43,498 nucleotides of DNA. It comes from Candidatus Methylomirabilota bacterium (GTDB lineage: Bacteria > Methylomirabilota > Methylomirabilia > Methylomirabilales > Methylomirabilaceae). Below are positions 1-43,498 of the stretch, in pieces. The translations under genes and the position numbers were made by a program. Numbering within the stretch: position 1 is the first letter of the stretch; each line of letters opens with the position of its first letter. The stretch spans positions 1 through 43,498 of the forward strand of contig JACQQF010000016.1 in NCBI GenBank assembly GCA_016207095.1, in the 5' to 3' direction. The notes below the pieces were generated by a model. It had not been told where the DNA came from. It ran no database searches and saw only the letters and a list, made by a program, of their open reading frames with translations.

Positions 1-2
1 AC

Positions 3-359
3 TTTATCCACATGATCCAGGGCCATATGTATATTGGCCCGGAGGAGAAGCCCGGCGAGAAGCCAGACAAAATGCCCCTGTATGCGGATAAGCCGTTGGA
101 AGGCTATGTGAACTACAGGCCGGGGACCGCTGGCAAAACAGCGCCCTTCGAGTGCATACCCAGGCATTTCCTCCTGGGGAAAGCCGACATGGTCAAGTTC
201 AGCATCCGGGGCAGGCCGGTGCGTGGATGGCGTCCTCAGCCGCCGTCCGCCGGTATCGCCGGAACCTTCGGTTACAAATGGGATATCCAGAAGCTTTCCC
301 CCGAGGTATGGCAGGAGTATCAGGAGAAGCGGAAGAAGGGTGAAGTGAAGGATTGGTGA
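3..359 (+). CDS. small protein of unknown function, possibly cut by the window start
   Basis: The frame is open from the first bases, so the gene may begin before the window. The first Met is at base 12 and gives 115 residues. The product is rich in Pro, Gly and Lys, with several aromatic residues and a charged C-terminus (EKRKKGEVKDW). I recognise no domain. It is followed after 20 bases by another small gene on the same strand, so these genes probably form the tail of an operon that lies mostly outside the window. Coding status rests on length and spacing only. Confidence 0.5.
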   Translation, partial: FIHMIQGHMYIGPEEKPGEKPDKMPLYADKPLEGYVNYRPGTAGKTAPFECIPRHFLLGKADMVKFSIRGRPVRGWRPQPPSAGIAGTFGYKWDIQKLSPEVWQEYQEKRKKGEVKDW

Positions 360-379
360 GGATAGGGAGCGAGCAGTAG

Positions 380-874
380 ATGCCGGAACCGAGAGGGAAA
401 GGGGCGGGTAAGGGTAGGCGTGCTGCTCGGGGAAAGGGAGTTGCGAAGGGGCGCAGGCCCAAGGCTAAAGGAACCAAGCCGGTTGCCCGGCGAGCCGTAG
501 CCCCGAAGAAGCGGGGCAAGCCGCTGGTTCCCAAGCCCGCTGGTCCCGCGGTCCCCGCTGCCGTTCCGAAGCCCGGTGTTGAGAAGAGAAAGGAGGCTGG
601 CATGGCCAAACAGGCAGAATTGACCCCTGAACAATTCATGGCCTCGCTTATTGCTCCGGAGTACAGCCGTGAGACGGGGCATCTATGCTGGGATTGCAAG
701 CACTTCAAGCCGGTTCAGAAAGGCTCCAAGTTCCCACCGGCAGACACCATCGGCTGGTGCACGCAGATCCACTGGCCCTTCTACTGGTGCATTACCGACT
801 TCAACGTCGTCAAGAAGTGTTACGCCCATGAAAAGGGTGTCTATGCGCCCTTTCAACCGGCTAGATTCCCATAA
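380..874 (+). CDS. Cys-rich small protein with basic low-complexity N-terminus
   Basis: The full frame gives 164 residues. Residues 1-74 are almost entirely Lys, Arg, Pro, Ala and Gly, like a disordered nucleic-acid-binding tail. Residues 75-164 form a compact domain with a CWDC pair followed by three further Cys near aromatic residues (WC, WC, KKC), which suggests an Fe-S or Zn site. A strong Shine-Dalgarno (GGAGG, about 592-596) sits just before an internal ATG at 602, so a 90-residue form starting there is likely and may be the main product. The CxxCxxF pattern loosely recalls the HiPIP-like small subunits of glycyl-radical fumarate-adding enzymes, but no such catalytic subunit is in the window and I do not assign that role. 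Confidence 0.55.
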   Translation: MPEPRGKGAGKGRRAARGKGVAKGRRPKAKGTKPVARRAVAPKKRGKPLVPKPAGPAVPAAVPKPGVEKRKEAGMAKQAELTPEQFMASLIAPEYSRETGHLCWDCKHFKPVQKGSKFPPADTIGWCTQIHWPFYWCITDFNVVKKCYAHEKGVYAPFQPARFP

Positions 875-883
875 GGCATTAGC

Positions 884-1177
884 GTGGAGGAAAACGTCCA
901 AAGAGAAGTGGAAACCCTCAAGGGGATGGTGCTTACCTGGAAGAGGAGTTATCTCGGGTGGGCACCCTCCGACGGGGGAGGTGAGTTCCTGGCTCAAGAG
1001 TTCTTGGAAGAGATCGAGTCGTACGTCTATCCCTACGTACGGAGGATGTCCGAGTGCGACTACCTCAGCGGACCTGAGGCGAAGGAGTTCCTCGACTTTT
1101 GCTACAACCAGGTCGAGGTTCTTCGCGACGCATTGAGGGAAGCCGAGGGCAAAGAACTTCACAAAAGAGGAGAGTAG
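884..1177 (+). CDS. small acidic helical protein of unknown function
   Basis: This 97-residue frame begins with GTG ten bases after the preceding stop. It is acidic and probably mostly helical, with a Tyr-rich middle (ESYVYPYVRRM) and two Cys. No domain was recognised. Its tight spacing with the genes on both sides and its shared strand argue that it is real and co-transcribed. It ends two bases before the next start codon, so translational coupling is likely. Confidence 0.5.
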   Translation: MEENVQREVETLKGMVLTWKRSYLGWAPSDGGGEFLAQEFLEEIESYVYPYVRRMSECDYLSGPEAKEFLDFCYNQVEVLRDALREAEGKELHKRGE

Positions 1178-1179
1178 AC

Positions 1180-1599
1180 ATGCCTGAGAAATGTCGTGTG
1201 GGTGTTTGTGGGTTCGATCCCATGATCGTGAAAGGATACGTGAAGACGGGGGAGAGAGCCTTGTGGTGGCACATCTCGGACGAACTATCCGAGGAATACA
1301 AGGTCAAGCCGGGTGATACCGTCTCGGGCAAGGTACTGGCGATCTACGATGGAACGGGGACGAAGACCGCATCCCCGAATGAGCCCTTTGAATGGAAGGT
1401 GTCCAAGGAGTCGGGCCTTGCGGTCCTGTTGCCGCCTGAGGCAATAACCAAACACCAGCTCTCGGCGTTTCACTTCCTGGAGCTGTTCATCGAGAACGTT
1501 GGTGACAAAGCGGTCTACCCGGGTAAGGAGCAGATGAGCTCCAAATGGTGGCCCGACGAGAAAATGAAGCTCGATTACAAGGTCAGTTACATAGCTTGA
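1180..1599 (+). CDS. small beta-rich protein of unknown function
   Basis: The ATG at 1180 follows a GAGGAG Shine-Dalgarno and gives 139 residues. An upstream extension of the frame to 1099 overlaps the previous gene and is probably not used. The protein has alternating hydrophobic strands and a KPGDTVSGKVLAIYDG segment typical of a small beta-barrel, plus an aromatic C-terminal part. I cannot name the family. It is the last of four consecutive small genes and is followed by a hairpin terminator. Confidence 0.55.
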   Translation: MPEKCRVGVCGFDPMIVKGYVKTGERALWWHISDELSEEYKVKPGDTVSGKVLAIYDGTGTKTASPNEPFEWKVSKESGLAVLLPPEAITKHQLSAFHFLELFIENVGDKAVYPGKEQMSSKWWPDEKMKLDYKVSYIA

Positions 1600-1690
1600 T
1601 GACAATGTAAGATCAATCCTCTCTCCTCCGCAAGCTTCTACCTCCGACTCTCTTCCCCATTAGGGGAGAGGCAGGGTTAAATCGTTTGTA

Positions 1691-1734
1691 TCCCCCTCTC
1701 CTGATTTCTTTTCACCAGGGGAGGGGGATTTCTT
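1691..1734 (+). terminator. hairpin terminator after the small-gene cluster
   Basis: Arms at 1691-1703 and 1716-1728 pair over 13 positions with one G-T wobble around a 12-base loop, and a T-rich run follows. A second weaker G/C-tract hairpin lies just upstream (1650-1670). The location between two co-directional gene groups fits transcription termination. Confidence 0.6.
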
Positions 1735-1786
1735 ATCCCGATTACCTGTGTAGATTACTTGTATGTGAACGGAAAGAGATGTAGCA

Positions 1787-1792
1787 TATAAT
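1787..1792 (+). promoter_or_regulatory. candidate -10 element of the ubiquitin-like operon
   Basis: A perfect TATAAT lies 20 bases before the ATG of the first gene of the cluster, which would give a very short leader. No good -35 hexamer is visible at 17 bases spacing (TGTGAA is there), so activator dependence is possible. The surrounding 1735-1812 stretch is distinctly AT-rich. Confidence 0.45.
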
Positions 1793-1812
1793 CAAGAGCA
1801 GAGGGAGCGACT

Positions 1813-3009
1813 ATGACCAGCACAAGCGAAGTCGAGCAAGAGCGGGAGCCTCAGCACCCTGGCTGGCAGCCTCTAGCGAGCGTTCTCAACACAACAACTC
1901 CATTTTTTGAGAAATTCCTTTTCCTGCGGGGATATGGAAACTTTGCCTCCAACATTTACCTCATCATGGGGGACTATCTGACGATAGTGGATGCGGGCAA
2001 CGATTACACGGCATTTATGGACCTTTTCAGACTCAAGCTCAAGCCGGAGGACATCAAGAAGATTGTCATCACTCACGGACACCCCGACCATGCGATGGGG
2101 GCGTTTGAGCTTTTAAGATCGTATCCGATTATCAGGGAGAGTGGGGGGCTTGAGCTGATACTCCATGAAGCGGCGCCCAGCCAGCTTAAGGAGGGGGTGA
2201 AAGAATTCGGCTCCCGCGTCACCGAGGTGAGGGGCGGAGAGACTCTTGAGTTGAGCGGCATTGAATGGGAGGTGATTCACACGCCCGGCCATACCATAGA
2301 CGGGATATGTCTTTATCACCCCCTGACTAAAACGGTCTTTACTGGCGATATGGCATTACCCTACGCGGTGGGCGCGCCTGACAAATATGCCGGAGGAAGT
2401 CTGGAGCACTACTTATTCGGATTGAAGGCATTACTCAAGTGGGAGATTGAAAATGTCCTCCCCGGCCACGGCCTACCCGTAGCTCCTGGTGGGAGAAAAA
2501 TCGTCGAGGAGACCTACGAATGTGTGATGATGAAGATCATCGGGGTCGAACCCCAAACCACCACATGGATGGCAGGAGCGACGGCTCTCGCGCAACGGGG
2601 GCTTTTGGAGGAGGCCGTATTTTGCTGCGATAAAGAGATGGCCCGCAATCCGGAACATGTGAGGGCTCTCAAGCTAAAGGCTCTCTGTCTCAATGACCTC
2701 GGACAGTCTCATCAGGCCCTTGAGATCCTTGATAAATTGGGACAACTCAGCTCAAGCGACGACTCTTTCATCTTCATCGGCAAAGGGTATGCGCTGCTGG
2801 GGCTTGGCAAGTACCACGAAAGCATCAATTGCTTTGACGAGGCGTTGAGGATCAAGCCCGGCATGAAAGACGCGCTGGTGTACAAAGGGATGGCCCTGTA
2901 TCTCGCCGGGAACCATGAAGCGGCAATGGACATCGAGCAGTTCAGAACGGAGTTTGTGGGGAGATTCAAGGAAGAATTACTGAAGAAAAAGCAACCTTCA
3001 CATGAATAG
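1813..3009 (+). CDS. metallo-beta-lactamase-fold hydrolase with C-terminal TPRs
   Basis: This 398-residue protein starts with an MBL-fold domain (about 35-235). The metal ligands are all visible: THGHPDH (H88, H90, D92, H93), H161 in HTPGH, D180 in TGDM and H220 in PGHG. Residues about 255-375 form tetratricopeptide repeats. The fold covers thioesterases, glyoxalase II-like enzymes, lactonases and nucleases; the single GHG motif and short insert are closer to glyoxalase/lactonase-like members than to beta-CASP nucleases. It leads a co-directional cluster with E1, E2, Ubl and JAMM genes. A role in hydrolysing a Ubl thioester or an unrelated metabolite is only inference. A promoter-like TATAAT lies just upstream. 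Confidence 0.85.
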   Translation: MTSTSEVEQEREPQHPGWQPLASVLNTTTPFFEKFLFLRGYGNFASNIYLIMGDYLTIVDAGNDYTAFMDLFRLKLKPEDIKKIVITHGHPDHAMGAFELLRSYPIIRESGGLELILHEAAPSQLKEGVKEFGSRVTEVRGGETLELSGIEWEVIHTPGHTIDGICLYHPLTKTVFTGDMALPYAVGAPDKYAGGSLEHYLFGLKALLKWEIENVLPGHGLPVAPGGRKIVEETYECVMMKIIGVEPQTTTWMAGATALAQRGLLEEAVFCCDKEMARNPEHVRALKLKALCLNDLGQSHQALEILDKLGQLSSSDDSFIFIGKGYALLGLGKYHESINCFDEALRIKPGMKDALVYKGMALYLAGNHEAAMDIEQFRTEFVGRFKEELLKKKQPSHE

Positions 3010-3065
3010 TCGAAATGGCCAACTCCATACGATCAATGCCAAAAGAACAGTGAGGTATCAGTGAT

Positions 3066-3452
3066 ATGGAGGAACCAAGAAGAGCCCTACAAACGGAAGT
3101 ACTGGAACAGGTGCTGCCGCTCGTCCTTGAAATCATACCAGGACAGGCAGGCGAAGGATTAATTGACATATATGAACCGGGTAGCTACGAGGGTCAATCT
3201 CTTCGGAAGCTGTGTGAGAAGACGCTCGGCAACAAAAATTGGAGCATAGAGGAACAACAAATAGTGGAGGATATCTACAGACAACTCGACGGTGGAAGGC
3301 TCCTCTGCAGAGGACGACAAATCGAGGATACGGCTCTGCAGTACACTGTAGTTGAAGAAACTGACGCTGGAGAAAAATACCTCTACGTACCGATCCGGGC
3401 CATTAAACCCCAAGAGGGGGGACTCTATCCCTCCAAAAAGACCACCAGGTGA
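3066..3452 (+). CDS. ubiquitin-like (beta-grasp) modifier precursor with internal Gly-Gly
   Basis: The protein has 128 residues. Residues about 18-119 follow the ubiquitin pattern: two strands, a long helix region, then a segment RLLCRGRQIEDT that lines up with ubiquitin RLIFAGKQLEDG, and a final strand running into EGG. Gly118-Gly119 is followed by a 9-residue tail (LYPSKKTTR). That is the arrangement of a modifier precursor that must be trimmed to expose the diglycine. The JAMM protease encoded downstream is the obvious candidate for trimming, and the E1 and E2 for activation and transfer. Similarity was judged by eye, so identity to ubiquitin is low and the fold needs confirmation. The C-terminal strand is longer than in ubiquitin. 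It is the second gene of the cluster. Confidence 0.75.
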   Translation: MEEPRRALQTEVLEQVLPLVLEIIPGQAGEGLIDIYEPGSYEGQSLRKLCEKTLGNKNWSIEEQQIVEDIYRQLDGGRLLCRGRQIEDTALQYTVVEETDAGEKYLYVPIRAIKPQEGGLYPSKKTTR

Positions 3453-3464
3453 GAGAACCTCAAG

Positions 3465-3638
3465 ATGGACAAGCCGGAAAGGAAAAAATGGGACCCGAAT
3501 TGCCCGAAATGCAAAGAGGAGTTACAACGAGTCCTGGAGCTCTCTGAAGGGATATATGATGAGGTAGACCACGGGGCTGGGCTGTACCGGTTGTGTCCCC
3601 CGGATTACTGTAACCACGAAAGCAAGCAAGAGGCCTGA
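3465..3638 (+). CDS. 57-residue Zn-ribbon-like protein
   Basis: This short ORF begins 12 bases after the Ubl gene and encodes 57 residues. A CPKC pair (C13, C16) and a C-x4-C pair (C44, C49), with a nearby Asp and His, would make one Zn-binding knuckle arrangement. Between them lies a predicted helix. Very small treble-clef or Zn-ribbon proteins can act as adaptors or E3-like factors in ubiquitin systems, but nothing here proves that. The start is supported by position and by the absence of another ORF in the gap. A purely structural role remains possible. Confidence 0.55.
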   Translation: MDKPERKKWDPNCPKCKEELQRVLELSEGIYDEVDHGAGLYRLCPPDYCNHESKQEA

Positions 3639-3661
3639 CCCGGAAATACGATATCTCTCTG

Positions 3662-4885
3662 GTGAAGTGGCGAATGCGGCATCTGTTGGACTCTGATCTT
3701 GAACTTGTGGTCGAATCAGGATTTATCTACGTCCCACTCTTGTTGGATCCAGCTATAGAAAGAGAAATTCACACCCTCCCGAAACCAGACACCCTCATTC
3801 AGGGCGACGGCAAACTCTTCATAAAGACACTGAGCCTACAATCCGTGGTGGAGAACTACGAGAAAATCGATACGGATGTCTACAAACAGCTCAGGAACGC
3901 ATGTCAGCAAAAATATCGCCATGCTCTGGGTCTGAATGGAATATCGATAAGCGAAAAACTGAGAACAATACTGTTCCACGTAATGCCTCATTTCATTAGG
4001 AGGCACAAAAGCCTAGAACGGAAGAGGCGTAGCGAAGAAGAACTACTGGACTTGATCGGGGAGAGGATCAATCTCGCGGCGAGGTATCACGAAGATGCAG
4101 CTAAAATCCTCGACACAGATTCACTGCGGGAAGCGCTTCACGACCTGGAAGAACAAGGGGTAACGGTAGTTCCACCAAAGGATGGACAGATCGCAGCTCC
4201 GAAACTGCGGGAATGGCTCCTTCAGACATTAGAGCTGAAAATAGTGGACAACGAAAAGGGCCGTCTCAGACAAGCGCTGTACGAACGGGAGCAATTCGGC
4301 GAGGCGCAAAGGAAGCACCTCGCAATCCTGCTGTATATTGCTGAGAAAGGTTCCTTAGCGATAGATGGTTTTGGATTTTTCAGGATGGGCATGACCGATG
4401 AGTACATCGTATACAAGCACACGGGAGAATACGCCCTAAAAGATTACTACGGTCGCAACTACTTATTTCCTGATTGCAGAGTAGGTGTTTCCACCATTGT
4501 CCCCCTCAAGCCTGTCGTGCTGGAAACGTACAAACATCCATTCCTGGAAGGGTACGATTCACGGCAGCCGATCTGCTTGCGAGGTTACAGCCCCCCAAAA
4601 GTCTTCACTGCAGCGAACGCAATCAACGCATTGCAAGAGGGCATCAATGCATTGCTCTATGGCTACAGCAGCAGACGCCGCAATGGCTATCACAGCCTTG
4701 ATCAAATAACGAGGCTTGCTAGGACCGTCGATGTAGATGACGACATACTGCCCGATCACGAGGACTACCCGGTGATCTCAACGAGGCATGCACGGACTGT
4801 CAATTTCGATGATTACCGTGTCTCAAGCGATCACCCTAGAATCGCATCTGGACAAGTTGAGACCACAAATAATTACACCCCATAA
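3662..4885 (+). CDS. E2-like (UBC-fold) conjugating enzyme with helical N-terminal extension
   Basis: The protein has 407 residues from GTG 3662, or 403 from ATG 3674. Residues 1 to about 220 are mostly helical and unrecognised. Residues about 225-345 follow the E2 layout: a beta-meander (YYGRNYLFPDCRVGV), a Pro-Lys-Pro turn (LKPVVLETYKHPF) that parallels the E2 PPKVxFxTxxxHPN segment, then H292-P293 and Cys305 in PICL, followed by YSPPKVFTAANAINAL like the E2 WSPALTI helix. His-to-Cys spacing is 13, three longer than in classical E2s. C305 is the predicted thioester site. The last 60 residues are hydrophilic and probably disordered. The gene lies between the Ubl and the E1/JAMM genes, which supports the assignment; the match itself is by motif and not by search. 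Confidence 0.72.
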   Translation: MKWRMRHLLDSDLELVVESGFIYVPLLLDPAIEREIHTLPKPDTLIQGDGKLFIKTLSLQSVVENYEKIDTDVYKQLRNACQQKYRHALGLNGISISEKLRTILFHVMPHFIRRHKSLERKRRSEEELLDLIGERINLAARYHEDAAKILDTDSLREALHDLEEQGVTVVPPKDGQIAAPKLREWLLQTLELKIVDNEKGRLRQALYEREQFGEAQRKHLAILLYIAEKGSLAIDGFGFFRMGMTDEYIVYKHTGEYALKDYYGRNYLFPDCRVGVSTIVPLKPVVLETYKHPFLEGYDSRQPICLRGYSPPKVFTAANAINALQEGINALLYGYSSRRRNGYHSLDQITRLARTVDVDDDILPDHEDYPVISTRHARTVNFDDYRVSSDHPRIASGQVETTNNYTP

Positions 4886-4899
4886 CACCCCCACCCGTC

Positions 4900-4923
4900 C
4901 CCTCCCCCTTCAAAGGGGGAGGG
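4900..4923. repeat. G/C-tract palindrome between the E2-like and coiled-coil genes
   Basis: Perfect 11-base arms (4900-4910 and 4913-4923) are separated by two bases, inside a C- then G-rich tract in the 63-base gap. Similar tracts occur at 1650-1728. It has no T-run, so it may attenuate rather than end transcription, or may be a dispersed intergenic repeat. Confidence 0.5.
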
Positions 4924-4948
4924 TGAGGGAGGGGGTTAGGAGGGTGCC

Positions 4949-5281
4949 ATGGAAGCAAAGAACAGAGACTTAAAGAAAAAGATTGAAGAAGAAAGACTTA
5001 AGAACAAAAAACTCACGACAATGGAGCCCTTGGCAGTGGAGCCGGAAGAATGGCAGTCCTTCCGGAGGATGGCCCAGCCTCTCGAGAATGAGCACCTTGA
5101 GCTCCGGGTGCTCCTGCGAGATGCCGAAGCGGCCCTTCGAGCTAATCCTGAGGATGAATATCTCAAGACCAGGGTGGCCTATCTCAAGAAGCGACTGGAG
5201 GAGCTGGAAAAGAATGCCCCTTGGATTTCCTCAGATGGATCGTGGGAGTACCTGCTTTGGGGCGACGTCTGGGGATGTTAA
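4949..5281 (+). CDS. coiled-coil protein of the ubiquitin-like cluster
   Basis: The ATG at 4949 is preceded by an AGGAGG Shine-Dalgarno and gives 110 residues. The first 30 residues are almost all charged, and heptad-like Leu/Ala spacing runs through about residue 92, predicting a long coiled coil. The C-terminus is aromatic (SWEYLLWGDVWGC). No family was recognised. The stop overlaps the start of the next gene, so the two are translationally coupled. An adaptor or dimerisation role in the conjugation machinery is inference from position. Confidence 0.65.
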   Translation: MEAKNRDLKKKIEEERLKNKKLTTMEPLAVEPEEWQSFRRMAQPLENEHLELRVLLRDAEAALRANPEDEYLKTRVAYLKKRLEELEKNAPWISSDGSWEYLLWGDVWGC

Positions 5282-5745
5282 GCGTGGATTTGTTAAGACA
5301 CCTAAAAAGCGAGCGGGCGCAGAAGAAAACAAAGGAGCCCTTTCGTCGCGCGCTCTTTGACAGGATCAATAGTCTTGTTATGAAGTATGCTCTTGGGGAG
5401 ACGTTCTTAGAAAGACTCGGTAATTTCACAGATGATCTGCTCAGAGAAAGCGTGGAGTTCGACCGTCTGAAAGCGAAGGCGCATTTTGAACCTCCGTTGT
5501 TTTCTTTATCAACTGAAGAGGAATATCGTGTGACGAAGGCAATTATAAAGAAAGTCAATAATCCATACCTCCATTTCGTGAATTCACCGGATGAGATACT
5601 TATGTGCGGACCGCTTTTCAGTCGTAACCCCTTCCTTGGGCCTGATCAACTCGCACGCTACCATTTCGAAACCCTCCTGCTCTATGAACTGGCCAAGGAG
5701 AATCCAGGAGAGTTGGAAACACCAGGTGTAAATCACGGTGGTTGA
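5275..5745 (+). CDS. helical protein ending in Gly-Gly
   Basis: From ATG 5275, which overlaps the preceding stop, the product has 156 residues; the frame extends upstream to 5221 inside the previous gene. It is predicted mostly helical with one short strand region (EILMCGPLFS). The last residues are GVNHGG, so it ends in a bare diglycine like a mature ubiquitin-like modifier, although I do not see a beta-grasp fold. It could be a second conjugable protein, an adaptor for the AAA+ ATPase that follows three bases later, or the ending may be coincidence. No family was recognised. Confidence 0.6.
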   Translation: MLSVDLLRHLKSERAQKKTKEPFRRALFDRINSLVMKYALGETFLERLGNFTDDLLRESVEFDRLKAKAHFEPPLFSLSTEEEYRVTKAIIKKVNNPYLHFVNSPDEILMCGPLFSRNPFLGPDQLARYHFETLLLYELAKENPGELETPGVNHGG

Positions 5746-5748
5746 AAA

Positions 5749-6852
5749 ATGACAGACAGGATATCGGAACAAAGCCGGCAGCACATCAGAGAAAAGATTG
5801 GAGAACTGAGGGAGCACCAAATAAGCGAAACAGTGCAGCAAATCATAGAATTTAACAAGACACCGGTTGATATCAAGGCGTATATCGACAAGTTTGTGGT
5901 TGGACAAGAAAAAGGGAAAAAGGTCATCGCCACAGCAATAGCTTTTCACTACAGGAGGTTGGGCACCGCGCTGAAGCAGACGATAGGAGAAAACGGAGAA
6001 GATATTGGCGTCGCACTGCGAAACACGAGGACTCCAAAAGCTAACATCTTGATGATAGGACCTACCGGATGCGGTAAAACTTACACTGGCGAAATGGCTT
6101 CTAGATTGGTGGGGGTCCCTTTCGGCATACAAGACCTGACCAAATTTAGTGAAGTGGGCTACGTCGGACAGAACGTCAGCGACATACTCGTGGACCTTCT
6201 CATATCGGCTGGTGGAAACCCGCATGTTGCACAAATGGGAATCGTATATTTGGATGAGATTGACAAGATCGCAACTGAGCTCGTTGTGTACAAGGACGTG
6301 TCCGGAAGGGGTGTTCAAAAAGGGCTCCTGAAGCTGGTCGAAGGCGCGGAAAATACCATTGACCTGGGTAAGGAAAGGATCTCTCTATCCACCAGACACG
6401 TCCTGTTCATTGCAGGAGGGGTTTATGAGAATCTCGACAGTATCGTCAAAAACCGCATGGCCAAGCATGGTCTTGAAGGTGATTGGAAAGACTACCTCCT
6501 GGCCGATGACTTAGTAGCCTACGGTATGGAAAGACAGCTCATGGGGAGATTCCCTGTACGAGTGGTGTACGATCCGCTGACAGTTCAGGATCTCAAGGAC
6601 ATCATGATCAAAAGCGACGACAGCCCGTTGCGAGCCTATGTCAACGACCTCAAAACATGGGGCATCGACTTAACATTCACCGAGGATGCACTGACGGAAG
6701 TAGCCCAGCGTGCTGGGCACGAGGGAACAGGAGCTCGAGGATTGATAAGCATTCTCCATCGGGTGCTCTGTGAAGACATGTACCAGCTTCCTGGCACCTA
6801 TACGGGGGAAGTCGTAGTGGATAAGACTCACCTTTTGGAGAGATTACGGTGA
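5749..6852 (+). CDS. ClpX-like AAA+ unfoldase lacking Zn domain and IGF loop
   Basis: The protein has 367 residues of the ClpX/HslU clade. It shows Walker A GPTGCGKT (104-111), pore loop GYVG (137-140), Walker B IVYLDEIDKIA (165-175), an arginine-finger-like MGRFPV (265-270) and sensor 2 GAR (328-330). The N-terminal Cys4 Zn-binding domain of true ClpX is absent and replaced by about 35 helical residues. Where ClpX carries its IGF loop for docking ClpP, this protein reads GGVYENLDSIVKNRM with no IGF. So it is probably an unfoldase that does not feed ClpP. Its stop overlaps the JAMM gene start (GTGA), which suggests that the two products work together, as the Rpn11 deubiquitinase and the AAA+ ring do in the proteasome. 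No clpP is present nearby. Confidence 0.88.
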   Translation: MTDRISEQSRQHIREKIGELREHQISETVQQIIEFNKTPVDIKAYIDKFVVGQEKGKKVIATAIAFHYRRLGTALKQTIGENGEDIGVALRNTRTPKANILMIGPTGCGKTYTGEMASRLVGVPFGIQDLTKFSEVGYVGQNVSDILVDLLISAGGNPHVAQMGIVYLDEIDKIATELVVYKDVSGRGVQKGLLKLVEGAENTIDLGKERISLSTRHVLFIAGGVYENLDSIVKNRMAKHGLEGDWKDYLLADDLVAYGMERQLMGRFPVRVVYDPLTVQDLKDIMIKSDDSPLRAYVNDLKTWGIDLTFTEDALTEVAQRAGHEGTGARGLISILHRVLCEDMYQLPGTYTGEVVVDKTHLLERLR

Positions 6853-7652
6853 GATTCAAAGTCCTCTCGGGGCTGAAACGGCCGGAACTCCATGAGATAG
6901 TCCTGGCGACGTTGCCGGAACATATTTCGATGGCCCAATACGCCATGGCGAAGGCCTTCAAAATAAGCGAGCTGGTCCGCGTGATCCACAAAGGGAGCTA
7001 TGAATGGTATGGGTACACCATTGCGAACAGAGGCAGTCCTGAACTTATAGCCGATATAGGCCTGCCAAAGAACGATCAGAACTTCTTTGACTACACAAGG
7101 ATCGGCCCTGAGAGGATAGCCGGGTACCAGGAATCGCTTCCCATGGCCACGGTCATCAATGGATGGATACACTCTCACGGCGATCTGGAGTACGAGCACT
7201 TTTCAGGCACCGATGAGAGAAATCAAGTGACGGTTCTCGATTATGTCACAGCGCTCTTGAGGAAGCCGGTCGCAAAGAAGGAAGTCGTGATAAAGGATTT
7301 GGTATTATTGCTGAAAGATGAGTGTACTGAGAAAAGTCTGGAGAAAGGGAGTGTTTCTCTCATAACGGATGCTCCTGTCGCTGAAGCTAGGATATTGGAG
7401 ACCATCTATGGCAGCTTTTGTTACGCGATGGTGATTGGCGACGAAGGTTGGCACAAACAGGAGATACACTACAAGAGAAGGGGCATCCTATCAGGCCAAA
7501 CGACTGTGAGCAAAAAAGAAGCATGTATAGTATTCGTCGATACGGGCAGGTTTTTGACACAGTCTGATATTGGCGCGCTCAGTGACGAAGTTAGAGAGAA
7601 AGTTCAACCAATGATCTCGATGCCGGAACGGTTCGAAAGAGGTTGCACCTAG
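6849..7652 (+). CDS. JAMM/JAB-family isopeptidase (deubiquitinase-like)
   Basis: The GTG at 6849 overlaps the AAA+ stop by four bases and gives 267 residues. The JAMM motif is visible: E52 near the strand YEWYGY, H108-S-H110, S119 and D122. The H-to-D spacing is one residue longer than in the canonical HxHx10D. The zinc ligands and catalytic Glu are therefore intact. The C-terminal half (about 140-267) is an extension without clear match. Expected activity is cleavage after Gly-Gly, either maturing the Ubl precursor (removing its 9-residue tail) or removing it from targets. The order of AAA+, JAMM and E1 genes supports a role in the same pathway. Confidence 0.85.
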   Translation: MRFKVLSGLKRPELHEIVLATLPEHISMAQYAMAKAFKISELVRVIHKGSYEWYGYTIANRGSPELIADIGLPKNDQNFFDYTRIGPERIAGYQESLPMATVINGWIHSHGDLEYEHFSGTDERNQVTVLDYVTALLRKPVAKKEVVIKDLVLLLKDECTEKSLEKGSVSLITDAPVAEARILETIYGSFCYAMVIGDEGWHKQEIHYKRRGILSGQTTVSKKEACIVFVDTGRFLTQSDIGALSDEVREKVQPMISMPERFERGCT

Positions 7653-7716
7653 GCATAAGGCAACTCCCAATAGCGGGTCAAGAAATACGAGATCCAAGCA
7701 GGGGAAGAAGGAAAGG

Positions 7717-8958
7717 ATGCTGGAAGAAAGACTTGATAGACAGCTCCGTATAGAGGGCTGGGACCAACGCCTATTGACCGAGGCAAGAATAGGGGTAGTA
7801 GGCGATGACGACCTCTTGGTCTCACTGTACGCCATGTCATCATCGGCTCTCGGGCTAAATAATATGGTTGTCATAGCGCCACGATTGGACGACTCGCTGC
7901 TCGACACTGCGCGGAGGATTAATCCAGCATTCAACATGATTCTTATCGAAGGGTATTACACACACCCGGTTATGGATGATATCTTCACCGGGTGCACTGC
8001 TATTGTTGACCTGAGTCAGTATGGCTTAGCGAACAAGCTGTTGCTGAAGAAAGGCTTCGAACAAGACACGCCTATCATTCGAGGGTTCTGCTACGCACAA
8101 GATGACCAGGAGGGTTTCAAGGTATTTACGTATGTGAAGGGACGAGAGTGGCAGGACCTTGAGCAGATCGTCTCACGGCGGAATCTGCCGAACGACCACT
8201 CTGATGATGGCGTGTTGGATATCATAGGTTCAGGCGTAGTATTGGAACAAACGAAGAATGTCTTGATGGGTCGGAACGTATCGGAGGATGTGATAGGCTA
8301 CAATAGAAAGATATTGGAGACGCCGCGGTGCGATCCCCGAATATGTGTTGTCGGTGCGGGGGCACTCGGCAATTTCGTCGGGCTAGGGCTCGCGTATTCA
8401 GGACTCCGAACCATCACAATCATAGATCCTGATTTGGTAGAGATGACAAATCTCAATAGGCAAGTTTTCCTCTATGACGCCATTGGGTTGAGCAAGGCAG
8501 AAACACTATCCGAAAGGCTCAACAGGTTTTTCGGAACCCACGCTCAACCCCGCGTGATGTACTTCAGAAAAGATACCGACATTTCGCCGTACGATGTGAT
8601 CTTCGATTGCGTGGATAATTTTGAAACCAGAATAGTGCTGAGCGAAAAATGTAAGGACGAGGGCAAGGTACTCATCAGCGGCGGAACTAACTCAGCTGCA
8701 GGTCAGGTCGTGGTGTTTGATCCCAGTCAAGGTGATGGAACGCCAGCAGAGCTGCTGGGACTGTATGATATCGTTGATAAGCGGCGGATCGAACCATACC
8801 GACGGGACACAGTATCCTGCGCGTACCAGGCGGATCCGGCCGTCATCATGACGAACCAAATCATTGCTGGCTTTATGGTTGATTCCTACAGGATGCTCTT
8901 AGGCGGTCAGGTGAGAAGAAATATTTTCTACAATTCAACTTGCGGTATCAGAATATGA
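7717..8958 (+). CDS. E1-like (ThiF-fold) activating enzyme with two Rossmann domains
   Basis: The protein has 413 residues. The N-terminal half (1 to about 190) opens with LDRQLRIEGWDQ, which parallels the start of eukaryotic E1 proteins, and holds a degenerate nucleotide fold (GVVGDDD, no GxGxxG). The C-terminal half is an active ThiF domain: GAGALG (213-218), D237, NLNRQ (245-249), FDCVDN (296-301). Cys368 in SCAYQADP is a candidate catalytic Cys. No CxxC zinc pairs are present. The inactive-plus-active pairing resembles eukaryotic E1 heterodimers rather than ThiF/MoeB homodimers. It should adenylate the Ubl Gly-Gly end and pass it to the E2-like protein. It is the last gene of the cluster. 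Confidence 0.85.
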   Translation: MLEERLDRQLRIEGWDQRLLTEARIGVVGDDDLLVSLYAMSSSALGLNNMVVIAPRLDDSLLDTARRINPAFNMILIEGYYTHPVMDDIFTGCTAIVDLSQYGLANKLLLKKGFEQDTPIIRGFCYAQDDQEGFKVFTYVKGREWQDLEQIVSRRNLPNDHSDDGVLDIIGSGVVLEQTKNVLMGRNVSEDVIGYNRKILETPRCDPRICVVGAGALGNFVGLGLAYSGLRTITIIDPDLVEMTNLNRQVFLYDAIGLSKAETLSERLNRFFGTHAQPRVMYFRKDTDISPYDVIFDCVDNFETRIVLSEKCKDEGKVLISGGTNSAAGQVVVFDPSQGDGTPAELLGLYDIVDKRRIEPYRRDTVSCAYQADPAVIMTNQIIAGFMVDSYRMLLGGQVRRNIFYNSTCGIRI

Positions 8959-9136
8959 GAGAGGGGTGCCGCCGGCAAGAGGGCCGCAGATCGCTCAGCC
9001 ATTTGACGGTCCACAGGAGGCGCTGGTCAAGACCGTGCGCTGAAAACCGGGCAGCAATCCTCGGATTTCCTCAGGCATGACCTAATCAAGGTCTCCAGGA
9101 GTGAAGATGGGAACCTGCAAGCCGCCCCGCGGTACG
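8959..9136. other. intergenic stretch after the E1 gene
   Basis: No convincing gene is visible between the E1 stop and the inverted-repeat element at 9137. Base composition returns to the GC-rich background here, so the right edge of the AT-richer cluster lies near this point. No integrase or tRNA that could mark an attachment site was found. Confidence 0.5.
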
Positions 9137-9244
9137 CTAGTGCCGTTCCAACTACTTACGCCTAAAGAGTGAGGCGAGGGAAGGTGACAGTTGTTGGCAC
9201 GACACCTATCGACAATTAGCCGCAACAAGTTGGAACGGCACTAG
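9137..9244. repeat. 108-bp element with 17-bp terminal inverted repeats, copy 1
   Basis: The ends are perfect inverted 17-mers (9137-9153 CTAGTGCCGTTCCAACT and 9228-9244). The 74-base interior has no ORF. A second copy with the same ends (one base changed on both arms) and a 73-base unrelated interior lies at 24380-24485. The layout suits a miniature inverted-repeat element or a large transcribed hairpin. This copy ends 19 bases before the crp-family start codon, so it may supply or disrupt that gene's promoter. Confidence 0.8.
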
Positions 9245-9263
9245 AATTCTTCGATGAGGCGAG

Positions 9264-10007
9264 ATGAAGAAGAGGAATGTTGAGCCGGGAGCCGGGTTCG
9301 AGATTACGGACGCACTCCGGTCAGTCCCGTGCCTCCAAGGGCTGAGTGCGGCCGCGCTGAACAAGCTGCAAGGGATGGCACGGCACAGGAGACTTCCGCG
9401 CGGGGCGATCCTCTTCCGGGAAGGCGCGATCTGCGAGGAGGTCTTCATTATCACCGGCGGAAAGGTCAAGGTGTACCGGCTCTCTCCTGACGGGCGGCAA
9501 CAGACCCTCTGGGTCCTGGTCGGCGGCGAATGTTTTTGCTTTGCTCCTTCCTTTCATCGCGCGCGCTACCCCGGCACCGCCCAGTGCATGACCGAGGTTC
9601 GGGTCATCGAGCTTGGACGAGCGCCCTTGGTCGCACTCCCCAGGTCGAGTCCCGGCCTGGCCGGGGCCGTCATCGGTTGTCTCTGCCATCGCCTGACCAC
9701 CACGGCTTCCCTCCTCGAAGAGATGTCAACCCAACCTGTCCGCCATCGACTGGCGAGGTTCCTGCTGACTCTCGCGGAGACCCGTGGAGTCAAGACACCG
9801 GACGGCATCCTTCTCGACGACGGCTGGACCCATGACGAGTTGGCGTCATGTGTCGGGACCGTCAGGGAGGTCGTCTCCCGGACCCTGAAACAATTAGCGC
9901 AGGAAGGCCTCGTCCGCTCCCGTCGCCGTTGCATTCTCCTCCCGGACCCTGCCCGCCTCGAAAAACAGCTACGACTCAGGAGACCCGCCAAAAACCCGCT
10001 TTCGTGA
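9264..10007 (+). CDS. Crp/Fnr-family transcription regulator
   Basis: The protein has 247 residues. A cyclic-nucleotide-binding-like beta-roll spans about 20-140 (LPRGAILFREGAICEEVFII, GGKVKVYRLSPDGRQQTL). A winged helix lies at about 170-230, with the recognition region TVREVVSRTLKQLAQEGLV. The N-terminal Cys set of FNR is absent, so direct O2 sensing through a 4Fe-4S cluster is unlikely; heme-, NO- or redox-responsive DNR-like types remain possible. It sits directly before the oxidase genes with a Crp-type palindrome at its 3' end, so regulation of respiration is the natural guess. Confidence 0.9.
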   Translation: MKKRNVEPGAGFEITDALRSVPCLQGLSAAALNKLQGMARHRRLPRGAILFREGAICEEVFIITGGKVKVYRLSPDGRQQTLWVLVGGECFCFAPSFHRARYPGTAQCMTEVRVIELGRAPLVALPRSSPGLAGAVIGCLCHRLTTTASLLEEMSTQPVRHRLARFLLTLAETRGVKTPDGILLDDGWTHDELASCVGTVREVVSRTLKQLAQEGLVRSRRRCILLPDPARLEKQLRLRRPAKNPLS

Positions 10008-10017
10008 CTTTTGTCAC
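10004..10017. promoter_or_regulatory. Crp/Fnr-type palindromic operator before coxB
   Basis: The sequence is a perfect palindrome GTGAC-N4-GTCAC (equally GTGA-N6-TCAC, the Crp half-site pattern). It overlaps the stop codon of the Crp/Fnr-family gene and lies 113 bases before the oxidase subunit II start. It is a good candidate site for that regulator acting on the cytochrome oxidase genes. Confidence 0.6.
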
Positions 10018-10130
10018 TGAAGTCCCCTTCCCCATCGATTAGAGTACTCTGCGATTTCAGCGCCGGCCCGTCCACGATCGCGCCGAGCGCGATCATCAGC
10101 TCCGGCATCGAGAGGGGAGGATAGGATTTT

Positions 10131-10799
10131 ATGATCGGCTGGTTCCCCGAGAATATCTCCACATACGGCGGGAGCATCGATTCGCTCTTCTCACTCATCT
10201 TCTACATCACGGGCGGCGCGTTCATCCTGACACAGGGGACGCTGCTGCTGTTCCTCATCCGGTATCGCCGCCGAGACGGCCGCAAGGCCGCTCACATCCA
10301 TGGTGACCGTCCTCGTGAAGCCGCCTGGACGATGGTCCCGCTGCTCATTGTGCTGGTCCTCGACTTCTGGATCGATTATCGCGGGGCGGAAACCTGGGCG
10401 ATGGTCAAGGGTCAGATCCCGCGCAGTGAGATCCAGGTCCGGGTCACGGCGAAGCAATTCAACTGGGAGATCCTGTATCCGGGGCCGGACGGCCGACTCG
10501 GGACGGCGGATGATTTGCAGATGGAGAACGAGCTGCACGTTCCGGTGAACAAGGTCGTCCGCGTGAGTCTGCGATCGAAGGATGTCATCCACAGCTTCTT
10601 TCTCCCGAACCTTCGGCTGAAGCAGGACTGCCTCCCCGGACGCGAAATCCAGGCCTGGTTCGAGGCAACCAAACCAGGCCGGTATGAACTCCCCTGCGCC
10701 GAACTCTGCGGCTTTGGCCATTCGGGGATGCGAGGCTGGCTGATCGTGCACCCTGACAGCGAGTACACGCGATGGCTGAGCGAACATTGGCCGTCGTAA
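10131..10799 (+). CDS. coxB: cytochrome c oxidase subunit II
   Basis: The protein has 222 residues and two N-terminal membrane helices (about 20-44 and 66-82), followed by the periplasmic CuA domain. CuA ligands are all present: H154, C189, E191, C193, H197 and M200 in CAELCGFGHSGM. The subunit accepts electrons from cytochrome c and passes them to subunit I. It lacks a C-terminal cytochrome c domain. It is followed 46 bases later by the subunit I gene; no subunit III gene follows, so this is a minimal two-gene oxidase set or subunit III is elsewhere. Confidence 0.93.
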   Translation: MIGWFPENISTYGGSIDSLFSLIFYITGGAFILTQGTLLLFLIRYRRRDGRKAAHIHGDRPREAAWTMVPLLIVLVLDFWIDYRGAETWAMVKGQIPRSEIQVRVTAKQFNWEILYPGPDGRLGTADDLQMENELHVPVNKVVRVSLRSKDVIHSFFLPNLRLKQDCLPGREIQAWFEATKPGRYELPCAELCGFGHSGMRGWLIVHPDSEYTRWLSEHWPS

Positions 10800-10845
10800 A
10801 CCCACAACGACGTGCCCTCGGATCACGACAAGGAGCTGACTGCAC

Positions 10846-12603
10846 ATGAGCGACGCTTCGGCCGTGGCGACACTGAGTCAGGCCACGCACATCGAACACG
10901 GGCAGGCGAGTCTCCTGCGAACCTGTGTCTTTTCCACCGACCACAAGATGATCGGCAAGCAGTTCCTCTTTCTCGGCATCGTCATGCTGATCCTGGGCGG
11001 CCTGATGGCGCTCATGATCCGCTGGCAACTGGCTTGGCCCGAGACCCAAGTCCCGGGAACACGCTGGATCCCGGAGCCGTTCATGACCGACGGCCGGATG
11101 GACCCGGCCTTCTACAACGCGCTCTTCACTATGCACGCGACGATCATGGTCTTCTTCGCGGTCATGCCGATCCTCATCGGCGCCTTCGGGAATTTCCTGA
11201 TCCCCCTCATGATCGGGACCCGGGATATGGCCTTTCCGGTCCTGAATATGCTCTCGTTCTGGACGGCGGTGCCGGCCGCTGTCGTCATGCTCGCCAGCTT
11301 CTTCGTCCCCGGGGGGGCCGCGGCCGCCGGCTGGACCGCCTACCCGCCGCTGTCGGCCGTCCCCTCCTATTCAGGCGTCGATTGGGGGCAGAACCTCTGG
11401 ATCATCAGCCTCGCCATCCTGGGCGTGTCTTCCATGATGGGCTCGATCAATTACATCACGACCATCATCAACATGAGGGCCCCCGGCATGACCCTCTTTC
11501 ACCTGCCGCTGGTCATCTGGTTTCTCTTCGTCACCGCGATCCTCCTGCTGCTGGCCCTGCCCGTCCTCACATCGGCAGCGGTGATGCTCCTATTCGACCG
11601 CACCCTTGGGACGAGCTTCTACCTCCCGGAAGGCGGTGGCGAGCCGCTACTGTGGCAGCACCTCTTTTGGTTCTTCGGTCACCCGGAGGTCTACATCGTC
11701 GCCCTCCCGGCGCTTGGGATTGCGGCAGAAATCCTTCCGGTCTTCGCTCGCAAGCCGATCTTCGGCTACCGCTTCATCGTCTATGCCCTGATCACCGCCA
11801 GCGCGCTCTCGTTCATCGTCTGGGGGCATCACATGTATGTCAGCGGCATGGATCCGAGAATCCTCGGCAAGGTCTTCATGGTGCTGACCATCGCGATCTC
11901 GGCCCCGTTCTCGCTCATCGCGCTCAACCTGCTTGCCACCCTGTGGCGAGGCTCGATCAAGCTGTCCGCGCCGATGCTCTACGCGATCGGCACCCTCTCG
12001 TTGTTCATCTCAGGGGGGCTTGGCGGGATCTTTCTCGGCTCCCCGGCGGTGGACATCCCCCTTCACGACACCTACTTCGTGGTGGGACACTTCCATCTGA
12101 TCTTCGCCGGTGTGACGCTCTTCGCCATCTTTGCCGGCGTCTCGTACTGGTTCCCGAAGATGTTCGGGCGGTCCATGAACGAGACGATCAACAAGGTTCA
12201 CGCTGTGCTCACCTTCGTTACCCTGCAGGCCGTGTTCTTCCCGATGCACCTCCTCGGCGTCGGCGGCATGATGCGGCGAATCTACAACCCGCTTCAGTAC
12301 GACTTCCTCCAGCACCTGCAGCCGATCAACGTCTTCATCACCTGGAGCGCGATCGTGCTCGGTTTCGCGCAGATCCTCTTCGTCATCAACTTCTTCTGGA
12401 GCCTGTGTGCTGGGAAGGAGACAGAGCGGAATCCGTGGAAGGCGAACACCCTTGAGTGGACCGCCCCGTCACCACCGCCCCATGGCAACTTTGACGCGAT
12501 TCCCGTCGTCTGCCGCGGGCCGTACGAGTACAGCTCGCCCGAGGCGACTCAGGACTATCTGCCACAGGATCTGCGATTCGTTCAGACAGCTTCACAGGCA
12601 TGA
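10846..12603 (+). CDS. coxA: cytochrome c oxidase subunit I (heme-copper oxidase)
   Basis: The protein has 585 residues and about 12 membrane helices. Diagnostic motifs are TMHATIMVFF (low-spin heme ligand), FFGHPEVY (CuB His and the cross-linked Tyr), WGHHMYV (CuB His pair) and VVGHFHLIFAG (heme ligands). The HPEVY motif marks an oxygen-reducing A-type oxidase rather than a nitric oxide reductase. The enzyme reduces O2 to water and pumps protons. The C-terminal 60 residues extend past the last helix into a Pro-rich tail. Confidence 0.95.
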   Translation: MSDASAVATLSQATHIEHGQASLLRTCVFSTDHKMIGKQFLFLGIVMLILGGLMALMIRWQLAWPETQVPGTRWIPEPFMTDGRMDPAFYNALFTMHATIMVFFAVMPILIGAFGNFLIPLMIGTRDMAFPVLNMLSFWTAVPAAVVMLASFFVPGGAAAAGWTAYPPLSAVPSYSGVDWGQNLWIISLAILGVSSMMGSINYITTIINMRAPGMTLFHLPLVIWFLFVTAILLLLALPVLTSAAVMLLFDRTLGTSFYLPEGGGEPLLWQHLFWFFGHPEVYIVALPALGIAAEILPVFARKPIFGYRFIVYALITASALSFIVWGHHMYVSGMDPRILGKVFMVLTIAISAPFSLIALNLLATLWRGSIKLSAPMLYAIGTLSLFISGGLGGIFLGSPAVDIPLHDTYFVVGHFHLIFAGVTLFAIFAGVSYWFPKMFGRSMNETINKVHAVLTFVTLQAVFFPMHLLGVGGMMRRIYNPLQYDFLQHLQPINVFITWSAIVLGFAQILFVINFFWSLCAGKETERNPWKANTLEWTAPSPPPHGNFDAIPVVCRGPYEYSSPEATQDYLPQDLRFVQTASQA

Positions 12604-12755
12604 GGAGAGGCCGGCGTATGGGCCCTGTGGTGGGAGGTAGGAACCTTGCGCCGGTTCGAGCAACCCGAATGTCCAATCGACCAAGGACGCTGAGGTGAGT
12701 CAGCGCGGGCCGGCACGTTCATGGCGGGACCCCCTATTCCATAGCGAGGCGAGAG

Positions 12756-13871
12756 ATGGCACGAGGGACTGAGGTCCTCATCATCGGGGGCGGGATCATT
12801 GGGGTGGCCTGCGCCCGGGCGCTAATTCGCGCGGGGATCCGGCGCGTGGTGCTGATCGAGCGCGGGGAACTAGGGCGACAGGCGTCGCGGGCCGCAGCAG
12901 GAATGCTGGCGCCTCAGGCGGAAGCGGACGGACCCGGCCCGTTCCTCGATCTCTGCCTGGCGGCGCGTGCGCGCTACCGGACGCTTGGCGCGGAGCTTCG
13001 CGACGCGACCGGCGAGGATATCGAGTACTGCCCATGGGGGCTCCTGTACCTCGTGGACCCGGCCGAACAGGAAGCCGCTCGGGGGAGAGCGGCCTGGCAG
13101 CGGAGTGCAGGACTGCGGGTCGAAGAGGTATCCGGACAGGCCCTGCGTGGTCTGGAGCCCGCGCTGAGCCCCGATATCCAGGGAGCGCTGTTCTTCCCGG
13201 ATGAAGCCCATGTTCGCCCATGCGCGGTGCTCCGGGCCCTTGCGGCGGACGCGCGGCAACAGGGCGCGCAGCTTCTCGAGAATGTGGAGGTGGTCGATTT
13301 CATCCTGGCCGAGGACCGGCTCCGCGGTGTCAGGGCAGGAGGGGAAACGATCCTGGCGGACGTGGTGGTGGCATGCACCGGTCCATGGACGGCGCGTCTG
13401 CTGGATCTCCTGGGCCATCGGCTGCCCGTCGAGCCGGTTCGGGGCCAGATTGTGAGGGGTCGATTCGCCCGCCCCCCCCTCACGCACCTCGTCTGGGGGC
13501 CCCTGGGCTATTTCGTCCCTCGACTGAACGGCGAAGTCTTGATTGGGGCCACCATGGAGCTGGCGGGATTTGATGCCACCCCGACCCTGAACGGCGTGGC
13601 AAGCCTCTGTGAAGCGGCTCGATCCATGGCCCCAAGTTTCATGGCTGCGCCCTTTGACAAGGCGTGGGCCGGGCTTCGCCCGCGGCTGCCGGACGGACTG
13701 CCCGCAATCGGGCGCTTTCCTGATATCCCCAACCTGTACGTCGCCACAGGGCACTATCGCAACGGTATCCTCCTGGGCCCTCTCACTGGAGAGCTTGTTG
13801 CGGAACTCGTGCTAGAAAAACGACCACCGGTTTCTCTCGATCCCTTTTCGCCAGGACGGTTTTTTCGCTGA
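12756..13871 (+). CDS. thiO: FAD-dependent glycine oxidase-like protein (ThiO/DAO family)
   Basis: The protein has 371 residues, with the dinucleotide motif GGGIIGVACA near residue 11 and the DAO-family C-terminus (LPAIGRFPDIPNLYVATGHYRNGILLGP). ThiO oxidises glycine to the imine used in thiazole synthesis for thiamin. No other thi genes and no TPP-riboswitch core are visible upstream, so a general amino-acid oxidase role is possible. A small hairpin (12688-12705) lies in the leader. It stands alone between the oxidase genes and a transposase remnant. Confidence 0.82.
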   Translation: MARGTEVLIIGGGIIGVACARALIRAGIRRVVLIERGELGRQASRAAAGMLAPQAEADGPGPFLDLCLAARARYRTLGAELRDATGEDIEYCPWGLLYLVDPAEQEAARGRAAWQRSAGLRVEEVSGQALRGLEPALSPDIQGALFFPDEAHVRPCAVLRALAADARQQGAQLLENVEVVDFILAEDRLRGVRAGGETILADVVVACTGPWTARLLDLLGHRLPVEPVRGQIVRGRFARPPLTHLVWGPLGYFVPRLNGEVLIGATMELAGFDATPTLNGVASLCEAARSMAPSFMAAPFDKAWAGLRPRLPDGLPAIGRFPDIPNLYVATGHYRNGILLGPLTGELVAELVLEKRPPVSLDPFSPGRFFR

Positions 13872-13901
13872 AGCGGGATTTCGATCTCACCTCGTCACGG
13901 G

Positions 13902-14114
13902 TGGGGTAGGCAACAACCGCGCTACAGCCTACGGACCCGGCGACTTTGGCCGGTCGTCCTGCTGCTCCACGCCGGCGGCGGGCGGACCCTGGAGAACCCG
14001 CGGGCGCTGGAGCACGAAGCGGCGCTCCTCCCGCTGCTCGGCCACGACGCGCGCCCCGATCCTGACACGGCGGGGAACTGGCTGCGGCGGATGGTTGACC
14101 CCCGGACCGGCTGA
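13902..14114 (+). pseudogene. decayed transposase N-terminal fragment (IS1380/IS4-like)
   Basis: One frame ending at 14112-14114 reads LLLHAGGGRTLENPRALEHE, then PLLGHDARPDPDTAGNWLRR. This is the pattern of the N-terminal region of IS1380/IS4-type transposases (a GG-LEDLR-L block, then a PS/PDPDTxGxWLRR block). There is no start codon in place and the frame stops after about 70 residues, while such enzymes have 400 or more. No terminal repeats or target duplication were seen, so this is an old remnant. The remaining DNA to 14199 holds no gene. Confidence 0.6.
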
Positions 14115-14199
14115 TCTGGCACCATGGGTGCGAATCCTGGCAAGATCTGGCTCGGAGAACAGCGGCGGGGGTACGGAGGATCTTTCTCGAGGAGGGCAA

Positions 14200-16365
14200 A
14201 TGACGGTAGGGCGCAGACGATGCGCGCTGGCTCGTCTCATCAGCGGCGGGGGTGGATTTTTGGTTGTGGGCGCGCTGACGTGGTTGACCGCCTCTTCGTG
14301 GGGCGCTCCGCCTCCATCGCCTGCGACAGGTGAGCCGGAGGAGTCGTTTCGGCTGGAACCGGTCGTGGTCTCTGCCGGCCGGATCGAGCAGAAGCTGCGA
14401 GACGTCCCGGCGAATGTGACGGTCCTCACGAGGGAGGAGATCCAGCAGTCGCCGGCACGAACCGTGGACGACCTGTTGCGACAGATCCCTGGATTCAGCT
14501 TGTTCCGTCGGAGCAGCAGCATCGTGGCGAATCCGAGCACTCAAGGGGTCTCCCTGCGGGGGATTGGACCAAGCGCGGTGAGTCGAACCCTAGTTCTGCT
14601 GGATGGCGTGCCGCTCAACGATCCTTTCGGCGGCTGGGTCTACTGGAGCAAGGTCCCCCTCGAAAGTATCGAGCGGATCGAGGTGGTGCGCGGTGGCGGT
14701 TCCGCGGTCTATGGCAATTATGCTCTTGGTGGCGTCATCAACATCGTCACAAGGCGGCCAGAGGCAGGGGTCGCGCAGGCCAAACTCGACCTCGGGACGC
14801 GCAACACGGTGGATGCTGACCTTCTAGCCAGCCACGTCATGGGCCCCTGGGCGGCTTCCCTCGAGGCGAACTTCTTCCGAACCGATGGGTACAAGATCGT
14901 CCGGGAAGATCAACGAGGCGCCATTGACATCAACGCCGACTCCAGCCACGAGACCTTCAACGGTCGGATCGAATACACGCCTTCCGTGAGCTCATCCCTC
15001 TTTCTTGCCGGAAGTTTTTTTCATGAGGAGCGAGGGAACGGCACGCCGCTTCAGACGAACTCCACCGAGGCGGGTTACATCGCCACCGGTGGCCGCCTCA
15101 GAACCGCCGATGGGAGTGACTGGAATCTGACCCTGTTCTCGAACCTGCAGACCCATGACCAATCCTTCAGTTCTGCAGCTACGGGTCGGAACTCCGAGAC
15201 GCCGGCGCTGGATCAGTTCGATGTCCCTTCAACGGCCGTGGGAGCCAACTTCCAATGGGCCAAGCGGCTCTTTCACACCCATCTGGTGACGGCAGGGACT
15301 GACCTCCGGTGGATCGAGGGGGAGACCAATGAGGACTTCCGTTTTGTCTCGGGGGAGTTCACCAGACGACGGAAGGCGGGAGGGGAACAGCAGTTGGCCG
15401 GCATCTATCTTCAGGATATCTTCACCCCTACTCCTGCCTGGCAGTTCACCGTCGCGGGGAGGTTCGATTACTGGAGGAGCTTCGACGCCTCTCGGCTTGA
15501 ACGGGACATCCAGACTGGTGCGGTGACCCTCAGCCGGCCGTTTCCCGATCGGGATGAAGTGGCCTTCAGTCCCAAGCTGGCCGTCCTCTACCGTCCCACC
15601 GATCAGCTCTCCGTGAGAGGCTCATTCTATCAGGCATTTCGGGCGCCAACCATCAATGAACTCTTCCGACCGTTCAGAGTGCGGAACGATATCACCGAGG
15701 CCAATGCAGGCCTGGAACCGGAACGGTTGATCGGGGGGGAGGTGGGGCTCGACTACGCGCCGGTGAAGAACCTGCTGGGGCGGTTCACGGCGTTCTGGAA
15801 CGAGGTGGAGGACTCGGTTGCCAATGTCACCATCGGGGCTGGCCCGGGAACCATCCTTCCCTGCGGCTTCGTCCCGGCCGGTGGTGTCTGCCGCCACAAG
15901 CAGAATCTGGACAGGACGCGGATCAGGGGGATCGAAGCCGAGCTCAAATACCATCTGGATGCGCACTGGGCCGTCTCAGGGAGCTATCTCTTCAGCGATA
16001 CGGAGGTTCTGAGTGCCCCGAACCAGCCGCAGCTCGAGGGCAAGAGGATCGCCCAGGTTCCTGAGCACCGGTTGAGTTTGAAACTGACCTACACCAATCC
16101 GGCCCTCATAAATGTTTCCGTGCAAGGGCGGTATGTCGGGGATCAATTCGAGGACGACCTCAACTCGCTGAAGCTCGGGGATTTCTTCGTAGTGGACCTG
16201 ATGCTTTGGCGCCCGATCCCCATCCCCAAGGTGTCCGCAGGTGAAGTGTTCCTCGGTGTGGAGAACCTCTTCGACAGGACGTACGAGGCCGGCAAGACAA
16301 CCGATGGCATTGTGACCATCGGCGCCCCCCTGTTAGTCCACGGCGGCATCCGGGTCCGCTTCTAA
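14200..16365 (+). CDS. TonB-dependent outer-membrane receptor
   Basis: The ATG at 14200 follows a GGAGGG Shine-Dalgarno and gives 721 residues; the frame is open further upstream but lacks a signal there. A signal peptide (about 1-36), a TonB box-like EPVVVSA, a plug domain (about 60-170, with GVSLRGIGPSAVSRTLVLLDG and SAVYGNYALGGVINI) and a 22-strand barrel ending in an aromatic residue (GGIRVRF) are visible. It imports a siderophore, cobalamin or a metal complex; the substrate cannot be read from the sequence. No cobalamin riboswitch was seen upstream. Confidence 0.92.
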   Translation: MTVGRRRCALARLISGGGGFLVVGALTWLTASSWGAPPPSPATGEPEESFRLEPVVVSAGRIEQKLRDVPANVTVLTREEIQQSPARTVDDLLRQIPGFSLFRRSSSIVANPSTQGVSLRGIGPSAVSRTLVLLDGVPLNDPFGGWVYWSKVPLESIERIEVVRGGGSAVYGNYALGGVINIVTRRPEAGVAQAKLDLGTRNTVDADLLASHVMGPWAASLEANFFRTDGYKIVREDQRGAIDINADSSHETFNGRIEYTPSVSSSLFLAGSFFHEERGNGTPLQTNSTEAGYIATGGRLRTADGSDWNLTLFSNLQTHDQSFSSAATGRNSETPALDQFDVPSTAVGANFQWAKRLFHTHLVTAGTDLRWIEGETNEDFRFVSGEFTRRRKAGGEQQLAGIYLQDIFTPTPAWQFTVAGRFDYWRSFDASRLERDIQTGAVTLSRPFPDRDEVAFSPKLAVLYRPTDQLSVRGSFYQAFRAPTINELFRPFRVRNDITEANAGLEPERLIGGEVGLDYAPVKNLLGRFTAFWNEVEDSVANVTIGAGPGTILPCGFVPAGGVCRHKQNLDRTRIRGIEAELKYHLDAHWAVSGSYLFSDTEVLSAPNQPQLEGKRIAQVPEHRLSLKLTYTNPALINVSVQGRYVGDQFEDDLNSLKLGDFFVVDLMLWRPIPIPKVSAGEVFLGVENLFDRTYEAGKTTDGIVTIGAPLLVHGGIRVRF

Positions 16366-16369
16366 AGGA

Positions 16370-16443
16370 AGCAGTCAGCGATCAGCAGTCAGCCAGAACG
16401 CTTCTGCTGAAAACTGATTGCTGATAGCTGATCGCTGACTGCT
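16370..16443. repeat. long palindrome (REP-like), copy after the TonB receptor
   Basis: Perfect 17-base inverted arms (16370-16386 and 16427-16443) enclose a 40-base loop built of further CAGTCAGC/GCTGATAGC units. A related element lies at 21923-22008. Both begin within a few bases of the stop codon of a large gene, as REP/BIME elements and mRNA-stabilising hairpins often do. Confidence 0.7.
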
Positions 16444-16454
16444 GCTTCACACCC

Positions 16455-16637
16455 ATGTTCATCCGAACCAAGCTTCAGATCGGCCATGTCGTCATCTTCA
16501 TCCTGGCGATGTGCATCGGCACCGTCGTGATCTCGGCCGTGCGCACCTGGCAAGCCGTGACGGACGAGTCGTCGTTCTCTTACGCGCAGAGCCTGAGGGC
16601 GGAGGGAATGCGGGGCGACATCTATTTCTGTTCTTGA
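16455..16637 (+). pseudogene. truncated membrane sensor-kinase N-terminus
   Basis: The frame encodes 60 residues: a basic start, one membrane helix (VVIFILAMCIGTVVISAV), then a segment like the first periplasmic helix of sensor kinases (SYAQSLRAEGMRGDIYF). It stops abruptly, and no kinase domain follows in any frame. It is probably a remnant of a larger gene, possibly deleted at the adjacent palindromic repeat. A genuine small membrane protein cannot be excluded. Confidence 0.4.
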
Positions 16638-16651
16638 GCGAGAGATTTTTC

Positions 16652-16680
16652 TTGACAGCGCGCCAGCGATTAGATAAAAG
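16652..16680 (+). promoter_or_regulatory. candidate sigma70 promoter of the Rrf2 gene
   Basis: TTGACA at 16652-16657 is followed after 17 bases by TAAAAG (16675-16680), a weak -10 hexamer. The start codon of the Rrf2 regulator is 50 bases further on. The perfect -35 and correct spacing make this plausible. Confidence 0.5.
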
Positions 16681-16729
16681 GAGTCAATAGATCGTTTTAA
16701 TCCTTCCACTCTTTGTGAGATCAGCACCG

Positions 16730-17164
16730 ATGAAACTGAGTCGCGAGAGCGAGTATGGTATCCAGGGGCTGATCCACCTGGCCAAGCAGCCACCGGGGAC
16801 CGTGCTGCAGCTTGCCGCGATCGCCGAGGCCCAAGGGCTCCCCCAGAGTTTCCTCGCCAAGATCTTCCAGAAGCTGACCCAATACGAGATCGTCCGCTCG
16901 TTCCGAGGCGCCACCCGAGGCTACACCCTGGGAAGGCCGCCCGGAGAGATCACATTGAGAGAGGTGCTCGAGAGTATCGAGGGTCCCGGGCTGTTCGAGC
17001 GCTGTATCTTTTGGAGTCACCGCTGCGCCGAGGACAATCCCTGCGTCCTCCATGAGGGGTGGAAGCTGATCAAGCCAAAGCTGACCGCGATGATGGAGGT
17101 GACCACCCTCCAGGACCTTGTGCGCCGGGCCGCAACTGCGCGAAAACACAAGCGTGGCCGCTAA
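16730..17164 (+). CDS. Rrf2-family Fe-S transcription regulator (NsrR/IscR-like)
   Basis: From ATG 16730 (MKLSRESEYG) the protein has 144 residues. The N-terminal winged helix spans about 1-75, with LPQSFLAKIFQKL as recognition region. Three Cys (C92, C99, C105) match the Fe-S ligand positions of IscR and NsrR. The family senses NO, Fe-S status or redox. Its position just before the nitrite oxidoreductase operon suggests that it controls nitrogen-oxide respiration genes. A longer start at 16715 (GTG) is less likely. Confidence 0.88.
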   Translation: MKLSRESEYGIQGLIHLAKQPPGTVLQLAAIAEAQGLPQSFLAKIFQKLTQYEIVRSFRGATRGYTLGRPPGEITLREVLESIEGPGLFERCIFWSHRCAEDNPCVLHEGWKLIKPKLTAMMEVTTLQDLVRRAATARKHKRGR

Positions 17165-17493
17165 TTTTTTTTCCGATTTAACGGAGTAAACTTATCTCTT
17201 GACTCGTTTGGATGTGACATTCTTGAAATTCCTGGGGCGGCGGAGCCCCAACCCTCTCTTCTTTGGTTTTGAGAGGTTACGGATCATGACTCCCCTTGGA
17301 GGACTTGATGTCCCATCATCGAGCCTTGCCGGGACCCCAAACCTGTTCCTCTTCCAGAGCGAGAAGCCCGGTAAAATCAATCAGTTGAGCAGCTTTTCGC
17401 CGGTGCCCACGGCTCCGGATCGTCCTGGCCCGGCTCTTGCGAGTCTTAATAGCCACTGTCGATAGCTCCCGAAGCCATGAGGTGCACCGAGCG
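17165..17493. other. leader region before the nxr-type operon with two hairpins
   Basis: This 329-base gap holds no convincing gene; an 88-residue frame (17199-17465) has no Shine-Dalgarno or recognisable domain. Two stable stems are visible: TGGGGC/GCCCCA (17233-17250) and CCTCTC/GAGAGG (17253-17276). A TTGACT at 17199 could be a -35 element, but no good -10 follows. It may be a regulated 5' leader. Confidence 0.4.
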
Positions 17494-18456
17494 ATGGAAA
17501 TCCAATACGATCCTCTCCTCACCGAAGCGGTCGTCCTGCAGGAGATCTCCCGCCGCCAGGACGCCGGCGACCCCGGGCTGTTCCGTGAGTATCACATCGC
17601 CGCCGATCCCCTGTACCATCGCCGTCCCGACGCGCGGGATGCGGCATTCGAAAGGCTGCACGACCAATTCTTTATCAGGCTCGGGTTTGCGGAAAGGGTC
17701 GAGGCGGAACTCTCCGAATTCCCCAGCATCGAGGGCACGGCATCGGGGCTTCTGGTGGCCCTCGCGGCCTCTTCTGCCGAAGAGGGGGCCGACCTGTCAC
17801 TCGGGCAGGCAAGCGACAACGACCATTCGATCAAACGGATCGGGGTCCGATTGCGGGCCGATCGCTTCCTCAATCTCCCCGCCCTGCACCGCTACCTCCG
17901 GCACGAACTCCTCCACGTCGTTGATCTCCTCGATCCGGGCTTCGGGTATGAGGGGGAAATCCGCCTGGCCGTTGCCTCACCCGCAGAGGAGAATATCATC
18001 CGGAACCGGTACCGGCTCCTTTGGTGTCTGTCCATCGACGCGAGATTGGAGGCTGCGGGTGGAGAGCCCCTGGCCGACAGGGACTCGCACCGCGGGGAGT
18101 TCGACGCGCAGTACCGGAAGTTCTCGCCGACGATCAGGGAGGCGATCTTCGAGCGGCTCTGGCGGCCCGAGCCCCTCTCCCATTCCTTACTCCTCCAGAT
18201 GGCGACGGGTAGCCAGGCGCTACTGCGCATAGCCGGTGATCCGAGCCAGACAGGGGCAGAGACCCCGCGCACCGTTCCGTTGCCTGGGTCACCATGCCCC
18301 CTTTGTCGCTTCCCCACTTACCACTTCGTCGAAGACCACAATGCCCTGGGCGCTCTCGTGACTGAGATTCAGCAAGACTTCCCTGACTGGAGGATAGACG
18401 ACGGCCTCTGCGAGCGCTGCCTGGAAGGCTACGCCCTCCGGGTTGGCCGTTGGTGA
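17494..18456 (+). CDS. HExxH-containing protein upstream of the molybdoenzyme operon
   Basis: The ATG at 17494, preceded by GAGG, gives 320 residues; a longer TTG start at 17437 is less likely. The sequence contains HELLH (137-141) followed by VVDLLDPG, a zinc-metalloprotease-like motif. Near the C-terminus are two Cys pairs (CPLC and CERC, about 273 and 309) that could bind a separate zinc. The family is not recognised. It ends 27 bases before the catalytic subunit gene and is surely co-transcribed. It may be a maturation or quality-control factor for the enzyme, but that is inference. Confidence 0.7.
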   Translation: MEIQYDPLLTEAVVLQEISRRQDAGDPGLFREYHIAADPLYHRRPDARDAAFERLHDQFFIRLGFAERVEAELSEFPSIEGTASGLLVALAASSAEEGADLSLGQASDNDHSIKRIGVRLRADRFLNLPALHRYLRHELLHVVDLLDPGFGYEGEIRLAVASPAEENIIRNRYRLLWCLSIDARLEAAGGEPLADRDSHRGEFDAQYRKFSPTIREAIFERLWRPEPLSHSLLLQMATGSQALLRIAGDPSQTGAETPRTVPLPGSPCPLCRFPTYHFVEDHNALGALVTEIQQDFPDWRIDDGLCERCLEGYALRVGRW

Positions 18457-18483
18457 GAACCTGAGGCAGAAGGAGGCTCGAAC

Positions 18484-21400
18484 ATGGCTTTCACTCGACG
18501 ACAGTTCCTGCAGGCGACCACCGCGGCTGGGGTCCTTACCCTCGCCGACCGAGGACTTGGTCTAAGCCTGCTCCAACCGGCAGTGGAGGTGGGCAACCCA
18601 CTGGAGAGTTATCCGGACCGGGACTGGGAACGGATCTACCGCGACCAGTACACCTACGACAGCAGCTTTGCCTTCGTCTGCTCGCCGAACGACACTCACG
18701 CCTGCCGGCTGCGCGCCTTCGTCAAGAACGGCGTCATTCTCAGGCTCGAGCAAAACTACGACGTGGAGCGTTACGGCGATCTGTACGGGAACAAGGCCAC
18801 AGTCGCCTGGCATCCCCGCGGCTGCCCCAAGGGATACACGCTCGCGCGGCGGATCTACGGTCCATACCGCCTCAAGTATCCGATTATCCGGAAGGGGTGG
18901 AAACAATGGGCCGACGACGGCTTCCCAGAGCTCACTGCGACGAACCTGAGCAAGTACAGATTCGACTCGCGTGGCCAGGATGAGTTCCTGAAAATCTCCT
19001 GGGACGGGGTCTTCACCTACGTTGCCAAGGGGATGTCCCACATCGCGAAGAAGTACAGCGGGGAGGAGGGGGCCCGGCGACTCAAGGCGCAGGGATATGC
19101 CCCCGAAATGATCGAGGAGATGCACGGCGCCGGTACACGGACGATGAAGCTGCGAGGGGGGATGGGTCTACTCGGGGTCATCGGCAAGTACGGGGCCTAT
19201 CGCCTGTCCAACACCCTGGCGCTACTGGATGCCACTGTTCGGGGCGTCGGCCAGGACAAGGCCCTGGGCGGCCGCATCTGGTCCAACTATACCTGGCACG
19301 GCGATCAGGCCCCGGGGCAACCATTCGTCCATGGCCTGCAGGCCGACGATGCCGACTTCAACGAGCTCCGATTTTCAAAACTGCACATTCAATGCGGGAA
19401 GAATCTGGTCGAGAACAAGATGCCCGAGTCTCACTTCTTCAACGAACTGATGGAACGCGGCGCGAAGATCGTGACCATCGCTCCCGAATACAACGCGCCC
19501 GCGCCGAAGTCCGACTACTGGATCCCGATCCGCCCCCAGACCGACGCCGCCCTCTTCCTGGGGCTGTCCAAGATCCTCATCGACGAGAAGCGGTACGACG
19601 AGGGCTTCGTCAAGCAATTCACCGATCTGCCGCTGCTGATCCGGACCGACACGCTCACGCGACTAAAGGCGGCCGAGGTTTTCCCCGGCTACAAGAATCA
19701 GGACATCAGCCAGGGAGCGAGCGTCAAGGTCCACGGCCTGACGCGGGAGCAACGCGAACAGTTGGGCGATTTCGTGATATGGAACCTGAAGACCGGCGGC
19801 CCTCGGGCCATCACCCGAGACGATGTGGGAAAGCACCTGGCCGAAAAGGGGATCGACCCAGCCCTGGAGGGACGGTACACCGTCAAGACGGTGGACGGCA
19901 AGGAGGTGGAGGTCTTCACCTTGTTCGAGCTGTACAAGATCCATCTCAAAGACTACGACCTCGACACCGTCCATGAGATCACCCAGGCGCCGAAGGAATT
20001 GATCAGGCGCTTGGCGAGCGACATCGCCACCCTCAAGCCGGCGGCCATCCACATCGGCGAAGGGATCAACCACTGGTTCCACGCCACAGAGGCCAACCGG
20101 GCCTTCTACCTTCCCCTCATGCTGACCGGCAACTTCGGCGTCCCGGGCAGCGGGTGTCGCACCTGGGCCGGCAATTACAAGGCCGCCCTCTTCCAGGGCT
20201 CCGCTTGGAGCGGACCGGGCTTCAAGGGCTGGGTGGCGGAGGATCCGTTCCATCCCAACCTCGATCCCGCCGCGCGCGGCAAGGAGATCCATGCCCACAG
20301 CTACACCAAGGACGAGGAGCCGGCCTACTGGAACCACGGCGACACACCACTGATCGTGAACACCCCAAAATACGGGCGAAAGATCTTCACCGGCCGGACC
20401 CATATGCCCACCCCGACCAAGCTGATGTTCTTCACCAACGTGAACCTGATCAACAACGCCAAGCATGCCTACGACATGATAAAGAACGTAGACCCCAAGG
20501 TGGAACTGATTGTTTCGGTGGACATCGAGATGACCGCCAGTATCGAGTATGCCGACATCGCGCTGCCGGCCAACTCCTGGCCGGAATTCCAGACCCTCGA
20601 GATCACCGCTTCCTGCAGCAACCCGTTTCTGCAGATCTGGAAGGGCGGGATCAAGCCCCTCTACGACACCAAGGACGATGTCATGATCCTGGCGGGCGTC
20701 GCGGCCAAGCTGGGCGAGATTCTTCACGACAAGCGGTTCGCCGACTACTGGAAATTCGCCCTTGAGGGGCGGCCGGAGGTCTACATTCAGCGCCTCCTGG
20801 ATTCCTCGACCACCACAGCCGGCTACAAACTTGATGACATCATGGCCGGCAAGTTCGGCGAGCCGGGCGCGGCCCTGATGCTCTTCCGCACCTACCCCCG
20901 CGTTCCCTTCTGGGAGCAGGTGAACGACCACGTCGCGTTCTTCACCCCGACGGGGCGCATCCAGGCCTACAATGACGAGCCCGAGGTGATCGAGTACGGC
21001 GAGAACTTCATCGTCCACCGGGAGGGGCCCGAGGCGACGCCGTACCTGCCCAATGTGATCGTCTCAAGCAACCCGTACATTCGACCGGACGACTATGGCA
21101 TCCCCCTCGACGCCATGGGGTGGGACGAGCGGACCGTCCGCAACGTGAGGATGCCGTGGAGTCAGGTGAAGGAAACCAAGAACCCACTCTGGTCGAAAGG
21201 CTACCACTTCTATCTCCTGACGCCGAAAACCCGGCACCGGGTCCATTCCCAGTGGAGCGTGTGCGACTGGAACCTGATCTGGGATTCGAACTTTGGCGAC
21301 CCCTACCGGATGGACAAGCGGATGGCTGGCGTAGGGGAGCATCAGCTTCACGTCAATCCTAAGGCGGCCAGGGACCTCGGGATCAATGACGGCGACTACG

Positions 21401-21921
21401 TGTACGTCGACGCCAACCCGGCCGACCGACCCTACATCGGGTGGAAGCCAAGCGATCCATTCTACAAGGTGGCCCGCTGCATGGTCAGGGTCAAGTTCAA
21501 CCCTGCATACCCCTATCACTGCATCATGATGAAGCATGCGCCGTTCATCGCCACTGAGAAGAGCGTGAAGGGGCACGAGACCAGGCCGGACGGCCAGGCG
21601 ACCTCCGAGGACACCGGCTACCAGTCCAACTTCCGGTACGGCTCCCACCAGAGCTGTACCCGCAACTGGCACATGCCGATGCACCAGCTCGATACCCTCT
21701 TCCACAAGCAGAAAACCTCGATGACCTTCATCTTCGGAGGCGAGGCCGACAACCATGCCATTAACACCGTGCCAAAAGAAACCCTGGTCAAGGTCACCAA
21801 GGCCGAGGACGGCGGCCTCGGCGGGAAGGGGATCTGGGAGCCGGCACGCACCGGCTTCACGCCGGGGAATGAGAACGAGGCCATGAAGCGGTATCTGGAC
21901 GGCGGGTTTATCGAGACATAA
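18484..21921 (+). CDS. nxrA: periplasmic nitrite oxidoreductase/nitrate reductase alpha subunit
   Basis: The protein has 1145 residues of the type II DMSO reductase family. A Tat signal (TRRQFLQAT) sends it to the periplasm. The FS0 cluster motif reads C66-x3-D70-x3-C74-x39-C114, with Asp where NarG has Cys, as known for Nitrospira/anammox-type NXR. The molybdopterin core carries WSNYTWHGDQAPGQ and the C-terminal dinucleotide-binding domain. The enzyme interconverts nitrite and nitrate at Mo-bis-MGD; direction depends on the electron partner and cannot be told from sequence. The operon order is alpha, small protein, beta, TorD, gamma. Related clades include chlorate, perchlorate and selenate reductases, but the FS0 motif favours NXR. 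Confidence 0.9.
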   Translation: MAFTRRQFLQATTAAGVLTLADRGLGLSLLQPAVEVGNPLESYPDRDWERIYRDQYTYDSSFAFVCSPNDTHACRLRAFVKNGVILRLEQNYDVERYGDLYGNKATVAWHPRGCPKGYTLARRIYGPYRLKYPIIRKGWKQWADDGFPELTATNLSKYRFDSRGQDEFLKISWDGVFTYVAKGMSHIAKKYSGEEGARRLKAQGYAPEMIEEMHGAGTRTMKLRGGMGLLGVIGKYGAYRLSNTLALLDATVRGVGQDKALGGRIWSNYTWHGDQAPGQPFVHGLQADDADFNELRFSKLHIQCGKNLVENKMPESHFFNELMERGAKIVTIAPEYNAPAPKSDYWIPIRPQTDAALFLGLSKILIDEKRYDEGFVKQFTDLPLLIRTDTLTRLKAAEVFPGYKNQDISQGASVKVHGLTREQREQLGDFVIWNLKTGGPRAITRDDVGKHLAEKGIDPALEGRYTVKTVDGKEVEVFTLFELYKIHLKDYDLDTVHEITQAPKELIRRLASDIATLKPAAIHIGEGINHWFHATEANRAFYLPLMLTGNFGVPGSGCRTWAGNYKAALFQGSAWSGPGFKGWVAEDPFHPNLDPAARGKEIHAHSYTKDEEPAYWNHGDTPLIVNTPKYGRKIFTGRTHMPTPTKLMFFTNVNLINNAKHAYDMIKNVDPKVELIVSVDIEMTASIEYADIALPANSWPEFQTLEITASCSNPFLQIWKGGIKPLYDTKDDVMILAGVAAKLGEILHDKRFADYWKFALEGRPEVYIQRLLDSSTTTAGYKLDDIMAGKFGEPGAALMLFRTYPRVPFWEQVNDHVAFFTPTGRIQAYNDEPEVIEYGENFIVHREGPEATPYLPNVIVSSNPYIRPDDYGIPLDAMGWDERTVRNVRMPWSQVKETKNPLWSKGYHFYLLTPKTRHRVHSQWSVCDWNLIWDSNFGDPYRMDKRMAGVGEHQLHVNPKAARDLGINDGDYVYVDANPADRPYIGWKPSDPFYKVARCMVRVKFNPAYPYHCIMMKHAPFIATEKSVKGHETRPDGQATSEDTGYQSNFRYGSHQSCTRNWHMPMHQLDTLFHKQKTSMTFIFGGEADNHAINTVPKETLVKVTKAEDGGLGGKGIWEPARTGFTPGNENEAMKRYLDGGFIET

Positions 21922-21922
21922 A

Positions 21923-22008
21923 AGCTCTCAGCATTCAGCGGTCAGCTTTCAGCTAAAGCGGTGTTACTGACCGCTGAGGGCTGAACGCTGATAGCTGACT
22001 GCTGACTG
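21923..22008. repeat. long imperfect palindrome (REP-like) between nxrA and the small gene
   Basis: Arms built of CTCAGC/TTCAGC/GGTCAGC units pair with GCTGACC/GCTGAA/GCTGATAGC units on the right. It is the same repeat type as 16370-16443 and begins two bases after the nxrA stop codon. In an operon mRNA it would form a large hairpin that could set the ratio of alpha to beta message. Confidence 0.65.
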
Positions 22009-22028
22009 CTTCCCACGGGAGGGCAACG

Positions 22029-22298
22029 ATGCCGAGAGATGAGTTCGAGGAAGACGACCCAATGGAATTGGTGGGCGTGGCGCTGCCGGATGGGGACCCG
22101 GAGGAGCTGGCGAGTTCCATCGTGGAGGAGTTCATCCGGATGGGCCTGAGCGACCCGGAACTGCTGGGGCTCTTCCACAACCCGTTCTACGCGGGCCCCC
22201 ACACCATTTGGAGGAGCCGAGGCGACGAGTACGTTCGGGGGCTGATCGACCGCGGCCGCGAGCGTTGGGGTTTTCCGCGCTTCGCAACGAAGGAGTGA
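22029..22298 (+). CDS. small acidic protein inside the nxr operon
   Basis: The ATG at 22029 follows GGGAGGG and gives 89 residues. The product is acidic at the N-terminus, helical, and ends with a basic aromatic segment (RGRERWGFPRF). Cys is absent. It lies between alpha and beta subunit genes and stops 5 bases before the beta start, with the beta Shine-Dalgarno inside its last codons. Its place suggests a small accessory or assembly factor of the enzyme, but no family is recognised. Confidence 0.7.
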   Translation: MPRDEFEEDDPMELVGVALPDGDPEELASSIVEEFIRMGLSDPELLGLFHNPFYAGPHTIWRSRGDEYVRGLIDRGRERWGFPRFATKE

Positions 22299-22303
22299 CG
22301 CAG

Positions 22304-23584
22304 ATGGCGGACGTCTACAACTGGCAGCTCGGACGCACCATGCAGTACCCCTATGAGGAGAAGCACCCGCGGTGGCAGTTCGCCTTCGTCTTCAACACGA
22401 ACCGTTGTATCGGCTGCCAGACCTGCTCCATGGCCTGCAAGTCCACCTGGACCTTCTCCAAAGGTCAAGAGTACATGTGGTGGAACAACGTGGAGTCCAA
22501 ACCCTACGGCGGCTACCCTCAGTTCTGGGATGTGAAGCTCTTGAAGATGCTGGATGCGGCGCACAAGCAGGCCGGGGTGACACCGGCCTGGGATGCCTCA
22601 CAAACGGACGGCGCGAAACGCCCCTACGGCGTCTACGGCGGGATGACGATCTTCGAGGCGGCAGTCAAGCGGTATGGCCCCGACGGGCATAAGCGCGCCA
22701 TCGGCTATATTCCGACCGACGCCGAGTGGCGGGCGCCCAACATCTATGAGGATACCTCCACCGGCTACGAGCCTGGCCCGATGGGATTCGCAAAGCAAGG
22801 CGTGAGCCTCCCGGAGCACAAGACCTGGTTCTTCCACTTGCAACGGATTTGCAACCACTGCACCTACCCGGCCTGTCTCGCCGCCTGCCCACGGAAGGCG
22901 CTCTACAAGCGACCTGAGGACGGCATCGTCCTGATCGACCAGGCGCGCTGTCGCGGCTACCGGATGTGCGTCGAGGCCTGCCCCTACAAGAAGTCGATGT
23001 ACCGGGCCACGACGCGAGTATCGGAGAAGTGCGTCGCCTGCTATCCCAGGATCGAGGGGAAGGACCCACTCTGTGGGGGTGTGCCGATGGAGACCCGCTG
23101 CATGGCGGCCTGCGTCGGAAAGATCCGGTTGCAGGGGCTCGTGAAGATCAACGAGGACGGGAGCTGGGCCCAAGATCGCTATCACCCCCTCTACTATCTG
23201 GTCAAGGTGGAGAAGGTCGCGCTGCCGCTCTATCCTCAGTTCGGCACGGAGCCCAACGGTTACTACATCCCGCCTCGCTGGGTCCCTCGCCCCTACCTGC
23301 GCCAGATGTTCGGGCCGGGCGTGGACGACGCCATTGCCAAATACCTCGCGCCGCCGCGCGAAATGCTGGCGGTCTTGCAGCTCTTTCGCACGACACAGAA
23401 GATGATCTTCCGCTATACCATCGAAGAGGGGCCAAAGATCTTCGAGACCCAGATCAACGGCAAGCCCTGGGCGATGTACAACGACACCATCATCGGGTTC
23501 GATAAGGCGGGCAAGGAGGCTGTGCGGGTCACTGTGGAAGAGCCGGTCTATGAGCGGCCCAAGGAACGACCGAACTCCATCTGA
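22304..23584 (+). CDS. nxrB: nitrite oxidoreductase/nitrate reductase beta (Fe-S) subunit
   Basis: The ATG at 22304 follows AAGGAG and gives 426 residues. Four cluster motifs are visible: CIGCQTCSMAC, CNHCTYPACLAACP, CRGYRMCVEACP and CVACYP with the later TRCMAAC. Tyr replaces one Cys in the third motif, as Trp does in NarH, marking the 3Fe-4S cluster. The subunit relays electrons between the alpha Mo site and the gamma heme subunit. There is no signal peptide; it is expected to be carried out with the Tat-signalled alpha subunit. The frame extends upstream into the small gene, but ATG 22304 fits the family N-terminus (YNWQLGR). Confidence 0.93.
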   Translation: MADVYNWQLGRTMQYPYEEKHPRWQFAFVFNTNRCIGCQTCSMACKSTWTFSKGQEYMWWNNVESKPYGGYPQFWDVKLLKMLDAAHKQAGVTPAWDASQTDGAKRPYGVYGGMTIFEAAVKRYGPDGHKRAIGYIPTDAEWRAPNIYEDTSTGYEPGPMGFAKQGVSLPEHKTWFFHLQRICNHCTYPACLAACPRKALYKRPEDGIVLIDQARCRGYRMCVEACPYKKSMYRATTRVSEKCVACYPRIEGKDPLCGGVPMETRCMAACVGKIRLQGLVKINEDGSWAQDRYHPLYYLVKVEKVALPLYPQFGTEPNGYYIPPRWVPRPYLRQMFGPGVDDAIAKYLAPPREMLAVLQLFRTTQKMIFRYTIEEGPKIFETQINGKPWAMYNDTIIGFDKAGKEAVRVTVEEPVYERPKERPNSI

Positions 23585-23597
23585 GAGGGGCAGAGAC

Positions 23598-24383
23598 ATG
23601 ACACTGACGCTCAACAGCTCAGCGGAAGAAAAAGAGATCGATGTGGCATGGGGCCGGAGCTACCTCTACCTCTTGCTCTCCCGGGCGATCCGCTATCCGG
23701 ACGCGGGTCTGGTGGCGAGCCTGAAAGAGCCTGCTCTCACCTTTTTCGAGGGGACGTTTGACCTGCTTGCGGCAGGGGCGCGCGAAGCCCTGCGCCCTGC
23801 GCTGGACAGCCTACGAGCTGCCGTAACCGACCTTGATCTCGCTCAACTCCAGTCGGACCATCGGCGGGTTTTCGGCCACATCGAATCGTCGCTTTGTCCG
23901 CCGTATGAGACCCGCTATGACACCCGCCATCTCTTCCAGCAAACCCAGCAACTCGCTGACATCGCCGGCTTCTACCGAGCGTTCAGCCTGGATATCTCGG
24001 AGGGCGCACACGAGCGGCCGGATCATCTGGCCATCGAACTGGAGTTCCTCCACTTCGTCTGCTTCAAGGAGGCGTATGCCCTGAAGCATCACGGCCCTGA
24101 GCAGGTCGAGCTGTGTCGGGATGCGGAAGCGAAATTCCTTACGGACCACCTGCTCCGCTGGGCGCCCTCCTTCGCCAAACGCCTTCAGGGCGCGGCCGGG
24201 AGCGGGTTCTACAAGCAGCTTGGGGCATTGATGGCTGCCTTCCTGTCAACGGAGGCCGCCCGGTGGGGGTGCGATCCCGCTGAGGAGGCGGCCCTGCAGC
24301 CGGTCGAGTTTACCCCGGAGGGATGTAACTTCTCCTGCGGACTGGGGGCGCAGGGTGTAGAGGATCTGATTGGTCAGCGCTAG
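23598..24383 (+). CDS. TorD/NarJ-family chaperone for the molybdoenzyme
   Basis: From ATG 23598 the protein has 261 residues, all helical. The motif SLCPPYETRYDTRHLFQQ, then LADIAGFYRAF and the conserved ERPDHLAIELEFLHFVCFKEA, identify a TorD/NarJ/DmsD-type chaperone. It would hold the apo alpha subunit during Mo-cofactor insertion and Tat export. The stop codon TAG is supplied by the left end of the 24380-24485 repeat, so the original C-terminus may have been different. Confidence 0.88.
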   Translation: MTLTLNSSAEEKEIDVAWGRSYLYLLLSRAIRYPDAGLVASLKEPALTFFEGTFDLLAAGAREALRPALDSLRAAVTDLDLAQLQSDHRRVFGHIESSLCPPYETRYDTRHLFQQTQQLADIAGFYRAFSLDISEGAHERPDHLAIELEFLHFVCFKEAYALKHHGPEQVELCRDAEAKFLTDHLLRWAPSFAKRLQGAAGSGFYKQLGALMAAFLSTEAARWGCDPAEEAALQPVEFTPEGCNFSCGLGAQGVEDLIGQR

Positions 24384-24485
24384 TGCCGTTCCAAGTATTT
24401 TGCATGACGACAAAATGATATGTGGGTATCCCAATCCGCCTCCGCACACCGTTATGATTTGTCCGAAAAACTTGGAACGGCACTA
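24380..24485. repeat. 106-bp element with terminal inverted repeats, copy 2
   Basis: Perfect inverted 16-base ends (24381-24396 and 24470-24485) match those of 9137-9244 except for one compensated base (C/G to G/C). The interior (73 bases) is unrelated to copy 1. It lies inside the nxr operon, provides the stop codon of the chaperone gene, and ends directly before the AGGAGG Shine-Dalgarno of the gamma subunit. Transcribed, it would form a long-stem hairpin. Confidence 0.8.
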
Positions 24486-24498
24486 AAGGAGGAGATCG

Positions 24499-26088
24499 AT
24501 GAGAAGACTGAGATCGCGATGGATCGCCCTTGCGGCCTTCGCCGCGTTTGCAGGCAGCATGGGCGCCCTCAGGTTATTCGCGGGAGAGGCCACAGCTCAG
24601 CCGAAGCCAGCCGAGGGCGATGTGACCCACCAGGGCAAGGCACTTTACGAGAAGAAATGCGCCGTCTGTCACGGCCTCGATGGGAAGGGCAATGGCCCGG
24701 CGGAGTTTGTCCTCTTCCCTAAACCCCGCGACTTCACCAGCGGGATCTTCAAGATCCGCTCCACGGCAACCCTGCCAACGGACCGCGATCTGCTGCGGAC
24801 GATCACGGAGGGGATACCCGGAACCTCGATGCCTTCCTGGTCGTCGCTCAGCCAAGCCGAGCGGCGGGATCTGGTGGCTTTCATCAAGGGCCTTTCTCCG
24901 CGGTTCGCCGAGGAAAAGACGGGCGTAACGGTCCAAATCCCGAAGGCGCCGGCACAAAGCCAAAAGCTGTTGGCGCTTGGGAAAGAGTACTACAAGGAGG
25001 CCGGCTGTTTTGACTGCCACGGCACCAGCGGCAGGGGAGATGGTCCGGCCTCCGCGACGCTGAAAGACGACTGGGGCTACCCGATCGTCCCGTACGATTT
25101 CACGATACCTGGGCGGATGAAAGGGGGCTCGACAATCCGGGATATCTACCGGACGCTCACCGCGGGGATCGGTGGGACCCCGATGCCCTCCTACGCAGAC
25201 TCTCTTGGCGAGCAGGAGCGGTGGGGCCTGGCCTACTACGTTCTCTCGCTCGCTCGCAAACCGGCTCCCGCACCGGCGGCTCAAGAGACGACGGCTCTCC
25301 TCTCCCGCTTCGTGACGGGGACCATGCCTACTGACCCCTCGGCCGGCCTTTGGCAGCAGGCGAAGGTGCTGGCGATTCAGACGCGAACCCTCTGGCTTCG
25401 CCCGAACGAAACCGGTCCGGTCCGAGTGGCTTCCTTCCACAACGGGAAGGAGATCGGCTTCCTTCTCGAATGGGACGATCCGATCCTGAACGAGGAGATC
25501 CTCCGCCATGAAGATTTCCGCGACGCAGCAGCGGTTCAGTTCCCGCTCCGGCCCGGCGAGCCCTCGTACATCATGGGCGAACAGAAAGATCCGGTGAACA
25601 TCTGGCACTGGAAAGCCGACTGGCAGGCTGATCTCGCTCGATTCCGGGACATACAGGATCGCTATCCGAACATGGCGTGGGATGAGTACCCGTTCGTAAG
25701 AGGGGTCCCCCACGGCGATCGAGGCCAGGTCCGCGTCGCCACGGCCTCTCACAATCCGACCTATCTGTCCGGGTGGGGAGCAGGCAATCTCTTCTCCACA
25801 CCCTCACGCCTGACACCGATTGAGAATCTGAACAGCATCGGGCTCGGCACCTTGACCTCTCAGGCGCCCGAACACCAATCCGTCAAAGGCCATGGGATCT
25901 GGGCCGATGGGAAGTGGCGCGTGGTGATGGTCCGGGCGCTCCGGACCGCGAACGAGCGCGATACCCAGTTCGAGCCAGGCACCACTGTCCCGGTCGCCTT
26001 CGCAGTCTGGGACGGCGCCCAGGGGGATCGTGACGGCAGGAAGTCCGTCTCTACTTGGCAGCACCTAACAGTTGAGAGGGGGCGATGA
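24499..26088 (+). CDS. nxrC: nitrite oxidoreductase gamma subunit: diheme cytochrome c fused to heme-b domain
   Basis: The protein has 529 residues and begins with a signal peptide (about 1-34). Two class I cytochrome c domains follow, with CAVCH (54-58) and CFDCH (170-174) and distal Met in TSMPSW and TPMPSY. Residues about 275-529 resemble the ethylbenzene-dehydrogenase/chlorate-reductase gamma domain that binds heme b. This subunit would carry electrons between the beta subunit and the periplasmic cytochrome pool. The fusion replaces a separate membrane NarI, which is absent here. Context and the Tat alpha subunit support a soluble periplasmic complex. Confidence 0.87.
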   Translation: MRRLRSRWIALAAFAAFAGSMGALRLFAGEATAQPKPAEGDVTHQGKALYEKKCAVCHGLDGKGNGPAEFVLFPKPRDFTSGIFKIRSTATLPTDRDLLRTITEGIPGTSMPSWSSLSQAERRDLVAFIKGLSPRFAEEKTGVTVQIPKAPAQSQKLLALGKEYYKEAGCFDCHGTSGRGDGPASATLKDDWGYPIVPYDFTIPGRMKGGSTIRDIYRTLTAGIGGTPMPSYADSLGEQERWGLAYYVLSLARKPAPAPAAQETTALLSRFVTGTMPTDPSAGLWQQAKVLAIQTRTLWLRPNETGPVRVASFHNGKEIGFLLEWDDPILNEEILRHEDFRDAAAVQFPLRPGEPSYIMGEQKDPVNIWHWKADWQADLARFRDIQDRYPNMAWDEYPFVRGVPHGDRGQVRVATASHNPTYLSGWGAGNLFSTPSRLTPIENLNSIGLGTLTSQAPEHQSVKGHGIWADGKWRVVMVRALRTANERDTQFEPGTTVPVAFAVWDGAQGDRDGRKSVSTWQHLTVERGR

Positions 26089-26115
26089 CCCGATCGGGGA
26101 GGTCAAAGGAAGGTG

Positions 26116-26370
26116 ATGGAGACCCCAAGCAACAAGATTGTGACTGTGGATGTAAGGGAGGATATCCGCCACGGGCGAGAGCCGTTCGAGAAGATCATGG
26201 CGGCCGTCGATCGGCTGGAGCCTGACGAGACGCTACTCCTGATCAACAGCTTCGAGCCGCGGCCGCTCTACCAGGTCATGGTGCGAAACGGATTCACGCA
26301 CTGGGCCGAGCAGACGGCCGATGGGGACTGGAAGATCTACTTCCGGCGGGACGCTGACCGACTGCCGTGA
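26116..26370 (+). CDS. DUF2249-domain protein
   Basis: From ATG 26116 (GTG 26113 is an alternative) the protein has 84 residues. The DUF2249 signature is clear: REPFEKIMAAVDRL, then DETLLLINSFEPRPLYQVM and a final GDWKIYFRR strand. These small TusA-like-fold proteins are common beside nitrogen-oxide and cytochrome genes, and their function is not settled. It follows the gamma gene by 27 bases with an AAGGAAGG Shine-Dalgarno, so it is the last gene of the operon. Confidence 0.82.
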   Translation: METPSNKIVTVDVREDIRHGREPFEKIMAAVDRLEPDETLLLINSFEPRPLYQVMVRNGFTHWAEQTADGDWKIYFRRDADRLP

Positions 26371-26456
26371 GATGATCGACCTCACGCGCGATCCCCGTTC
26401 ATCGTCATCGCCTCCGAATACCGCCTGAGCTACGGTCTCCCTCAGCGAACGTCGTG

Positions 26457-26741
26457 TTACCCACGCCTCTCTATCTCCGGAAGGTGGACGCAATCCTGCG
26501 CGCATCCCTTTCTTTCAGGCCAGAGCGAGCAACTCCTCGCCTTCAGGAGCACCCGGCCAAAGGCCGAGCTTATTGCAGCCCGACGCGCATCGACGTCCAC
26601 AACTGCCCGCTCCCCGGTTACAGGGCACCTGAGCAGTTTCTTGCCTCGGAAGCGAAAAAAGGTGTCGGCGATAAGGGGCAACAGGATATACAACAGGGCA
26701 ATCGCGATGACGGAGGCGATCACAATCCAGGGCGCGCTCAT
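26457..26741 (-). CDS. small membrane protein with Cys-containing cytoplasmic tail
   Basis: This minus-strand gene encodes 94 residues. A single N-terminal helix (WIVIASVIAIALLYILLPLIA) is followed by FRFRGKKLLRCPVTGERAVVDVDA and a C-terminal part with CSLWPERKGCAQDC. A GGAAAGGAG Shine-Dalgarno precedes the ATG at 26741. Four Cys suggest metal binding or disulfides. Similar short proteins occur next to respiratory genes, but I cannot name the family. It converges on the nxr operon. Confidence 0.7.
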   Translation of the reverse strand: MSAPWIVIASVIAIALLYILLPLIADTFFRFRGKKLLRCPVTGERAVVDVDARRAAISSAFGRVLLKARSCSLWPERKGCAQDCVHLPEIERRG

Positions 26742-26819
26742 CTCTCTTCACTCTCCTTTCCTGAATGACGGCGGACGCCACCGGTCCGCGAACGCCAATG
26801 CTTCCCTTCCCTGCCGATA

Positions 26820-27095
26820 TCAGGCTGCCTGGCGTCGCTCAGCCGCATGCTGCCTTATGTCACGCAGCCAGGCTTCCAGTGCGGCCAGGAACACGGGACG
26901 CTGCTCTTTTGAGCAGGGCCCGAAATCCCACAGACAATACGGATACCGCTCGGTATCCTTCGGGTAGATGAAATCGTGACAACTCACGGGACATCCGCAA
27001 TCCTCACACCACACCTCGAGAGGACGCCCGCAACTTTCACAGCAGATCCCACGCAATTCCCTCACTTCGGCCCCCCGCGCCACCATCTGTTTCAC
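26820..27095 (-). CDS. small Cys-rich protein
   Basis: This minus-strand frame encodes 91 residues from GTG 27095, with GGAGGTGA upstream. Cys residues are CCESC, CEDCGC, C, C and C within about 45 residues, with a His nearby, which suggests one or two structural zinc sites or an Fe-S site. The C-terminal third is a charged helix (FLAALEAWLRDIRQHAAERR). No family was recognised. It is upstream of and probably co-transcribed with the membrane protein at 26457-26741. Confidence 0.7.
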   Translation of the reverse strand: MKQMVARGAEVRELRGICCESCGRPLEVWCEDCGCPVSCHDFIYPKDTERYPYCLWDFGPCSKEQRPVFLAALEAWLRDIRQHAAERRQAA

Positions 27096-27834
27096 CTCTT
27101 CACCTCCAATTCATCCCGCATCTTTCCTCTCATTCGGCCCGTCCGATTCCGGCGCCTCGCGTCCCAACGATGAGCATTCTTTGAGATGCCACGCCACTGG
27201 GAAGAAGGTTAAACCCAGGTCCAAAAAATACAAACGCCTTCACGCGCGGCCACATGGCCTCCGAGAAGGCGTCTTGTTGATCCATGAGATCACCCGAGAC
27301 GGTGGGGGAGCAATGGAACTCTATCGTCACCCCGGAACCATGATCGTCATCTCGCTCGAGCTGATTGTCGGCCTCATGGAGGGCGCAGGACCTACCGGTC
27401 TTTGCTACTGCTGACCCTGGGTGGCTGCGATACTACAGCAAGGAACACCACCTCCTGAGAGCCGCTTTGGCACTTAGCGAAGAGCAAACCCCGTGCCAGC
27501 CCAACCCCGACTTGACTTCTGCGGTTGCATGGTAACTAGCTGATTCTAATACCAGTTATTTGGAGATACGATTTAGGGATCGTTCGGGGAGAAGCAAGGC
27601 GAGCCATACGTGGGGAATCGATGCCACAACAAGAATTGGGAGTGACCGAAACCTCGTGAAATAGCGTTGAAAAATCCTATGTTCACAGCTTAGGGACATT
27701 GCCGCCTCGCTATGACGCCAAATGTCCCACAGTGTTCAGCCCGCCGGCGGCAATCACGTACGAGACGCGTTGGCTGGATCTGCATGAGTCTCGGTCGGCC
27801 GAGATGAAACGCGCTGCCTGATTCCCAGCGGGAT
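27096..27834. other. 739-base region with no convincing gene
   Basis: Short frames here (for example 27181-27414 plus and 27130-27330 minus) lack Shine-Dalgarno sites and recognisable domains. An imperfect palindrome with GGGACATT/AATGTCCC ends lies at 27693-27728 and could be the end of a lost insertion sequence or a regulatory hairpin. The stretch 27535-27690 is AT-richer and may hold promoters. Confidence 0.4.
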
Positions 27835-28443
27835 CTATTTACCCCCTTCCGGCACCATCTTTTTCTTTGCAGAAGCACCGGATCGGCCCAACTCTGCCAG
27901 CCAACCTTTGACCTTTTTGGCATCATCGGAGTCCGACGGGACCAAGACGAGAAACCGCTTCCAGACCTCGGTAGCACCTTTTGCATCCCCTTTCTCCTTC
28001 AGGGCCTGTCCCTTGTCGAAGAGGGCGTGCGCGTAGGTCGCGTCGAACCCCAACGCCCTGTCGTAGAGGCGAATCGCCTCGTCCAGCCGGTCGTTCCGCA
28101 TCATGATGTTCCCGAGGTGGGTCAGCGCCTCCACGTGACGGGGATCGGTCATGAGCACCTGGTGGTACTTGTCCCAGGCGCCCTGCACGTCTCCGGCATC
28201 GAGCGAGGCGTGGGCCGCTTTCAAGGCCGCATCGATCTCGGAGGGCGACAAACGGGCGGCAGGAGCGGTGGATGCCGGCGGAGCGGTCGAGGGGGACGGG
28301 CGGACCAGCGGAAAAAAGGCAGAGGCCAGGTACCCGAGCAGAAAGCCAATGGCCAGTATTCCCCCAAGGAGCAAATAGAGGGGGACTTTCTCCACGCGAC
28401 GATTGCCTCCCTTTGTCACTTTTGAATTCACTTCATTTCCCAT
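27835..28443 (-). CDS. membrane-anchored TPR protein
   Basis: From ATG 28443 the protein has 202 residues. A short basic N-terminus precedes one membrane helix (LYLLLGGILAIGFLLGYLASAFF), a Pro/Ala linker and two to three tetratricopeptide repeats (about 70-180). It resembles the C-terminal part of cytochrome c assembly proteins CcmI/NrfG, and its neighbour is nrfA, so a role in heme lyase function or NrfA assembly is plausible. It is encoded on the same strand, 157 bases downstream of nrfA. Confidence 0.75.
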   Translation of the reverse strand: MGNEVNSKVTKGGNRRVEKVPLYLLLGGILAIGFLLGYLASAFFPLVRPSPSTAPPASTAPAARLSPSEIDAALKAAHASLDAGDVQGAWDKYHQVLMTDPRHVEALTHLGNIMMRNDRLDEAIRLYDRALGFDATYAHALFDKGQALKEKGDAKGATEVWKRFLVLVPSDSDDAKKVKGWLAELGRSGASAKKKMVPEGGK

Positions 28444-28600
28444 CACGCCACCAGCTTGGGTCTTGGTAGTTTGGATTCTGCGGGCTGTCTAAGTTCTCGA
28501 GATTGATTCGGCCAACTATCTCACCCCTGCAATGACAGGAGAGGGAACTCGGTGCCCTCAATGAGACCGGTTAATGCGTTACTCCGTTGGAACTGCTCTG

Positions 28601-29914
28601 CTATTGTGATGCCAGCTTCGCCCTCACCGGGCGCAGTCGCAGGGCGGCGATCTGTGCCTGACGCGCGTAATCGATGCTTTCTCCGAGCAAGCGGGCGGCC
28701 TCCTGCGGACTATGGAACCCCATGCTGTTCTCGGAGGCGACGAAGTCCCATCGCATCTGGGCGCGGCGGTGCAGATGGCGTGCCTGCTTCAACTGCTCGT
28801 CGGTTGCCCGAGAGGCCATCGCCGCCTTGATCGCATCAATGGCGTCCAGGATGGCCGCCTCAGACTTCTTCAGCAGGCCGGCCGTGCGATCCTGGATGAT
28901 CGTGACCCGCTGCCGGAGCTCTTCGTCCGACCACCGGTGGCACTGCTGGCAGGCCTGGCTGATATTAAACAGGGGGCTCCGGATCCAGTGGTCGGAGATC
29001 TTCACGCCCCCCTCCCTGGTGTACGGCATGTGGCAGTCGGCGCAGGCGACGTTGGAGCGGGCGTGGATGCCGGTGGACCACATCTCAAACTCCGGGTGCT
29101 GGATCTTGATCATGGGCGCCTTGGTCTCGGCGTGGACCCAGTCTTTGAACTCCATGTCATCGTAGTACTTCTCGATCTCATCAACCCTTAGTCCATTGTT
29201 CCAGGGGAACGTCAAGTGTTTCCCCTCACCAGCGAAGTAGTACTCCACATGGCACTGGCCACAGACATACGAGCGCATCTCCTGCCTACTGGCCTGGCTG
29301 ACGTCGATGCCCCGCGCCTTCATCGCCTCGGCGAAGGCGGGCCGCGTGATCCGCAAGGCCATCGTCTTCCCGTCGTGGCAGTCCGCGCACCCGATGGCCA
29401 GCTCTTTCCCCCCCGCTCTCACCTTCGCCACCAGGTCCTTCATCGGAGTCCTATAGAACTCCGCCACCCCCATCTCCCGCATCAGGCTGGGATTTCTGGA
29501 ACTCTTGCAGGTGAAGCATGTCCCGGGTTTTTGGTCCCCGAGACGCTTGGTCTCTGTCACATCGGTAAAGGCCCACGCGTGGCCCCGCTCTTCTCGGTAG
29601 TCGATGGAGAATGGATAGCCCGCCCATAATCGCTTCATGGCCGGATTGACGTCGAGCTTCTGGTAGTTCTCAGACCCGCCGTACTTGGTCCGACCGACGT
29701 TCTGTTTCGTCCGACGGAAACCGTCTGCCTCCCGCGGGAAGTTCTCCGCCCACTTGTCCGGATCGGGCTCATCGACAGCGATCTCCTTCAGCCGCAGCGG
29801 ATACTGCCGTGCCTCCTGCTTCCGCTCGACAATCGTCACGAGCACCCAGGTGACCACCGCTGTCGCCACCACCGTCGTCACCACAAGCGCCACATACTTC
29901 CCCATCTTGCCCAT
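28601..29914 (-). CDS. nrfA: pentaheme ammonia-forming nitrite reductase
   Basis: The protein has 437 residues with an N-terminal hydrophobic anchor (about 7-29). It has one CxxCK heme site (C133-K137, the active-site Lys-ligated heme) and four CxxCH sites (176-180, 218-222, 291-295, 322-326). Tyr224 in CHVEYYF and the KIQHPEFEMWSTGIH segment carry catalytic and Ca-site residues. It reduces nitrite to ammonium with six electrons. It is followed on the minus strand by a TPR protein and preceded by nrfH, the usual NrfHA pairing. Confidence 0.96.
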   Translation of the reverse strand: MGKMGKYVALVVTTVVATAVVTWVLVTIVERKQEARQYPLRLKEIAVDEPDPDKWAENFPREADGFRRTKQNVGRTKYGGSENYQKLDVNPAMKRLWAGYPFSIDYREERGHAWAFTDVTETKRLGDQKPGTCFTCKSSRNPSLMREMGVAEFYRTPMKDLVAKVRAGGKELAIGCADCHDGKTMALRITRPAFAEAMKARGIDVSQASRQEMRSYVCGQCHVEYYFAGEGKHLTFPWNNGLRVDEIEKYYDDMEFKDWVHAETKAPMIKIQHPEFEMWSTGIHARSNVACADCHMPYTREGGVKISDHWIRSPLFNISQACQQCHRWSDEELRQRVTIIQDRTAGLLKKSEAAILDAIDAIKAAMASRATDEQLKQARHLHRRAQMRWDFVASENSMGFHSPQEAARLLGESIDYARQAQIAALRLRPVRAKLASQ

Positions 29915-29980
29915 GAACGTCCCCCTTCAAGCCAGCGATTAGAAGCCCGATCCAATCATGACCTCTGTCATCTTCTTCTT

Positions 29981-30436
29981 CTAGAGATGTCCGACCCTCG
30001 CGTGACACGATAGGCAAGACTGGATCTCTCCGCTCGCCGTCCCGTGAATCTCGCTGACCACCCCGGCATGGCAGCGGATGCAATTATCTTGGGCCACGCG
30101 ACGGTTCATCGCATTGGCGCGAATCGGATCGTTAAAGTTGTCCAGAGTGAACTTCACACTGTGGTTGAACCCGTTGACAAACTTGACGGACCACTTGCCC
30201 ACAAAGCTATGTGGGGTATGACAGGAGTTGCACGTGGCCACCGCCTTATGGCTCCCATGTGACCAGGCCTCGTACATCTCTCGCATCACATGGCAGTTCA
30301 AGCAGGCGGCCGGGTCATCGGAGAGATAGGCGGTCCCCCTGGCGTACCAGAGCGTGAAAGCGCCTAGGCCCAGGAGCACTCCCATCAGCACCCCTGCCAG
30401 GATCTGAGCACTCTCGGTGTAACCGGCAAGCCGCAC
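29981..30436 (-). CDS. nrfH: tetraheme quinol dehydrogenase NrfH
   Basis: From GTG 30436, preceded by AAAGGGAT, the protein has 151 residues, normal for NrfH; the frame extends to a TTG at 30502. One membrane helix (about 10-32) anchors it. Four CxxCH motifs are present (45-49, 69-73, 119-123, 141-145). It takes electrons from quinol and passes them to NrfA. It lies 66 bases upstream of nrfA. Confidence 0.92.
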   Translation of the reverse strand: MRLAGYTESAQILAGVLMGVLLGLGAFTLWYARGTAYLSDDPAACLNCHVMREMYEAWSHGSHKAVATCNSCHTPHSFVGKWSVKFVNGFNHSVKFTLDNFNDPIRANAMNRRVAQDNCIRCHAGVVSEIHGTASGEIQSCLSCHARVGHL

Positions 30437-30551
30437 AGCAGCGATCCCTTTCTCAAGGCAAGCACAGAACAATGCTCGGTGAATTATAAGCGAAATCCTC
30501 AATCACGCAATAGGACAGTTGAAAATGCTGAAGCGACATCCAAGGATATCG

Positions 30552-30572
30552 CTTGAAAAATCTCCTTTCAAG
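30552..30572. promoter_or_regulatory. palindrome in the nrfH / AhpD-like intergenic region
   Basis: CTTGAAA (30552-30558) and TTTCAAG (30566-30572) are perfect inverted arms around a 7-base spacer. It lies between the divergent nrfH and plus-strand AhpD-like genes, 116 bases before the nrfH start. It may be an operator for a nitrogen-oxide regulator; no other evidence is available. Confidence 0.35.
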
Positions 30573-30740
30573 AGGTAGCATCCGGTGCGAAGTCAATCGA
30601 AGCGAAGCCGCGAAGACAGTCCGATCCCGTTCAACTGAATGCGATCCGGGCATACATAGTTCACGAGGGCAAGGGCGATAAATGCGCTGGCGGCTTTCTC
30701 GACATGAGTCACGAACTCGAATCCAACAAGGAGGGCAACG

Positions 30741-31079
30741 ATGTCGAAGCAGAAGCTTCCGGTTCCATTTGAGAGATTTGCCAAGGAATTCTCAAAGGCT
30801 CACGCGGCCTACGAGCGCCTCGGCTCAGCCTGTCACACCTCGGGCCCTCTAGAGGCCAAGACACGGGAGCTGGTCCAGCTCGGTATGGCAATCGGGATCA
30901 GGTCAGAGGGGGCTGTCCATTCTCACGTCAAGAAGGCCCTGGCGGCAGGCGCCACCGCCGAGGAGATCAGGCACGCGGTGCTCCTGGGCATCCCCACCCT
31001 CGGGCTGCCGACGACAGTCGCCGCCTTCACCTGGGCCGGCGATATCCTTGACGCCAAGGGCCGATCGAAAGCGAAGTGA
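30741..31079 (+). CDS. carboxymuconolactone decarboxylase/AhpD-like protein without redox Cys pair
   Basis: The protein has 112 residues, with the family core AKTRELVQLGMAIGIRSEGAVHSHVKKALAAG and EEIRHAVLLGIPTLGLPT. The usual CxxC-x3-H redox site reads SEGAVHSH, so both Cys are lost and peroxidase activity is unlikely. The single Cys (C31) is elsewhere. The start has a GGAGGGCAACG Shine-Dalgarno. Its role is unclear; no partner is adjacent. Confidence 0.85.
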   Translation: MSKQKLPVPFERFAKEFSKAHAAYERLGSACHTSGPLEAKTRELVQLGMAIGIRSEGAVHSHVKKALAAGATAEEIRHAVLLGIPTLGLPTTVAAFTWAGDILDAKGRSKAK

Positions 31080-31387
31080 CCGGTCCAGGCGCGGCAAAAA
31101 AAAGAGCTCTTCACCATCCTGATCCGGCCAATAAGGTTGAAGCCGGGGCGTCGATGTCCCATTTCGAAAGCTCCTGTTTTTACGGAGCTCCAGACATCAG
31201 CCTCGATGTGCCAGGGAATGAATGTCTCACCTGTCCGATAAATTGAAGCCCTCTCCCACACCTATCTAGTCAGGGGACAGCGATGCTATGTAGCTGAAAA
31301 CTAAGTATCTTCACGGACCTCCACCGCGCGCCAGCACTTGACCGTTAAAAATGGCATGCCCGTTGCTTCTCCCTCTGCTCATCGAAG
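31080..31387. other. intergenic region before the sensor operon
   Basis: No gene is visible. A stem AGCTCC/GGAGCT (31169-31189) with a T-rich 9-base loop could terminate the upstream gene. The stretch 31260-31360 is AT-richer and may hold the promoter of the binding protein-kinase-regulator operon. Confidence 0.4.
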
Positions 31388-32320
31388 ATGGCGGAGTGGG
31401 AATTGTCCCGTTTGCTGGCGGCAGTTGTCGTTCTGGTTCTCGCGGTTCACACGGGCTGTCGGGATGCGCCCCAGTCTCCGAAGATCAGGCTGACCTCCGA
31501 GGCTTCGGAAAGTGCGCGGCCGGCCGGCCAGCCGGTCAAGGTCCCGGTCCGGGTCGCCGTCGCCCCAGTCATCTCCCCCCGAGAGAATTTCCGGCTCTAT
31601 ACCCCCCTAGTGGATTACCTCGCCGACAAGCTCGATCGACCGGTCGAGTTCCTCCAGCGCCCGACCTACAGCGAAATCAATGATCTCGTCCGAAACGGGC
31701 ACGCTGATATTGCATTCGTCTGTGATTACGCCTATATCCAGGGGAAGCGGGACTTCGGGATGCAAATCCTCGCCGTTCCCCAGATCAAGGGGCAGCGTAC
31801 CTACCACTCCCTGTTGATCGTGCCCGCTGAAAGCGAGGCACGATCGCTTGAGAATCTTCACCGGAAAAGCTTCGCATTCTCCGATCCGCTTTCCAGCTCC
31901 GGCTGGCTCTATCCCGCTTTTCTCCTCGCGCTGAAGGGCCAGCGGCCGGAAGGTTTCTTCGGCCGCACGGTGTTCACATTCAGCCATGACAACACCATAC
32001 GGGCGGTGGCAAACCGCCTCGTGGATGGAGGCGCGGTGGACAGCCTCGTTTACGACTTCATGGTATCGCAGTCCCCTGACCTGGATCGAAGCCTGCGCGT
32101 CATCGGGAAATCGCCGGCGTGGGGGAACCCCCCGGTGGTTGTGCACCCGCGCATCGAGCCCTCACTCCGCGAGCGCCTGCGCCAAATTCTCCTCTCGATG
32201 CACCAGGATCAACGAGGGAAGCAGCTCCTGGCGAATCTGATGATCGACCGCTTCGTCAGTCTCGACGACACCTACTACAGAGATATCCGGGCCATGGCGG
32301 CGACCATCAAGGCCCAATGA
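31388..32320 (+). CDS. PhnD-like periplasmic substrate-binding protein of a sensor operon
   Basis: The protein has 310 residues with an N-terminal hydrophobic signal ending near Cys24 (weak lipobox HTGC). The PhnD-type fold is visible: RVAVAPVISPRENF, YTPLVDYLADKL, NGHADIAFVCDYAYIQGKRD and LSSSGWLYPAFLL. Cys111 lies in the ligand-loop position. No ABC transporter genes follow; instead the gene overlaps a kinase gene (ATGA), so it is a sensing accessory, as AioX/ArxX are in arsenite-sensing AioXSR/ArxXSR systems. The ligand cannot be read from the sequence. Confidence 0.82.
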   Translation: MAEWELSRLLAAVVVLVLAVHTGCRDAPQSPKIRLTSEASESARPAGQPVKVPVRVAVAPVISPRENFRLYTPLVDYLADKLDRPVEFLQRPTYSEINDLVRNGHADIAFVCDYAYIQGKRDFGMQILAVPQIKGQRTYHSLLIVPAESEARSLENLHRKSFAFSDPLSSSGWLYPAFLLALKGQRPEGFFGRTVFTFSHDNTIRAVANRLVDGGAVDSLVYDFMVSQSPDLDRSLRVIGKSPAWGNPPVVVHPRIEPSLRERLRQILLSMHQDQRGKQLLANLMIDRFVSLDDTYYRDIRAMAATIKAQ

Positions 32321-34107
32321 TGATTCCTGGCTGGTCGGGCTTTTCATCCTGGGTTCTGTCCGTCCCCATCAGGGTCAAGATCATGGGGATCGCCCTCGGG
32401 ATGGTAACCCTGCTCGGGCTGGGGGTGACGCTTCAGGTCCGCTCGAGCATGCGAGTGACTCTGGAGACGGAGCTCCAGCGCCGCGCAGCGGCCATCGCGC
32501 GCGATGTCGCGGGCCGAGCTGCCGACCTCATCGTGACTAACAACCTCTTCGCTCTGCACGAGCTGGCTCGAACGACGCTGGAGCACAATGAGGACACGCG
32601 GTACGTCCTGGTGCTCGACCGGTCGGGTGAGACCCTCGCCCACACGTTGTCCGGCAACCCCTCGCCCGAGCTCCTCAGGGCCAACGTTCCTGCTCCGGAC
32701 AAAGCTGTCCGAATCCAGCCTTTGAACATTGAGAAGGGACGAATCTACGACGCGGCCGTCCCGATTTTCGGGGGCCGCGCCGGCGTGGCCCGAATAGGTG
32801 TGTCCGACCGACGGATGACCACCATCGTGGCCGCCACGACCCGCCGTCTGCTGGCCGTCACGGCTCTCGTCTCCCTCGGCGGCGTGGCAGCAGCCCTTCT
32901 TCTCACGTTCGTTCTTACTCGCCCGATCCTCGCGCTGGGACGGGTGGCCCAAGCAGTCGGGCGTGGCGAATTCTCGCAGAAGGCACAGGTCTGGTCGCGC
33001 GACGAGATAGGGCGGCTGACGGAGGCGTTCAACGCGATGACGGAGGCCCTCGACAGATCTCGGCGCGAGCTCCTCCGCCGGAATGCCGAGCTCTCGGCGC
33101 TCAATGCGATCGCGGTCACGGTGAGTGGCTCCCTGCACCTCGATGAGATCCTGGAGGGGGCTTTGTCCAAGGTCCTCGAAGTCATGAACCTTCGGGCGGC
33201 CTGGATCTTCCTGGAAGAAGACGGAGCACAGGCGCTGGCGGCCTCTGCCGGCCTCACGCCAGACGCCGCCCGCGCGCAGGCAGCCCACGCGTCCGTCCCA
33301 CTGAAAGCGAAGGAGCGAGGACTCGGGATCATGAATGTTGTCACGAACGAGGCCGACGCCCTCAGCCACGAGGACCTTAACCTGCTGACTGCCATTGGGC
33401 ATCAGATCGCGCTCGCGGTCGAAAACGCGCGCCTCTACGAGGAGGTGCAGCGAAAGGAAGAAATCCGGCGGCAGCTCCTGGACAAACTCATCACCGCTCA
33501 AGAGGAGGAGCGTCGCCGGGTCGCCCGGGAACTGCACGACGAAGTCGGACAGAGCCTCACCGCCCTGATCATGAACCTGGGCAGCGCCGAGGCCGCCGTT
33601 CCGCCGCAATTCGACGGGATCAGGCGCCATCTGGGCGAGATTCGGAGTCTCATGGCCACGACGCTGGAAGGAATCCGGCGCCTCATGGTTGACCTCCGCC
33701 CCACTGTCCTGGACGACCTGGGCCTCATCCCGGCCATCCGGTGGTTCGCCGAGACCCACCTCAAGCGGGCCCAGATCGAGCACCTGCTTGAGGTGGCGGG
33801 GAATCGCAGGCGCCTCCCCCCTCATGTGGAAACCGCGCTCTTTCGCGTTGTCCAGGAGGCGATCACTAACATCGTCAGACACTCGGGGGCGGAACGCGCG
33901 GAGGTCCGACTGGAGTTTTGCGACGGGTCGGTGGCGGCGGAGATCTCCGATGATGGAAAGGGTTTTGACCCCAGGGCGGCCCAAGGTGGGCTAGGGCTTT
34001 TGGGCATGGAGGAGCGCGTGACGTTCCTGGGCGGCCGGTGGAGGATCGAGACGGAGCTGGGAGCGGGAACCCGTATCTCCGTTGAGATCCCGGTTGGAGC
34101 GAGCTGA
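32317..34107 (+). CDS. NarX-type sensor histidine kinase
   Basis: The ATG at 32317 overlaps the preceding stop and gives 596 residues. Order of parts: membrane helix (about 15-38), periplasmic domain (about 40-190), second helix, HAMP (about 205-255, GRGEFSQKAQVWSRDEIGRL), GAF-like domain (about 270-380), HisKA_3 dimerisation with phosphoacceptor His407 (ARELHDEVGQSLT) and HATPase (DDGKGF, GGLGLLGMEER). It would receive its signal from the PhnD-like protein. It pairs with the NarL-type regulator that overlaps its stop by one base. Confidence 0.92.
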   Translation: MMIPGWSGFSSWVLSVPIRVKIMGIALGMVTLLGLGVTLQVRSSMRVTLETELQRRAAAIARDVAGRAADLIVTNNLFALHELARTTLEHNEDTRYVLVLDRSGETLAHTLSGNPSPELLRANVPAPDKAVRIQPLNIEKGRIYDAAVPIFGGRAGVARIGVSDRRMTTIVAATTRRLLAVTALVSLGGVAAALLLTFVLTRPILALGRVAQAVGRGEFSQKAQVWSRDEIGRLTEAFNAMTEALDRSRRELLRRNAELSALNAIAVTVSGSLHLDEILEGALSKVLEVMNLRAAWIFLEEDGAQALAASAGLTPDAARAQAAHASVPLKAKERGLGIMNVVTNEADALSHEDLNLLTAIGHQIALAVENARLYEEVQRKEEIRRQLLDKLITAQEEERRRVARELHDEVGQSLTALIMNLGSAEAAVPPQFDGIRRHLGEIRSLMATTLEGIRRLMVDLRPTVLDDLGLIPAIRWFAETHLKRAQIEHLLEVAGNRRRLPPHVETALFRVVQEAITNIVRHSGAERAEVRLEFCDGSVAAEISDDGKGFDPRAAQGGLGLLGMEERVTFLGGRWRIETELGAGTRISVEIPVGAS

Positions 34108-34760
34108 TGACGAGAACAAAGATCTTGCTTGCCGACGACCACGCTATCTTCCGGGCGGGGCTCAAGTTGCTCCTGGAGACGCAGCCCGACTTCTCCGTGA
34201 TCGGTGAGGCGGCCAGCGGGCAGGATGCCATCAGGGCGGTGAGGGAGCTGAGGCCGGATCTCGTTCTGATGGATGTGGCCATGCCAGGCATCAACGGGTT
34301 CGAGGCCACCCGGCAAATTAAGGCAGACTCTCCCAAGACTCAAGTGTTGGCCCTGACAATGCATGAGAACGAGCAGTACTTCTTCCAGATGCTTCATGCG
34401 GGGGCTGCTGGTTACGTGATCAAAGGAGCACCGCCTGAGGAGTTGATCGAGGCGATTCGCCTGGTCACTGGCGGACAAGCCTATCTATCGCCGCCTCTCA
34501 CGCGCCGGCTGCTTGACGATTACCTGAGCCGGGTCAAGGAAGGCCAGCCCGCTGGGGACCCGCTCACTGAACGGGAGCGCGAGGTTCTCAGCCTCATCGC
34601 CCAGGGGCTCACGAGCAAGGAGATCGCCAACCGGCTCGCTATCAGCCCATACACGGTGGAGCGCCACCGCGCCAACGCCATGGGGAAGCTGGACCTGCAC
34701 AACCGCGCTGAGCTGATCCGCTACGCCATCCGCAAGGGCCTCATCGACCTGGAAACCTAA
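34107..34760 (+). CDS. NarL/FixJ-family response regulator
   Basis: The protein has 217 residues. Its receiver domain holds D10-D11 and phosphoacceptor Asp56 (LVLMDVAMPG). A LuxR-type helix-turn-helix follows (about 150-210, LTEREREVLSLIAQGLTSKEIANRL). It is not a sigma54 activator (no AAA+ domain), unlike AioR/ArxR. The likely targets are the flavoprotein and molybdoenzyme operons just downstream; no binding sites have been defined here. Confidence 0.93.
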   Translation: MTRTKILLADDHAIFRAGLKLLLETQPDFSVIGEAASGQDAIRAVRELRPDLVLMDVAMPGINGFEATRQIKADSPKTQVLALTMHENEQYFFQMLHAGAAGYVIKGAPPEELIEAIRLVTGGQAYLSPPLTRRLLDDYLSRVKEGQPAGDPLTEREREVLSLIAQGLTSKEIANRLAISPYTVERHRANAMGKLDLHNRAELIRYAIRKGLIDLET

Positions 34761-34828
34761 CCTCTGATCTGGCCCCTCCATCCCAAAAGGCACCATCGGA
34801 GCCTACTCCCTTCTCGCCATCCTCCCCC

Positions 34829-34875
34829 CCGCACAATTCTTCCCGAAATGGCTCGATCCAGGAATTGACGCGCGG
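34829..34875 (+). promoter_or_regulatory. conserved hairpin leader element, copy 1
   Basis: CCGC (34829-34832) pairs with GCGG (34872-34875), and CAATTCTT (34834-34841) pairs with AGGAATTG (34860-34867) including one G-T wobble. A TGGCTCGATCCA core lies in the loop. It resembles 36367-36414, where stem bases have changed on both sides. It lies 145 bases before the flavoprotein gene. More hairpins follow at 34906-34919 and 34937-34952. Confidence 0.65.
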
Positions 34876-35019
34876 ATCACGCGTGCCAATATTCAGGGTG
34901 TTCGATCCCCGATCGGGGAACGCCCCTTCGGGGTCATTCCGAATGCTCGGAAGGGCCCCGTTGTCGAGGCCGTCCGTTAAGAGCTTCGGGGTCACAGGGG
35001 AACCGGCCAGGGAGGATTC

Positions 35020-36291
35020 GTGGCCACGGCCATCACTGCCCCACTCAGGGTTGCCGTCGTCGGGGGTGGGCCGGCGGGGTCCCTGTTTGCCCTCTACGCC
35101 CTTCACTATGGCGCGCAGGCGGGGCGCGAGGTCCTGGTTACGCTATTTGAGGCGCGAGACTTCAATCGAGCGGGGTCCCGGGGATGCAACATGTGCGCAG
35201 GAATCATCCCCGCCGACGTCCTCCGGGATCTACGTGGGCTGAACCTGACAATTCCCCCATCCCTAGTCATGGGGGAGATCGATTCCTACGCCCTCCACAC
35301 CGCATCCGGCTGCCTTCGGGTGACCATGATGGATCCCGATGCGCGCGCGGTGACCGTCTTCCGCGGAAACGGTCCTGGTCCCGGCTTGCCGCCGGAGCCG
35401 ATCAGCTTTGACAGCTTTCTGCTAGCGGAAGCCGAGCGGCGGGGCGCCCGGGTGATCCGGCAGCAAATTGAAGAAATATGCGCCCGTCCCCGTCGCTGGG
35501 TTCGAACCCACGACAGGGTCTACCATTGCGACCTGATCGTCCTAGCCTCGGGGGTTAACGGTAGCGTTCTTCCAGCTCATGGGCTGCCATACGTCCCCCC
35601 GAGAACGGAAGCCATGGCGCAGGGGGAGGTGTTTCTGGGTAGCCCGGAGGTGCGGAACCGTCTGGGTTCAGCCGTGCACGTGTTCTTCCCACGCTCTTTG
35701 CCTGTCGTGTTCGGGACCCTTGTTCCGAAGGGGCCCTTCGTCAGCATCTCCCTTCTGGGCCGAGGGACCGAGTCCCTGACGATTCGGGAATTTCTGGGCT
35801 TGCAAGCGGTGCAGCGCATCCTTCCCGAAGGGAGCCGACAGGTGTGCGCCTGTCGTCCACGGATCGCGGTCGGCCCGGCCAGTTACGCCTTCGCCGAAGG
35901 GTTCGTGGCCGTGGGAGATGCGGGGGTGACGCGCCTCTATAAGAACGGGGTGGGAACGGCTCTCGTGACGGCCCGGCGGGCCGCCGAGACGGCCGTCCTT
36001 CGGGGGATTGAAGAGAAGGACTTTCGGGAGCATTACGGTCCCCTGTGTCAGAAGATCCATCGGGATAATCGGTTCGGTCGCTTTCTCTTCAGCGTCGTCG
36101 CAGTCCTCATGCGAAGTCAGCTCTTCTCCACCCGATATATGCTCGTGGCCGATCGCGAGGGGGAGCGCCCTCCTGACGAGCAGGCGATGCGTCGCATCCT
36201 GTGGGGGCTTTTGACAGGGAGCTACCCCTATGAGGAGATCTTCCGAATGCTCCTGCACGTCGGATTTGAGCGCAGCTTGTCTGCCGCCTAG
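35020..36291 (+). CDS. FAD-dependent oxidoreductase of the geranylgeranyl-reductase type
   Basis: The GTG at 35020 follows GGAGG and gives 423 residues. The FAD motif VVGGGPAGS (about 13-21), a middle PISFDSFLLAEAERRGARVI segment and the C-terminal VAVGDAGVTRLYKNGVGTAL motif define the geranylgeranyl reductase/p-hydroxybenzoate hydroxylase-like fold. The N-terminal segment contains CNMCAG. No lipid-synthesis genes are nearby; its place between a sensor operon and a respiratory molybdoenzyme suggests a link to quinone or electron transfer, but that is inference. It shares a leader element with the molybdoenzyme operon. Confidence 0.83.
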   Translation: MATAITAPLRVAVVGGGPAGSLFALYALHYGAQAGREVLVTLFEARDFNRAGSRGCNMCAGIIPADVLRDLRGLNLTIPPSLVMGEIDSYALHTASGCLRVTMMDPDARAVTVFRGNGPGPGLPPEPISFDSFLLAEAERRGARVIRQQIEEICARPRRWVRTHDRVYHCDLIVLASGVNGSVLPAHGLPYVPPRTEAMAQGEVFLGSPEVRNRLGSAVHVFFPRSLPVVFGTLVPKGPFVSISLLGRGTESLTIREFLGLQAVQRILPEGSRQVCACRPRIAVGPASYAFAEGFVAVGDAGVTRLYKNGVGTALVTARRAAETAVLRGIEEKDFREHYGPLCQKIHRDNRFGRFLFSVVAVLMRSQLFSTRYMLVADREGERPPDEQAMRRILWGLLTGSYPYEEIFRMLLHVGFERSLSAA

Positions 36292-36366
36292 CTTGCGGCG
36301 CGAGCCTTGGCTTCTCGGTCCCAGAAAGCACCACTCGGACTTGATGCCTTTCAGGCATCTCGGCAC

Positions 36367-36414
36367 CCGCAAAATTCCTCTCCAAAATGGATCGATCCAG
36401 GAATTTACATGCGG
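36367..36414 (+). promoter_or_regulatory. conserved hairpin leader element, copy 2
   Basis: CCGCA (36367-36371) pairs with TGCGG (36410-36414), and AAATTCCT (36372-36379) pairs with AGGAATTT (36399-36406). The loop contains the perfect palindrome TGGATCGATCCA. Compared with copy 1, an A-T pair replaces C-G and a C-G pair replaces T-G, so pairing is kept while sequence changes. It lies 79 bases before the molybdoenzyme ATG. Confidence 0.65.
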
Positions 36415-36493
36415 CCCACGGTACGTGATATTGGAAGTGAAGAATTAAATCAGACGTGAGAGGCATTGTTCTAACCGCGAGGAGGGAACTGTC

Positions 36494-38920
36494 ATGTCGA
36501 TAAGCCGGCGAACATTCCTCAAGATCTCCTCCGCCACCAGCGCGGGGCTGCTCGTCACAGGGCGTTCGGAGTTGAAGGGCGCACAAGAACAGGGAGGACG
36601 TTCTGACGCCGCGGACGAACGCTGGGTCCCGAGCGTGTGCCTGCAGTGCCCCGGTGGCTGCGGGATCCTTGTCCGGGTCGTCGAGGGGCGCGCCGTCAAG
36701 ATCGAAGGGAATCCGAAGCACCCAATCAACGAGGGCGTCCTATGCCCCAAGGGGCAGATCGGGCTCCAGATCCTCTACGATCCCGACCGCATCAAGGGGC
36801 CCCTGCTCCGCGTCGGGGCAAGAGGGGCGGGACAGTGGAAGCAGATCGGCTGGGACGAGGCCGTCCAGCGCGTGGTCAGTCGCCTGAAGGCCCTCCGCGC
36901 TCGCGGCGAGGCTCACACCTTCGTCTTCATGAACGGGCGAAACCGAGGCCAGATGGGCGACCTGATCGGCCGCTTCTGCAGCGCCTACGGGACCCCGAAC
37001 AACGTCGGCCACTCCTCCATCTGCGCGGACGGCTCGGCCCTCGCCCACTATCTGACCCAGGGCATCAAGTCGTACCTCGGCTACGACTGGGACCGGACCA
37101 ACTATCTTCTCTGCTTCGGGGCCGGCTTCGTCGAGGCCTGGCGTCCGACGACGCGCCTGCTGCGAGCCTACGGTCACATGCGGCGCGGCCGCCCGATTCG
37201 CGCCAAGATCGTTCAGGTAGACACTCGCTTCTCCGTCAGCGCCGCCAAGGCCGACGAATGGATTGCGATCCGCCCCGGCACCGACGGCGCGCTTGCCCTT
37301 GGCATCGCCCACGTGATCGTCAAGGAGCAACTCTACGACGAGGCATTCGTGGCCCGGCACACGTTCGGCTTCGAGGACTGGACAGACGCGAAAACCGGGG
37401 AGTCCCGTCTCGGGTTCAAAAGCCTGGTGCTCAGGGAGTATGCACCCGAGAAGGTTTCCAAGATCACCGGGGTCCCAGTCGAGACGATCGTCAGGATCGC
37501 GCGGGAATTCGCGGCGACACGCCCGGCCATCGCCGCGGGGGAGCGAGGGGCCAGCATGCAGTCCAATGGCATCTATAACCGGATGGCGATCCACTCGCTC
37601 AACGCGCTGGTGGGGTCGATCGACACGCCAGGCGGGGTCATCGTCCAGCGGGGCCCATCGTTTACCGCGTGGCCAGACGTAGTTCAGGACGATCTCGCCA
37701 AGGTAGGGATCAAGATGCACCGCGTGGATTCGGCTGGGACCGCCAGGTTCCCGCTGGCGGGCAAAGTCTATCAGGGTCTCCCGGAGGCGATCCTCGGGGA
37801 GGGACCCTATCCAGTCAAGGCGCTCTTCGCCTATTACACAAACCCGCTCTTCTCTACGCCGGATGTCGGGCGCTTCTATAAGGCCATCGAGAAGGTGCCT
37901 TTTGTCGTGAGCTTCACGCCCTTCATGGATGAGACCAGCGAGCACGCGGACTTGATCCTCCCGGACCATACCTACCTCGAACGCTGGCACGACGACGTGA
38001 TCTACCCAAGCCTGGGGTACCCGGTGGTGGGGCTGCGCCAGCCAGTCGTTAAGCCCCTCTACGATACTCGCAACTCAGGAGATCTGCTGATCCAGATTGC
38101 CAAGGGGATCGGGGGCAGCGTCGCGAGGTCGTTCCCCTGGACCGATTTTGTGGACCTTCTCAAGTTCCGCTTTCGCGGCGTCTGGGAGGGGCGGCGGGGG
38201 ACGATCGTGGCACCTAGCTTTGCGGCCTTCTGGAAGAAGCTCACGGAAGACGGCGTCTGGGCCGCCCCGCCGTACCGCTTCGGAGAGTGGGGGGAGGTTC
38301 TCAAGACGCAGACCAAGAAGTTCGAGTTCTACTCCAACGCCCTCGAGCACAAGCTCCACGACCTGGCAAAGAAGGAAGTGGAGAAGGCAGGAGAAAAGGG
38401 CAGTGAGGTTACGGAGGCGCAGGCCCTGGAGCGAATTCTTGTGGGCCTCAAGCTCACCGCGCGAGGTCCCAAGGTGTACCTCCCGCACTACGAGCCGTTC
38501 CGAGCCCCTGGCGATCCCCGGCAATTCCCCTTGCTCCTCAACACGTACAAGCTTATGACTCACGCCGAGGGACGAGGGGCCAACGTCCCGTGGCTCCAGG
38601 AGGTGCTGGGCGTCCACACAGGCATGAAGTGGGAGAGCTGGGTCGAGATCAACCCAAAGACAGCCGCCGAGCTTGGAATCGCTGATGGCGATCCTGTCTG
38701 GGTGGAGTCCCAGGTCGGAAAGCTCAGGACTCGAGCTCGACTCTACCCGGGGGCCCAGCCGGATGTGGTCAACATGCCGTTTGAGCTCGGGCACCAGGCC
38801 TACGGACGCTGGGCAAAGGGGCGGGGGGTCAACCCCAACTGGATCCTCGTCAATGAGTACGACTACCTAGGCGGGACGGCAGGATTCTTCTCCACCCGGG
38901 TGAAGATATTCAAGGCCTAG
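36494..38920 (+). CDS. periplasmic molybdopterin oxidoreductase, Psr/Phs/Arx-type catalytic subunit
   Basis: The protein has 808 residues with a Tat signal (SRRTFLKIS). The 4Fe-4S motif is C49-x2-C52-x3-C56-x27-C84. Cys177 in GHSSICADG is the expected Mo ligand, as in polysulfide, thiosulfate, tetrathionate and arsenate enzymes. The length is between PsrA/PhsA (about 760) and ArrA/ArxA (about 830-850). The substrate is uncertain: sulfur species or arsenic. The order catalytic, Fe-S, NrfD, TorD matches both psr-type and arxABCD operons, and a PhnD-like sensor lies upstream. Confidence 0.85.
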   Translation: MSISRRTFLKISSATSAGLLVTGRSELKGAQEQGGRSDAADERWVPSVCLQCPGGCGILVRVVEGRAVKIEGNPKHPINEGVLCPKGQIGLQILYDPDRIKGPLLRVGARGAGQWKQIGWDEAVQRVVSRLKALRARGEAHTFVFMNGRNRGQMGDLIGRFCSAYGTPNNVGHSSICADGSALAHYLTQGIKSYLGYDWDRTNYLLCFGAGFVEAWRPTTRLLRAYGHMRRGRPIRAKIVQVDTRFSVSAAKADEWIAIRPGTDGALALGIAHVIVKEQLYDEAFVARHTFGFEDWTDAKTGESRLGFKSLVLREYAPEKVSKITGVPVETIVRIAREFAATRPAIAAGERGASMQSNGIYNRMAIHSLNALVGSIDTPGGVIVQRGPSFTAWPDVVQDDLAKVGIKMHRVDSAGTARFPLAGKVYQGLPEAILGEGPYPVKALFAYYTNPLFSTPDVGRFYKAIEKVPFVVSFTPFMDETSEHADLILPDHTYLERWHDDVIYPSLGYPVVGLRQPVVKPLYDTRNSGDLLIQIAKGIGGSVARSFPWTDFVDLLKFRFRGVWEGRRGTIVAPSFAAFWKKLTEDGVWAAPPYRFGEWGEVLKTQTKKFEFYSNALEHKLHDLAKKEVEKAGEKGSEVTEAQALERILVGLKLTARGPKVYLPHYEPFRAPGDPRQFPLLLNTYKLMTHAEGRGANVPWLQEVLGVHTGMKWESWVEINPKTAAELGIADGDPVWVESQVGKLRTRARLYPGAQPDVVNMPFELGHQAYGRWAKGRGVNPNWILVNEYDYLGGTAGFFSTRVKIFKA

Positions 38921-38937
38921 AAGGGAGGGAATGGGGT

Positions 38938-39624
38938 ATGCCTCGCTGGGGAATGGTCATCGACCTCGACAAATGCACGGCCTGTCAGTCCTGCACTGTA
39001 GCCTGCAGGGTGGAAAACAACGTCCCGATCGCCGGCCAGCGCGATAGCAGCAACGGCCGCGCCATCTTCTGGAACGAGGTCATTCCGGTCATCGAGGGAG
39101 ACGGGACCCACCTGAAGGGCCGCTTCATCCCGCGGCCGTGCATGCACTGTGAGAACCCGCCGTGCGTCCAGGTCTGTCCCGTCGGGGCGACCTTCAAGGA
39201 TGCCGAGGGGATCGTGCGCCAGGACTACCAGCGCTGCATCGGCTGCCGGTATTGCACCGTGGCGTGCCCATACGGGGCCCGCTACTTCAACTGGCGAGCG
39301 CCAGAGTTCGCCGAGAGCCACGCTTCATACCGGAACCCCGATGCCCCCGCGCGCCCGAGACCTGTGGGAGTCGTGGAGAAGTGTACCTTCTGTGTCCAGC
39401 GAATCGAACGGGCCCGGAGACGGGTGGCCGCCGAGGGGCGGGAGCTTCGGGACGGCGACGTCGTCCCGGCCTGCGTCCAAACCTGCCCAGGGCGGGCCCG
39501 TTTCTTCGGGGATCTCGATGATAAGCACAGTCAGGTGTCCCGGCTGGCCCGGAGCCCCAGAGCACTCCGGTTCCTGGAGGATTTGGGAACCCGGCCGCAG
39601 GTGATTTACCTGATGGAGGGATGA
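38938..39624 (+). CDS. 4Fe-4S electron-transfer subunit (PsrB/NrfC-type)
   Basis: The protein has 228 residues and four cluster motifs: CTACQSCTVAC, CMHCENPPCVQVCP, CIGCRYCTVACPYGARYF and CTFCVQRIE with later CVQTCP. It passes electrons between the membrane NrfD subunit and the molybdoenzyme. A GGGAGGGAATGGGG Shine-Dalgarno precedes the ATG, and the spacing to both neighbours is under 20 bases. Confidence 0.93.
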   Translation: MPRWGMVIDLDKCTACQSCTVACRVENNVPIAGQRDSSNGRAIFWNEVIPVIEGDGTHLKGRFIPRPCMHCENPPCVQVCPVGATFKDAEGIVRQDYQRCIGCRYCTVACPYGARYFNWRAPEFAESHASYRNPDAPARPRPVGVVEKCTFCVQRIERARRRVAAEGRELRDGDVVPACVQTCPGRARFFGDLDDKHSQVSRLARSPRALRFLEDLGTRPQVIYLMEG

Positions 39625-39627
39625 ACC

Positions 39628-41100
39628 ATGGCTATGGCGAAAGCGTTGATCTTCAGGGAGACCATACATCGGCTTGAGCGAATCGGACTTGGCTACGTGC
39701 TACTGCTATTAGGCCTCGTCGGGCTTGTGGGCTGGGGAGCTTCTAGCTACTTAAGCCAGCAGTGGACGAGAGGCCTCTGGGTGACCGGCATGAACACCCC
39801 CGCCTACTGGGGCATTTACATCGTCAACTTCGTGCTCTTCATCGGGCTGTCAGCCGGGGGAATCCTCGTGGCGGCGCTCGTCCACGCCGTGGGCATCGAG
39901 CGCTTCCGCCCGGTCGCACGAATCGCCGAGATCTTGGCCATCAGTTGTCTCGTCCTCGCCACGGTCTTCATCATGCTGGATCTCGGACGGCCGGAGCGTT
40001 TCTTTCACCTCTTGCTTTACGGGCGAATGAGCTCGCCTCTCGTCTGGGATGTCATCGTCATCAACGTGTACCTGGCCATCTCGATGGCGCTCGGATATTT
40101 CTCCACGCGCGCCGACCTGATTCACTGCATGCGCGAACTGCCGCGACGCCGCTGGCTCTACCGTATGCTCTCCCTCGGCTACACAGATCTTTCGCCGCAG
40201 GCCCTCGAACGGGACCACAGAATCCTCCGGACCCTGGCGTTCGCCGCCATCCCAGCGGCGATCGGCCTTCACTCGGTCACCGCCTGGATCTTCGGGCTCG
40301 TCAAGGCGAGGCCGGGATGGCATAGCGCGCTCATCGCCCCGCTCTTCGTCGTCTCGGCCATCGTGTCGGGCCTCGCGCTTGTCATCGTGGCGGTGGTCGT
40401 CAGCCGACGGGCATTTCGACTGCCCATCGCCGATCATGTGGTGAAGGACCTCGGACTCCTCCTCGCCTTCCTGATCCCCGTGCTCGGCTACTTTTTGTTT
40501 GCGGAACTCCTGACTGTCGTCTATGCGCGGGAGCCAGCTCCACTTGCGGTCTTCCGAGAGATGATGGTAGGAAGCTACGCGCCCATCTTCTGGTTCAACC
40601 TCTTGCTCGGGCTGCTCCTGCCCCTTCTCGTGCTCATGAACCCGCCCCGCCGGGTAGTCCTGGCGGGGTCAGCAGTAGCGACAGGTGTCGTTGCCATTGC
40701 CGTCACCCGATTTGAAATCCCCCTTGCCGGCCTTTTGCCCTTCCTGCCCACTCAAGTCGCTCTCGGCATACCGCCTACCGCGATCGTCGCCGTGTTCTGG
40801 GCCTTCGGCCTTGCGCTGCCCTTGCTCCTCCTGGTCTCGCCGAAAGGCTTGACGCCGGCCCGGATCGGCATCGCGGCAGCTCTGGTCGTCCTCGGCGTTG
40901 TAGCCGAGAGGACAAACATTGTTCTGCCACCCCTGCTTGAGCGCCTCATGCCGTACCCAGCGGGGCCCGGATATTTCCCGACATTGGTGGAGATCTCGAT
41001 TGTGGTGGGAACGTACGCCTTGGGAGTCTTGGCCTTTGCGTTCCTCGCAAAGCTCTTCCCGCTCGTCGAGCTTAGCCACGAGGAGAGAGAGGCGGCGTGA
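39628..41100 (+). CDS. NrfD/PsrC-type membrane quinone-interacting subunit
   Basis: The protein has 490 residues and about ten membrane helices. The N-terminal GMNTPAYWGIYIVNFVLFIGLSAGG segment is the NrfD family mark. It is longer than PsrC (about 320), and additional C-terminal helices are present, as in larger NrfD-like proteins of Arx, Dsr and Qrc complexes. It exchanges electrons with the quinone pool. The next gene overlaps its stop (GTGA). Confidence 0.9.
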   Translation: MAMAKALIFRETIHRLERIGLGYVLLLLGLVGLVGWGASSYLSQQWTRGLWVTGMNTPAYWGIYIVNFVLFIGLSAGGILVAALVHAVGIERFRPVARIAEILAISCLVLATVFIMLDLGRPERFFHLLLYGRMSSPLVWDVIVINVYLAISMALGYFSTRADLIHCMRELPRRRWLYRMLSLGYTDLSPQALERDHRILRTLAFAAIPAAIGLHSVTAWIFGLVKARPGWHSALIAPLFVVSAIVSGLALVIVAVVVSRRAFRLPIADHVVKDLGLLLAFLIPVLGYFLFAELLTVVYAREPAPLAVFREMMVGSYAPIFWFNLLLGLLLPLLVLMNPPRRVVLAGSAVATGVVAIAVTRFEIPLAGLLPFLPTQVALGIPPTAIVAVFWAFGLALPLLLLVSPKGLTPARIGIAAALVVLGVVAERTNIVLPPLLERLMPYPAGPGYFPTLVEISIVVGTYALGVLAFAFLAKLFPLVELSHEEREAA

Positions 41101-41645
41101 TCAGTGAAAAGAGGCTAGCCCGAATCGCATGGCGCCGGTCGCGCGCGTACCAGTCACTCGCCGCGACGTTTTCTCCTCCAGGACAGCATTCTGCCTCTCG
41201 GCACAGCCGCGAATACACCCGCCTCTTCGTGGCGCCACGCCCTCTGGTCTATCCGTACGAATCCATGCACCGTGGCGCGTGCCAGCGGGTGATGGCGGAC
41301 TCCACCCTGGACGTCGTCCGCCGTTATCGCGAGGCCGGGTTCCTCATCCCCCCTACGTGGCCAGAGCTACCGGACCACATCACCCTTGAGCTTTTCTTTA
41401 TGAGTGCGCTCGCGAAAAACGAGGCAGAACGCCAGCAGACGGGAGCGCACGAGCGGGCTCACGCGCTCGCCCATCTCCAGCGAAGGTTCATGGAGGATCA
41501 CCTCCTCCACTGGGTCTCCGAGTTTTGTGAGGATGTCCTCAGCGCCTCTCCGAATGCGTCTTTCCGGAAGGCCGCGGATGATCTCAGGCAACTGCTCCCG
41601 CGCGATCACGACTGGCTGGTTGCCCTCACTGCCAAAGAGACGTGA
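41097..41645 (+). CDS. TorD-family chaperone of the second molybdoenzyme
   Basis: The GTG at 41097 overlaps the preceding stop and gives 182 residues. The motif PLVYPYESMHRGACQRVM, then LPDHITLELFFMSALAKNEA and FMEDHLLHWVSEFCEDV, is that of the TorD/DmsD chaperones. It would mature the Mo subunit encoded at 36494. It is shorter and clearly different from the chaperone of the nxr operon. Confidence 0.85.
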   Translation: MISEKRLARIAWRRSRAYQSLAATFSPPGQHSASRHSREYTRLFVAPRPLVYPYESMHRGACQRVMADSTLDVVRRYREAGFLIPPTWPELPDHITLELFFMSALAKNEAERQQTGAHERAHALAHLQRRFMEDHLLHWVSEFCEDVLSASPNASFRKAADDLRQLLPRDHDWLVALTAKET

Positions 41646-41648
41646 GCG

Positions 41649-43268
41649 ATGGTCCGGCACGTTGGCCTCCTTCTCTGCAATGGGCCTCCTGAGGCCCTGA
41701 ACGGCGTGACTGAGGCTGCGCCTGGGGTTCACCTCCTCGCCCATGCACACCTCTGCCAGCGGAAGGTCCAAGTGCGGGCTTGGGCCTCCGAGCGGTCGCT
41801 GGAGGCAGCGGTGGTGGCCCCCTGCGGCGATCCGTGTTGGGAGAGCTTGAAAACCTTGCTTTCCACCCTGGGACCTTTTTCCATCCACCGCATCGAGACA
41901 GAAGCCAGGCGGGACGCGCGACGGTTTGAGGCTCTGGCCTGCGGGAAGCTCCGGCGGGCCGTGTCCGAGTCCACGATTCCTCCAGAAGGCATCAGATATC
42001 GGATCCCGCTCGACCATAATCCGGTCAGCCGACGGGACATCTTAAGGCTTCCGGTCCGCCGCATCGCAGTCCCGCTCCCCCTGCTCGACCGCTCGGCGTG
42101 CCGCAGCCAGCGGCAGTGCCGACGCTGTGTCGATTCCTGTCCCGTTGGCGCACTGACCATCCAGGCAGGACGCCTGATTCTTGATCGCGGCCGTTGTGAG
42201 GGATGCGGCTATTGCATCACTGCATGCCCCGCCGGCGCCGTCCGCTTCCCTGGTATCTCGCTGGTGGACATTCTGAACGAGGTGAGGGGTGTGCTCTCAG
42301 TCCGAGACGGACCCCGGGTTGTCCTCTTCGATTGTTGGGCCCACACCTCTGAGCTTCTGCCAATGGAGGCGTTTCGCGTCTCGCTCCCATGCGTGGGTAT
42401 GCTCTCGCTGCATTGGATTCTTGCCCTGCTGGCAGAGGGGGCGGCGGGCGTCCTGGTCATGGAGTCCTCGGAGCGGTGTCACGCCTGGCATGCGGGACCA
42501 CGGGCGCGCAAGGCGGTTTCGCTAGCTCAACTAGTCCTGTCCGGGCTTGGGATCAGAGGGGATCGGGTCGCTGCGGTCGGGACTTCCACTGAAGTGGAAT
42601 CGGAGTCGCGGCGTCTTGCTGCACTTCCCAGCCTGGAAGCGGTTCACGTCGGCAACCTCGGAGACTCTCACACGGAACTTCCTCAGATTCTCAAGAGGCT
42701 CGCCGACCTCGGCGACCGGAATTGCCTTCCGGTAGCGGACGACACCATGCCCTTCGGCACAGCCCAGGTGAACCGGGCTCGCTGCTCGCTCTGCGGGGTC
42801 TGTGCAAGCGCCTGCCCAGTCGCCGCCCTTTCCTTTTCGGAGGATGCTCGCGAGGCGAGGCTGACCTTTAATGCCGCCCGCTGCGACGGATGCCGCGCTT
42901 GCGAAGAATACTGTCCTGAGCGCGCGATAACGGTCAAACGGGAGCTGCGGGTAGAGAGCCTCGGGGAGCGCAGGCTTCTGCACCGTGGGAAAGTGCTCCG
43001 CTGTCGCCGGTGCGGAACGCTGGTGGGCTCCGCGAATCTTGTCCGCGCTGTCTGCGCCAAGCTGGACGAAAGCACCGAAATCGAGCGGTTATTCCAGTAC
43101 TGCCCAGGCTGCCGGATGATCGCAGCGCTTTCGCCGCCTCCGCAACCATCCCAACACGCGCACAAGCAGTACAGCGTCGCACTGACTGGAAAGAGTGGAG
43201 ATCGAATTGCTAGGAACAGCGAGCCCGCTCCCACAGGCGGGATCATTCCACGCAGGGAGGCCCCATGA
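41649..43268 (+). CDS. multi-cluster ferredoxin with MvhD-like domain
   Basis: The protein has 539 residues. An N-terminal segment (about 1-145) is unrecognised. Two ferredoxin cluster motifs follow (CRRCVDSCP, CEGCGYCITACP), then a domain reading VVLFDCWAHTSELLPMEAFRVSLPCVGMLS and GVLVMESSERC that resembles MvhD/FrhD-type Fe-S subunits. Two more ferredoxin motifs (CSLCGVCASACP, CDGCRACEEYCP) and CRRC/CPGC pairs end the protein. Such an arrangement suggests an electron-relay hub in the cytoplasm, as no signal peptide is seen. How it connects to a periplasmic molybdoenzyme is unclear. Confidence 0.8.
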   Translation: MVRHVGLLLCNGPPEALNGVTEAAPGVHLLAHAHLCQRKVQVRAWASERSLEAAVVAPCGDPCWESLKTLLSTLGPFSIHRIETEARRDARRFEALACGKLRRAVSESTIPPEGIRYRIPLDHNPVSRRDILRLPVRRIAVPLPLLDRSACRSQRQCRRCVDSCPVGALTIQAGRLILDRGRCEGCGYCITACPAGAVRFPGISLVDILNEVRGVLSVRDGPRVVLFDCWAHTSELLPMEAFRVSLPCVGMLSLHWILALLAEGAAGVLVMESSERCHAWHAGPRARKAVSLAQLVLSGLGIRGDRVAAVGTSTEVESESRRLAALPSLEAVHVGNLGDSHTELPQILKRLADLGDRNCLPVADDTMPFGTAQVNRARCSLCGVCASACPVAALSFSEDAREARLTFNAARCDGCRACEEYCPERAITVKRELRVESLGERRLLHRGKVLRCRRCGTLVGSANLVRAVCAKLDESTEIERLFQYCPGCRMIAALSPPPQPSQHAHKQYSVALTGKSGDRIARNSEPAPTGGIIPRREAP

Positions 43269-43498
43269 CCCGATACCGCGATCCCCACTCGCGCGCGCCG
43301 AGACTGACGCGCACGCCCCGGCAGGCCACCGGCCTCGCCCTCGGCATCCTCCTCGCCCTCGCCCCCCCCGCCGCCGCCCTCGACATCCCCGTCGGCGAGC
43401 AGTACCAGCTCACCTTCTACGGCTTCCTGAACCCCGCCGTCACCTGGGACAGCCGGGGGAGCAAGGGGGTGGACTGGGCCTTCGCCTCCCCGAACTCC
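43265..43498 (+). CDS. outer-membrane porin-like protein, cut by the window end
   Basis: The ATG at 43265 overlaps the preceding stop (ATGA). The 78 residues available show a signal peptide (about 1-38, GLALGILLALAPPAAA) and the start of a barrel (YQLTFYGFLNPAVTWDS), as in DcaP-like or other porins. Coupling to the molybdoenzyme operon suggests uptake of its substrate or export of its product. The rest lies outside the window. Confidence 0.7.
   Translation, partial: MTRYRDPHSRAPRLTRTPRQATGLALGILLALAPPAAALDIPVGEQYQLTFYGFLNPAVTWDSRGSKGVDWAFASPNS

Follow-up and report, generated by a model that had tools for sequence, protein, structure and literature searches.

A Predicted Ubiquitin-Like Conjugation Cassette with a ClpX-Like ATPase in Candidatus Methylomirabilota and Related Loci

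A contig of Candidatus Methylomirabilota carries a six-gene core, UBL-E2-ORF6-ClpX-JAMM-E1 (3066-8958 of the window, i.e., of the whole 43,498-nucleotide stretch analyzed), in which the predicted enzymes of ubiquitin-like conjugation are encoded together with a ClpX-like AAA+ ATPase. This ClpX-type motor is an addition to the known theme of bacterial Ubl/E1/E2/JAB operons and, judging from gene order, the core has stayed together as a module in dozens of bacteria.

Organization of the locus

12-359, + strand: UP1, C-terminal part only (the contig end cuts the gene); conserved block
602-874 (longer ORF from 380), + strand: UP2, small Cys-rich protein (alignment A10, 7 sequences)
884-1177, + strand: UP3, conserved block of the UP1-UP4-MBL operon
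1189-1599, + strand: UP4, co-distributed with the Ubl cassette (Desulfobacterota genome counts)
1813-3009, + strand: MBL-fold hydrolase with TPR repeats (Pfam Lactamase_B 8.3e-27, plus TPR)
3066-3452, + strand: UBL, 128-aa ubiquitin-like precursor; Gly118-Gly119 at 3417-3422, then a 9-residue tail
3465-3638, + strand: 57-aa CxxC protein, accessory, possible Zn ribbon (cysteines only)
3662-4885, + strand: E2-like protein, N-terminal region plus UBC-like part (alignment, model)
4949-5281, + strand: CC, short coiled-coil-like protein, accessory (12/44 related loci)
about 5284-5745, + strand: ORF6, core protein (42/44 loci, alignment A7)
5749-6852, + strand: ClpX-like AAA+ ATPase; key motifs kept, without zinc domain and IGF loop
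6849-7652, + strand: predicted JAMM-type metalloprotease; E52-x-x-G, H108-S-H110, S119-x-x-D122
7717-8958, + strand: E1, C-terminal ThiF/E1 adenylation domain; invariant ATP motifs, C368

A sequence-only reading had assembled nine co-directional genes from MBL to E1 into one cassette. All nine are present on the + strand, but its boundaries were too wide, because MBL is a gene of another operon and ORF6 is no second Gly-Gly protein. UP1-UP4 (12-1599), the occurrence of which tracks that of the cassette, had been left out.

The core was found kept together in other genomes, a check which that reading had proposed: all six genes are present at 30 of the 44 related loci, which come nearly exclusively from Desulfobacterota-type assemblies, and the genes lie on a single strand in 43/43 loci holding at least two of them. 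The set occurs in two gene orders. In the window the start of JAMM overlaps the stop of the ClpX-like gene by 4 nt (GTGA). This overlap had already been pointed out for the window; of the 34 related loci with both genes, 25 show it too. UBL was detected in 21/395 Desulfobacterota genomes and JAMM in 1/95 genomes of the window's phylum; among the carriers of the cassette is Desulfoferrobacter suflitae DRH4 (locus L030), a named strain. Alignments A2-A7 comprise 32, 37, 28, 29, 28, and 31 relatives, respectively, picked for length and spread, the 37 being 28 from the loci and 9 database proteins.

ORF6 was found in 42/44 loci, and its window copy matched no Pfam model. Its probable start is GTG at 5284, with ATG at 5275 as an alternative; the window sequence in A7 begins at 5278, where there is no start codon. 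It had been described as a Gly-Gly-ending helical protein, but a C-terminal Gly-Gly was seen in 0/42 relatives (one partly masked); because its C-terminus is not conserved, the terminal Gly-Gly is coincidental and ORF6 was rejected as a second Gly-Gly protein. CC varies in position among the 12 loci carrying it. The 57-aa CxxC protein, itself scanned with PADLOC only, was not found in the 44 related loci; a CxxC-like stretch follows UBL in frame in 6 of the 120 UBL homologs listed (best 120 of 758), and in another genome the CxxC gene sits after MBL, without UBL. The gene of the supposed Zn-ribbon protein is present, and its assignment as a ribbon comes from the cysteines only.

The UBL and E2-like proteins

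The PQEGG motif is conserved in all 42 UBL sequences from the loci (42/44 loci with UBL) and in 117/120 homologs, the best 120 of 758 database matches; motif position was counted only in these 117. Conservation ends after the Gly-Gly, and a variable tail of 0-76 residues follows, in which UBL resembles pro-ubiquitin. The proposal of a Ubl with Gly-Gly holds as to the conserved motif, but the Gly-Gly is internal, with nine residues after it in the window copy. A PDB sequence-profile search with UBL returned nothing useful. Its structural model consists of a single beta-grasp domain: the 50 structural matches listed are all ubiquitin-like, with middling scores, and in the superpositions with ubiquitin, SUMO, and ISG15 among the matches listed the second Gly falls on their last one. 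This model agrees with the beta-grasp fold suspected for the 3066 gene, and the UBL fold is predicted to be ubiquitin-like.

In E2 enzymes, an HPN motif precedes the catalytic Cys. The E2-like protein has the motif Y290-K-H292-P293-F-L295 ... Q302-x-I304-C305, in which the HP and the C are invariant in 38 E2-like sequences and the Asn of HPN is replaced. The downstream His, H344, is conserved in at least 90% of 20 E2-like sequences, but in less than 90% of the wider set of 38. None of the 38 matched an E2 family model in Pfam at E 10, and the PDB sequence-profile search gave nothing useful. The structural matches listed for the model are E2/UEV folds with middling scores. The UBC-like model agrees with the UBC fold suspected for the 3662 gene, which likely encodes an E2-type transfer enzyme.

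The E1 and JAMM proteins

E1 matched Pfam ThiF (5.2e-32) and, in a PDB profile search, UBA1 (2.2e-21), its C-terminal half also matching ThiF and MoeB strongly. Its ATP motifs are invariant, as is C368 (30/30 sequences), and from its position we infer that C368 is a candidate thioester cysteine. Residues 1-200 matched no Pfam model, and the best stretches in the PDB profile search begin at position 180 or later; of the two Rossmann domains formerly assigned, the C-terminal one therefore has profile support and the N-terminal one has no profile match.

The E ... HxH ... SxxD residues of JAMM are all invariant in 29 sequences, with an H-to-S spacing of 8, in line with the JAMM isopeptidase named earlier, and a protease is predicted from this signature. 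Prok-JAB was matched by 12 of the 29 (best 1.7e-4, in a Pfam scan open to E 10), and the PDB sequence-profile search returned nothing useful.

The ClpX-like ATPase

The ClpX-like protein matched ClpX with a profile E-value of 1e-73. With the ClpX of ClpXP it shares the AAA+ core, the Walker motifs, the GYVG pore loop, and sensor-2; the key residues of Walker A/B, the pore loop, the Arg-finger, and sensor-2 are invariant in 29 ClpX-like sequences. Unlike that ClpX, it lacks both the zinc domain and the IGF loop, and its gene is linked to the JAMM gene instead of clpP. The N-terminus is short in the alignment, and the ClpX match runs from profile position 40 against ClpX residue 67, i.e., the zinc domain is missing. 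Among proteins drawn from the genomes of 15/44 loci and the host, the ClpP-docking loop ([ILMV]GF) was absent in 16/16 cassette ClpX-like proteins but present in 8/8 standard ClpX and in 8/8 longer (about 600 aa) ClpX paralogs, confirming the description of an IGF-less ClpX relative. The loop was also lacking in an HslU-like protein included in this set.

The neighboring UP1-UP4-MBL operon

MBL lies downstream of UP4, in the same direction, in 20/20 regions retrieved by UP4 alone. These regions come from 20 of 35 genomes in which UP4 was matched, and the region set was completed by 9 earlier loci and the window. Because MBL follows UP4, we assign it to the upstream operon UP1-UP4-MBL, outside the Ubl core, and the MBL-TPR hydrolase was rejected as a cassette member. 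UP4 was found in 18/21 UBL-positive versus 17/374 UBL-negative Desulfobacterota genomes, counting the weak matches G311 and G345 among the 17 (Fisher p 9e-19, no kinship correction). UP1 and UP2 are Cys-rich. The L032 relative of UP1 had no Pfam match and its L036 relative no NCBIfam match; UP1 and UP2 found no PDB match below E 0.4, and on this result the idea that UP2 is a benzylsuccinate-synthase-type small subunit was dropped. Class III CoA-transferase genes often precede the operon. Its co-occurrence with the cassette is a first hint of a client, and UP1-UP4-MBL is possibly a client or regulated pathway of the cassette.

Comparison with known systems

We take type 6d to be PRTRC. Among the NCBIfam PRTRC models, PRTRC_ThiF reached 55.2 bits (cut-off 144.75), and none matched UBL, E2, or JAMM. 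In the passages concerned, the type 6d operons have separate genes for UBL, E2-like, JAB, and E1 proteins and one more gene, the UBL being small with a conserved C-terminal Gly and the E2-like protein having a conserved Cys (Iyer, Burroughs and Aravind, 2006; PMC1779556). The separate gene classes are the same as here, and by those passages the ClpX-like motor is found only in the present cassette; "ClpX" occurs nowhere in the main text of that paper. The downstream His is described there as absolutely conserved in type 6d E2s, whereas H344 here falls below 90% in the set of 38, and in type 6a E2, E1, and JAB form one protein, in contrast to the separate genes here (PMC1779556).

BilABCD has the same four classes (UBL, E2, JAB/JAMM, E1), and its JAMM, BilC, processes the UBL precursor; in the parts of the source used here no unfoldase is among its four genes, and BilA has two ubiquitin-like domains where UBL has one (PMC11354881). 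The operon of Candidatus Caldiarchaeum subterraneum encodes a pro-ubiquitin with a 9-residue tail, like the window UBL, together with JAMM trimming and an E1/E2 cascade; it is archaeal and includes a small RING protein, and the relevant portions of the two papers name no ClpX-type ATPase (PMC5654768, PMC6043591). The 6A-MBL anti-phage system (NCBIfam NF058523) has an E1-type domain with an MBL gene nearby, as here, but the match scored 45.6 bits, where the model's cut-off is 320, and the MBL here is another operon's. Judged by titles and the openings of abstracts, none of the papers listed in the literature searches describes a cassette combining ClpX and Ubl; an earlier description may exist.

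Proposed pathway and alternatives

The gene set, its two orders, PQEGG with its tail, the E1, JAMM, AAA+, and E2 residues, and the missing ClpP loop are all read from sequence; we infer the coupling and the substrate. The core is most likely, with somewhat better than even confidence, a conjugation cascade, the conjugates of which would be unfolded and de-tagged by ClpX and JAMM without ClpP. JAMM would trim the UBL tail, exposing Gly119; UBL would be adenylated by E1, with C368 as the candidate thioester cysteine, and handed to C305 of E2 and then to a substrate lysine. The ClpX-like hexamer would thread the conjugate while JAMM, from the overlapping gene, cuts UBL off, and the unfolded product would be released rather than passed to ClpP, because the IGF loop is missing. 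ORF6 may, as a guess, be a substrate adaptor or scaffold. The likeness to the proteasome base plus Rpn11, suggested earlier, is a sensible analogy for this predicted tag-and-unfold role.

JAMM-trimmed sulfur carriers exist (QbsD/QbsE, CysO/Mec+), and UBL could be one, trimmed by JAMM and converted to a thiocarboxylate by E1 and a cysteine desulfurase, with the sulfur going to a metal-sulfur center or cofactor, perhaps in the Cys-rich UP1/UP2 proteins. A NifS-type cysteine desulfurase gene (6.1e-148) lies directly upstream of UBL in L032, a gene of nearly equal size has the same place in L037, the E1 half matches ThiF and MoeB as well, and UP4 of the operon with the Cys-rich proteins is co-distributed with the cassette. 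We nevertheless consider this unlikely: we know of no role in sulfur-carrier pathways for an unfoldase or for a dedicated E2-like protein whose cysteine is invariant, and a desulfurase beside the cassette was noticed, in an unsystematic look, in 2/44 loci. A little less probable still is that the ClpX-like protein remodels the conjugation machinery or is a maturation chaperone of the UP proteins, with the Ubl cycle as a regulatory switch on them. The missing ClpP loop, the strong UP4 co-distribution (given above, uncorrected for kinship), the interleaving of the two modules in the window, and a relative whose contig has no Ubl genes but carries another AAA-like ORF after UP-MBL-CxxC would suit it, while the invariance in 29 sequences of the protein-threading pore-loop and ATPase key residues and the overlap with JAMM (25/34) argue against it.

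Anti-phage defense like that of Bil, Bub, or type II CBASS, in which UBL is put on a phage or signaling protein, is the least probable of these alternatives, even though the enzyme classes are those of known defense operons, the spread of UBL and JAMM is sporadic (see the counts above), and GC, at 58-65% beyond 10 kb, is lower over the initial 9 kb (about 50-55%). PADLOC found in the cassette a generic E1 domain and weak matches for MBL, TPR, ORF6, and AAA, and a known anti-phage family was therefore rejected. For the flanks we sampled 150 of 151 chosen proteins (at most 8 per locus, 20/44 loci): the mad2, mad3, and RT-Protease_XI models matched one protein each, but few of the 150 matched PADLOC at 1e-10, two matches were DndA/SspA, which we read as cysteine desulfurases, and the 25 commonest of 126 Pfam families are mainly metabolic. 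The E2 query, the only one used for phage or plasmid carriage, gave 0 matches in 50,697 phage and 72,556 plasmid records and in a viral-contig scan; on that query such carriage was rejected. The cassette, moreover, accompanies a metabolic-looking operon.

Significance

The described bacterial ubiquitin-like operons compared here tag proteins, and none is described with an unfolding motor of its own. Should the motor here act on tagged proteins, the cassette would bring the tag-motor-isopeptidase logic of Cdc48 and the proteasome onto a ClpX frame, without proteolysis. More tentatively, and we would not yet bet on it, it may be a self-contained tag-unfold-recycle pathway, a counterpart of Cdc48 or of the proteasome base with Rpn11, that serves the CoA-linked UP1-UP4-MBL enzyme system. 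Because it consists of six small genes and occurs in a named strain, D. suflitae DRH4, the pathway could be rebuilt in a test tube.

A six-gene ubiquitin-like cassette with relatives mainly in Deltaproteobacteria

The genes under study lie in the window as follows:
3066-8958, + strand: core cassette, consisting of UBL, E2, ORF6, ClpX-like motor, JAMM, and E1 genes
12-3009, upstream of the core: UP1-UP4 and MBL, an MBL-fold hydrolase with TPR repeats

The E2-like protein (407 aa) returned 616 homologues at E 0.001, and a pattern scan across genomes limited to one per species yielded 44 related loci, 43 of which are titled as Deltaproteobacteria, Desulfo- or Syntrophobacter-type organisms, the exception (L041) being an "uncultured bacterium." When the window proteins were matched against the ORFs of these loci, the complete six-gene core was found in 30; 8 of the 14 incomplete loci have their core genes no more than 1.5 kb from a locus end. 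Apart from E2, present in all 44 by construction, UBL and ORF6 were each found in 42 loci, ClpX in 37, E1 in 36, and JAMM in 34. The core genes are on a single strand in all 43 loci with at least two of them, and the complete loci show two orders, UBL-E2-ORF6-ClpX-JAMM-E1 (21 loci) and E1-UBL-E2-ORF6-ClpX-JAMM (9 loci). UBL was detected in 21 of 395 Desulfobacterota genomes sampled.

One genome has a split core, with E2-ORF6-E1 at L018 and UBL-ClpX-JAMM at the distant L058, where an apparent decayed E1 remnant precedes UBL. Another genome has a second, apparently partial copy, UBL-E2-ORF6 and E2-ORF6-ClpX-JAMM-E1 being found at separate sites (L016 and L059).

UBL variants and a small CxxC protein

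In two loci (L005:9144-9959 and L015:9144-9959), a long in-frame extension follows the Gly-Gly of UBL, as in a ubiquitin fusion precursor; that of L005 is a GNAT acetyltransferase domain. A small CxxC protein (57 aa in the window) was found in the following places:
window 3465-3638
UBL homologues P0134, P0145, P0176, P0184, P0198, and P0220
locus L087
locus L108:3865-4053

Its placement varies: beside UBL, in frame behind UBL (6 of 120 listed homologues), or after MBL without UBL.

Predicted conjugation enzymes, JAMM, and the ClpX-like motor

None of 38 E2-like members matched a Pfam E2 family, and a sequence search with the E2-like protein found no related PDB chain. Among 50 listed structural matches to its structural model, 49 carry E2 or UEV titles and the remaining one is an Fts complex, Fts being an E2 variant. 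The invariant Y-x-HP-x-L...Q-x-I-C of the E2-like proteins resembles the HPN...IC signature of E2. A downstream His (H344), whose conservation is 90% or more among 20 close sequences and below 90% in the wider 38, recalls the downstream His of the type 6d E2 described by Iyer et al. (2006; PMC1779556).

The C-terminal half of E1 is a ThiF domain matching UBA1, MoeB, SAE2, and ThiF; the 30 sequences aligned show no variation in its ATP motifs or at C368. With hits admitted up to E 10, Prok-JAB was matched by 12 of 29 JAMM members (best, 1.7e-4) and not by the window's own copy; the presumed metal-site residues are invariant. The motor matches ClpX at 1e-73 and keeps the key pore-loop and ATPase residues (29 sequences). 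The IGF loop is absent from all 16 cassette ClpX-like proteins compared and from an HslU-like protein, whereas it is present in 8 of 8 standard-length ClpX proteins and 8 of 8 longer paralogues. The host encodes clpP adjoining a standard-length clpX, plus an HslU-like gene. Many of the genomes compared also encode another ClpX paralogue (L071-L077, L079), which is ~550-650 aa long, has an IGF-type loop, and often outscores standard ClpX against the cassette motor.

We infer every step of the following scheme for this cassette. JAMM would mature UBL, which E1 and E2 would conjugate; the motor would thread the conjugates while JAMM takes the tag off, and the unfolded product would be released because ClpP could not dock. 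Maturation, activation, and transfer have an archaeal precedent (PMC5654768), as does an influence of substrate folding on JAMM cleavage, which was seen with one of the two fusions studied (PMC6043591).

The UP1-UP4-MBL operon

All 20 regions retrieved with UP4 as the sole query have MBL downstream of UP4, and in 14 of them genes of one CoA-transferase family precede UP1; the members of this family in L032 match class III CoA-transferases. The operon is often preceded by class III CoA-transferase genes and by a sigma-54-type regulator. UP1-UP4 of L032 gave no match in a Pfam scan, and the UP1-UP4 relatives that were compared with NCBIfam gave a single chance-level match.

UP4 is present in 35 of 395 Desulfobacterota genomes, namely 18 of 21 UBL-positive vs 17 of 374 UBL-negative genomes (odds ratio 126, p 9e-19, kinship uncorrected). 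UP4 and UBL are on separate contigs in 16 of these 18 genomes, and one of the remaining two has them ~1.5 Mb apart, so close linkage does not fully account for their co-occurrence. In the window's phylum, UP4 was found in 2 of 95 genomes. The carrier besides the window's own genome is G012, in which a contig of 7.7 kb bears UP1-UP4-MBL together with the CxxC gene but none of the core Ubl genes; no JAMM match was found in its genome. At L108:1791-3815, in a genome with no match to the cassette JAMM, an AAA-like ORF with the P-loop GAPGTTKST directly follows UP1-UP4-MBL and the CxxC gene.

In L032 and L037, the UP operon and the Ubl cassette sit in a single run, separated by two genes. The second of these in L032 (8316-9473), directly upstream of UBL, encodes a NifS-type cysteine desulfurase, a possible hint of sulfur chemistry; L037 has a 387-aa gene at the equivalent position.

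Origin, role, and novelty of the cassette

The window is a single 43.5 kb contig (C65) of a 2.9 Mb draft genome. Judging from its GC content (50-55% across the first 9 kb vs 58-65% past 10 kb) and the rarity of the JAMM gene within the phylum (1 of 95 genomes), the cassette was probably acquired by horizontal transfer. Its placement through a binning error is unlikely, because cytochrome oxidase and other respiratory ORFs, read by eye, are on the same contig.

We favor a physiological role as more probable than defense, because PADLOC gave generic or weak matches in the cassette, the flanking families shown are mainly metabolic (with one match each to mad2, mad3, and RT-Protease), and E2 was absent from the phage, plasmid, and viral records searched.

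The 2006 catalogue (PMC1779556) does not mention ClpX in its main text, and no description of an IGF-less ClpX with JAMM was found in the titles and abstract openings searched. Because later Ubl-operon catalogues may contain one, we limit the claim of novelty to the variant level. The enzyme classes are those of known kinds of bacterial Ubl operon, to which a dedicated IGF-less ClpX with JAMM appears to be a new addition rather than a categorically new system.
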